From: Membranipora membranacea
Lineage: Eukaryota > Bryozoa > Gymnolaemata > Cheilostomatida > Membraniporidae
Assembly (NCBI GenBank): GCA_914767715.1
Contig: OU612070.1
Span: 15,703,501-15,767,500, forward strand
DNA length: 64,000 nt
Direction of reading: 5' to 3'
The notes beneath the pieces were generated by a model. The model had not been told where the DNA came from. It did no database searches and worked only from the letters and a program-made list of their open reading frames with translations. Position 1 is the stretch's first letter; every line of letters begins with the position of its first letter. Below, one piece after another: positions 1 to 64,000 of this stretch. A program made the position numbers and the translations under genes.

Positions 1-2
1 CT

Positions 3-994
3 CTTCTTGGTACAGCTGATGGTGCTGTCTCCTGTCTTATATCAGTGTTGAATGGCGGCAGACCGGTACTTAGTAGAGAGCACAACTTTCTAACTTGTTT
101 AGCTGGTACAGCAAAAGAAAATCACCCGGACTTAGTTAGAGTCTAGATCGCTGAACTTGAGAGGGATGGAGTGATCATCAATGGCACAACATACAAGGTT
201 TCATTTGAGCTTCTCCCGGTTGACCAGAAGTTTCTCACCATTTTAGCAGGCGAACTCTCCAACTCCTCAACTTATCCCACAACATTCGGTGACATACACA
301 AAGACAAGCTCGGCACTCTATCGCCTGTCAATCAACCATGGCTGTATGGAAAACGAATAACTGATGCTTCCAAAGTATCCAAGTTTAAAGAGAAGAACAA
401 AGTACGTACAAAGATAACACAGTTTATCAGCTCCCTTAGATCTCGCCAGGAGTTTGAGCCGCCTCTTGGAGAGGTAGTGGATAGGGCCCTAATAGATCCC
501 TTACATATCAAAAACAATACATGGGAGAAAGTGAATGAACTGAGGCTCTTCTCAATTCGCGTGCCAAAAAAACTGCAAAGCTAGAAGACCTACCTGAGAC
601 TGATCCTGTTAGCGTGTATAATCGGTGCCTAAAGAATGGAGTGAAAGCAGGAAAAGTCCATAGAAAGTTTAGTAAATGGTATGATGTGGACAGAATTACA
701 CCATGCGACGCCAAGTTCTCATGCCGATTCACTGGAGAGGACTCCACCAAACTTGCGGGCAAATACAGGCTCATCATTGAGAGATTACTGGTTCTGGAAG
801 TAACTAATGCTAGCAAGCTTCGCCTACACGTGATCGGTTTCATCGCTACACAGTTGGCTGTCATCACAGTATTGATGTGCAAGTTTAACATCATGGAAGA
901 TGACATTGCAACTGCCTGTGAAACAGGTCGGTTATATCACAAGGCCCATGTAATATTCTTCACTGCTGGCCTATTACAGTGGACCCTAACCTGA
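3..994 (+). pseudogene. Decayed copy of a multicopy animal gene or transposon family
   Basis: An open reading runs from the window edge, is cut by a TAG at about 147-149, and continues as an open segment at 171-584. A one-base frameshift near 555-565 moves it into the segment that ends at 994. Recognisable stretches are D-P-L-H-I-K-N-N-T-W and, further on, a C-R-F-T-G-E-D-S segment. From memory, similar segments (L-H-I-K-N-N-x-W followed by a Y-R-F-T-G-K/E motif) occur in a large uncharacterised family expanded in cnidarian and sponge genomes. I cannot name its function. The internal stop, the frameshift and the repeat-rich neighbourhood indicate a dead, probably mobile, copy. The 5' end lies outside the window. 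Confidence 0.55.
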
Positions 995-1379
995 GCTTTT
1001 TGTCAATGATGGTTTTCCAGTGGCATAGCTCCTCTGACAGAAATGCTTTAGGTGTAAAGTTGAGGGAACTACCAGCATCTTCTATGATCGATTGTCTTAT
1101 AGATTTTAGATTAGCCATGGTATATGACTAGATGTATACTACAGATTCAAGTTTTAGGACAAGCAAATTTCTTTTTGGAATTTCAGCAGGAAGTTGTATG
1201 AAAACGGAAAAATTAACAAACACTGCGCAAGCCTAAGTTCAACAGTAGAAAATTCCAAAGCCTTAAGCTATTCACAGTGGGTCAAATAATAGAGTACAGG
1301 GGCAGACAACTATTGATCTGAACACATTGTCCCAGTGTGGCTGGTAAATAAGTAAAGGTGAAAAATGGTAGCAGCAGGC

Positions 1380-1790
1380 TATGAGGACAGGGAATGTGGA
1401 CTGTACATCATTAATGTACTTTTTACAGTCTACCATGGACAGCAACTTCCCTCCCTCAATTCTGAAGGTGGTAAGAGCCTGCGCCATGAATAGGAAGATG
1501 GCTCCCTTTCACGAACGCGAGGTGGAGACCAAAACACTTCAACAACTTATTAACCATGTAATCATGGTTGTAATGGTGACAATATTGTACCATCACATAA
1601 CTGTCAGCCAGTGAAAAAAAAAGATTGCTGGTTCACAGCTATGTGAAAAATAGGAGCAGCAGACTATAATGACCAAGTCATTCTAGTAAGTTTTGAGGAC
1701 CATAAACTGAAGAGACCCACCCTATAATCTTGGTTGTAATGATGCCAATTTTGAACAGCTAGAAAAATAATACCTATTGACCAGGACCCT
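1380..1790. repeat. Interspersed repeat, first copy of the 'catgaataggaag' family
   Basis: The sequence recurs with divergence at 2990-3420 and, in pieces, at 7190-7225 and 10765-11215. Shared blocks include a 'tgtactttttacagtctacc' block, a 'gtggtaagagcctg' block, a 'cagccagtgaaaaaaa' block and a 'gcagcagactataatgac' block. No coding potential is kept. It is likely a non-autonomous DNA-transposon derivative (inference). Confidence 0.6.
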
Positions 1791-2025
1791 GGTGAATATC
1801 ATTTATATTGGGACTCACATCATCAATCGGTGCCTAAAATTGTTCCCATAAAACTTGGTGCTTCTCTCTGTGTTTCTAAAGAAGCTAATGGTAAGCAACC
1901 CCAGACTATCTCTGTTTACTAATCTTACTATTCAGTACGGTAAGAAATTCTAACAAAAGAGACAAGCATCCCACCTATATTGAGCTCATTAAACCACCAC
2001 CTTTTTTTGCTATAAATGTTACTGT

Positions 2026-2740
2026 TTGTTGTGGATTAATATTACATTTCACACGAAACTAGATAATGTCCTCAATTACAGGAAGAAGTCAGTTCATCAG
2101 GCACCAGAAAGCAGCGCTCAGACTAAGTCAGCTAAGGTACCCGCAGCGGGGATGTGTACACAGATGAGCAAGCTACTCAGCAATCAAAATCACCACACTG
2201 CTATGCCACGATGAACGATAGCTTTTTATATATATATATATTAGGCTAGAATGCAAAGCTTAATCTAACCATGTCTTGGACTCTCTAGGCCCGCTGCTTA
2301 TCACCAGTCCTAAACTATCATTATTTTTTATTACCCTATTATAACTTATTACTTTATTTGGATCAACCCGGCCTTAAGATTCCAATTCTGTTTGGGGTAA
2401 ACAAGCATGTTGCGAGAGTGTGTAGGGATCATGGATCAATGACATGTATCTGCAATGGAAAGAAATCAATTTTTGACCAGACCAGATTCTATGTTCACAT
2501 AGGATTATCAATGAGAGTATGAATGTTTTGAATGTTTCATCCCCTTGTGAATACTGTTTGAAATAAACAAGCATGTTGTGAGAGCCGGTATGGATCACGG
2601 ATCAGTTACATGTATTTACAATTGAAAGACATTAATTGTTGGCCAGACCAGGGCACTGAGAGACTCTATATTCCTGTAGGATCATTAATGAGAGTAAGAA
2701 TGTTTTGAATGTTTCATCATCTTGTGCTTTTGAAACAGTG
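2026..2740. repeat. Composite interspersed repeat, copy 1 (second copy at 4640-5290)
   Basis: The order of blocks at 2090-2740 (a 'cagttcatcagg' block, a 'gagcaagctactcag' block, a 'ttaggctagaatgcaaag' block, then two tandem 'aaacaagcatgttg...ggatcatggatcaat' units) recurs in the same order at 4640-5290. Further partial copies of the last unit lie at about 5970-6230, 6640-7000 and 9430-9745. A short TA microsatellite sits at about 2226-2243. The unit contains a 'gactgagtgcccgatatac' block that reads T-E-C-P-I-Y-K-P, like the D-x-T-E core of IS5-type transposases, but no intact frame. Confidence 0.65.
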
Positions 2741-2784
2741 GCTTATAAAGAATAAAAATTACACAAACCCTATTGATACTTATC

Positions 2785-2960
2785 TCACTGCTCTTTTACT
2801 ATTCTGCTTTTTGTTCCTTTTGTTCATTGATGATTTGGAATTTGTTTCTGGATTTATCTTCTTTACAATGGCTATGGCTTTACAATGATGGGGTGGGTTC
2901 AGCCCATCAACCAAGTGGATGTAGAAGGTATATTGGCATTTTTTGAAAATTATTAATTAT
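2785..2960 (+). mobile_element. PIF/Harbinger-derived fragment
   Basis: This is a degenerate copy of the segment at 9790-9990 that encodes the N-terminal part of a Harbinger transposase. It shares the 'ttgttccttttgttca', 'ttatcttctttacaatggct' and 'cccatcaaccaagt' blocks in the same order. Frames are broken, so it is a non-autonomous or dead copy. Confidence 0.5.
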
Positions 2961-3240
2961 ATATTGATGTGATTCACAGTCTTCCGGGAATGTGGACTGT
3001 ACATCGCTAATGTACTTTTTACAGTCTACCATGGCCAGCAACTTGCCTCCCCCGATTGTGAAGGTGGTAAGAGCCTGTGCAATGAATAGGAAGAAGGTTT
3101 CCTGTCACGAACGGGAGGTGGAGTCCAAAACAACTACAGAATGATGACAGTATAACCTCGGTACACCCTCCACACCACCTCAACACTTTATCAACCATGT
3201 AATCATGGTTGTGATAATGACAACATTGTACCATCACATA

Positions 3241-3925
3241 ACTGTCAGCCAGTGAAAAAAAAAATATTGCTGGTTTACAGCAATGTGAAAAATAGGAGCA
3301 GCAGACTATAATGACAAAGTCATTCTAGAATGTTTTGAGAACCATAAACTGAAGAGATCCACACTATAATCATGGTTGTAATGATGCCAATTTTGACTTT
3401 TTACTGCTTTTAATGCAGTTAGTTCAATACGGCTAGAGTGGTTAGAAACAGTACAACCACATAACTGCCAGCCAATGAAAAAAAAGGGTTTTGCTTTTCA
3501 GCCGTGTGATAAATAGTAGCAGCAGGCTATAGGGACACAGTCATTCTGGAATGTGGACTGTGTTTGAAAACGATCAACTGAAGAGATTAACCCTGTAATA
3601 ATGGTTGCAATGATGCCAATATTGAAGAAGACTTTTTAATGATTTCAATGCTGTTAGTCCCCTGCAGGTAGCGTGGTTAGGAAAGGTACCACCCCATAAA
3701 CGCCATCCAGTGAACAAAAAGTTTGCTGGTTCATATGCGGAAAAATGGGAGCAGCAGACTATAAGGACAGAGTCTTTCTTGAATGTGGTCTGTGCTTTGA
3801 GAATGATGAACTGAAGAGATTAACCCTGTTATCATGGTTGTAAGGATGCCAACATTGAAGAAGACTTTTTAATGCCTTTAATGGTGTTAATTCCCTGAGG
3901 GTAGAGTGGTTTGAAACATGCCATC
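3241..3925. repeat. Tandem degenerate repeat, about 225-235-bp unit, three copies
   Basis: The anchor 'cagccagtga' and its variants occur at about 3247, 3470 and 3705. Each is followed by a 'gctggttcaca' block, a 'gcagcagactata' block, 'aactgaagagat' and an 'atcatggttgtaa' block. Related single units occur at 1600-1790 and 10950-11215, which suggests local tandem amplification of one interspersed family. Confidence 0.6.
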
Positions 3926-3927
3926 AG

Positions 3928-4575
3928 TTGGCGTACACCGACCCACTCTTGCGACCGATCAACCCTACTTATTGCATGAAATGTCTTAGGGGTCTTCTAC
4001 CAATGTCAAACAAAGCACTATTACCCTCTAAACCATATAATGTTTTAAAGATGTACCAGCAGGCGTCTAAGATGACAGATCTAAATCTGACGTCTGCTAA
4101 AATTCAAGGTACTGTTGTAACAGAATGTGACTGTACAATATGTCCTGCTGGCAAAGGGAAACATGTTTTGCAGAAATGGTGCCAAGAGTCGTACATCATG
4201 ACCCAGATAACCCTAACTCTGCTATCGTGCAATCACTCAGGGCGGAGAGCCAGCTGCGAAATTCCAGAAATTCTCACCAGTCTCCATTTCTGCTGGCGTT
4301 CTGTAGCGATGGATGTGTCTGAATCGGAAACTAGCAGCAGCTGTGTGGATATGATGTGGATTGAGGCTTTAGGCATCAGCCTGTATAAAATCAGTAATGA
4401 CAGTGGTTTCCTTTGTTCATTTGTCAACAACTCGGGGAACATAATAAATGAATCAAAAATCACTAAAGAAATGAAGAAATACAAAGATCAGTATTCCAGC
4501 AAAATGGAGCAACATCTCATCAAGGAACCTGCATGTGATTGGAAAGATACTAAAAAGTGGATAACCAACATCTAA
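3928..4575 (+). CDS. Hypothetical open frame of 215 codons in repeat DNA
   Basis: This is an unrecognised open frame. It includes a Cys-rich stretch (C-D-C-T-I-C-P) near residues 69-75 and a lysine-rich C-terminus. An overlapping second frame is also open across 4140-4322, so coding status and frame are unclear. Its first about 60 bp are repeated at about 17470-17530, where the frame is lost. It lies between two repeat blocks and probably belongs to a transposon or its relic rather than to a host gene. No splice signals or family motifs support it. Confidence 0.25.
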   Translation: MAYTDPLLRPINPTYCMKCLRGLLPMSNKALLPSKPYNVLKMYQQASKMTDLNLTSAKIQGTVVTECDCTICPAGKGKHVLQKWCQESYIMTQITLTLLSCNHSGRRASCEIPEILTSLHFCWRSVAMDVSESETSSSCVDMMWIEALGISLYKISNDSGFLCSFVNNSGNIINESKITKEMKKYKDQYSSKMEQHLIKEPACDWKDTKKWITNI

Positions 4576-4639
4576 CCGGTAAAAAAAAACAGGCAAGGTC
4601 AGAGCACCAAGAGATATCAAGTACCCAGAAGTAGAAGTT

Positions 4640-5290
4640 GTCAGTTCATCAGGAACAAGAAAACAGCTCTCAGTCCAGGTCAGCTAAGATGCTCGCAGTG
4701 ATGATGTATGCACAAATGAGCAAGCTACTCAGTAAACTAAATCACCCTACTGCTATGCCATGATGAACGATGAAATGATAGCTTATTGTATTAGGCTAGA
4801 ATGCAAAGATAAATTTGACCATTTTTTTGGACTCTCTGCTGCTGTTATCACCTTAACTACCATTATTATTTATTACCCTGATATGACTTTATTTGGATCA
4901 ACCGGCCTTAAAATTTCTATACTGTTTGGAATGAACAAGCATGTTGTGAGAGCGTGTATGCATCATGGATCAATTACATGTATATGCAATGGAAAGAAAT
5001 AAATTTTTAGCCAGACCAGACCAGATTCTATGTTCACATAGGATTATCAAAGAGAGTATGAATGTTTTAAATGTTTCATCCCCTTGTGAATACTGTTTGA
5101 AATAAACAAGAATGTTGTGAGAGTGGGAATGGATCATGGATCAATTACTTGAATCTGAAATGGAAAGAAATCGGTCGTTGGCTGGACAAGGGCACTGAGA
5201 GACTCTATGTTCCTGTAGGATTATCAATGAGAGTATGAATGTTTCGAATGTTGCACCAACTTGTGCTTTTGAAACTTTGGCTTTTAAACA
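4640..5290. repeat. Composite interspersed repeat, copy 2
   Basis: This is a second, diverged copy of the block order seen at 2090-2740, including the two tandem 'aaacaagcatgttgtgagag' units. See copy 1 for the shared anchors. Confidence 0.65.
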
Positions 5291-5299
5291 GACACACCC

Positions 5300-6580
5300 A
5301 CATACATCACTGATCATTGATGGGACCGAGTGTCAGATATACAAGCCATAGAAGGGATCTGCCAAAGACGCTGCTAAAGCAACTGCAGCTGAAGCACAGG
5401 CCGGGGTAATTAACCTCTTTGTAAAAGTTTGCTGCAACCCCGGGTACCAAGAGGAGGGCCACCACAACTATGGTAACACCGACTTGTTACGACAATAATC
5501 AGAATGAATATACATCAACCACCTCCCGGAAATACCACAAGAGGGGGAGGAGACTGCCCCCAACAGCTCCTCTGAAGATTCAGATCGGAAGTAAATCTCT
5601 TCCTCCCTTTCACAATTGACTTGACTTCAGGCTGTATGTGGTGTCATGACAAATCATGCTGATGATATTATGTACTCTTTATTATGTCAACTGACTCACT
5701 ATTCTCTATTAATCCTTATCACAATCATTATTATTATACACAATAAACTCAAATACAGTTTAACTAAGAATCGATTAAGAAATATTGTAAATTAAGAATA
5801 ATTAATGTTCAAAAGAAAGTAATTAAAAACAGCCAGATAGTCTGCCAGATAGCTGTGATAGTGAGCCAGATAGTCTGTGAATAGAGTGGTGGCCAACCCA
5901 CCAACTAATTACAAAAACAGCTGAGTGCTCCAGTGGTTGTTTATATTGTAACATTGCAGTTATCATCATGATAAACTGGCCAGACCAGGGCACTGTGAGA
6001 CTCTATGTCCCTGTAGGATTATCAATGAGAGTATGAATGTTTGGAATGTTCCATCCCCTTGTGCATTTGAAACTGTGGCTTTTAAGAAGACATAGTCACG
6101 CACATGACTGATCATTGATGGAACTGAGTGCCCGATATACAAGCTATTGAAGCCACTAGCTCAACATGAGACATTCTTGCATGCGGCATCAGTACTGTCA
6201 CCGGGACTATCAGAATGCTTGTTAAATAAATATATGAGCATGTCCATAAATAGAATAAGCCATGACTTCATAGCAGACCTCTAGTGTCATTTAGAGTAAT
6301 CGCAACTTTAACCCTGATGCCTTGATGATCCTATTTCTACTTTGTATATTTCTTAAAACAGTGTCCTAATATCAGATCACATTTGCTTAAAGTCAGATCT
6401 CATATACTATTACTACTTTTATTTTACAATCTACTTACTTTTCAAAGTATTCTACCTTTCTGCTACCTCCAGACCTACCTCTTTTATACAATCTCACGCA
6501 AGATCTCATTTACATATTATTTTATTATTTACTTCAGGCCAAAATTCAGTGAACTCGTCATTCACAGATTGGGATGCAGT
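5300..6580. other. No gene seen; one partial repeat unit at about 5970-6230
   Basis: Only short frames without recognisable motifs were found. A partial copy of the 'ggccagaccag...gagtatgaatgttt...ccgatatacaag' unit lies at about 5970-6230. A small direct repeat of 'agccagatagtctg' occurs at about 5831-5880. Confidence 0.5.
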
Positions 6581-7000
6581 GTATAATAAGAACTCATGAG
6601 CGTCTTTCATCGAGGATTGCCATGACCAAAAGGAAATCCCAATCGCCAAACCCTGAGATTTCAATACTGTTTGGAATAAACAAGCATGTTGTGAGAGTGG
6701 GTATGGATCATGGATCAATTACTTGTATATGCAATGGAAATGAATCAATTGTTGGCCAGACCAGACCAGATTTTATGTTCACATAGGATTATCAAAGAGA
6801 GTATGAATGTTTTGAATATTCCACCCTCTTGTGCATTTGAAACTGTAACATACCAGGATACATGACTGATTTTGATAGGACTGAGTGCCCGATATACAAG
6901 CCATTGAAGCCATTTGCTCAACAGAAGACATTCTCGCATGCGGCATCAGTCCTGTCACCAGGGCCGCTATGTGAATGCAGGTTGAATAAATATATATAAA
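6580..7000. repeat. Interspersed repeat, partial copy
   Basis: It begins with the 'actcatgagcg...gaggattgccatgacc' module, also present at about 7045-7085 and 10665-10705, followed by the 'aaacaagcatgttgtgagag' module. The modules are shuffled relative to the other copies, consistent with nested insertions. Confidence 0.55.
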
Positions 7001-7325
7001 TAATAGTGAACTCGTCATTCACAGATTGGGATGCAGTGTATAATTAGAACTCATCAGCGTTTTTCAGAGAGGATTGCCAAGACCCGGAAATAGGTTTCGA
7101 ATCCATGCCTCACGATACCACCAAATAAATGCCAGTGAAACAAAATTAAATGCTTTTAATGCTGTTTGTTCCTTGTGGGTAGAGTGGTAAGAAACATTAC
7201 CACCACACAACAGCTGCCAGCCAGTGAAAAAAAAAAGAGAGAGTGATAGCACTAGCAGTATTACCTCAGAGAGAGTGTCAGCCTCCAACTCCACCAAAGA
7301 TATCATTACATTTGAGATAAAGTGA

Positions 7326-7580
7326 TACATCGCAGCTGCTCGTCCTAATGCCGACAGCAACCCTCTGGAGTGGTGGAAGGCCAACATGCACACATACCCA
7401 TTACTTGCCTTTCAGGCTCGTAAATTCTTAGGGATTCAAGGTAGCTCAGTGGCTGCTGAGCGTGTATTCTTTACTGCTGGTCTAGTCATAAATGCCCAAA
7501 GGAGCTCAATTCACCCAGGTATGGCCAATATGCTGATATTTCTCAATAAAAACTTAAAACAATTTCCAAATATTTAAAAC
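7326..7580 (+). pseudogene. hAT transposase, C-terminal dimerisation domain relic
   Basis: About 84 codons end at a natural stop. The translation shows the hAT C-terminal signature: N-P-L-E-W-W, then Y-P-L-L-A-F-Q-A-R-K-F-L-G-I, then S-S-V-A-A-E-R-V-F-x-x-A-G and L-x-x-N near the end. The matching catalytic region upstream is missing or replaced by unrelated repeat, so this is a 5'-truncated remnant. The hAT family would supply the dimerisation surface of a DDE/RNase H transposase. Confidence 0.8.
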
Positions 7581-9429
7581 TCAGCAAATAAAATTGAAAG
7601 GATCGAACGAGCCAATATTAAGTCCAGCGGATTTACTATTGGTTTGCCTCAGCACAACAACGAGGTTATGGCTCACCAAGATGATATCGCTTTATTGAAT
7701 CATTATATTTTTTCATAGGTTATTAATGTAGTCATAGCATATCAACTAGCAAGAATCAACTATCTGTGGTATTATTTGATGTCAATGGCAGCACCTATCG
7801 CATATTATCTTCGGAGTTTGTTTGGGACTTCCGTACAGCATTATTACCTTTCATACACATAAATGGTGGAACCAACGAGCATTATTAGTCTTAAAACATG
7901 ATTCAGTTTGCCTTTTGTGTCACAGTACAGCCATCACCATGATCTACTTACCTGTTGATTTTTGCAATTAGGATTTTCTTGTCCATGTAGCACCTTACTC
8001 TCTCAGACTTTGCATCAACTAGATTTACCGTCCTTTTTCCATACCATATCCTTCCTATAGTATAGTTACGGTATTTAATCATGAGCTACTAGAATTGAGC
8101 AATCACATATTTTGGCTACTACTGCCGATCACAGTCGCACAACTAGATTTGCCTTACTGGGTCAATGCCCATGCCATTTCCGATAGTATGCTTTTATATA
8201 TAGTACTTTATTATTATCTAGTGCAAGAGGAGAATGGAATTCAATTCCAAATCCATGCCTAGATTTGAGCAAACACTTTTATTTGGCTACGGCCAGTAAG
8301 AGTTTTCACATTAACAATTCTTGAAAAATATAATAGTTTGACACTTCCTGTATCAATTGTTTTGCTGATAGATTCCAATCATAGCTATGAATAGTTTGTT
8401 ACTACTTAGTTTACTCCTTGGTTTACTACCTACCAGGTGCTCTAGCAGTCTTCCAGTGAAATTATCATTTTACCAGCATACAAAACACTCCATGCTGATG
8501 GTTTTTGAGGCTGTTAGTCTACTACAAATATCTGACAGTCCATGACCTAGATTATTAGTGCAGCACTCTGTGCTGTTGCTAATTTTAATACAGCAGGATT
8601 CACTATGAAGTGCAACAGTTGTATTGGCAGGCACGCATTCCTTCTATCATGCGGGTAAAAGGTGATACTTGCAATGACCAATAAGATAGCTCAGAAATGT
8701 AAACAATAACAATAGTTATTGGATTACTATACATGGGGGCTCGGCACCTATTGCCCAATCAGATGTAATGAAATGATGTAGTAGGAGGACACAACTCATT
8801 CAACCTGTGCTATATCATGTTCAATGGTGATGCATTTAAGTCACTGAGTGGGTACGGGAATGGGTGTGTGTGCCTGTTGTTTTCTTCTACTCCATTGTGT
8901 TGCTGTAAGTATAACCACACAATGTTAGTGTAACTTTCAAACTTTTATTTCTGTGCCTCGTTACTGTACTACTTACTTACTGAATATTTACCATGAAACT
9001 TTTAACCTTTTAACTTTTGACTCTTTGTTACTGTAATATTTACGGAGTATTTAGCATGAAACTGTCAACCTTGATAATATAATAATTAAATTTATCGATA
9101 TTTCTTTCACTCTATAGTCTATGCCCTTGTGTCACTGGAGGCATTAGAATATTTAGCTTGTTACTTGGAACCTTTTGTTGTTATTTCTGTTCTTTTCTAC
9201 TACTGAAGTAAAGTAGTACTAAAAGATAGTACAAAATGCAAAAAAAATACAAATCTTGATAACTAGAAATGCTGCTTTCTCACAGGTGCCTTGTAACTGT
9301 GGTGTGCTTATTTGCTAATAATGCTGTGTTTTATTTATTCCCGTCTGGGGCAACCCGACCCGGCCCGGTGCTGCTTGGTAACCGAAACCCGAAAACCTGA
9401 CCGGGTACTGAATTTTTGAACCTGTTCCA
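7581..9429. other. No gene or repeat recognised
   Basis: About 1.85 kb of AT-rich sequence has only short frames. No splice-linked coding segments or terminal repeats were noticed. Confidence 0.4.
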
Positions 9430-9745
9430 GCCTTAGTATGGATCATTGAGCAATTACATATATCTGCAATGGAGAGAAATCAATTGTTGGCCAGACCAGA
9501 TTCTATTTCACATAGGATTATCAAAGAGAGTATGAATGTTTTGAATACTACACCCTCTTGTGCATTTGAAACTGTGACTTATAAACAGACATGCCAAGAT
9601 ACATTACTGATCGTTGATTGGACTGAGTGCCCGATATACAAGCCATGGAAGTCACTAGCTCAACAGCTAGTGACAGTCTTACATGCGGCATCATTTCTGT
9701 CACCAGGACTATCAGAATACTGGTTGACTAAATATATGTCATAAA
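9430..9745. repeat. Interspersed repeat, partial copy with transposase-like wording
   Basis: This is another copy of the 'ggatcattgagcaattaca...ggccagaccag...cccgatatacaagcc' unit. One frame is open at 9469-9744 and contains D-W-T-E-C-P-I-Y-K-P, reminiscent of the D-x-T-E core of IS5/DDE-type transposases. The other copies are broken in this frame, so coding is doubtful. Confidence 0.5.
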
Positions 9746-9746
9746 T

Positions 9747-10433
9747 ATGTCATGTCGGTACCTTCTTCAGAAAGGATGTGACACAAACCTGCAGAATATT
9801 GAAATTTATCTCACTGCTTTTTTATTATCTTTTTTGCGTTCCTTTTGTTCAATTATCATGGATGATGCTTACTGCTGGGTTTATCTTCTTTACAATGGCT
9901 ATGACTATTCCGACCCAGCAAAAGAGAGGCGGTGGGTTCATCCCATCAACCAAGTTAGGGATGGGGAAGGTGCATTGACATTATTAATGGAAATATTTCA
10001 AACATAGTTCCCGGATAAACGTACACAGTGTATGAGAGTGTCGAAAGACAACTTTGATGTGATACTTATTCATGTGAGGCGGGCAATTGAGAAAAGACAC
10101 ACACACCGAAGAAATGCCATTCCAGCTGACCAAAGACCATGTGCAACACTATTTTATCTGGCAAATGGTGATGCCATTAAATTGTTGGCACTGTTGTTCA
10201 GGATGGGTGAATCAACTGTTAGATCTATAATCTACGAGACCAGGCTATACAAGACACCATGGCTGCAGAGTATCTTAAAACTCATCAGAGTAATGATGAC
10301 TGGCGAAAGGTGACCACTGGATTTGAGAGGCATTGGAACTTCCAAAACTGTGTTGGTGCCTTAGTGATGGAGAACACTGCAATGTACAGGGATAAGCTAG
10401 GCCTGCTAAGACATAAAATATAATTTGGTTTTA
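9747..10433 (+). pseudogene. PIF/Harbinger transposase (HARBI1-like), broken
   Basis: Three open segments chain into the N-terminal half of a Harbinger transposase. 9747-10007 has W-V-H-P-I-N near its end. 10032-10313 has F-D-V-I-L-I-H-V-R-R-A-I-E-K, then A-T-L-F-Y-L-A-N-G-D, then F-R-M-G-E-S-T-V-R-S-I-I-Y-E-T. A shifted frame from 10254 has W-N-F-Q-N-C-V-G-A-L-V-M-E-N, which matches the family W-x-F-x-x-C-x-G-A-x-D-G-x-H with the catalytic Asp lost. Frames break at about 10008 and 10250, and the C-terminal half of the DDE domain is absent. It is a dead copy. Confidence 0.8.
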
Positions 10434-11225
10434 GGGAAGCATGTCAACTACCTTGAGAAGAAATCACGAAGTGAAAAAAAATACAGGAAAAAAAAGTAAA
10501 AAGGATTCGCAATTGTCAGAATTTCTTGGATTAGAGTACTTCCATCACGAGATAATAACTGAAAACTACGGTCTACCAAAAACACCCAAGCCACAAAGAA
10601 AGAAAAATTACTAAGGGATTTGCAGCCGGCCAATACAATTTGCCTTTGGTACCATAATGTATAATAGGAACGCATGAGCGTTTTTCAGAGAGGATTGTTA
10701 TGACCAAAAGGAAAAAGGTTTCGAATCTGTGCCTCACAATACCACCAAATAACTGCAAGCCAATTCCGAAGGTGGTAAGAGTCTGTGCCATGAATAGGAA
10801 GAAGGCTCCCCTTCATGATCGCGAGGTGGAGTTGCAAACAACTACAGATGACAGTATTACCTAGGCACTCTTCACACCACCCAAACAGCTAGCCAGACAA
10901 GCCGTCTTTATTAGTACACCCTCCACATCAACCACTGTGGAGGTCTCTCTGGAATGTTGACTGTCCTTCGAAAATGAGGAACTGAAAAGATTAACCCTGT
11001 AATCCTGGTTGTAATGATGAAAATATTGGGCGAGACTTATTGATGCTGTTAGTATCCTGTAGGTGATCAGAAAAAGTACCACCACATAACTGCGAGTTTG
11101 CTGGCTCACAGCTGTGTAAAAAAAAGGGAGTGGCAGACAATAAGGAAACAGTCTTTCTGGAATGTGGACTGTGCTTTGAAAATGATGAACTTAAGAGATT
11201 GACCATATAATCATGGTCATATCTT
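10434..11225. repeat. Shuffled repeat fragments
   Basis: Modules recur here from elsewhere: 'cgcatgagcgtttttcagag' (also about 6590 and 7045), 'gaaggtggtaagag...gccatgaatagg' (also about 1465 and 3060), and two copies of the 'gctggctcacagctgtg...aatgatgaac' unit at about 10950-11215. No intact coding sequence. Confidence 0.5.
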
Positions 11226-11285
11226 CTGCGTAATAAGTACTTGGCTATCTACATGACTTCGGTAAGTTAATTACCTTAGCTTTAA

Positions 11286-11868
11286 AAAAGTCAAAAATGA
11301 CGTAATGAGTTGAGGGCGGATTTCAATCGATTCATGACACAACAGACAAAGGACCCTGGTAACTGATAAAGTTCGACGGAATCGTAAGGTTCTTATTTAT
11401 GAGAATCTTAACGAACACTGGCACAGATTTATTGCGTCATCGAAGGTTTGTACAGCTCATGCTGATGTAACCTCAATAGTTATCTTTCTTCGTTGGTCAG
11501 ACATTATTTCAGCCTTCCTATGGCTTTATCTTTAGCATATTTAGCGCTTTACTGCACATAAGCCATGTCCGCCACTAATCTTGAATAGGCCAAAATAAAC
11601 AAAAGTGAGCTAATGAGTTTAGGGCGGATTTCAATTGGGAATGACACCATATACTAAGGACCCTGGTAATAGATAAAGTTAAATGGAATTAAAAGATTCT
11701 TATTTATCAGGATCTTAACGAACAGTGGCACAGATTTACTGTGTCATCTGTCAGAAAAAGTTCTGTACTGCTCATGCTGATGTAAGAACCTCAATAGTTG
11801 CCATTTGGTAATCTGTCGTTGTTGGTCAGACATGATTTCAGTCTTTCTATGGCTTTACCTTTAACATA
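11286..11868. repeat. Tandem repeat, about 307-bp unit, copies 1 and 2 (left of the insertion)
   Basis: The anchor 'agggcgga' lies at 11313 and 11621, a spacing of 308 bp. Shared blocks include 'ggaccctggtaa', 'cttaacgaaca', 'ggcacagattta' and 'gctcatgctgatgtaa'. Copy 3 resumes after the transposon at 16027 with its anchor at 16085. Removing the 4,156-bp insert and its 2-bp duplication gives a spacing of 306 bp, so the three units were contiguous before insertion. Confidence 0.85.
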
Positions 11869-11900
11869 TGTGTCACGGCATAACAAAATGCAATCTAAGT
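11869..11900 (+). repeat. Left terminal inverted repeat of the DUF7869-like element
   Basis: It starts TGTGTCACGGCATAAC and is preceded by TA. It pairs with 15993-16024 with two mismatches, both near the outer end. Confidence 0.9.
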
Positions 11901-12203
11901 CGCATTCACTATAGTGTTATAATGAGTCATTGAAGTGGAACTACTTATAAAATGACATGTGCTCATGTTTTGACTTTTAATTTGTTTCTGACCAATTAAA
12001 ACCTCCTCTTTCATTCTAGAGTATTTTTGAGCCAATCAGATAACTACAAGTATGAGCAAAAGAGGTTTGAAAGCAACCCTTCCATAGTTACTATGGACAG
12101 CCTAAGTTTCTTATGACATTTTTAACAATCAGAGGACGGGCGTCGCGCTACCCACCCGCACTAAAATAAAAAAGTACATTCACACAATGCTTGTTGTTTA
12201 AAA

Positions 12204-15200
12204 ATGGCGTCTCAAATGCTGAATTCAGATGATTTAGATGAAGTTTTAGCAGAGTTTGCTGACATAGATAGGGAGTATTTTGACATGAGTAACAGAGTTC
12301 TGGATATAGATAATGAGGATGATTCTGATAGTGAAATGGGCACAGCTGAGGTAAACATAAACCCTGAATTGAACCAAAGAGAAGTTAATGAGCAACAAGG
12401 TGAGCCTGCAATTGTAAATGAAGAAGATGGACCACTGATGGCTGAAATCAATCATCAGTGTGAGAATGAGGACAATGATGAAGGAGTTGAGCCTCTTAAT
12501 GAAGAACTAACATTAGCTCAAAGGATAGGCTGTGTCTGTGGGTGTGCTGGGAGGATGGATGTAGAGGTGATAAATGCAGGAAGAGCTATTGCTCATAGTC
12601 TGAGCAAAGAATCCCTTGACATGATGGTGATGGGGAAAGTAAGTGTCATGATTCAGTGTGGACAGGAGACTGTCAGCAAAAAGCGCAAGCATCAGAAGGA
12701 AAGAAGAAGAGTACGCTGCAACTATACACATGAGCGTGAGTTGTTATCTTATGTATGTTATTATATTGCATAGAAACTAATGTCAGGAGAGGAGGCGTGA
12801 TAGCGACGGATTATCATTGATTTGTCTTTTAAAACATTGTTTACAGAATCAAGTATTTGTCGCCCCATGTTCGAGTACATGAATGCCGTTGGACAGAGGA
12901 GACTTGATTCTATCATAGCCTCGTACGTAGAAAACAATTATTGTGCACCCAGAGAGTTCAAGTACAATGTGGGGCATGGAAGAAACAGGAAGGCGCTGAC
13001 GCTAGAGGAATGTCGGAAGATTTATCACTATTTGCAGACGACAGCCAAAGTTCACGGACTTGATATTCCAGGTCGAATGCCAGGTACTTCCAAATAGTTT
13101 CTCATCCCATCATGATCTTAGAGCATCATTTTTTTCCTTGCCCTGCGCTGAAGCGATCTCAAACAATTATCCTACTAATGGTTTCTTCTTTCAGGTGTGA
13201 GAGATAATTATGAAACACACCAAGTGGTTGTTTTACCATGCGATTTCACCAAGAAAAGTATCCATGAGAGCTATACACAGGCCGCTGCAGTTGCTGGCTG
13301 GAGACCTGTCTGTATCCGTTCCTTCCAAGATGTGTGGAAGCGACTTATGCCTAACCTTCTCATCTCAAAGCCCAAGTCTGATCTATGCTGGACATGTCAG
13401 CAGAACAACATGAGAGCATTAGAGTAAGTTGAAATGGATTAAATCAACAACTAACAAATCCAAGTGCTAAATACGAGCTTACCATGCTTGATGAGTCCAC
13501 TTTGCAGCCAAGCTCTACTGTTTGCAGGCTGACTAATCTTGATCTCCAACGCAAAGAACAGTTAATGAGGGATCAACTGGAACACGTGGGCATCGCCACA
13601 AAGGCGAGGGAGTATATGAATACTTGTTCGAAGCGTTCTAAGGAGATTCTTTCCAATGCAAATGCAGTACTTGAGCCTCACGATCCACAGTCAGGTCCAG
13701 ATATGGCACACTATGGGTTTGACTTTGCTCAGCAGGTATATACTTAGACATAACTTACATCTCAATCTTCGATATCGCCGTCATACCATTTGAGTATAGA
13801 TCTAAATAACTGGAATGAATATCATGAACTATGCATGTTAATATAATAATTGAATATCCTCATTCATTTAGTGTACAGATATAACATCCAAAGGTAAGAT
13901 ATGTGTGGTGTGTGTCTAATATCGGTGTGTGTCACTTCGCAAATTTCTCTGATTTCACTGCTTACCCCTCCCTAACAGCGCCAAGTTGCTTTCTATCCAA
14001 TTATTTTTATATCTCACACATATTGACAGGTGTTGTACCCCTCAGATCCGATGCAACCCGGTCCAATATATTTCAAGACACCTCGCAAGTGTGGAATGTT
14101 TGGTGTTTGTGCTACTGGCTTCCCTTATCAAATAACATACTTGATTGATGAAGCAGCATCTTCAGGCAAGGGATCTAACCAAGTTATCTCCTATCTCCAC
14201 CACTACTTTCAGAGTTATGGACTCGGAGAAAAACATCTAACTCTTCACGCCGACAACTGCTGGTAAGATCATTGTGATAGATCAAGACAGATAGATTGGT
14301 AAGAGATAGCTTATATTATTTATGAAAATAATCATATGGATGTGTGTTGAATTGTAGCGGTCAAAATAAAAATAATACGATGATGTACTATCTAGCTTGG
14401 AGAGTCGCTCGAGGACTTCACTCATCGATTGAGATGAATTTTCTGGTGGCAGGGCACACTAAGTTCGCACCAGATCTTCACTTTGGTATGATTAAAAAGA
14501 AGTTCCGAAAGACGCGTGTCTCCAGTCTTGGTGCGCTTGAGAAGGTAAGTGATAGCGTATTCTGTGTTTAGGGCTCTTTAGATCTTATGGCATTAGTAGG
14601 TGTACCGTGACAAATTTCGATCTCATCTCATGTTGGTGACCAGTTGTTTATCAAATTTTACAGGTTGTGAATGAGTCCTCGAAAGGAAACCTCGCACAGC
14701 TTGTGATGGGAGCCGATGGCCACTCTCTTGTGAAAGTGTATGACTGGGCCTCATTCTTTAGTGGAGCCAAACCAATTAAAGCTATCAAAAAGCAACATCA
14801 GCTTCGTTTTCCTCCTTCACCTACAGGTAGGCGAGATGAATGCGTGTTGAATAAAGATAATGCGTATTGTTTTGACTGAATAACATTCCTATCAATGATC
14901 TGTTTGCAGGTACGGTTCTCACTAAAGAAACTGTTGATGGGCCAGAGTCAACTCATAGGGTTTATGAGTGTATCCCTGAAGGTTACCCACAAGAGATTCC
15001 ACCGCCAGGTCTAGACCCAAGCCGCCAATGGTACCTCTATGAGGAAATCAGGGAGTTCTGTGACTCGAGGTTTATGGACGAAGTTTGTCCCCTCCCATCA
15101 GTACAGAAGCCAACAGCTCTGCAGAAATTACAAGGTTCGATTCAACACTGATACAGTTACCGGTTTTTTAACTTAATCATTCGATGGACACATAATACAT

Positions 15201-15417
15201 AAAAATAATATAATAATATAATATATTTTATACTATATAATATATTATAAATTATAATATATATAATATTATATTATGTTGATAATACATTATATATGAA
15301 AATATGATTTTAGATCAGCAGCAGGCGAAGAAAGGAAAGGTATCGGGGAAGCAGCCAGCAAAGCAGCCAGCAAAGCAGCCAGCAAAGCAGCCAGCTAAGC
15401 GGGGCAGAAAGAAATAA
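12204..15417 (+). CDS. DUF7869-like putative transposase, nine exons, 726 residues
   Basis: Exons are 12204-12735, 12847-13083, 13195-13423, 13465-13735, 14030-14262, 14358-14544, 14664-14826, 14910-15134 and 15314-15417. They have GT/AG ends and sum to 2,181 nt, all in phase. The fourth exon follows an unusually short 41-bp intron, and the donor after exon 8 (gttcga) is weak. The N-terminus (1-100) is acidic, then C-x-C-x-C at 110-114. A C-W-T-C motif lies at 321-324. The core has G-F-D-F-A-Q-Q with D419, then L-H-A-D-N-C-C-G-Q-N-K-N-N with D498, then G-H-T-K-F-A-P-D with H534 and D540. The tail has four K-Q-P-A-type repeats and a basic end. The A-D-N-C-x-G-Q-N-K-N signature marks a widespread uncharacterised animal family that I associate with DUF7869 (from memory). 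The two Asp in beta-strand-like settings suggest an RNase H-fold nuclease (inference). Its position inside TIRs makes it the likely transposase. Confidence 0.85.
15150..15300. repeat. AT-rich low-complexity tract in the last intron
   Basis: Runs of 'ataatataat' and 'tatatta' dominate the intron before the last coding exon. A similar AT tract follows the stop codon at about 15420-15475. Confidence 0.7.
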
Positions 15418-15992
15418 ACCTATTATATAACATACAAATAAATTAAATGATAAATATATTATATTATATATTATCATACTAGACGCTTTATCTTTAATTG
15501 AAATGTTGCATTTGGAATAAATGCAATTGATATCTGGCTATCCTGCCAGCAATATAGTAGATTTTATACAGCACCTCGCTTAGTTATCTGTCATGTGACA
15601 TCGAAGATTTCGAAATTTAAGCGCCGCTTACCACGAACTTTGGCCCCTAATTACCACGTGATGTTGTGGTCTGAGCATCTAATTAATGTGTTCAGAGGAA
15701 TCGGCATGCTTGAATTACCCAAGGGTCACCCGTTTGATCAGCTATGTAAAAAAGATCATAGCGTATCCAAGGTGTTTAATAACGTAAACAACTTTGTCAT
15801 TCCATTTTAGGTGAAGTCTTTGTTTACTTGCCGTTTTCTCACAATCGGTATATCACGAGTTTGTGGGTAGTGTCTTACGATTATACTGATATCTCGAAAA
15901 CTATACTAGCTAGGCAGTTCAAATAAATTGCATTCAACTCAGCAGAGTTTACACTATAGGATGGACTGAAAAACCAGAAAAGTCCATTTCCA

Positions 15993-16024
15993 ACTTAGAT
16001 TGCATTTTGTCATGCCATGACACA
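15993..16024 (-). repeat. Right terminal inverted repeat of the DUF7869-like element
   Basis: Read on the minus strand it starts TGTGTCATGGCATGAC, matching the left repeat at 30 of 32 positions. It is followed by the TA duplicate at 16025-16026. An open frame at 15595-15810, between the gene and this repeat, has no recognised motif and is probably not coding. Confidence 0.9.
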
Positions 16025-16250
16025 TATTTAGCATTTTATCACACATAAACCATGTCCAAGATTCAAAAATGAGGTGATTAGTTTAGGGCGTATTCCAATC
16101 GGTTCATGATACCACAGACCAAGGAACCTGGTAAAAGATAAAGTTCGATGGAATCGAAAGACTCTAATGTATTAAAATCTCAATAAAGAGTGGCACAGAT
16201 TTACGGTGTAATCTGTCAGAAAAAGTTCTGTACTGCTCATGCTGAGTCAA
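16025..16250. repeat. Tandem repeat, about 307-bp unit, copy 3 (right of the insertion)
   Basis: It continues unit 2 after the transposon, through 'tttagggcgtattccaatcgg', 'ggcacagattta' and 'gttctgtactgctcatgctga', and diverges near 16245. Confidence 0.85.
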
Positions 16251-18126
16251 TGGTTATATGGACTGAAAAACTAATTCGAGTAAATGAAGATAATACAGTA
16301 CACCCACTGTACACGTCCTCCAGTACCTTCAGATACACCAGCTACCATGGTCATAATCCCACCAGCGATTGATAGATGGATTAATTGTTAAATTACTTTG
16401 GTTATGTCTCCATGTCTCTCATTTAATTACCATCTTTTTAAAATGTGGAACATTGTCCTTCTAAAACTTTAATTGGTGTGGCCATCAATTTAATATATTG
16501 TCATCTAAATGATGTTTATTTTTAATTCTGACTAGGGAATTTTTAACATAATATCCAGCAAAGTCTTCCATCGCTTACAGCAAAGTTTTTAGGATAGATG
16601 GGAACTTCCAGATTTTGCTTATTTTGCTGCCCCAACCTGACAGATATCAATAGGTAACAGCTTTAGATTTCTCGTTTCAGGACAATCTTGAAACCAGTCA
16701 CGACTATCGCTAGATCGCTAGGAAAAGCACCCGATATGTCTTTCACAACGCCTGTCTGTTTACAATGTCTTTTGTGGAACTTTCCAAGCACCAGGGCAAG
16801 AATATGGTAGCCAACCAGATGGTAAGTTTGCCCAAAGCACCAGAGTATGGTAGCATTCCCAGTGAGGATAAAGAAACTGAATCTGGTGCGGTACTCAGTT
16901 GATAATATATACAGATTTCAAAGACGCAAGCGACTGCAGAATTCGACGAACCGAACAAACTACACAGTTTAAAGTTGCATTAAATATTTGTTTGATGTTT
17001 GATTTCATTTGATTCATAATTGTAAAAATTCAAGTTCGATGAGCGAGGACGCTCTTTTTTTAAAGTCCAGTTGGATGTTAGCCTATATCTGGAACCTGAG
17101 ATTTTATTTAAGGGTTCATTTCCAAAGGAATGTCAGACCCTTACCTTTGATTTATTAGTATATTGTGTTGATTAAGAAAAACCTGTACACTTTTCAGAAA
17201 ACCTCCATTATTATAAATAAAGAAATAAGTAAGAGATCATGTGATATGTCATAGCCATCGAGGGCGATCGCAACCAGGAGGGGGGTGCAGATGTCGCATC
17301 TACAGCAACAAACATATAACAAGCCAGGAGACTTTTCTATACCATAGGATACCAATGTCAGACAGAATAATAGCAATATTCAACATCTAAGCCAGTATAT
17401 CATCAAAGCCACAACTGTGACAACGCAGTAAAGGTGGTGCCAACAGAGACAATGCAGAATTAGCATATATTACCATCGGTTGACTTACACCAACCCACTC
17501 TTGCTACCGATCAACCCTACTATGCGGTAATTGAAAATAGTTTTGAATCTTGTTTTTCGCTTACATTTACGTAAGCAGTTTTTTAATGTGTCTCGAAATA
17601 TACTATTTAATAACATTGTTGTCAATTGAAATGCACTTTCTGTTTGGCGACCATTTGGTCGGCGGGCAGACTCTTTTTAGTACCTTCTTTTGGCAGTCAG
17701 GTTAGTTTGTAGTCGAGTGAACCAACAGGCCACCCTCCCAACGGGCCCAGAAAAGCGAGGCCCAGAGGGCAAGCCTGTAACCATATGTCCCTATATTATG
17801 ACTTGTCTCCTTTTTGCTTTATCTGGGAATCCCTTTCCCATTTAAAAATTACCAAAGAAATCCATGTCTTATATCCACCATTTCTATATCATATCACTAA
17901 AGTTATTGTCTTTAGGATCATTCCTATTGTTTTTTGATGAAATAAAAATTATTTGTGATGTTATTAAAGATGTTCACCGATAAATATTGGATCTTTTTTA
18001 GTGGTGTATTAATATTGTGACTATGACATAGGTGATGTGCACAAAGAAGTGCAAAAACATTTCATTTCAGCTGATGACAAGTTTTATTGATTGTCTCTAC
18101 TGAGTTATGGACTTGCTAATTTCCAG
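16251..18126. other. No gene seen; short repeat fragment at about 17470-17530
   Basis: The segment at about 17470-17530 resembles 3910-3972 ('ccgatcaaccctact' in both). The rest has only short frames without motifs. Confidence 0.45.
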
Positions 18127-21100
18127 GCACATACAGGAACTCTTTGGATTCAGTTCATCAGAACCCCAACCGGCTGCTATACAGTCATGTTTGGTGAATG
18201 ATACTATTTTAACAGCAGAAACTGGCTTTGGAAAGAGTCTGATATATCAGGTAGGAGGATCAGTCAGCAGCTAACAACGTTTGTTCTGCTACTAGTATTA
18301 TTATTAGTCTCTCTCATTATGTATGTTTTGTGGGGCTGGGCATGCACTGATTGACTGCCTAGTTTCAAATTCTGAATCTAAACCAAAGCCCATAACCCAT
18401 CCAATTTATGTGTTAGTATATAGGATGCTGTTTCTGTATGATCTTGGCTTGAAGAGGACAGATCTCATCAGCTTGAATTTTATTTTGGCAAATTTTGTGC
18501 CGGTTTCGTTTGTAGTAGTAGTAGTAGAAGTAATAACACCTGATTGAAGGCAGGGAAAATGGTACCACTTTCCCTGAAAAAGGTAACAAAAAACTATTGA
18601 GGTATCCTCTATCTTTTACAAAAATTCCAGTTAAGTGCTCAAACGGTGCAAGATGCTGGTAGAGGCACTTCATTATCAACCACTTTCTCCCCTCCGATTA
18701 AGGATATAATCATAAAGTGCCGCAGTTATGGCCACCATATAAAAGAGGATAACTCCAAACATTTCGTAAAAATTGAGATGGAGCTAGATAAAAAGACTGG
18801 TCATACAAGAGAAAAAGATAGTTATGTATAGTTATGTATAGGCAATCAAGACATTGTTTCATATCCATCATACCAATATGCTTACAAGTTCCCAGGATTG
18901 CTTGATTTTGACTTGGAATGTCAAAATATGTTTCAGCCTAATTCCTTGAAAAATTTGGTAGGGGTGAGAAATTTACTACAGTTGACTACAGTGTACCGTT
19001 TTTTGGCAGGTGTTGTCTAGCCAGCCAAAGTTTTTGTTGTGAAGTTAATAAGTCAGAGTTAAATCTGAATTTTATTTCCACATTCTTCTCTGTTTGTTGT
19101 TAAATAATATATGTTTGGAAACTAAGATGTCTTATGAACACATCAAGAAAATATCTGAGGCAGCCTTCTCGTATTCACCTAAGGAACAGCAATTTCAGAC
19201 TGTCAGCTCGTATTTTGCTGGGGGAAAGATACTATTCTTGTTGCCCCAACTGGTTTTGGTAAATCATTCATATACCAAGTGGCTCCATTTCTTTATGACA
19301 GCAAATATACATTACCTAGTGTTAATAGGACTAGAAGGACAAACACTATCAGAGAAAAACATTTGGCTCTAATGTCACTACTGATGTTTCTTCACTCTCT
19401 GAGTGAGAGCTGGGAGAATGGTGAGAGTCAGTTATCTGAATCTGTTCAGCCTACTACAGGTGGATCTACTAGCACTTCTGCTGATACCTCTAATACCATT
19501 GAAGATGATGCTAAGCCCACTGACACAAGTACACCAACCCGACCAGAGATCCCTAGTGACAATGTGGACAACCTTTCAGGTCTGCTGGCAGAGACCACGT
19601 TATCCGCCACCACATCTTCTACTATAATGCCTACAGCCTCTTGTGTTAGTGGTTAAGCTGAGTGATACTTGGTTGATGGGTGTAGGTTGTTCATTAATTT
19701 ATTATTCAGCGATCATGAAACTAGTTTGAAAGCTAATCATTGCCTGTCAACAACATTGCTGCGACTACGTCTACTGCCTAAGCAAAGGCAGACAATTTTG
19801 TTTTATTGTTGCAATTTAATATGTCTAAATGTAACAAATCCCATGTGACAGAGTTGAAGCCCAGACATATATCACAATATTAGCAGCGGATATTTTGGAA
19901 CATTTACGAGCAGGAACGTCATCAAATACCTACAGGCCTTCTCAATCAGCTTTCAAGAAATTACAAGAACTTGGTGTCCTGATGTTGTTGTGTCAACGGA
20001 TAAATAATATTTATGACTATTTTTCTTGTATGAATTAAGTGTATGCAAGGAGTAAACCAACTTCAAATGATTTGTTGCATTTAAGTTTGCCAATTTTTAA
20101 TTTAATCCTCTTTATGTTACAGCCTGTCATACAGATTTTGGTCATCATGCCGCTCATTGCCATGATCACTGATGGGCTAGCCAATCTCAAAAGGGTCCTA
20201 CCAATGGTCAGCGCCATCCACTTGACAGCTGCCACACTCGGTGAAGGATTCGATTCTCTTTGCCAGTCCTGAGACAATGCTCAGCCAGTGCAGTCGAAAG
20301 TTTATAGAGGAGGTTGCCAACATTAAGGCTGTCTTTGTAGATGAATTTCACATTGTCTCCTCATGGTGAGTAAACTTACTACCTACAAAGTTGATTGTAA
20401 TTATGAATTGACAAATGTTCTGATGGCTTGCTTTTGAGCCAGTACCATCCTACCTGTTTAATGGTTAGCTTATGCTGATAACAGGCCTGTCACTTGTCTT
20501 AAAAAGTAGTGATGGTACAACCGGACTCAATAGGGCAAGCTTTTGCTTGAGCATCAAAAAAGGTCTAAATAGCTGGTTGAATCACAAAAAGCAAAAATTC
20601 ATTACATAATATTTATGTTCCTTGTCATATTTAGGTTGTTACCAATTACCTTACATATTTACATCTCACTTTGCAATAAATGTCAGATTTGGATAATAGT
20701 TTTTACAGCCCGTCTAGTTATATTGTTTAACAAAACTTGCAAACATGATACAAAGGTGTGTGGTAATAATATTGCTGCTATTTGGAACTTTGATATTGGT
20801 ATTAGAAACTCCAGTAAATCTAGTTCTAACATTGTGTTATGTTCACTGCTGTACCAACTTCTTCCAACCAAGAATGTTAACAAATTGCTAGGCATGATAA
20901 CCTCAAACTAATGAAGTGATTATAATTATGTTTTTGCTGTATGAAGAGGAAGCTCTATCTGGCAGTGGTTTAATGTAGCACTACTAATATATATTTGCAC
21001 ATTTCTTTTTGTTTCAGGGGGCTTTCCCACAGCCAAGCTACAGCCTTTCGAGAGTATTATGGGCAGTTGGGTCAGCTGAGAGCTTACTTGCCATCTAGTG

Positions 21101-21219
21101 TCCCATTTGTATGTCTTTCAGCAACTGCTCCACAACTTGTAGTAGACAGCGTTGTTACATCCTTACATTTAGTGTCTCCCAAGATCATCAAAGTACAGAT
21201 AAACAAATCTAATATCAGG
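18127..21219 (+). pseudogene. RecQ-like DNA helicase, N-terminal half, decayed
   Basis: Separate segments carry the ordered motifs of a RecQ/SF2 helicase ATPase domain. 18127-18250 is exon-like, with E-L-F-G-F ... Q-P-A-A-I-Q, then a Walker A E-T-G-F-G-K-S-L-I-Y-Q. 19122-19310 holds a second Q-motif/Walker A (A-P-T-G-F-G-K-S-F-I-Y-Q) with a one-base shift near 19226. 20121-20390 has M-P-L-I-A-M, a frameshift, F-A-S-P-E-T-M, then the Walker B D-E-F-H-I-V-S-S-W-G. 21019-21219 has F-R-E-Y-Y-x-x-L-x-x-L-R and L-S-A-T-A-P (motif III). The Walker B exon joins the motif III exon in phase (donor at about 20366, acceptor about 21018). The second RecA lobe was not found. Two Walker A copies and two frameshifts indicate a broken, partly duplicated gene, possibly carried by a transposon. 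Confidence 0.7.
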
Positions 21220-22290
21220 TATGGTATACAGGTTATATTGCACCTAACTAAGTGGTGACTAGTTAATTGAGCAAACATCATCCCTGATATTACCCATGTG
21301 CTACTCATCGGCAGATACTTTAGACCTGATTTGATCTCCCTCTAATAATCATGATGATGGCCGACCGCTGGTGGTATAAGGCAACCCGGACAGCACTTAA
21401 GACAAGTAAATATCAGCTAGATTTTGGCTGCTTTAGGGTGAGATTCTGTAGAGAGTTATCAAAGCAATCTCAAATTTTAAAATCTCTCGCACAAGGACAT
21501 TATTGAATAATGTGAGAAAACCACGGGTCTAGTCTAGAGCATGTTGCCGACTTACACTAAAATATCTTTGCCTAGGCTACCTTGGACCAATACTGCTTTG
21601 TGATAATTTGGTGTAAGTAGAGCAGCATGTCCTAGGTAAACCAGCACAGGGCTTCCTGCTATACTGTTAGTAGATCATTGTATGGATGTATGGGTGTTAA
21701 TCTGTCTCAGGGGAGATAACATACTCTCGACCCTTCTAGACCCTGGGTTTTTGCACTTTCAAATCGTTAAAATCATTCAATAATGTCCTAGTAATAGCCT
21801 GTATAGTACAGCCCTAGAGGTCCTTGATGAAGATAAGATCAACTATCTAGGCTACCTGTTACTATTGACTGAACTTGGGGCAGCATTTATTATTATCAGA
21901 TAGAATGAGCATGCAGCTTATCATCCGATCAGTACACAGTTAGCAAATTATTTAAATGACGTTGCTCAATGCTCCATTTCAACATTCTTCACTCTCTTTT
22001 TTTCCAGCTATCACCGGATCCAAGTCAAGGGTTCTGTAGTGTAGTGTTGGCTTTGCTGTTGACTCTGCCATTTTTCTCTTATCAGTTAATAAAGAAGAAT
22101 GTATGTGCAGGCTGATTTCAGATTTATTCCTGAGATAGAAAGTTTGTCAACTTGAATGATGGCTGGCTAAACAACACCTAATCTGTTGTACACCTCACGT
22201 GTTCACTACAGTGCTATTTAATAAAAGGTCATAAGGATCACCCGTATTATTTGTAAACAGATTTAATTTATTAGTTGTCTCACCACAAAG
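21220..22290. other. No gene seen
   Basis: No helicase C-terminal motifs, and no other splice-linked coding segments, were found between the helicase relic and the retrotransposon. Confidence 0.4.
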
Positions 22291-22293
22291 AAG

Positions 22294-23105
22294 GTGGCCA
22301 TAACTGCGGCACTTTATGTTTATATCCTTACATTATTGCTTACATTATATGACATGAAAAATCAGATGATGTCTTACATAGAGAAACACAACCTATTTTC
22401 AGACCAACAATTCGGATTTCGTCAGAAACATTCAACCGAGCAAATGTTGCTATCTGTGCTGCAACAATGGAAAACTAAACTTGACCAATCCACTCCATGT
22501 TACATTGGAGCCTTATCCCTAGATGTCCGAAAAGCATTTGATACAATCAATCACAAACTTCTTCTATACATACTGGATAAAAAACAATTCTCAAGTTCTG
22601 CAATAGCACTACTTCGATCATATCTTCAAAACCGATCCCAAGTAATGAAAGTGGGGTTGTCACGATCTAATTCACAAGCAATCACCTGTGGGGTACCTCA
22701 AGGCTCAATTCTGGGTCCTATCCTCTTTAACTTAGCCATCAATGGATTGCTAGCAACATTTGACTTTGCTTTGCAGATGATACGCTAATCTACTGTACAG
22801 CCACAAGCATAGATGAAGTACTAGTGGAGTCCAATACTCTGCTAAAAAAAGCATCAGATTGGTATCATAGCCACTTACTGAGACTCAACATTGAGAAAAC
22901 ACAATTGTGCATATTTTCCAACAGAAACATTAAAAACTTCTACCACATCAATTTTCAAAACTCAAAAATTGAGACAAAACTCTCTATCAATGTACTAGGG
23001 GTTACCCTGGATACTGATTTATCTTTCCACATCCATGCCAATTGTAAGATTGAAAATATCATTGTCCTTGTTTTATTACCCATCACTAGGTCATGTTTTA
23101 TTTAG
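22294..23105 (+). pseudogene. Non-LTR retrotransposon (LINE) reverse transcriptase fragment
   Basis: Two open segments joined by a frameshift at about 22765 encode part of an RT domain. Motifs in order: F-G-F-R-Q-K-H-S-T-E (palm/finger), L-D-V-R-K-A-F-D-T-I-N-H (first catalytic Asp), G-V-P-Q-G-S-I-L-G-P-I-L-F, then, in the shifted frame, F-A-D-D-T (catalytic Asp pair), L-R-L-N-I-E-K-T and L-G-V-T-L-D. The pattern is that of jockey/CR1-type LINEs. The endonuclease and the N-terminal RT motifs are absent, as in a 5'-truncated copy. The frameshift next to the F-A-D-D box shows it is dead. Confidence 0.85.
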
Positions 23106-26101
23106 CCACACAAACAACCATTATCATCCCTTAGTTTAGTTCTGCGCATAGTGAATTATTATCGAAACAAACAAGATGATTTCAGCATCAATTGTCACAT
23201 CAATGTCCTGGTATAGGTGAATCAAGCTTCCGTTGGTTTTATGGCTGCCGTTTTTGACAGCAACATGTTACTTTCTTTGTTTGAAAGTTAGAAGTAAATG
23301 CTCAGTAATAAAACCTTCTTTTAGGACACATTTTGGCAAAACAGCTCTCTTAAATCTGCTGCACAATTTCAGACTGAAATGCAAAACGGGTGACAGTCTA
23401 CTATCTTTTAACTAATACTTTTGATAATAATCGTGACAAGAGCAATAATTTTATACAAATATATATATATATATCATTTTCTATTTTTATAAAGCCATAT
23501 ATAACTTACTTTCCCATTTCTAGAACATATGTGGGAAAATCTGCTACTTAAAGACTTTGACTGTACCATTACGATATCAATAGCCTTGCGTCAGCCCATC
23601 ATTCATCACCTTATTATTCAACAGGCAGTGCTCATATTTTAATACTTTTAATACCACTGTTATCGTCGGCTGTGTCTGCTCACCAGAGTTCTTCAGAACG
23701 AGAACCAACACCATGCTCTCTCTAAAGCATACGATGAAATCACCGAAGACAGGGAAAACACTACAATGACCACCAGAGCAGCCGCCAGAGGTGAACCTAA
23801 CTCTGTGGCCACAAACAAAAGTGGTTACCACGCCAGTTTCCTGCCTCGGACAATCCGTGAGATGAGAGGGCAGAAAACCGCCCAACCCTAAACAGCGCCA
23901 TGCTGTTAAAACCACATTCCCTGGTCTAAACCCTGGTCCTAACATTTAGAGGCATCCCTAAACCGATTTCTTCGACAAATCAATAGGATGTGCTACCTCA
24001 TCTGAGGTAAGGAAACTGAGGTAAGGAAACTTAGTTGCCTATTTTAGTTATTCACTGTATCAATCACCACTGTAATCAATAGATATTATTATTAGTTTTG
24101 GGTATAAACCCTCACCTGCTTATACCCAGCGGACGCAGTTGGATGTTTAATCATTAATCATAGTCATAATCATTAATCATTAATCTGATTAATTTAATGT
24201 TATCAATGCCACACGTGTACTGAATACTTCTTTCTAATCACATTCACATACTAAGACTAAGAGGTAACACATTACAATCATTATTCACAAACACACAAAC
24301 AGAGTATTACTGTCTGGCTGGTTGCCACTGTATTACTGAAGCACATTCTTCAATATTTTATGTCTGGCTGGTAGCCTTTCTTAACTAATACCCGGCTCAA
24401 CCACAGGAAGATAATTTCCCGACACATGACGACATCATCATTTTTAACCCTTTTTTTGTGTGTATTTAACTGCGTGTAGAGGTCAACAAGTTACTTTTTA
24501 ACTTCTCTGTTATCTGTAAACTTTCTAGAAAACCTCTTTAAACAAATAAATATATATTAGTATATATATAGTACTTACACGGTGGACTTTCTTACAAACG
24601 CCCTCCTTACACCACTACCAACAGTCAAAGAAAATTATTTGCAGGTGTTAAAGTATTTAACCAATCAAAAGGTGTTTCCGGAGTGATAAACGGAAATACT
24701 TGAGCGGATGTTCCAGTTCCATAGTCTGTTTACTCAATAATCAGTACTTAATTCCTACAAAAGTCACTCACATTTGAAATTCTTACCTGCATTCATGTGC
24801 TTCCAAGCCAGATAATAACAGCCTTGACATTGTAGTGAGTGAAGAGGGAAGTTGAAACTGAGAACAAGCCAAATAAAATATATAGCAGTATTCTGGAAAC
24901 CAAGCAGTTACTCCTTGTGTAAACGAGTAGGGGAGTTGTCAAAGGTTACAGCAAAGTGTGTTGAAGACACCTTCCTGACTTGTACAAGCAGAACCACAGG
25001 TATCAAGAGTCTCAAGCAAATATATACTACTACCCCTTTATTCTGTTCAGTTCATCAACCACCTTCCCATGCCCATGGACATTGGCAAAAAATTGTACAT
25101 GCTTGTAACTTCAGATGCCTATGGTGTAAAACACTGTAACTGTCCAGACAAGGAGTATTTTAGTCAAGTTAAACTAATTCGAAATTTCATTAGTACATAG
25201 TAGAGCAGGTAGACTGTTAGCCTAGCTAGTAAGCTAGTAGAGGTATTGTCAATTTATCAACACACACTCACAGTCACATTGCATTCTTGCAGAAAAACAT
25301 TGCATCCTGAGGCACCTCACAACAATGTTGTAGAGCGATAGTAGGACACACCATCATGCAGGCGCTTGCCTTTGTCAACCACAATACAGTATTGAAGGCC
25401 TTAAGTGGTATTGTGTTTGGCGGATCACTATGGTATCATCATACTGCACATTGCAACTTTCTTCCACATCTTACCACACCCTTCAACAGTGGCCACTATC
25501 TTAGTCCCCAAACAGAACCATTGCAGAAAAATTCCAGTCCTTTATGAGCAGCATAGAACTGCTGCCTTTCCTAGCTTTGGGGATGGGGTGGTTTGTAGTG
25601 CCCATTAATTAAGTGTGGATCATCAACAACCTACAACATTAATGATACTTGACATTGGCAATATACACATGTTAATAGCCTTAAGAGAAGGCCTCGCCAC
25701 ATATCATATGCACTGAGAACTAGAAAATTATGCTAAAGCAAATCCTCAACAGCACATAGGCTCAGATCCTATAACGACTTATATTTTTTTTGCATTGCAG
25801 TTTTGAAATTCAGACTTGAAACTTAGTGCGATTACGTTCCAAAAAAGGACTTTGTCATTGAGTGCAAAGGTCACTAATTTATTTTAACACTGCCAGTATC
25901 AATCTATGGTTGAGGTTACTTTAATTGTGTAGGATGACTGGGGTTCTGGACTTCTGTCAGCTTTGACTCAGGTTTAGTAGTACGAAATGGACCAGTTCTT
26001 TCATTTGTTTTCGTTTTGCAGGCTTGCTTCGAGGCACATCTGCTGATCTATATTGATGTTAACAAGGTTGTCATTTTTTGTATATATGAAGGTGAGGAAA
26101 T
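23106..26101. other. No gene supported
   Basis: Frames at 23577-23945 (minus) and 24852-25139 (plus) have no recognisable motif and no splice support. A short TA microsatellite lies at 23459-23474, and a short direct repeat of 'gaggtaaggaaact' at about 24003-24031. Confidence 0.45.
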
Positions 26102-29100
26102 ATGGCTGTGCATATACTTCTCTGGTGTATGGTGATTGGTTGTAGCATCTTTGCAGTGGAGGGCTCAATTACATGCAGAGACAACAACAATCAACCTGTT
26201 GACTGGTAAGGTGTTTTATCATAATGGTTCAACCGGTCACAGTAAAACAGTTAATATATTGGCAGCGGTAATAGACAGTTTTCTGAGCTCTGATTTAGGC
26301 CTCAATTGGGAGTTCTCCTCTCTCCAGTTTGGTACTTTTAACCCACGCCGCATAGGAAAAACGTGCTGAAAAGAGGGTTATCTTGAAAACCGCTTATAAT
26401 AGGGTAAAAATTAATTTTGATCCAGAACCTGCAACATTGAAAACTCATATGGACATAGTTTGGGAGATAATTTTAGTATTTTGATAGTCAATTATAGCAT
26501 TTTCTGCCTGTTTTGCGGACAATTTGGCAGAATTTTTCATGAGTTTCGTCACTAAAATTGGCCTAAGATTTAGCAACATTCAAGCCTCCAATGATTTGGT
26601 AACCCTGTCTCACAGGGTTTTCAATGGTGCAGACTCTGAATCAAAAATCGTTTTTATCCTAACATAAGCGGTTTTCAAGATAACCCTCTTTCAGCAGGTT
26701 TTTCCTATGCGGCGTGGGTTAAAAGTACCAAACTGGAGAGAGGACAACTATGAATTGAGGCATAGACAAGAGCTCAGAAAACTGTCTATTGCTCAAATAA
26801 GACAATTCAGTCATTGTCTTAAGGAGCGCCTTGCCTCACCTGCCAACTAAGCTCATTATTGTACCAAATGACATTCAGGCAAAAATAATTTGCACGGAAG
26901 CTTGTATATTCAACATGTTGAATAGGAGCAGATATGCTCTCTAACTGCGGTTATGGTAGGTGGCCATATTTATATGAGTACTGCCATGACATAATACTGC
27001 CACATTCTGACTGACAGATATTGTATCATGGCTATGGCCAGTTGCCACCTATCAATCGCTGTTGCAACTGATACAGGAGCTGAGCAATACCACTTGTGTG
27101 TTTTGATGGATAGGCCTAAGGGACCTTTCAATAGCCCGTCACAAAACCAGTACTTGGAACAATCATAGATAGACAGGACATGAAATTGAAATTGTGTTAG
27201 TAGTATGAATATTGTTATGCTATAGGTTGAGTTTAGCAAAGATCCAGTGGAATATCACAACAGGACAGTTCAGTGAATTGCTATTTGAGAGTATTACTGT
27301 GTTTTTCACTAAATTAATTTGATTACCATACATGGCTTTCTACTAGGCTTATCTTCCTTGCGCGAATCATACCCAAATACTCAATTTTTTACAGGTTCAT
27401 CATTTACAAGCTCCCCATTAAATATTCTCCTGAATCATCTCATGATGCAAGAAATGAATCCCACAGGCACAAGTACGACAATGTGAGTACCAGCAAATTT
27501 ATGTCCAAATATGGGACAACTCGGTTCGTAAAGAGGATTGAAGTGTCTCACCATTGCTTCTATTTCTGCATGTTAATCCATAGACACTATATTAACTTTA
27601 AAAGATTGATCAAAATCAGATGGTCATCTTGCACGCCACATCCCAAGGTATGGGCGGTGAAATATCTGTTGCCTAAATGTAGAGGCTGCAATTTCTGCGC
27701 AATGTTGCCCTCTGTGTGCAGACAGGTCGGAGCACACTTGGGAGCCAACCAAACCCCAGTAGTCGATGGACTGTAGTGGACTTTTTAAAACTAAAAAGTC
27801 TTGCAGAAATACATCAGGGTTTTACATTGTGTCACATGCTGTGCGGCAACTATTATTGATGTTATATATGTGATCTCTTGCGTGCAGTATGTAACTATTG
27901 CTGCGTAGGACCTCCCAATGATATTATTGTACACTATCAAATACTTCCTTTGTGTATATTTTCTCCTTTTTTGTTTCTTACAGAGAAGCAAATGGGACTT
28001 TCCTCCCCATCTTTATGCTGATGCTAATGCAGAAAGCTTCGTGGAATTGACTGGTAGCTTCAACGATACAAAGAGAGCTCTATATTATACTCTGCAGCAA
28101 GCTTATGAGAATCATCAATCACAGGTTTGATATTACTGAGATCAGGGAAGGTGAGATCAAGTTTGTCTGCATTCGGAATCGCTCCCTCACAACTAGAATC
28201 AGTGAAGAGTAATTTCAAATGAGCAAACTTTATCTAGATATTACTACATTTATTTGTATGAGGAAATTTAGTTTTTCACCGATTATGATTGGGCTAAATA
28301 TCTTTCGACTTACACTGTCAAATGATGAGATTGAAGCTAGAATAAGAATTTGTTGAGTCAATTTCATATTCTTGTCAACAGTACTCTAATCAAGGAGTAA
28401 CAGCGTTACTCCTTGCTCTATTAATTCACTATCATATAGAAAATCAACAAATCAGCCATATAATATCAATTATCCTGCAACAACCTTTGATCTAATTATA
28501 TGACACTGGATGCGTCATTTGAAACTTCTGAATGATGAGATGCCTTTCTGTTGGATTGCCCTTTTGTACCCAGGTCTACCTAAACATTAAACAACTCATC
28601 TCAGTTTGAACAATTGAAATAATTCTGATAACCCACCCACCTGGTAATCCTATCACAGTTGAATGCTGTATCTATTATGCTTGCTTAGCTGACCATAGAA
28701 AAATGTTTGAAGTAGTTGACCCATTGCATCCCAAACCTGACTGTATTGTATTCTATGGTTGGGGTTGTGACTAATGACTCAGATGCTTTTAACTCATTGT
28801 CAGACTGAGATTGTCTTATATTACGCTTCCTGATAGCAGTGGGAATATCTCATAGCAGTGGGATATTCTAATCTCTGTTGGAATTTCTCAGCATTGAGGA
28901 TGATGATTGTCGCTCAAAACTTCAGTATTGTTACATTTTAGGTTATAAGTTAGGTTAGACAGACTTAATCTCCACACTATAATTGTGGAGACTTGGTTTT
29001 CCTTTCTAAATGTGCTATCATTAGGCAAATCTTTGGGTCACATAAATTTGAATTAGGTCATAACATAGGCTCTGTGTGACGGACATATTCACTTTGTTTT

Positions 29101-32100
29101 CCAGGATGTTGGATATGTGTTTTATAATGATGAGAAACCATTATCAGCTGGTCCAGGCGAAGATAGGTTCACATGTGGGCATACAAAAGGTTGGCTTTTA
29201 GTATTACGCTCAGATTGTTTGATATTCTTCCCTTTTAACTGCCATAAGATGCTTGCCTATTTCATATTATTTATCATTCTGGTTTCCCCCTTTGGCAATG
29301 TCAACTGGCAAGTCAGTAGATACAGGTGAAAAAACAGCTACTCTTCTGCATCCAAAGGAAAAAATGGAATATTTAATGTTTGGCCAATAATCAAAGAGTT
29401 GTCATCCCTTTTCTTATGCTTGCATCCTCCGACGTTAGGAATAGTTGTCACATCCAGCTTATGATGCCAATGTACCCGTCAAGACCGCCCTTCAGCTATG
29501 AAAATAAAACAACATTGCAGGTATATTTTTACTTTGAATAAATTGCAGTAGAGCGTATTCTACGTTCAATAAGATGTATTAATACTCTCATTTTTAGGTT
29601 TCACTGTATTTGATGGGAATTCAGGCATTTGGCTTGTTCATAGTGCCCCCAAATTCCCTCCTCCCACTAAACAATCATTCAGTTACCCTGTAAATGGTGT
29701 CGAGTACGGGCAACATTTCCTTTGTATCAGTCTTGCGAATGCAAATGATGTTGAAAATGTTGGTAAGTAAGACATGTATACGTGATGCATTTGCTGTGGT
29801 GGTTCTGCCTTGGAGGGAAACTACTATCATTTCATCTCAGTACGGTCAGAATAAGACATATTTTACCTAGTCTAAGAGCTCAGATGTTAGTGGCATTACA
29901 TTATCAACCACCCAATTACAATCGGATGTCTGAAAATGTGATGTCACTAACTCACATTGGAGCCTCTGAGCACTTAGACTATAGTTTACCCTTTGTTTTC
30001 ATCGATAGTACTCCCTCCAAGCCAGAAGCAGCACAACATATTTTCATTCGTGAATTTAACCCCCTTTGCAGCCTAACTTTAATTTGCTTTGACAGGCGTG
30101 AGTGTGTTTGATAGTAGTTCTGGCTTATGGCTTGTTCACAGCGCTCCTAAGTTTCCGCCGATTTCTAACACTAGCTTTTCATACCCTGAGAATGCTGTCT
30201 ATTACGGACAGCACTTTCTCTGCATTAGCCTCGATTCTTCTGCCGCGGTTGCTGATGTTGGTAAGTGCTGCTAATAGTAAGTACAGTAGATTTTCTTGAT
30301 CACCAATTCTATCTAATACCTGAAATTCTTCCTTAATATTTTATCGATGACACTGTTGTACTGGGATCGTATCCGGAGATAGATTAACGCAGCTTAGCGT
30401 TCCTATGATTTTATTTTGGTGCGGATTGGTTATCCTGTTCATAATAATCTAAAGCAGGAGGTTCTGTTGAGTGTATTTATCACCTGCCCTAGTCTATGTG
30501 CTCAGACGGCTGCAATGTGAGTTGGTTGGTTGGTTCGTTGTTAGATTATCAAAAGCTCTATTTCAGTGACTGAGCGTTTTATAATGTAATGTCACTAACT
30601 CACATTGCAGCTGTCTGTGCTCTTAGACTACACCAGTGCTTAATTGCTTATACTCACAATACTTCCTCATGATTTCATCTAGGAAACTCTGCGGAAGTCA
30701 TCTTCCACAAAAGTTATCTTGTTCATAGCTATATTACTAAGTGCACTTAGATTATTGTTGTTGTCATTTTTCACAACTTGCTACGGAATTCCTAATTTAT
30801 AAAACATTTTCCACATAATCATGCTTTATCATACCTTTCCGTAAAGGTAAGAGGGAGACCGACAGATCGCATTGACCCAGTTGTGATAATCTGTTGATAA
30901 TGTTAATACTTAGCCACACTACAGATAATTTCCTTCACAAAGACACCAAATTCTGCAATACGAGTATATGATGCACCATATAAGTAGACGTCCAGGGAAA
31001 AATAAAATTGGCGTTTATTTAGTCCCATTTTTGATGGAATTTGACCGACTTGGGCAATGTCGGTTGCAGTCATCCAAATTTCAACATATTTTATCCTGCT
31101 AGTAAATTATGTTAGCGGTATAATAACTGTACCATGAATCACTCGAGGTGATCCCATAGCCTTAATAGTAAAAGAATATATATAAGAAATATTATTTAGT
31201 CTACTGGTGGTCCTCACAACACATTCTTCTATTAACTTTAAAAGGTGTCCAGCTCTTACACAATGAGCCACAGATCTATGACTCGAATGTTCCGGCAGCG
31301 CTCTCAAATAAATACAAGGCGATGTACCAGGTCACACATAAACACGACAGACCTATAGTTCCTACAAACAGTGTCTCCTTACAAACACCGGGAGCGGAGA
31401 CCTTCATCTCTTATGCTAAAGGAGGGGAATTCGGTAAAGGTAAGCCGCTGCATACTTTATAATTAATTTTTACAATATTTGTTTTTTTAGCATATGATTT
31501 TTAGCATCGGAACATGAGTAGAATTATTGATATGAGTGAGGCTGATTGCAGTGCATTGGTCTCAGTATCTGCTCTGTTTTCCCAAACATTTAATTTGCTC
31601 CTTGTTTGCCAAGACTAAAATCGTTTTGCCACCCTCCCTGGGCCAACTGAGCAATTCATTCTGGAAACTTGGAGTAGTCATCTCTATGTCAATGAGGAGG
31701 TAACTCCCTATTTTACAAATGAGTTGCTCACTTACAACCTAGGTTGTTCCAATTTCTCCTACATGCACGTATACATTTTATGTCATATCCCAAAAGGGTG
31801 ACAGTCACAGGCTCGCATATCTCCATGACTAGGAACCAGTGTATCACAGTTACACATGTTATGACGTACAACAACATTGTTCTGGAAAACAACAAAAGTC
31901 ATGAGCTGAAATTTTGAATGAACATGACCAATTCAAATCAAACTCAGGATATCTTTGACCATCAAAATTTAGATGGATTTGAAAATTTGAGAAGCCATCA
32001 GGAGTCAAATAAGCCAACCACAACAGCCTTGACCTACTGTGTTTGGACCATTGCTAGAAGGCAACGAATCTACGAAGATCGATTCATTTAGGCATGTAGA

Positions 32101-34752
32101 TGTTGAAAGTTGAAAAAACTTCCACCATTCTTTACTGCATTAAAGCTAATTGTGTGGTCAATGATTTCTCATTACAATATTCGCTAGTTTTCATGGACAC
32201 ATGTTGTCCTATTTCTGTCATTGCAGATCTATATGCAGATTTGGTAGCTCCAGGTCTGAAGTGTAATTTATCTGTCTCCACTTGGCAGCATGCCAACAGA
32301 TACGACAGGAATCTGAATGCCTCCTGCAGTGGCTCATTCAAGGTGATTGTCGAGTTTGTCATTTAGATATGTTTGTGACATGTGTATTATTGCATTCATC
32401 GACTTCAGCAAGTTCTGAAAATAGGAAGGCATAGTAAATACGTTTCCACTTATTCGCACACTGACATCGAGACTACACTACGCAATAGGACATGTGATAC
32501 AATCTATCAACCATATACAAATTATGTATACTCACCTTCATGGGAATACTTGAATTATGAGTTCTAGAAACCTTTACGAAGAAACAATAATTTGATGATC
32601 AATGATGATCAGCTGCAAGATATCAATTGCTCGGTATTGCAACAGATGCATATGTCTGTTGCTTCTTGTCAGTTTAACTAGAAACGATACCTTGTGAGAT
32701 TTAGTCCAAGCTGTCCTGTTTTCAATATGGAATCAATAATTCTGTTTTAATAGAAATCGTAGTACTTTGATTCTGTTTATAGCTGGCTGCAAGTTTCAGA
32801 AATTTTTGTTTATAGCAGACTTGATATTTTGCTCCTTCCTTCATATTTTTTGTTGCTCAATTTACAGATGACTATGAGAGTTGGAGGCAGTTCAGAGTAA
32901 ACATACCATAGACATAGACTTTTCATAAACAAAATACACATCATGTTGTGTGCTTTGTCTATGAAACATACACTTCAGCATGCCATTGTTAATGTTTCCT
33001 GTTCACTTTATATGTTTCAAATATCACAGAGCGAAATTATTATTGTGAATGTCCTCAATAATTTCACTCACACCTAGCGAACTCAAATGACCTTGCACAT
33101 CCTAACTACATACTGAACTCTACAATGGAACCATGCATGCCAAGTAAAGGTTTATTCACTAGGTGTTTAGGATTATATAGGTTTGGGTTAACAGCCTAGT
33201 AAGGTATTTCTATGTGGATTTTCTATGTGTTGTAAGTTTGATATTTCTTTTTATTTTAGGTTTGGTGTTAATCTTTCAGTTTTTGTGGGAAAATCAAATG
33301 TGTGTGCACATATATGTTCAGAGCTCACACATTGGCTAGTACACCCTACTCCAAGACTCGGTTGTAAAGTCTGCTTTTATTTTCTCTCAGTTTGTAGGCT
33401 GGTCAGAGCACACCTGAGGTTCAAAAAACCCCATTAGTCAGTACACTGCAGTGGGATTCGAACCCACGACCTTCAACACTTACACATTGAAGACTTGCGC
33501 TGTAACCAACTGAGCCATCTCCTACTCCTTTCATTAACTGACACAGTTTTCCTTGCTAAAAAAGGCCTCATTGTCCCATTGGGTACCTCTATGCTATTTT
33601 GTATTATAGGTGTTTGATGTTCAATCTATTGAGTATAAGAGTGATGGCATAAACTTTAGAAACTGGTATGATCACTCAAAGTTTGCTGTATGTCAGCCTA
33701 CGCCTGAGGGTATACAGAGCGGCTGGGTGTGCATAGGGGACATCAATCGTCAGGTATATATAATAAATATGACTTTTCTATGCATGTCTGTCAGTGTGTC
33801 AGGGAGTTTGAAAGCTGTTGTCTCTCAGGCAACACTTCTCGGCCTATTGGCTAAGATCAAAGTGTCATGGCCAATGGCTGATAAGTGCCTGTTTCAGTTT
33901 CTGGCAGCTTGCTGCACACTTACAATTAGGAGGTCCACCATGGCCTCACCTCTAGGATGCATTCTAGTTTACTAGAATGTATCACGCTCTCAGTACGAGG
34001 ACTCCCGGCAACTTGCGTCCCTCCTAAGGGGCAGCCCACCCTCTGTTTTGTCATAAACAGGGTCTCCCAGGCAACACTATTTGTAGCACAATCAATTCAT
34101 ATACCGAAGAGGGGTCAATATTAGCTAAAGTATAGCTTAGCTAGTAAGAGTGTGACTTATAATAAGCTGACAGTGAAATCTGGTAAAATGTGACTCGAGT
34201 GTATACAAAGTAGAGAGGGTGATAAATATTAGCTATCGTGAAACTCAGCTACTTCAGACATGTGCAAAACACGGCAAACTTTCCCTCCTCTACACTCCGC
34301 TTCCAATATAGATGTTACCTATTCTTTGACAAGCTGTGTGTTCTTTCTAGTGTCTCTAATTTACTCTATCTAAATACCATGCAACTTTTAGCAGCAAAAG
34401 AACTATGATCAAATATTATACATTATGTCTGTGTTTTGAGTTGCTCCCATAGACAATGTTTCGCTTATGGTTGCTTCCTTTCACTCGAAAACAAGAAAGG
34501 AGCAACTCAAAATGATAGAGAGTTAAATAGTATTGGCATTGTTATCATTTATTTTATTTCCATTCTGTTTATTCATTTTGTCATCCCGATTCAGACGATT
34601 TGTTTATTGTTAATTTTGTCTCTTTATCCTTACAGACTGCTCAGTTAAAGCGAGGAGGAGGAACCGTCTGCTTCCAGAATAAGAAAATAAATTCTCTCTA
34701 TCTAAGCATGATAAGTAAAACTGACAATTGCTCTTCTAAATCAAATTTCTAG
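26102..34752 (+). CDS. DNASE2: Deoxyribonuclease II, nine exons with a duplicated alternative exon 5
   Basis: Exons are 26102-26205, 27395-27482, 27984-28124, 29105-29189, 29598-29762 (5a) or 30096-30260 (5b), 31245-31439, 32227-32342, 33610-33753 and 34636-34752. With one exon 5 the CDS is 1,155 nt (384 residues, near the family norm). A signal peptide (1-24) precedes S-I-T-C-R-D and P-V-D-W-F-I-I-Y-K-L-P, the usual DNase II start. G-H-T-K has H137, W-L-V-H-S in either exon 5 has H154, and Y-D-H-S-K-F has H320. The 17-residue spacing of the first two His matches vertebrate DNase II (from memory). Q-L-K-R-G-G-G-T-V-C closes the fold. The product should be a secreted or lysosomal acid endonuclease degrading DNA from engulfed cells or food. 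All phases fit and no break is seen. Confidence 0.93.
26270..26790. mobile_element. MITE-like foldback element with arms of about 170 bp, in DNase II intron 1
   Basis: The left arm (about 26270-26445) and right arm (about 26618-26790) are inverted copies sharing 'agacagttttctgagctc', 'ggtacttttaacccacgccg' and 'agggttatcttgaaaaccgc'. The central spacer of about 170 bp has no coding potential. The arms carry small differences, so this is not a very recent insertion. Confidence 0.85.
27695..27785 (-). mobile_element. SINE body fragment
   Basis: The 'gtcggagcacacttgggagccaa...ccccagtagtc' stretch resembles the segment next to the tRNA-like head at 33390-33440 ('ggtcagagcacacctgaggtt...ccccattagtc'). 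It looks like a head-less copy in DNase II intron 2. Confidence 0.4.
29598..29762 (+). other. DNase II alternative exon 5a
   Basis: A 165-nt exon with split-codon phase identical to exon 5b. It encodes F-D-G-N-S-G-I-W-L-V-H-S-A-P-K-F-P-P and ends near Y-G-Q-H-F-L-C-I-S-L. Flanks are 'tttttag' and a gtaagtaa donor. Confidence 0.85.
29878..29981. repeat. Hairpin MITE, copy 1, in the intron between DNase II exons 5a and 5b
   Basis: The arms are tagtctaagagctcagatg and its imperfect inverse ending ctctgagcacttagacta. It belongs to the family with core 'gtctaagtgctcagacggctg'. Confidence 0.7.
30096..30260 (+). other. DNase II alternative exon 5b
   Basis: A second 165-nt copy encoding F-D-S-S-S-G-L-W-L-V-H-S-A-P-K-F-P-P. 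It is identical to 5a at 35 of 54 whole codons by eye, including the active-site His and the Y-G-Q-H-F-L-C-I-S-L run. Flanks are 'tttgacag' and a gtaagtgc donor. Either exon joins exons 4 and 6 in frame. Confidence 0.85.
30490..30630. repeat. Hairpin MITE, copy 2, in the intron after DNase II exon 5b
   Basis: The left arm is tagtctatgtgctcagacgg and the right arm ends gctgtctgtgctcttagacta. Inner arms share 'caatgtgagtt' and 'aactcacattg'. Confidence 0.75.
33335..33530 (-). mobile_element. tRNA-derived SINE, minus strand, in DNase II intron 7
   Basis: Read on the minus strand it starts aaggagtaggagatggctca, giving a box A (tggctcagttgg) near 33508-33519. A box B (gggttcgaatccc) lies near 33453-33465. 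The tRNA-like head is followed by an unrelated body. The same start occurs at about 50330 on the plus strand. It lacks a convincing closed acceptor stem and 3' CCA-type end for a functional tRNA gene. Confidence 0.7.
33837..34062 (+). mobile_element. Retroposon with a U2 snRNA-like 5' head, in DNase II intron 8
   Basis: The first about 28 bases (cttctcggcctattggctaa and on through gatcaaagtgt) match the 5' end of U2 snRNA as I know it with one substitution and one inserted base. The remaining about 195 bp is not obviously U2. The element is bracketed by a 16-bp direct repeat, tctctcaggcaacact at 33821-33836 and tctcccaggcaacact at 34063-34078, with one mismatch. That is the size expected of a LINE-mediated target duplication. 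Confidence 0.7.
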
Positions 34753-35884
34753 TATATGCGGATTATCTCCACATGCGTGCCATCAATTCTTCCATTTTAA
34801 ATCACAAAATTACATTATTATATAATTACTAAATTACGTTACATTACATATCACGTGTTTCATAAAATTTTGCCTGTCGAGCAATACAATGTATTTTGAT
34901 TCACAGTTTCATGTAGTAGGCTATTATTCATTTTTGTACTTGTATTTATTTGATGAAAATTCCAAAAAAGTTTGTTGCCATTTTTCTTACCTCCGTCGTA
35001 AACTGTGATCAAACTAACTATTCTTTGTCTAAACATCCTCCCCAAATCATATCATTGAGTGTTTGGCCATACCAACATTCGACTTGTTCCTGTTTGGTAC
35101 TCAACTCCTTTATACTAGTTTCAACTTATAACTTTATAAAATCTTTTTTGATGATGCCATGCATTCTGATATTCTCAAAACCGATCAGGTCTAAAGTAAT
35201 CCTTGCAGGGTAATATTTTCAGCATTTTGAAGAAAATTTTATTTAATTGTAATAAAAGGGCAAATTAAAATCACGGTTTGACAAATTTGATGTCTTACAC
35301 ACCCCTGAGCTAAATATACTATATAAGACTTAGTAATACTAGGGCATCATTCCCCTTCAATATCAAATGTCACTCAAACTAATTACGTCTACAATAATGT
35401 ATTGGTCCGGCATAATATTGTCTGCTTCTGTGTGTTTAAAAGACACAAGGTAACTACAATTTACTGAATCTGTCACATCTGTGTTGAGACTTGAGGTTGA
35501 TGGTAAGGACTAGATTGAATGATGAAATTTGCCCGTATTTGGAGTTGCCCCTTCTAGCTGCCTATTTGGGTGATGCTAATCAGTCAAATGGGAACAACCA
35601 GATTGCGGGCTTGATCTGGAATACCTTATGGGGGAAGACGGTTGGTCAAACTCAATCAAGATGTTTTCTATGCGATCGACATGACATTGGTGTACCACCC
35701 TAATAACCCATAGAACAGATCAAAGCGTCTCACTTATTATATATGGGTCAAGTCGTTTAGCTATCGCAATTGTTTCTCCCATGCAGCGGCGTAAGGGCTA
35801 TACAATCATTTTTTCACAATGTGATAGTAGCTTTACTAGTAGTGTGTAATCTTGTTAGTGTTGGCTGGACCAATTGCTAAGGAA
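34753..35884. other. No gene seen
   Basis: AT-rich spacer between the DNase II gene and the next membrane protein gene. The open frame at 35491-35703 has no recognised motif. Confidence 0.5.
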
Positions 35885-38800
35885 ATGACCATGAAGGCAT
35901 CTATTACAATCTATACACTAATTGTGGTAGCTTTACTTGCTGGTCAAGTTACGGAGGCTGGATCGAAGAATCTGATGTTCTACCATTCCTGCCCTAATCA
36001 CCGTGATGGTACTGATCTGTTTGCTGCTCGGCCAGAAGCCGCAGAGCGCCTCGCGCCTGAACAGAAGAGGGTATGTTAGAGCTTTAAATATCTGTTGTCA
36101 GAAGAATACATTTTCTATCCGTTATCCTTCTGATGCCAGCTTTTGGCTAGTATCCATAACCATTGCACAATATTTTTGAAAGAATATCATCTGATTGTGT
36201 TGTCCCCTCATTTACCTGATACAAATCTTTCAATCAGTTATGCGATTTATCAAGTCCTCCCTGAGCGAAAAAATGTCCTCACTCACTCATATATGCTAAT
36301 ATCCGCCCGTTGTCTCTAGCGGAACAGGCTAATATATGGGTAGTTATGCCAGTCCTCCTGAGTCATATTCAACTTCTCTTCTTTTTACTTTTACCTTTCT
36401 GAATGCTTTAAAAAGTCTACCAAAAGACCAACATATGCTATAGCCAGGCCGTTACTTATGATAAAGTTATGTAAGATACATGCATCGGTCTTAGTCTTTA
36501 AAGGAAATGATTTATAAGTTTGTAACAACGATAGTATGCTTTATAACCCTTAGATGAAGAGGGATGTGCTCACCGAACCTTTACCAGTGAATGTTGGTGA
36601 TAAGTATATCATTGATCTTCTAAACAGCTCTTACCAGATATCTCAAAACTTCAGCTGTATACTAACGTGAGTGACAATATGTCATTTTTTGTCCGACAAG
36701 AGACAAGGTTGTACTAACGACCCACTATGCATTTGCGAACTGTAGAGTCATATGTTTGTCTCTGCAGCGTGCTGCCTGAATTAATTCACCTATTTAGACA
36801 AGAACCTAAATTGGAAAAACAATAGATGCCCACACATTGGATATATTTGGGTTTCTACGGAACACTCTGCTATCTTATAACCTTTTACATTTCTGAGGTG
36901 CCTTCCATGATGGAAGGCAGCTCCGCCATCCCTGCGCTGCAAAGATAGACCATGTCACAAGCTTGTCCTGCAGGCAGGATGACACCAATCTGTTGAGACA
37001 TGTTCATCAAATTCACAGTGTTCCTCATGCATTGTGAACCGTATCCAGAGGAACACTACGGCAGTGCAAATTTCATGTAAACTTAATCAACCAATCAACA
37101 CATTGATATTTTCATCCGCAATAATATATGTTTTTATTGTTTGAAGGTTCAAAATAAACACCTTGCAGGCCCCACCAGGTGCTGGCTCCGATGATCCAAC
37201 GATTGGTCCGAATGAGAAGGCCTACCTACAGTACACCATGTCTGACTGGAAAATTGATACATGTGATGTCGAGATCGACATACTCCTGAATGAAAATAAG
37301 GTCAGTATAGTAAAAAGAAATTTCCCTGCATTATGATGTCACAGCCTATCGGAGATGCTTGTTCCTTGTATTGCACATCCGGGAGACTGTGACATCATAA
37401 TGCAGATAATGAGAGTTACCTTCCCTTATGGAAGGCACTCTTTCCACCATTAATAATTCATGCCAAGTAGCTCATGGAATTTTTTTACCATGGAAGTCTG
37501 ACACAACTTTATCATAAGTAACTGCCTGACTATAATATGATTTGGTATTTGGGTAGTCTCTAAGGGTATTTTAAGACAGCAACAGGACAAAGTTGTTGAT
37601 AATTGAATGCCACCACCACCACTGAGCTGCAATGACAATAAAGCAGGTGATGCAAATTGTTTCTCAGTGATTTAGATTCACTCACTTATTTGTTCATTAT
37701 CTCCTCCTGATTCTGATAACCTATATTTTTACTAGACTGAGCTGAAATGACTATAAAAACTGATGCAAATTGTTTGAATATAAAAACTGGGTGATGCGAA
37801 GAGTTTCTTCAAAAGATCAGTTAATTTACTGATCTTTCGAAGAAAAAAATGAGCATCACCCATGTTTTAAGTTTAACCTTGATTGATCTCCGCAATGCTG
37901 ATTATAATAGAAGCGTGTTGATTGTGGCATGTTTCATACTCTTTTAGGTGTATTACTTCAGCTGTGACGAAAATATCGAGACAAAGGAAAAGATGTTGCA
38001 ACAGACGCTGACTGCAAGAACTTTTGCTGTCACAGACAGAATTGGTATAAGAATGAATGTTGTATACAATGGAACGGTTATTACTGCCTCCAAGGTGTCT
38101 GCTCAAATAACTATCGAAATGAAAACAGAAAGTGCCACCTGTGAGTTTCTATAACAATCAATCGCCTTTTGTGATCAAACCATGGATCTATGGATCAAAC
38201 ACTGACATCGATACAACACTATTATCATGTGTATCTCTGATCGTTGGAGTCAATTTAGAAAGAGTACCTAATATGCACCCACATCTAAATATTAAAATTG
38301 AAGACGGGTCATCACACCAAGTTCCTTGTGATGGTACTCATGCTAAGTGAAATTTTTCACTCTCTATCAATCAGAGATATTCAGGCAATAGTATATCATG
38401 TCATCAGTGTTGATTCAACGGCCGCCACTCCACATTATTGTGATGATACCTGCCAACTCAGCAGGTTGCATTGTGACAGACCCAGCATCCACTAACGATC
38501 AATTCTCGTTTGATTGGCCAGTGTTGTTCACCATTATTAGCTCCTGGTTAGCCCTAGCAACTCCTAACAGTGATCTAGACCAAAATGTATCCATGAGTAG
38601 TTGCCTACATACTATGATACAGGCCGAGCAGGTTTTTGTCTCAGTGCAAGTTAAACTAGAATGAATAACAAGTCATTTTTGAAAACCTTTCAAATAATTG
38701 CCGGAATTTTTTATCACATTGTAAGGAAAAACAATTCCGCCGCTGTATGTGGCATTGTGAACACCAACCATCAATATGAAGTAGAAGGTGAAATTCTTGT

Positions 38801-39249
38801 TTCAAATAGTGGGATGAAGAAGCATTGTTGTTTCCTCTGTAGTTGCGGAGAGATATCCCCTAAGTCAGGTATCAGCTTAATTGTGCCTTGATACGCAGCT
38901 TTAAAATATACCTCCGCCATGGCGAAGAGAACAGTCTTTTTCTAGATTCCAGACCATAATGATTTCACAGTGCTGCTTGCTCTTCAATATTTTGTAGCAA
39001 CCGGAGTCACATCGCTTGGCCACTCACAGATCCTTATAGGTGCTGCAACTCTTGGATACGCTATGATGACTTTGTGAAATCGTCTCTCTTCATCTGACCT
39101 GACCACCAACTCCTGTTCTTGTAGCTACTAGTTGGGTTCCCCGGGCTCAAACTGTCACCCTCTTGATAATTGCTGCATTCGCTGCCTTCTTCTTGCTGAT
39201 GATGGGTTGTGTGGGCTTCTGTAGGATTCTGGGAGAAGTTCGCATGTAG
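35885..39249 (+). CDS. Uncharacterised type I membrane protein, five exons, 256 residues
   Basis: Exons are 35885-36070, 36554-36666, 37147-37300, 37948-38140 and 39125-39249. They sum to 771 nt with matching phases and GT/AG ends. Residues 1-26 form a signal peptide (M-K-A-S-I-T-I-Y-T-L-I-V-V-A-L-L-A). The ectodomain has Cys in S-C-P-N-H, F-S-C-I-L, D-T-C-D-V and F-S-C-D-E, enough for two disulfides, and N-x-S/T sites. A TM helix in the last exon (T-L-L-I-I-A-A-F-A-A-F-F-L-L-M-M-G-C) is followed by a short tail, C-R-I-L-G-E-V-R-M. I recognise no family. An extension of the tail in another isoform is possible. The N-terminal ATG could also be the second Met at 35891. Confidence 0.75.
37326..37405. 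repeat. Short hairpin with perfect 19-bp arms
   Basis: The arms ctgcattatgatgtcacag (37326-37344) and ctgtgacatcataatgcag (37387-37405) are perfect inverses around a 42-bp loop. It lies in intron 3 of the 256-residue membrane protein gene. Confidence 0.8.
37780..37870. repeat. Hairpin element in intron 3
   Basis: The arms start 'actgggtgatgc' and end 'gcatcaccca', with an inner pair 'gatcagt'/'actgatc' around a 5-6-base loop. A near-complete palindrome of about 90 bp, unlike the neighbouring 37326 hairpin in sequence. Confidence 0.7.
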
Positions 39250-41484
39250 CATGTAAGTTTTTTACAGCTAACCGCTAACAATCAGAATGCGTTGTCACCA
39301 ACAATCATCCTGGTAAGGGAAGACCAGAACCATATTAATCTGCCGTCGTTGGGATTCCTACCATAGATTGAACTACTCAGTAGTAAGAGCACGATAATTC
39401 TCCGTTAGATTTTTCCATTCATTAGGAGATGAATCTGTTCTATGGTCTATGCAAAAAAATAACTTGACCTAAATCCTTAAGTACCCTCAACCATGCCTTT
39501 GCGTTTTAGTGTTTTAAAGAGGGGATTTGCAGTGGAATATTCCTATCTTAAGGAGAGTGATCTGCAACAATCTCACATCGGACCTCTCTTATTGCAGGTT
39601 AGAACCATGGTACTTATCCTCCCTATCAAGGATATAACCACCGACCAGGAACAGTTCCTCCACTCCTATCCATCTATGAGGTTACAGCCAGCCGCCTATT
39701 CAGGATATCCACACAAAACACCCCCACTCAGGAAGCATCCCCGACTCTGTACACACCTGATGCCTCTTGAAGAAGTGTGATTTTTTTAAAAAAGAAGTTG
39801 AAACATACATTGATTTATGTTTGTTTCTGATAAAAACCCAAAATTCATCAATTCCCTGATGTTGTTATATCTTTAACCGGCACAAATATAGTCAAGACGG
39901 CAGAAAATTTTATTTGAGAACTAAAAAGTAGTTAGAATGTTGAGCAATGAATACTACTCCTTCTTTGATGAGGTAGATCTATGAAACTGTTTCAATATAA
40001 ATAAGAGAATCAAACCTTTGCAAACGCAATTCACACTATTATACATATCTGATATACAATGCGACAAAAGTTCTCTTCTGTCAGTAATACCCCTTTACTA
40101 ACTATTGTGATTATAAGTTTACCAGGTAGAGCGTTTCCCCCTAATACGATATCCTATCTTACACTCTATCTAGTATTATAAAGCAGTGACACCAATCTGA
40201 CATCCACTGAGGAACTTATCTATCACACAGCTTGCACCAATGAACTAAAGGTTTAGTTCATTGCTTGCACCATGTTGAGTCATTTTCTGATAGTAATTTA
40301 ACTATGGTCCTGTATGGTGACTCCTTGAGATACGGGCCTGCTCACATGCTCAGGATACAGGTGACTGCTAAAGATACGGGCAACCCTTCGAGATACAGGC
40401 GACCTCTTGGATTATGGGGGACCTCTTGAGATACGTGCGACCCCTATGGATTTGTACTGGGTTTGAGACTATGCCGGGTATTGACGATTGCACTGTAGGC
40501 ACCGAAGCCATGTATGGTGATTGCTATATTTATTATGTCAATGTTAAACCCAGCATTATACCAGTACCCATCACAACTTACTTTCTGACTACAGGTAGGA
40601 CAAATGTTGCCGTAGTTGTACCGGTGATTAGATCCATCTCTCAAGATCCCAAATCACACAAAAATAACTCTGTTAACCATGTTGCAGCTGGAGAAACCGC
40701 AAAACTTAAGCAATGTGTTTGCTCGGCTAGAGGGTGGGAAACCAACAGCCAATCATATCAGAGCCAACACATTGGCTACGTAAAACCACCAAACTTATAA
40801 GTGAATTGCTGTGTTCTCATAAATATTTCTCTTTTACATATATAAGTCACCAAGTGCCATAAGCCATTTCTGAACCATTTCAAAGACATTCTTTCTGTTA
40901 TCAATCCATACACTACTGTGATCACCTAGCAGCTGCCGAAAAGTTCAACCGCCAAGCTATCTTATTTTTGTATACCCAAATTGAGAACTTATTAGTTACA
41001 TTCGGTCAGTCAATATTGATTTTTCTAGAATTATTTGTTAAATTTATTTTTCCTTTTACGTTATTCAAGGGGGATTTCTTTTTAGCAATTTTGTGCACCA
41101 AGTAAAAAAAATGTATTTACGCAAACATCTCTGAAGAGAGAGTTTTAAAATTAAACAAACAAACACTTACAAGACACTATCTATGGCAAAAATATAGAAA
41201 AACACATTCAGATATAAGATGCAGATAATTTTATAATTCACTTTCATTTATAGGGCTGGTTACTTTATTATGAGGTTTTACGGTTACAAGGAAATATCTA
41301 GCCAAGTAAAAGTATCTAGCAAACTCTTGTTTATCTAAATTTACTCAAAAAAAGGTTAGATAAGGGCAGCATAACAGCATTTAGATAGGCAGCAAGGCAG
41401 CACCCTGTAAACAATAATCCGTTCTGTCGTGGCTGCATAACGATCTCGTCTCACAGCATTTTTGTTCATCAATCTTGTAACATT
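39250..41484. other. No gene supported; degenerate short tandem repeat and one candidate exon
   Basis: About 40320-40446 holds five or so degenerate units with core 'gagatacgggcgacct'. A segment at about 39605-39770 after a 'ttgcaggttag' acceptor-like site is open and Tyr/Pro-rich (G-T-Y-P-P-Y-Q-G-Y) but cannot be joined in phase to a neighbour. Other open frames (38398-38891, 40414-40800) have no support. Confidence 0.35.
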
Positions 41485-43217
41485 ATGGACGTACTACAAA
41501 ATATGACCTCAACAGCAGCGATTAGTAGCACGACTTCGAAAAGACGTAAGTGAGTTAAAGTACACTATATTGCTAACCTACATCTCAACAGACACTTTGA
41601 CCGACAATGCACTTCTGAATGAGGCAGCTCAGGAAAAGAATAAGGGTAGCCCAAGCAAATCAGTTTGCTCTGATTGATTACGTCAGAGCCAAAACTTTGT
41701 CTAGGATAGCCTGGTAGCCTTGAGGTAGCTATGATAAGATTATACGCAGGCGCAGAAAAAGAGTTTGGTCTCTCACGGTTTTATTCAAACTTCTTTTTAA
41801 GTCTGCTCATGATGAAATTCAATGCCAATAGAGTTAGATCAGGTGGGCTAGGCTATGTACGAAACTTTGCTAGAGAAGTTTAAAATAATAGAAAAACATA
41901 ATTGTTTTGGTGACATACATTGTTGTCTCGTTTATTTTCATTGCAGCTGGAGGACAATATGTATATGTATGTATAAAACTCATCACATACTAACAGCAAG
42001 CATGGTTCCTCCACAACCCAACACATGTCATTGATTCACTGGTTATATATTCCGAGGGCAAGAACTATCAAACTAACTAACTTCACTTCTATAGTACTAC
42101 CAATTGTGGGACTTGTGGAGGAAAGGAAATTTAGACTTTGTTGATCTAAAACTTGATGATTTTTATTGCACTCCGAAGTCAACTTTGTCAGGTTGGCCTG
42201 TCGTTGAATAGAAAAATTACGCCACTCAGCTAAGCAATTTTCTCAGCAACATTATTTTAATAGTTCATTTGCAATTCAGAACTCTCCATAGCTTAGTCTG
42301 TGGGCCGCTTTAGAGTAATTAATTTCAGCCTTTGTGTTAGCCACTTTATTTTGGCTGTCATATGAAATTATGGTCGTGAGTAAATTTAAGTTAGCATCGA
42401 ACCAAGCTATTTCAAACATGTGCGAAAATGCAAACCATTCCTTCCCGAACCTGTGAATACAATTCACCTCTAGCGAATTCACCTCAAATAATCACACTTG
42501 ATAATATAAACATCAACAAACAGTTGCGACTTAGCTCAACACTACTGAATTCACAGCAATAGTTTAATAATTTGCTAATAAACCGGAAAAAATTCAGCGA
42601 TTCGTTGTTGTAGTTATTGAAAGCTGATTTGTTAATTAGTTAGATTTTTATTTGGATTTTGAATTTTGTTCTGCCTCATAACTTATCTAGCAATGAGTGT
42701 CAATTTGAACTTTCCATTTTTTTTGCAGCTTATTGGCATAAGTATCTTTGGTGTGATTGTGCTAATTATTGTTGGGATTGCATGCTTCATCGACATGAAA
42801 CAGCAAGGTCAGTTCCTTTAATATCAGAAGGTCTCATTAGACAGACATGAATGCATTGAGCCCTAATCTGATGTATGGATAGTCTGAGTGCTCAATCAGC
42901 TTTGACTGGCATTGAAGCCATCCGAGCACTTAGACTAAGCTGTGGATTGAGTTCTACTTTTGTGTGACATGTGATAAAATATAAATAGTAAATAGTAAAA
43001 TTTTAATAAATATGAATAAAATATATTTATTGTATTATATATATATTGTTGTATGTATATTCGTTTTGCACTGACTGTCGTAGGGAGAAGAACTGGACAA
43101 GCAGAGCCCCAAACATACAACTTAGGCCCGCAGTTTGCTTTAGATCGTCAAGGGCAGCCTGTTAATCACTATGACCCTATAAGAGACAGTCGAAGAAAGG
43201 CATGTTTGATAATGTAA
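41485..43217 (+). CDS. Small single-pass membrane protein with CAAX-like C-terminus, 97 residues
   Basis: Exons are 41485-41545, 41947-41966 (a 20-nt microexon), 42729-42807 and 43084-43217. They sum to 294 nt in phase. The N-terminal about 27 residues are Ser/Thr-rich with an N-M-T glycosylation site and no signal peptide. Residues 28-48 form one TM helix (L-I-G-I-S-I-F-G-V-I-V-L-I-I-V-G-I-A-C-F-I). The cytoplasmic part is basic and Gln/Tyr-containing, and ends C-L-I-M, matching the C-aliphatic-aliphatic-X prenylation signal. No family is recognised. The microexon is the weakest part of the model, but its removal would break the phase. Confidence 0.6.
42880..42937. repeat. Hairpin MITE, copy 3 (short)
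   Basis: The arms tagtctgagtgctcaatcagc and inverse ending ccgagcacttagacta, separated by a short loop, lie in intron 3 of the CAAX-tailed protein gene. Confidence 0.65.
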
Positions 43218-44210
43218 TGTCTCAAAGTCGTACTTCCCGCTGTTTGTCAAGTTCGGCAACTCTTTTCTTCGGATCACATACCTTTTTTTCTTGCCCAATA
43301 TAATCCCATTCTGAATGGAATGTATTTCAAATTATGCCAGGAAAAGAAGCATAATTAAATGACCTGAAAACAGGGTTTACCTAGAATTATGGAATGAGAG
43401 AAAAAATTAATTAAGAGATCAATAATGACGCTTGGATGATTTATTTGACATTATTAGTATGGACCTGGGTGTAAAAAGTGCCAGCAGGACCTGACCAACC
43501 AATGAACATATTTAGCTACCTTTGCTGATGGCTTTATTAAGAATTGAACCAGATCATGTTATATGTTAATATTCAATCTGATATTACAATTTTCAAATAT
43601 TCCAATTTTGTTTTTTTGTTTTTGTTTCCATCAATATGTAAATGAAGCTTTCAGTGCAAAAATATGAAGATGGATAACTTTCAATTTTTTGAATTTTTTG
43701 TATTGGCATTTTATTTTCTTTCAATAAAAATGTTAGAAAAATTCAATAATAAAATTTGACTCTATTCCATTATTTTACGTTACAATTTAGTTAGTAGTAT
43801 TAATCATAATTGTATTATATTTATTAAATGATACTAACGGTAAGCAACAAGGTTATTTTCGAATGGGGGAATGAAATTGATTGCTGCTGTTTATAGTGTA
43901 ATGTCACTGTGTGATATTGAGTTATATTTGGGCTATGCTGCAGATAATATCAAAATAAGTGTACAAGAAACTATCACACAAAATGTCATAGGAGCCAGTC
44001 ATTGGCTGTAGAGAAGGACCCCTGGATGCAAGAAGTCAACTGTCAATACAACAGTTGACAAATGATGGGTTCTAGAAAGCGTCAAAAATTATGCATTAAC
44101 TTTTGAAATGTAATAAATCAACTTCGACCAAACCAGGAGATGACAACATCACATTTCATTTGTGATTCAAGTCAGAGAAAACAGCAGTGCATCATGCAAT
44201 ACACTTTTGG
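43218..44210. other. Spacer between convergent genes; no feature seen
   Basis: AT-rich, no coding segments. It holds the 3' flanks of the plus-strand CAAX-tailed gene and of the minus-strand NHL receptor gene. An 'aataaa' lies at about 43725. Confidence 0.5.
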
Positions 44211-47200
44211 TTAATTATCACGATTTCCCATGGGTACGTAGCCTCCAGGAAGGAAGGTATGGCAAATATCAGGGTTTCTCCTGGGGCCAACGTAGCCTCC
44301 TGGAGGGCTATATAAGTAGGCATCATTTGCATCATCTTGACCAACATTTATGTACCCCTCTGGTGTTGCATTGATATCAATGTTAGCGTAAATTTCTCCT
44401 TCAACATCAACTTCAGCATATTCATTATTTTCTTCTGCGGCCTCAGGAGGTAAGGGTCGCTGTTGGTTAGCTCTCTGTGAGCCATGTTGAATGCCTCTCG
44501 GTAGCTGATCCAAATCCACCGTTGTCTCGACCTTTCTAGAAGAGTAGACATAGGGCACTATGCTAAGTAGTGTTATTTCACAACAGGGGCAGGGCGTGAG
44601 CTCTGTGAAATGCAATGGCATAACTCTGATTAGTGGATAGTGGGCTTGCTAATTAGCGACACCAACTGTAGGACCTTTTGAATTCACTATGTGATTGTTG
44701 TCGCAATAGAGCTGGGTTCAAGTTCCATTGGGGGTGGGGGGAGATTCTCGATTAATTGTTCGAGCTTTAGACACCCTCAATGCATCTTCTACCTCTCCCA
44801 ACATTAACAAGATCTCTGAGTCCAAACTCCACTTGGACCTGACTTAAGCTTATGAACACCCTAGACAGTTTTTGCTCAGAAGTTTCTCTCGGTCACAAAC
44901 ATGAAAGTGAGGGGGCCTAGGACGCTCTCACTGATAATGAACGGCAATGGTTGGCACAAAAGTTTTGCTTTTACACTAGAATTAGATATCCATTATTGTA
45001 ATAGTTATAAGAACAGCTACAGCTGTGATACACTCTAATGTGTGTTACTCACTCTTTCTTACGCTTCCTTCCTTTCCTACAGAAGTAAAGTCCTGACACA
45101 ATCGGAAATATAATTACAGCTGCTGCAGCTAAAGTAATAACGATAATCACACCATCTGCAATAGAAAAACAATTCTTGGAACACTATGCAACTAGGCAAT
45201 ACTGCGGCTCCGCTCATTTGATTTGAAGTATTATCAAGGTATCAAGGCTTCAACTGTACTTCTCTAGTATGATCAAACAGAAAATTACAAAGATTTTGCC
45301 AACTTGTATGTGAGAATTTTGATTAAGGTATAAATTACACTATCTTTCCAATATGGTATTATAGAATATTTGGGAAGTGATTCCTCCTCGTCAGACGGCT
45401 GTGAGTGCAAGTTAGTGGCAAAACAATATCAAACCCTCATTTTAAAAAGTGTGAGAATGAATGTTTAATAATTTTATGCCACTGCGCTTGCAGCCGTCTG
45501 AGCACTTGTATAAACTCAACTAGTAGTAGCTTTGCTGTACCTGACGGCCTCATATACTGCACAGGATCAGTCAACTGGGTGAAAGGTGTTGAATATGACT
45601 TCCAAGGTAAAGTAGTTGCTGATTTGTTGTTTGTGCGACTTGGTGGGGTGAATGCAGATGGGATTGTGGATGTGTTTGATTTTGCTGGATAAGTTGTCGT
45701 TGGTTTGGTTGTTGTTGGTTTAGCTGTTGCTGTTTTGGTTGTTGTTGTTGCAGGCATGGTAGTTGCTGTTGGTGTTGTTGTTGTTAGCATGGTTGTTGTT
45801 GTTGTCAGTGTGGTTGTTTTTGGTGTTTTTGTTGTTGGTGTTGTAGTTGTTGTTGTTGGTGTTGGTGTTGGTGTTGTTGTTGTACTTGTTGTTGTACTTG
45901 TTGTTGTTGGTGTAGTTGTTGTTGGTGTGGTTGTTGTTCGAATTGTTGTTGTTGGGGTAGTTGTTGTTGGTGTGGTTGTTGTTGTTGTCAGTGTGGTTGT
46001 TTTTGGTGTTGTTGTTGTTGGTGTTGTAGTTGTTGTTGTTGTTGGTGTTGTTGTTGTACTTGTTGTTGTACTTGTTGTTGTACTTGTTGTTGTACTTGTT
46101 GTTGTTGGTGTAGTTGTTGTTGGTGTGGTTGTTGTTGGAGTTGTTGTGGTTGAGGTAGTTGTTGTTTGATTAGTAACTGAAAATGAATAGCAATTGAAAT
46201 TCAACAAAACGTGTATGTCTGACTTTATGGTAGTAAGTAGTAACTTATTTTTTTGTTGTTATTCTAGCATACCGAAGACCGTAGTTTATCAAATTGAAAT
46301 CTACAGCTCAAACATATATTTAAAAGGGAGAGTGCAGAATGGAGATTATTAATTGCAAATACTGAGGCTTAGGGCTGATATTCCCATAGAGATCAGACAC
46401 TGGTCGCTTTCAATCATACTACAAGAGGGTAGCCACGACTTCAATTATCCATAACAATGACTCACTTTAGTTGCCTCACTCACAGAATGACCAACTAAGA
46501 GAAAATGTTATACATACATTGGATAATAACCGATTTAATGTCTCCATATTGTCCTAGAAAAATCTTCCTCACATCCAGCAAGGTTAGTAAACAATAAGGC
46601 TCATACAGATTACAATGCTGTATTTCTCCATCTATCCTTCCTTTGACTCCTTTAAGAGCAAAAAACAAGTATGAAACATGTATCAGTTGCAGTGTACTGA
46701 TGCTGCTCTGTATAATTAATGACATTCAATGAGTTATCTTTTTTTCTTTTATAAAAATTGTCTGTTTCATCAATATTGTTTTAGAATGGAACAGTGCTAT
46801 ACACTATATATTGTTTAAAATGTTGATGAAGATGTCTCGAAAGATCAAATATCAAAGGCTTTTTCGTATCTATATGGGGAAAGTGTTTGCTTCTCAGGCA
46901 ATAATTTGCAAGCAAATTTGCCTAGTGGGAATCACATGAGAATGGAATCTGTGTGAAGTCATGCTGAGAAATTGACTATAAAATCTCAGTCCTAATTCCA
47001 ATAAAAAAGACACACTTCAATTATGATTGTCATTACTCATTTAATGCAAGGAATAGCTTGATTATAAAAGGCTAGAGCTTTCTTACCAGAACAGCTTGAG
47101 GAAACTCTGTTATAAGCAGTGTCCACAATTCGCAGTACACTATTTCCATAATCTGCCACAATAAAACTATTGCCTGTGACGCGACTGATACCATACGGAT

Positions 47201-48281
47201 TGGAGAATTCGGAACTAGCAAGAGCACCGTCAGTGTATCCATTGGTGTCTTGAGTGAGAAAATAGAGGTGATTGTTACTAAGGCTAAATCTTGCTAGGCC
47301 ATGACGAATGGTGATGTAAATGTTTTCTCCCATAAAGTCGAATGCCATACCCCTTGGTTCATTTAAAGGTCGACTCGCTGTTGACACGGTATTGCCTGAG
47401 ATCTTCCTGATAACATTGTTATATTCATCACTCACATAAAACCTGTTATTCGCTTTGGGGTCCTTGAGTAGACCGTAAGGTTTGTAAAACCTAGACTGAG
47501 AGAGGCCCTGATCATTGTGTCCGCCATTCTGGCATATGCCAGCGAAGGTTGATGTGGTATTTGTCACTCGATTTACGGCTCGGATACAATGATTATAATG
47601 GTCCACTGCTAGCAGAACCTGTGAGCTCAGCTGAATAAACGAAGTCACCCATGTGAATAATGCAGCAGTCCCTTGGCCATCTCTGAATCCGGACGTTTCT
47701 GTTTGACCTACGATGGGATGTTCCTGAAAGTTCTCGTCCACTATTGTCAGCGAATTCCACAGAGATATGATGAGGTGATCGGGATTCTGTAGATCGACCT
47801 CAATGTGTAAGATCGGCGCGTGAATTAGAGGAGAATGATAGCCTTCCACTCTGTAGTATGTCATGCTGCAAAGTCAAACCAAAATTCCTATCATACACAA
47901 AAAATGACCAATATACATACATAATACACTTCATTTGCTACTCAGTGCCCCTGTCGGGCTAATGAGCCTATCTCTGTATTTATAACTAGATTGAACCATA
48001 ATGAGACAATTTCAAACAGGAAGTCAAAATGAACAGGTTTGACATGTCAAGGTTTTTAGTTTACAAGTTTCTCCGGCTGGGTGGACGTCTGACAAAGACA
48101 AAAGTCTGGGGGCGGGGGTGATCTCAGACTAGGGTTGAGATAATGCTAGTCATTTACGGTAAGGACTAAACTGGTGGTCAACTTACCCATCTACTTGTTG
48201 TTCTATGTCTGCAGATGCATTAAAAACCAGATTGAGCACTGTTACCAAATATGCGGGGAAGATGTCCATTGCGTGGAACAT
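44211..48281 (-). CDS. NHL-repeat/mucin-stalk transmembrane receptor with tyrosine-rich tail, 645 residues
   Basis: Minus-strand exons are 48187-48281, 47087-47865, 45541-46176, 45053-45155 and 44211-44535. They sum to 1,938 nt in phase. Residues 1-24 are a hydrophobic signal sequence. Residues 32-291 form a beta-propeller of NHL-type repeats (for example Y-V-S-D-E-Y-N-N-V-I-R-K-I and F-I-V-A-D-Y-G-N-S-V-L-R-I). Residues 292-503 are a Thr/Pro mucin-like stalk. Residues about 506-527 are a TM helix followed by R-K-G-R-K-R-K-K. The 108-residue tail has seven tyrosines: Y-A-E-V and Y-A-N-I spaced six residues apart (ITAM-like), Y-I-N-V (Grb2-type Y-x-N), then Y-V-P-M (PI3K-type Y-x-x-M) near the end. 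It is likely a surface receptor signalling through tyrosine phosphorylation. The ligand is unknown. No breaks seen. Confidence 0.85.
45390..45511. repeat. Hairpin MITE, copy 4
   Basis: The arms gtcagacggctgtgagtgca and inverse 'gcttgcagccgtctgagcac' lie in the NHL receptor intron between the mucin and TM exons. The left end lacks the outermost 'tagtctaagtgct', so it is slightly truncated or diverged. Confidence 0.7.
45700..46165 (-). repeat. (GTT)n-type minisatellite encoding the poly-Thr stalk
   Basis: On the plus strand the tract is built of 'gttgttgttggtgt' variants. On the minus strand it encodes Thr runs with regular Pro. A longer unit containing 'gtcagtgtggttgtttttgg' is present twice, at about 45807 and 45988, so the stalk grew by internal duplication. 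The long plus-strand open frame here (poly-Val) is a by-product. Confidence 0.8.
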
Positions 48282-49223
48282 TACAAAACAATATATTCAA
48301 TACTTGTAAAATGATGCTAGAAACGTTTTTCTCACAATCTCAGAGAGCTTTTAGGAGTAGTATGCGTCTTGAATTCCACACCTGATGTTCTAGATATTCC
48401 AATATTTCATCATGATATGAAACTGCCAAATTTTGGCAGCGCTACGCCTCAAATGCTAATGCAGTTTTTGGTCCCTATACTAAAGTCACAATTATTCCGG
48501 TTAGTCACTTCATAATATTTGAATTGTCTTGAATGAATTTTGAATTAATGTTTCAATGGGTAAATAGAGCAGCATTACATTCGTAATATGATCAGAATTT
48601 TGTAAACAATAGAGCTTGTATTCCACACAAACGGCTGGAACCTTTACTTCAAGGAAGTTCGTTTTCAAAGAACATACGAGACACAATATTTCACAATCAT
48701 CATCACCATCATCATCTATCATAGAAGACAGCTAAGATTGAAAACATCTGAATTCAATTCCTATTCCATTCAATTTTTCCTCTACCTATACCTATGTGCT
48801 GCCTATGAGCTGTTCATTCCTTCTCTGAGAGATGCGGCGTACAGGTAAAATGTAGTAAACAAGATACGACAGTGGATTTAGGTTGAGATACTGTTGCTGT
48901 TTTATTGTTATATGTATTAAGGTTGAGTTAGGGTCATTCGGCTGTTGGGATTTTCAACTTGATAAAACCCATAATCAGGATCGAAGGTGCTTGATCTCTT
49001 AATAAATGTATCATGTGACAAAAACTGAATGAAAGGTGCCCTGGAAAACCCAGACACAGATCACCCTCGCTGCTTGATATTTGAGTAGTGAATTTCTACA
49101 CCGACTTTGATATTATGAAGACCATAAAGTTTGGTTGAACCCAAAGATCTCTTTTGAACTATTGGAGCTATCAAGGTTAGTGGAAAATGAAGAACACAAC
49201 AAATTACGGTTTGTTGTTACCTG

Positions 49224-49402
49224 TTCCAAGCATGTTGTAGTAGCATAGTCAGAGTTACCTTCTCACTGATATTGGCCCACCAGGGAGTTCGGTCCCAACA
49301 GGTCCCAAACTCCCTGGTGGGCCAATATCAGCTACCGGAGTTGTCTGAGCATGGAGAGTGAGAAGGTAACTCTGAATATGCTACAACAACATGCTTGGAA
49401 CC
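49224..49402. mobile_element. Nested foldback element
   Basis: The outer arms start 'ccaagcatgttgtagtagca' and end 'atgctacaacaacatgcttgg' (about 49226-49398). An inner perfect palindrome pairs 'gatattggcccaccagggag' with 'ctccctggtgggccaatatc'. The right arm carries an extra about 30 bp between the inner and outer pairing blocks. It could form a near-complete cruciform. Confidence 0.8.
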
Positions 49403-50324
49403 AGGGAGGGTGGGATATCCCACCCTCCCTGTTGGAAAAAGGAACTTTGAATAGTATGTGAGCTAGATAATGCTTAATTTGACATACTATGTAAAGCAAG
49501 ACAGGCCGCAGTCAACTGTTTGAAAATTATGCAACATGTGTTTGAAGATGGCAAATTGACCAGAACGTTTCTGGTAGCCCAAACACTTATGACATTGCAA
49601 TTATATGACTGATAGTCTGAGCACCCCAAACCCTTGCCCCCGTCTGACAAGCCCCGGCTGGGGAAAAAGCTGCAAGTGTTAGGTTATCTTCTGCTGCACA
49701 GGATTGTTAACAAAATCTAAGTTAAACGGGCAGAAAAGAACTGAGTCCTCAACAAAACTGTTGTAATTATCTTTGGTAGCTCTGCAATAGCTCTTTGTTG
49801 CCAGCTCATTAAAATGATCTAATTTTTTATATCTGTTTCGAACATGATTTTCAATCTAGTTGATTTTATAAACTTGCCTTCTGACAAACCCGACTCTCAG
49901 CAATGGGAAATCAATTCCACTTTTCCTCCTAAACAATTATAGATGCTCTCCATGTCTGTCTTGGAGGTTGTCAGCAACTGCCAAAATTTCTGCAAAAAAA
50001 TTGATGCATGAGTTCTCACAAATCCGATACAACCAGAGGGAAGGTATGATCAATTAATCCACCGCTGCCAGGGTTGTTAGTACAGCATTGAACTGAAGCG
50101 CATTGAGTTCAGGGTTTAACAGAATTATAACAACTCAGCCCAATTGTAAGACCTCAAGAGCAAGGCATTTGAGAGTAGTTCTCCAAAACCTTGCTTTCTC
50201 TGAGTGCTGCCATTCCTAGAAGTGTTGCCCTACAAAGCACAAATTGATCAACATGAATTTTCCAGGTTTTGGATCAGGGATACCTTCTCTACTTAATCCT
50301 CCACAGCGTCCTACCAGGGAGGTG

Positions 50325-50545
50325 CCTCAAGGTGTAGGAGGTGGCTCAGTTGGTTAGAGCGCCATTTCTTTGGCATGCAAATGTTGAAGGTGGTGGGTTC
50401 GTCCTGCAAGCAAACAGAGAGCAACCTGGCGTAGATTTGCGGCCTCGCCTCTTAGGCAACTAATCATTCGCCACAGATGCTTCGGGATGTGGCGTCTGAT
50501 AAGACAAATTGATTTTAACCAACCATATTTTTTGAACTTTTTAAT
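50325..50545 (+). mobile_element. tRNA-derived SINE, plus strand
   Basis: Starts aaggtgtaggaggtggctca with box A tggctcagttgg and a weakened box B (gtgggttcgtcctg). It shares its 5' start with the minus-strand copy at 33530. The body differs from that copy, so the two may be different subfamilies or 3' ends. Confidence 0.6.
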
Positions 50546-53500
50546 CAACCATATTTTCTGAATTTTTTAATCAACCAGGGAAAAGGAAGGCAATACCAAC
50601 ACACAAATGTTAATAAAGTAGAATCAACTTAATCTAGGTCTCAGAAGGGAGATCAATTTTTCTGCAGACTATGCTTTGTTTGCGTTCTAATCATTGCATA
50701 CTGGGAAAAAAAACCATCTCATTCATCCCTTATCATGGAAGATGGCCCATCAATTGAACAAAAAATTGAGCAAAGGCAAAACAATTTGAAAAACAACAAC
50801 ACCTCGTAAGAATTATGTTATTATTTTATGCATTGTGTTTTAAAAACAAACAAGCCACCACATCTATTTCAAAAGCTAATATCAGATAGCCGTTATTTGC
50901 ACTGCTGGATTTTGCAACCATGCAACAAACAAGGGAGAACGCAGAGATTAATCATTAATCTTCTTGTGTTGTTGACCCATAAAGTACTTGAAGACCAAAC
51001 ATTTTACTACTTATAATAGCATTCCAATGCACGGATTTGTATACAAAGTCTTGGTTACAATGGAGGGATTTAGTTTTTGAGGCTACTTTCAACTTAATAT
51101 TACTTTACTACAGTTCATTGAAAACATCTGCTCTTTAGGTACTTAGCGACACACTTCCAATGTTTATTTATAAATTTATGGTGAAGTTCACAGAAATAAA
51201 AAAAACATAACTCTACCATGTAGAGACCACACGGCTCGCTACACAGACACATTAATGATTCGCTCTTAAACAATTAATACCACTTCAATCCTCGCATACC
51301 ATCCCTTATGTTCAAATATATTTGGAGACGAACTAACAAAACATATTCATTACCTACAGCTTAGAGGAGTAAATGTTAGCTAATGTTTGGTATGGGGTGC
51401 CTTATTAGGAGCCTGTGAATATTCTCACATGCTCAGGTGCCAGTTTCTATGAAGTTCGCCGTTTAAAGTCTGTGTGATCGAAAATGTGAACTTTTTCTCT
51501 GTGAATTCTTTGCCCCTCTCCGGTATAATTACAGCTATGATGCCTGAATAGCGGTGTAGGCCTGACCAACCATCAGTAGACCTAGGTAATGGATTAGCAA
51601 TAGTTTATTGTTCCCAATCCTGGTTGAATGGGAGACTCAAAATCAAGCTGGACAACAAATAAGACAATAGATAGTGCACTGGATATGTATCGCAGAAGGG
51701 TGGGAAATGTAATGTACCCTGAAGGATATCACACCTAGATCTATATCGAGAAACAAAGCAATGCCAGAGATTGACCGGCTAGGCCACCTTCTATGCTTTC
51801 CAGAAGAGACACCAGCAAGGCAAGCACTTGAAATCTTACATGTACCAGCAAAGGGGTGCAGGGGGGGGGACTGGTGCACAATAGACAAAACGTGAGTAAA
51901 ACATAAGGACAAGAAGGATTTAGATAGGATAGGGTCAAATTAAGAACGTGCTAAAATTAAAGCTCTTTATGCAGTGGTGTTAGGTGAAAAGGTGAAAGGT
52001 GTTAGAGAGGTTAGCCAGAGTGCACAGAATATGGGGGGGGGAGGAAGCAAACCAGATAATGTAGTCTAATCTCACAGGCTCTCTTTTGTTTTGGGCCTAA
52101 TAATGAAGATAATGAAGATTTATAACAATAAATATAGATTCTGGCTTGCCCTGAATATATTAATTTTTCTTTATGATGCTTTTATAACACCATCATCACT
52201 TTATGACTGAGTATCAATAGATCCTCTCCGCTTTTGACTACATACTTTCACACGAGCATGTTTTCTTTGTCACCGATCATGCAAATCCCTAAGTAAACTT
52301 TACGATGCACTATCCACGCCAACACTAAAAGTATTAATTGCATCCCCTTTGAATATGATTTGAATACAGAGTTTTGATTTGATGGCAACTTCCATTAGCA
52401 TTATTGCCATGGTTGGGTGCCCTATGATACGCCCCGTACTTGAGACTTTATATCTATTTGAGGATCATAGGGTTATATATGGTTGATTTATTGTTGTCGC
52501 ATGTTTGGCTCAAGTCTCCAAATGGATAGATTATGATCAAGCAATCAGGTTTAGAACACAAAAGCTGCAATCCTCTTAAGAACACAAAAGCTTTGTAAAG
52601 TGGCTCGTGTCTGACGCGCTTTAACTTAGAGATAAGAATTCTAACTGCTAGTTCATACAGCCTCTTCATCACGCAAACATCGAGAGAATAAAAACATTAT
52701 CTCAATTCTACACTGATAAATACATCGCTGGAGGGACATAGCTAGCTGGCTTCTACATTGGATTTGGAGTTTGAATCATCATTCTATCTTTGTGTGCTGT
52801 AAGTTGACGTTTACATTCATTCACTCTCTTGTGCATTAGATAAATTCCCGGATACCTGTTGACATCTAGTGAACAGCAAATGCAGGGAGACAACATAGCA
52901 TATTTTATCATAACATCACTGCACTAGGGGATTTGGAGATCAGGTGAGTATCTATAGTTTAGGGTAGTTTCAAACAGCCACATTGAAAGAAGAGTCAACA
53001 AGGATTTTAGTCTCATTTTACGTCACATCAAGATAATCGGTTTCACATTATTGCGCCCCCTGGATAGGTAAAGCGTGGGCAAGCAAGGGTAGGTATCGGT
53101 AGCTCACCTCTATAATAAGGATCGGTAATGGCTAGGATTTAACTCTCAGCTCGAAAAGGTTTTACCCATAGAAATAAAAAAGGGAGTGTATTTTTATATC
53201 TATGGTTGTACCTTATCCTTCTAAATGCTAGGTATATTACACAGCACTAGTGTAAGGCACAGGTAACACATTAGAGATGGAACATCAGCGATTAGATAGA
53301 GTTTTAGAGGCCACATTTAAAGTGATGTTTGGTTTCAGCTAACGGATTATTATGATATTTTGTGGCTTCCGCATTGCCAAGCTATCATTATCAAAAGGAA
53401 AACTGTGAAAGTCAGTCTCAGGTTTATTTGAGGCCAAATAAGTTTTAACTCAACATGTCAGGTGATTCACGCCGAGTTACTATGGGACTTCTTCTTGTCG

Positions 53501-56500
53501 ACCTTTTGTCTACATTACGTAAAGCTGCCCTTGTTCGAAGGTGTCCGCTCTACACTATGAGTCATTAAGGATTTCCCTGTTTCGTATGCTTTGACATCAT
53601 AATACAGCCAATAATCAACTAATTATTCCTGATTCATACGGCAGCATCAGCATGGGTATTGTAGGCAGCATATCAATAATTATCAGTGACTCAGCATGAA
53701 CATTCAATAGTTCCCTTAGGGATTGATTTTTGTATTGCAAAGAATTTCGAAACATATTTACTACTTTTAACTTGGCTAAGTGTACCTGCGCAGTAAAACT
53801 ATGGGTTATGATATTATCAGTAGGCAAACCAGCAGTCTAATAGTTCGACCTTAGCCTTGAACAAGTTGATCCAAATTGCCAGCAGCCCGGTCCTTCCCAT
53901 TCTACTGGTGAGCTGCTGTCGGCTCGAACCCTAGAGGCAGGCAAATTGGGTCATGCCTGATCTAGGTTGACCAATCTAGATGAGTTCTTGCTTATCCAGA
54001 AATTCCCACGATATATGTTTAGTGGCAAGAAAGAAGAGACGATTTGATGCGCCCATTCAGCATTGTATTCTAGTGCTTCATGCAAGCTGTGGCCAGGTCA
54101 CTGTCCCAAATATTTATTAATTAATAGCCCTTCAAATTTCTCAAAAAGTATACAAGAGCCTTGAATATTTATTATTGGGTTGTGATTTACTTCTGATGTA
54201 AAATTAACAATCAGATGGAAAGAATTAATTCTGCGCTTTCATTTCGATTTTTTACAACCATACTCCATTTGATTTGAAATCTATAATTGGATAAAGTGGT
54301 AATTTTCATAATGCTGGCATATGTGTGCAAAAAGTAGGTGATTTTTAGAATAGTGTCCCAAAATTGCCTTCCTTTGGAGCACTTTGAACAAACTTTATGG
54401 AGTTTCTTAGAGCATCGCTGATATAAACTAGTGATAAGATAGTGTGCTTTGAACAAACATGAAATTTGCCTGTTGAGCGATAAAAGCACCCCATTGAAAA
54501 GTGTGTGATATCATTCTGTCACAAAGTTTTACGGCAAATAGACATTACGGGTGTCTCAATGCCCTTCGATAAAGCTAGCAATATAAGCAGATTTGTTGCT
54601 AGGTTTTAGGGCTATCTAGAGTTGGTGCTAGGAGCGTGCCACAGTCCTCATAAGCCAATCCTTATACAGTTCCATATCTCTAAGCTCTACTCTTCTAAGT
54701 TATATCTTGTCTTGACATGTTATGCTGTTTGAGTTTGCTGGAGATAACATATATCTGCTGATGACATAAATGGTCCTAACAGCCCTCAAACAAAGACTTC
54801 CTCCGGAGACCACTATATATAGCGCAGCCAAAGATACTAAATACTCATTGGTACAGCCAAAGATACTAAAATTATATATCTTGATCGGCTTAGTTATTGA
54901 GCTGGCTAATAGTCTTTGTTTTGTGAGCTGTGATGTCACAATCCGCACTGCAAATTATTTATGGTAAACTGTGGACACATTTTATGTATTCTTCAAATTG
55001 TTGTTGTTCAAATGTTGTTCAAATGAATGTTTGAATTGATGTTCGAATTGTTGTGCATTGTTGTGAAGGGGTGCGGTCACCTGTACCAAATGTCTCTGCT
55101 TCTCATCCATGGGTGAAAAAGGTATCTGAGGAATGACATCCCACTCCTTTGCACACTTTTTGACCCCTACCAAAATATAAACCATCTTTTGTACTAAAAC
55201 ATCAGACTTTTTATCAAACTTTGCAATAGTGACCCCAAATTTTTCTCCTGACCCCTGAGCTCAAATCCGAGAGCTTAATTCGACTCAGTGGGTGATCGCC
55301 TCCTGGATTCAATTAGCTGCAAAACAATGAAACTTAGTGCGAACTCAGCAAGCTCCGAGTTGATATAGCCTCACGAACGATTCACGATACGTTGGACTTC
55401 GTTCACCTCCCAATAAAGCTAGGATAGGAAATGAAAAGGAGGTAGAAAGTCTAGGGCTAGAAAACGTGACTCTGTAAGATTTCGTCAATGGCTTTGATGT
55501 GAATTACCGAAACTTGTTCAGCCTACTCGGCTTGTGATATTTTTGTAATTGGTCCTAATCTAAATAATTAGTTGGCAAATCATAGTCCTTCTTTGAAGTT
55601 TATTTTGAGGCGATAGGGAATTGACCAACAAGTCTTACACCTTTGTGTACCTTTATTTAGATTTGCGAGAGCGAATAAACTGTCAAAACTGCTACAATGT
55701 GGAGTAATCCTAGCCTTGTCAGTAGCAAATTTTTTTTTGTGTTTCGGGTAAACAAACAAGTAGCTGTGTGGCAAGGCTAAGGTAATCTGCTGATGCTCCG
55801 AGTACCTGCTGACAACAATGAACTCCCTAGTAGTAGAGGGAGTTCATTGCTTACAAGTCACATACAGTGTTCCAGCATGATTGTCAATTCTAACAATATT
55901 TGAGCACAAAATAGTGTATGTACCCCAGACAGGCCTCACATTGTTTTAAATTATGTAATACAAAACATTGGGATAAGGAATTTGCATCATCGATCAAAAT
56001 TCTCGATAGAGTTCTACACCTTCGAAATTCAAAATAATTCATAGTAATTTGCCTGTGTGGCTCCGTAAAACCTGTAAACTTGTAAAACAAACAAATTCAG
56101 TAGTCAATCAGAGCATTCTGTATTATGATGAAATGTATTTGGAGATCAGTTACTGATCTCTACTGATGGTGTATTGGTAAATACAGACCATGCAATGACA
56201 GCTTCCTAACACTATAAACTCCTCCTAATCTCTTGTAATTTGTATTTAATCAATTCTCAGCTGAGAAATTACTTTCTTTTAGCAAGCCTTTGATCTATGC
56301 TAATGGAATAAATTGAATTGATAAACCCACAACTTTACATAATATTATGACAATAATTTTCCCCTCTGTCTTAGTGTTGCATTATATCAGCGTGTGAGGT
56401 TAGTGTGTGGCTTTCGAGAATGAAAAACAAAGATAAATTTATGATTCAGACTTCCTGATCACAACTTCTAATTTAATCAACAAAACAGGTTGCAAGATCT

Positions 56501-57107
56501 GAGCTACACAAAACAGCGGGAGCCGAACAGACTGTGCTCTGTGTAAAAATTTGGTGTATTCTAGCACTACTATTTTTTCATAACTTAATCTGGCCCCAAA
56601 GATTAAATATTCTAGCTAGATTTTAGTTGAGCTTGTTCAAGGGTGACTTAATATTAGCTAGCACCAATTATCGTTAGCTAAGGTAGGAGTTATGTGCTAA
56701 AGAAATGAGGCTCAGCCATAGACTACGCTACTCCAAGCTAACTTTTTCAACTGCAAATACCTCACTGTTCTATTGCGAGACACAATCTTGTGCAGTTATA
56801 TAATATCCTGAACACACTGGAAAAAAAGTCAGCAAGATCACATGCTGCATCCGCATACCATACTGTGAAAATCTTATTTTTTTTAATTGGATCAGATCCT
56901 GTTTTTAAAGATGTAGAGATTATCCTGATGTTATAGATTAGCTATAACACTGTGCTTCATAATTACTTGTAGATTTCCTTGAACTGCTTGTATCAGTTTA
57001 CTCTCCTGAAAAAGAAATTACCTGTCCCTAACACCTGATAATTGGCCGTCTGATTTATCGCCGTTACTGAAAGGAGCCGGGGTTGCCAGCTTAAGACAGT
57101 TGATAAG

Positions 57108-60100
57108 ATGATGCAGGCGCCCTCAGAGCGCGATATAACAGACCTCAACGATCTGCTTGATCTCCCCACAGTAAGTTTTCTTCTGTTTTCTCTATATGTA
57201 ACATGAACCTGCTATAAAAAAAAGATTATACCAAACCATCGTGCCGGCAAACGTCGTGATGACAAACTCTCGTGAGCACAAAAGTCTCACAATTACCAGT
57301 GCAAAAGGGTGGAGACTTATTTTACACTCTCTTACGATGCCGGTCGTGGTATTTGCATTCTGTATCATATTGTCTTATCTACATGACATTCATGATAATG
57401 TGGTGTTGGATCATTTGTAGTTATTTGCTCCAGCTCATGTAGGAGGAGGAACTAACAAAGACTCTCATACGTTCTCATACAGAGGTAAGCGTATATCTAA
57501 GACCAATGATAGACTGGAATAATTTTTCAAGCAACATGTTGTTGTTGACAAACTCGAAGAGCACAGTATGACTGGATGATGTTATACAGTTGAGAAAACC
57601 CATCTATTTTTCTCAAGTTACTATACAAAGACTCTGGGGAGTTAGAGTTTTTTTAGCATTTGAACCTGATGTTGGAGGTGCATGTTTATAGGTAGGAGTC
57701 TGTCAGATATTCTAAGTGCTCAGACGGCTGCTAGGCGAGCTATCTTGAATCACATCTATCTGAGCACATAGACTATCTGACAGACCCTACTAATATACAT
57801 GAATGCTCAACACCAGGTTCTGATACTAAACAAAAAAACTACGGGCTTTTATCTCCCAGATGGCCTTGTACGGTTAACGGGAAAAATAGATGGATTTTCT
57901 CAAATTCATGACATCAGCCAGCCACTGTGGTGCCCTTTGAGTTTGTCAACAACAATAACATTCTGCATTGAAAATAATTCCGGTCTGTCATTTGTCTTAA
58001 AAATTTTCATTTTCCACTTCCTCAAGGCATTGTGGCTAGCACAAAAGAATTGACCAGTGGCAGACTATTTTTATCTCATGCTAATACAATTACTCTTACA
58101 TAATACAGCTTATTAGTAGAGGCATAGGACACAGGTCCTCAAGGCTAGAAACTCTCAGCATAAATTATTTCACACAAGTTTTTCTTTGTTCGCTAAGCTA
58201 GCTTCATGAGGTGCATTTCCCTTATCAATCATAACAGGTTATTGTTTGACTAGAAACTGTGCGAAATATGATTAGGGGTCCCTATGGGGGTTTATAATCA
58301 CATATCACTATCAAGACTAATACCCCACAAGACACGATCCAGCTAAAGCCCTCTGCGCCACGCTGTCATGACAACCATGGCAATCAGGGCACACCGACCA
58401 AGCCCTGGAGATAATACGTACCACTATTATCTACTTCATCTTCAAACATATTATTTTCAAGAAAAAAATAACAGAGTTTATCTCCAAAGTATGCTATTAT
58501 TCATTGTGTTACATAATTTGGTGAGACAGGGCTACTCATTGTCACCCATTAACTCGATGAAGCCTTAAAAAGTGGCCTTATCACCGCTGTGGTATCTGGG
58601 ATGATTCAAAGTTCTATGCGACACTGTTTTTTTATATACCTGCCCAAAACATTAGCTAATCAATGCGCAATATCTGAGTACCTAATAACATAGGAAAAAC
58701 AATTTTTTTCAAGAAGTGCATATTTTGGGTGTTAAAATTTATAAATAAAAGCTCCAGCCCAGATAATAACATCCCAGTCACCCACCCACTGCAAATAAAT
58801 TAATCAGTCTTACTTTTTATCACCGAACTCTCCTAATCTTAATAAGGATACTTAATCTAACTCTGCCTAAGGCACATTCAAAGTAAAAAAGGATCATAGT
58901 GAGAATCCTGACAGTTTGAAGAGTATAAACAAGTAATACTGCCACTGAACAAGTGTCATGAACTACTACTTGAGCATCGATTTGTTACTTACGCCTCTTA
59001 GACTTTCCATTACTAAGCAAAGCCCCTGTCAGCTTTTCCAGGCGACCCACAGTTAATACTCTACCCAGAGTTTATTTTTATCCACATAGTTATAAGACTG
59101 GTAGGCTACTGCCTTTTTTTTAACTTAAAACAGGAATATATGCACAAATTGTGTATCTTGCGACATTCTTGGCAAAGTCTTATCAGTTTTTGTTTCCTAG
59201 AGCTCATTGTGGCTTACAGTACAAGGAAAACTTGTACGGAAGGCTAAGCTAAGGACTGATGAAGCGAAAATAATGGTTTCTTTGTTTGCTCACATTTTAT
59301 TTTTTGTCTTTCAGATGAAATCGAAGGATGGAATAATAATCCAGATATATATGCGCATAGGGTGAGTACCGATAGCTTCCCATAATTTGCAAATTAACTG
59401 TCTATTTCTAACTATTCATATAGCAAGATCAGACAACTTCGAATTCAAAATCTCAAAGCTAATGATTTAGTATCATCAGGGAAAGTGTCATATATCATAT
59501 ATTTTTGTGGAGCCAAAACCCGCCATCTGTAATTTTTCAGTGTGGATATTTGGATCAAGTGTATCAGAATATCATCGAATCATGACAAATCAATCAATAA
59601 AATATCATGAATTGTTAGAGGACTAAGATGATATTGCAATAGAGTATTGGGTCAGGGGACCAGCATTCTGATTCCTTACAGATCTGTTAGCTTGGCATGA
59701 GGAATGTACCAGATAATAGAAAAGATGTCCTTTGGGTAATTTTCCATGACGTCATTCACATTCATGTGGATAAGTCTGTGAAATTATGTAAAGTGTGAGT
59801 TGTGCTATCTTGTTTTTATCAAGTTGTTTGCGCCTCTCAATATTTTATGATGCATTTTTTTATTTCAGTATGGAAGCGATGGCACAGCCACAGATCTCGA
59901 TATTACCTCATATTCACAAGAACTTAGCAAATCGTCCATGTATAATATCAACAACTTTCCTTGTTCCCGTGATCCTCAGGTAACAAACAGTTCATCATAA
60001 CTTACCTGATCCCAGTCTAAGTGCTTAGACTGCTGAGATGCGAGTTAGTTGCATAACCATATTAAACACTCTTTAAAATGAGTATTTTATAATGTAATGC

Positions 60101-62541
60101 CACTGACTCGCACTGTGGGCCGTCTGAGCACTTGGGCTAACCTGGTCCAGGTATTATGTGGGAGGTTCAAGTTTTTTTTAGGCTTATGCGGACAGAAGGG
60201 ACACTAAGTCATTCATTCTGCTAAGGTCCAATGGCAGGCAAATCTGAAGTAGGGCCTTCAATCAATCAATTCTTTGCTCAAACAAATTTTGCTGACAGAC
60301 AATTTATTTAGATGCCGAATAAAGTAGATGACCACAACTAATTTACACAAGTGTGAAGATTTGGTTTTCTGGGTTAATTTTTTGTTCAACCACAAGTCAT
60401 TAGTGGTTAGTTTTGTGGCTTTTTGACTGAGGCATTTGATTGATTGCTTGTCAGCATGAAGAGTTTGCAAAATTGGCTTCAGCCTAATTAGTAATGTCAA
60501 TCACCTTTCATTCTAAGAACCATCAGGGCTATATGCAGAGGAGTGTCATCCTTTAATGTCAAGGAAAAACAATAACGAGGATACACAGTGATTCTTTACC
60601 CATAAGGAAGCGTCTCACATTCATCTTATCAGTCCCCTTTAAACCTAGGGCCGTAGTGTAGGAAAAATCTTAGGGGAGGCGCAAAAAACTTTGAGGGTGT
60701 GAAGTGGCCCCAGGTTGGATATTGTAAGCTCCTCTAGTGGAGTCTGGGGTTAATCCCCTGCCTCCAAAGTGTTTTATGTAGCAAATGGAAGTCCCGAATG
60801 AACTGATTTTGACATGGGATATTCAATTATAGCATTTCTAGGCCACTAAATTGAGCACACTAGGGGACGAGCGTCCCTGCCTCCCCTACAACTACGGGCC
60901 TGGCACATTCTGGTACGAAGCAATGAAATAATATCAACCTTTGTTCTAATTTTAGATGCTTCTGACAGCAGGCAGCGGCTCAAAGACAAATGGTGAGTCA
61001 GAGTGTTTTTTTTAATCCCCATCAAAAGTGTTTTGTAAAAAATGTGAACAAAAATAAACGCTGAGCGCTATTTTAAAAGTGCAACATAGAACACTGCTGA
61101 TTGCATGACAGGATCGAAGCTAAATGTGATCGCTTGATCCATTTTTGCTTTGACAAATTCTATAATTAAACATGTGTGCCAACAGCATTTTTATGATTTG
61201 GATATCTTGCCTCAGAAAATCACTGTATCTAAATTTATTGCAATGACATTGCATTACATGCACCCATTAGGAAATTTCACTTTTATTGGAATGTAGTCCG
61301 CTGTCTTCGCCACCCACACCTAATTTGATGTTAGTAGCCATGTATGATTCATGTGCATTGATTCCTATTATTCTTATTCTACAGGTACCGGCAAAGATGG
61401 CAAATCATCGGTAAGTTCATAAACTACCTGCTCATAATTATAATATTAATATATTTAATATCGGTCAGTTAAGTATTTAGGGTCACACAATGCCAAAGTT
61501 ACCGATTTATACAATTAGACTTATATTTTGGTGTTACAGGAAGTTCTTGCTTCATAGAAAGCAACTCAAATAATCGGATATTAACAATTCTAAGATTTTC
61601 TAGGCCAACCAATGTGCTTTTGATTGCAAAATTTAAATTCCGTGTTGTAATGAATAACATCAGTAAAAGTTTACATACAAGTATATGGCACCCAGCGTAT
61701 ACCCCCATCAGGCTGCTTTCACTGGTTTGTGATGCAGTGTTCCTGGGTTATGGTATTTCAATCGCAAGCCATTGACAGGTTAAGTCTCATGCCTACCTCT
61801 GAAATAATAATTAGCGAGAGCCTCGTAGGTAATTAGCGCCTATGAGATAAACATTTCACTGTCTTACATAATCTAGACTTGTGTTTGATTATCCTAATGG
61901 TAGATAAGTATTTATATATTGCTATTCTTCTAAAAGTTTTTGACCACCTTTCCTGCAGTTTCCATCAAAAATTCTAATTGAAATTCATTCAGGCAATGTT
62001 AATGAGCCTTCTTCTACCTCTAATATCGATTTACTTGTGGGAGAGAGTTGTGTCCTGGCTCTTATTTTCCTCTTTGATCAGTTATATTCTATAGTCTTTA
62101 TTAGTTGTGAGGTGATTTTGTTGTTGTGGTTCAGCCTGCATAATGGCATTGTAACTGTGCGCCTATTATTCAGAATTCCCAGTCGTTGCTAATTAAAGGC
62201 TTAACCTTTGACCTTATAAGAGGCTTCAGTGGCACTGTTTGTGTGTGATTGACATTTTCAATCTAAACACAAAGGAACGGAGAGTCTTCATGCTAACATA
62301 AGAGGATTGTCTAACCAGCCAAACAGGGAGCTGATTCTACTAACTAGCTAACTAGCCTACTTCATTCACTATCTCCTGACTCATAGCACTGGCGATATCT
62401 CCTGAGACTTTTTAACTTGATACGTTGTGCTTGTGATTCTTTTCGCTGCTGCTCTTATCATTTTGCTGTTGTTAGCCTTACACACTCTCATCTAAGATGA
62501 ACGGACTAGCGGATTATTATAACTCTGGTGCAGCATATATG
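57108..62541 (+). CDS. Probable class I bHLH E-protein (TCF3/4/12-like), 5' part
   Basis: Exons are 57108-57170, 57421-57484, 59315-59361, 59869-59979, 60956-60992, 61385-61410 and 62476-62541. They are all in phase (138 residues) and open past the last donor. The N-terminus has D-L-L-D-L-P-T-L-F, closely like the AD1 activation motif D-L-L-D-F-S-x-M-F of E-proteins. Further on, G-W-N-N-N and Y-G-S-D-G-T-A-T-D parallel the W-G-N and Y-G-D-G-T-P-Y-D segments. The intron before L-F and the intron before Y-G-S-D-G-T appear to sit where vertebrate TCF4/TCF12 introns sit (from memory). The bHLH domain would lie beyond the window, so the identity is not proven. As an E-protein it would be a nuclear dimerisation partner of tissue-specific bHLH factors. 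Confidence 0.6.
57692..57790. repeat. Hairpin MITE, copy 5
   Basis: It has extended outer arms: 'gtctgtcagatattctaagtg' on the left and an inverse ending 'tagactatctgacagaccc'. It carries the family core 'taagtgctcagacggctg' and lies in intron 2 of the E-protein-like gene. Confidence 0.75.
60013..60142. repeat. Hairpin MITE, copy 6
   Basis: The left arm is ccagtctaagtgcttagactgc and the right arm ends gccgtctgagcacttgggct. The inner arms 'gcgagttagt' and 'actgactcgc' also pair. It lies in intron 4 of the E-protein-like gene. Confidence 0.75.
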
Positions 62542-64000
62542 GTGAGAACTTTATTGAAGAGGCTACTGTTAGTAGGATTTTAGGAAAGATCTGCAGCCAT
62601 GGCTTTATCAATTACAACAAATTATTGAATGAAAACCTTTGGGACATGGAATTTTGATCCCTATGCCCTAAGTTTAGAACATAACTCATTGTATAGTTTG
62701 AAGTTCTGAGAGTTGCAGCTTTTGATGCAAATCACACATGTTTGATTCGATTTGTTCCAAGTGGTTTTGGGGATGTTATCCGCTAGCTGCCTTAGTGGAT
62801 ACAAGTTTGGTTATAGGGATAGCCTGCATCATGTCTGATCACTAGTTAAATGTATCACAATTCACGAATAGGATTAAATTAAAATGGTCGCTTCCCCGTT
62901 TTCCCTAATCGCAACCAGAGAAAGCAAAGAGTTCTAGAGTCTGGTGGGCTCCTTAGGTTTTATTCTGAGAATTACAGACTTGTTAGCTGAGATTCAAGTT
63001 TCTTCTTTTTAATGTATATTTGGATGCCATGGGAGAGTTTTAGTTTACAATATTTCTTGCTTATTATAATTTCGAACCTTCTCTGTTGTGATCTATTCGA
63101 ACTGGAGATTCCCAGTCCCAGCTGTCATTATTTGTATGGATGAGGGGGTATCCCTTGATCTACTTGTGGCAGGTGCTGGAATCCCCATCATCAGTTTAGC
63201 AGGTGTCTTCAGATGCCCCTCCACACATAACACACAGCGGCAGCTTGTATTACATGTGTAACAGTATCAGTGTTCACATATGTAGGGATATCCCCAGTAG
63301 TAATTACTAAGCCACTGTCTGTCAGATCCCAGCACACCTGTTACCCGATTTCACTAACCAGGCATAGTGCAGACAGGCATCTAGTATCAATATTCCAGCT
63401 GTGTGCCTGTCTGCCTGTGCATGTACAGCAGCAATATGCTGCAAATTACTCAACAAGTGAGGCCAAACATGTGTTTTCATTCACTCTTCTCTCAGAAATG
63501 ACCTTGTGATATGCAAACAATCGGCCATCATATTTTGTTTACTATATCTTTCGGGATAATTGTGTTTTTTGAATTAGTTTTTTGCGCTGTTGACATTCTT
63601 ATTATGATGAGATTCTCTTGTCATAATATTAGTTGGTTTTTGGTTTCTTTCTTTAGTTTAGTGGGGAGTTTACTCATCGATATAGTACCGTTATTGGTTA
63701 ACTCATTGGTTTACCACACTTTCACATAAAATGTGATGTAAGGAGACAAATCATGGGATTGGGAACCAATCTCGGCCGACCGATTTAAGTAGTGTCTCTA
63801 TTTTATTGCATGACGTCTGGTTTCACAACTCAATGATAATTTTCTCTTTATGGACCTGGTCTCTGCGGCTGCTCCATGATTATCAGTTGTGTGTGTTGGT
63901 GGCTCCAGTTTGTTGAGTTTTTACATTTGATTGCTGAGTTTCAAATCATCCAGCCAGATTAGCAGACTGAACTTTCTTTGTTTGGGTGTATTCACTGATG
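62542..64000. other. Intron sequence of the E-protein-like gene (inferred); no further exon seen
   Basis: It follows a gtgaga donor at 62542. No in-phase coding segment with an acceptor was recognised before the window end. The open frames at 63270-63729 have no motif support. Confidence 0.45.

Follow-up and report, generated by a model that had tools for sequence, protein, structure and literature searches.

A complete DNA transposon in the bryozoan Membranipora membranacea, most likely of the Sola superfamily, with a DUF7869 protein as its probable transposase

Results

A one-gene element inserted in a host repeat

The window analysed here is a stretch of 64,000 nucleotides from Membranipora membranacea (contig OU612070.1, positions 15,703,501 to 15,767,500), in which an element of 4,154 bp occupies positions 11870-16023 and carries one gene between terminal inverted repeats (TIRs). 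The features are as follows.

11303..11780: empty site, the upstream unit of the invaded host repeat, with the target ATAT at 11537-11540
11866..11869: left copy of the target duplication, 4 bp, ATAT
11870..11900 (+): left TIR, 31 bp, 29/31 identical to the right end; pattern search
12204..12735 (+): exon 1, N-terminal part with a Cys cluster
12847..13083 (+): exon 2
13195..13423 (+): exon 3, SDLC-x-x-C motif close to its end
13528..13735 (+): exon 4, first invariant Asp (D398)
14030..14262 (+): exon 5, second invariant Asp (D477, ADNC motif)
14358..14544 (+): exon 6, GQNKNN and GHTKFAPD, third invariant Asp (D519)
14664..14826 (+): exon 7
14910..15134 (+): exon 8, RQWYLY motif, also in most aligned bacterial relatives
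15314..15417 (+): exon 9, lysine-rich tail, TAA stop
15993..16023 (-): right TIR, 31 bp, pairing with the left end; pattern search
16024..16027: right copy of the target duplication, 4 bp, ATAT

The arms at 11866-11900 and 15993-16027 are inverted copies of one another (33/35 identical), and inside the 4-bp duplication this leaves TIRs of 31 bp each with 29/31 identical positions, the borders having been placed by eye at GTG..CAC. The inverted ends of a preliminary description (32 bp, 30/32) are thereby borne out, as is the neighbouring empty site that it proposed: the insertion lies in a host repeat whose adjacent upstream unit lacks the element, and both flanks, when fused with a single ATAT, align to that unit through the junction.

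The gene comprises nine exons and eight introns (all GT..AG) and has an intact frame of 705 aa. Its exon model is hand-made, with outside support from the bacterial proteins described below, all eight of which match the spliced product. It had been described as a single uninterrupted gene; there is indeed one gene with an intact frame, but its coding sequence is split by the eight introns. We saw no second gene in the element. Pfam places DUF7869 (PF25273) at residues 447-600 (E 2.1e-18; 67 bits against a curated cut-off of 26) and detects neither a mariner family in the protein nor Fanzor1 in the gene. The earlier statement that the family has no described function fits the literature searched, where the name DUF7869 does not appear, and a literature text search for the motif GQNKN returned only matches on unrelated subjects.

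Elsewhere in the window, 22294-22788 (+) holds a reverse transcriptase fragment (RVT_1, E 1.2e-18), likely from a non-LTR element, 45437-46207 (-) a long mucin-like, Thr/Pro-rich repeat frame, and 47037-47864 (-) a frame matching NHL-repeat (E 1.6e-6).

Copies of the element duplicate 4 bp of AWWT target

A search of the 339-Mb genome (18 contigs) with a 101-bp left-end query found 11 places, counting the window copy as well as the right end of that copy. A degenerate pattern built from the ends of these copies gave 20 matches with at most three mismatches and none with a reversed control. Among these places are two internally deleted copies that keep both ends (L009, 2,209 bp; L010, 1,668 bp), a kind named as support in the preliminary description, together with partial pieces of the element (L011, L012) and a related subfamily of 2.1-2.7 kb carrying 5' parts of the gene (L013-L017). 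The shorter copies have both ends in common with the window element, plus pieces of the gene; L010 at its right end and L017 at one of its ends deviate from the pattern. For three single ends (L062, L063, L075), no second end was found within 1.5 kb on either side.

Ten two-ended copies could be compared, eight from two subfamilies and two full-size relatives pieced from adjoining stretches. Exact 4-bp duplications flank six of the ten (ATAT three times, AAAT twice, ATTT once), and none has an exact duplication at 3, 5, 6, 7 or 8 bp; at 2 bp the flanks match exactly in four. The four copies without an exact 4-bp duplication are L010, L014, L016 and L017. When left and right 4-mers were re-paired, six matches were reached in 9 of 20,000 shuffles. 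Neither the end pattern nor the duplications can be put down to chance. The TA duplication first proposed is thus not upheld. Since the target is palindromic, the window site can be read as either TA or ATAT, and we take the duplication as 4 bp because other copies are exact at that length; their AAAT and ATTT duplications cannot be read as TA.

Invariant aspartates and a predicted RNase H-like fold

DUF7869 is found at no fewer than 33 places in the genome by profile search, and comparison of 30 of these loci by DNA and protein gives six groups, with L042 left on its own. The window group also takes in L020, L028/L032, L033/L036/L037 and L035. Here the L035 element is 4,233 bp long with an AAAT duplication and the L028 element 3,828 bp with an ATAT duplication, their ends starting GTGT and GTGG respectively, while for L033/L037 the right end alone is seen; relatives of the window gene are therefore carried by three other end-types in the genome, one of them known from its right end alone. 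Across four families with 19-21% identity to the window protein there are twelve invariant columns, of which three are Asp (D398, D477, D519).

The remaining families, F2-F6, also have sharp common borders in places. In F6 (L044-L047), whose frames reach 486 aa, the copies have a sharp border in common that starts CTGCCCACTG; a 38-bp match to this end is also present, inverted, about 20 kb away on C2, and F6 might be a much larger element. The stretch common to both copies of F3 (L018, L021) begins TTAAATACTTG, and so the F3 target may differ from AWWT. Family F2 has nine loci (L024-L027, L029-L031, L034, L041), and one of its ends matches 20 places in the genome.

A structure predicted for a bacterial relative, rather than for the window protein, shows an RNase H-like order (pLDDT 72, pTM 0.52), with the stretch that holds the third Asp (469-474 of the model) below pLDDT 50; a single-exon fold reached a mean pLDDT of 56.8. 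The solved folds nearest to the bacterial-relative model are Mos1 and retroviral integrases; a caution here is that models without a clear Foldseek match typically have a best Z of 7-8. Foldseek alone gave nothing below 1e-3, the best match being Mos1 at 1.1e-3, followed by Argonautes from 9.4e-3. Sequence profiles run against the PDB found no transposase: alignment A1 returned two methyltransferases at about 0.01, taken as chance, and alignment A2 none, while the window protein itself gave two matches with E about 1. From the invariant aspartates and the modelled fold, DUF7869 is very probably a DDD transposase domain.

Some bacterial relatives form one-ORF elements

A scan of genome contigs with the alignment of these families gave 32 pattern matches, of which 11, in bacterial records, encode relatives whose best segments match the window's domain at 40-53%. 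The records are from Desulfocicer vacuolatum, Thiomargarita, Deltaproteobacteria, Desulfobacterales, Nitrospirales, Verrucomicrobia, Legionellales and Cycloclasticus, and seven of the 11 titles state a MAG. All eight bacterial proteins compared align with the window protein, the best BLASTP match covering residues 104-668 (33%, E 7e-102), and all eight match Pfam DUF7869. Two of the eight also match DDE_Tnp_ISAZ013, at best at 0.018, which is below the cut-off and at chance level (compare IMD at 0.011), and the four proteins scanned against NCBIfam had no match near cut-off.

Six of the 11 loci (L078, L079, L080, L082, L083, L084) are one-ORF elements in which clear inverted arms lie on either side of the ORF. 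L081 lacks a left flank, and L085, L086, L087 and L088 have no convincing inverted arms. For L084 the local alignment continues outward beyond the 4-mer at low identity, and its end was placed by eye. At the left end of the Desulfocicer element, a 176-aa frame (L078:3368-3898) runs into the element as if a gene had been cut.

The bacterial relatives look rare. Each of the seven genomes searched for further copies gave one match, so that duplications cannot be compared across copies, and in a 297-genome sample of one phylum DUF7869 occurred once, in the centre genome already known. No relatives were confirmed in viral contigs, and the L079 protein had no match among plasmids and phages.

Animal and bacterial ends share a register

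We compared nine animal ends (from the window, L015, L035 and L028 elements and one of the L033 family; L009, L010, L013, L014, L016 and L017 were left out) with 12 bacterial ends, taking position 1 just after the 4-mer and setting starts by eye at the first G. Common to both sets is CAAAA or AAAA near positions 15-19, often with a TAAG-like stretch near 26-30. On the animal profile the bacterial ends score 2.63 on average, the two ends of one element not being independent, against a mean of -16.57 for column-permuted profiles and a best of -1.09 in 2,000 permutations; register shifts of 1-8 bp lower the score to between -7 and -21. The L033-family end fits poorly. An AWWT 4-mer lies beside 20 of the 21 chosen ends, and of the six bacterial loci only L079 and L082 have identical 4-mers on both sides, those of the other four being unequal.

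A tree was built from nine animal rows and all the bacterial proteins except L086, whose frame is short, which leaves ten of the 11. In it the window group, represented by six animal rows, forms a single clade (support 100/99), placed among bacterial rows and apart from three distant animal families, in a tree with long branches, four rows less than half filled and a midpoint root. L088, from a Cycloclasticus sponge-symbiont MAG, joins the window-group clade as its sister (95/94) and could reflect either a transfer or host DNA that entered the bin.

Discussion

The anatomy of the locus, the ends shared among copies, the 4-bp duplications and the homologous bacterial elements with inverted ends are all seen directly. 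On this basis, we consider it highly probable that this is a complete DNA transposon moving by cut and paste, that it most likely belongs to the Sola2 type of the Sola superfamily, and that its sole gene encodes a DDD transposase with DUF7869 as its catalytic domain. Sequence and model lend good support to the earlier suggestion that this gene encodes the transposase: it is present whole in the full copy and as fragments in the deleted ones, the three Asp are invariant, the relative's model has an RNase H-like order, and in bacteria a related protein is encoded by one-ORF elements whose ends follow the same register.

The Sola2 label follows from likeness in description, not in sequence, and the termini, which are GTGT/GTGG in the animal and mostly GGGG in bacteria, are unmatched to published Sola2 ends. 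Together with the absence of the name DUF7869 from the literature searched, this would suit a separate, undescribed DDD superfamily with 4-bp AWWT duplications that merely resembles Sola2. We consider that unlikely: the length of the duplications and the choice of AWWT equal those given for Sola2 in PMC3627910, and a DDD enzyme with a bacterial and metazoan range is likewise given for Sola in PMC10741241. Because these traits are already published for Sola2 and Sola, the new superfamily raised in the preliminary description is, as far as described features go, not needed.

It is very improbable that the gene is a captured passenger and the true transposase encoded elsewhere, even though the window copy is the only full one seen in its own subfamily and the four further loci whose left ends are nearly identical are either deleted or broken. 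The element shows no second gene, the invariant Asp and modelled fold are of transposase type, and the passenger reading is made unlikely above all by the three other end-types in the genome that carry relatives of this gene, one of them seen at its right end alone, and by the six bacterial loci, each a one-ORF element encoding a related protein. A Tc1/mariner-like element with a TA duplication, to which the ambiguous window site and the proximity of Mos1 to the bacterial-relative model might point, is scarcely credible given six of ten copies exact at 4 bp, including AAAT and ATTT, and a window protein without a mariner family by Pfam.

For the proposed Sola2-type transposon, we infer the following course of catalysis, end binding and movement in trans. 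The N-terminal, Cys-containing part of the protein most likely binds the 31-bp ends, which would be recognised via the motif about 13-30 bp inside the element. The RNase H-like domain (D398, D477, D519) would act as a DDD transposase, cutting beside 5'-GTG and joining the ends to the target, preferably AWWT, with a 4-bp stagger, so that 4 bp are duplicated. The internally deleted copies would have moved in trans.

DUF7869 thus gains a testable function, that of a transposase catalytic core, and "uncharacterized" genes that carry it may therefore be transposons or tamed transposases. The compact bacterial relatives, with an uninterrupted ORF and similar ends, are suited to biochemical work. Some have both enzyme and DNA-end layout in common with the animal element, so that bacteria and an animal are here seen to have conserved the protein together with its end register and its choice of target. 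We raise, tentatively and as rather doubtful, a wider proposal: DUF7869 would mark a superfamily of transposases that extends beyond Sola2 and is represented in one animal genome by several families at about 20% identity, and the window lineage would have crossed the divide between bacteria and animals in the form of an entire element, with its end register and AWWT target preserved and eight introns gained on the animal side or lost on the bacterial side.

Comparison with known systems

Mos1 mariner transposase and retroviral integrases resemble the window family in their RNase H-like core but have no detectable sequence match to it, and relative to Mos1 the duplication is of 4 bp, not TA, with Asp spacings of 79 and 42; the AAAT and ATTT duplications do not conform to the 2-bp TA of Tc1/mariner. 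The piggyBac and Kolobok elements duplicate TTAA, which differs from the ATAT, AAAT and ATTT found here, and PIF/Harbinger elements duplicate 3 bp, a length seen in none of the ten two-ended copies. Pfam holds DUF7869, matched by the window protein and all eight bacterial proteins, as a domain of unknown function; here it lies within TIR elements and may be read as the catalytic core. The six bacterial elements share with the animal one a colinear protein, the same inner register and AWWT-like flanks, with inverted arms of about 42-61 bp, and differ in their uninterrupted ORF, their size of about 2.1-2.7 kb and their mostly GGGG ends as opposed to the animal GTGT.

The closest likeness is to Sola, of which Sola1-3 are subgroups within one superfamily according to Repbase (PMC4455052). 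In PMC10741241, Sola has a DDD enzyme, 4-bp duplications and a range over bacteria and metazoans, with sizes of mostly 2-9 kb and TIRs of 11-1124 bp. The window element falls within these bounds (4,154 bp, 31 bp): the three Asp are invariant and the relative's model has an RNase H-like order, and the exact duplications, in six of ten copies, are confined to 4 bp among lengths of 3-8 bp. Sola2 elements of Dictyostelium and Polysphondylium duplicate 4 bp of AWWT, listed in PMC3627910 as ATAT, AAAT and ATTT, the sequences also duplicated in all six exact copies here, and they likewise have TIRs and relatives that have lost most of the transposase region. As described there, their TIRs are 12-13 or 21 bp, against 31 bp in the window element, and they carry Fanzor1, which Pfam does not find in the window gene. 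By analogy of described features, not of transposase sequences, the window element is thus most likely a Sola2-type transposon. The kind of system seems to be one already known; what seems new is the assignment of DUF7869 and an end register held in common with bacterial elements.
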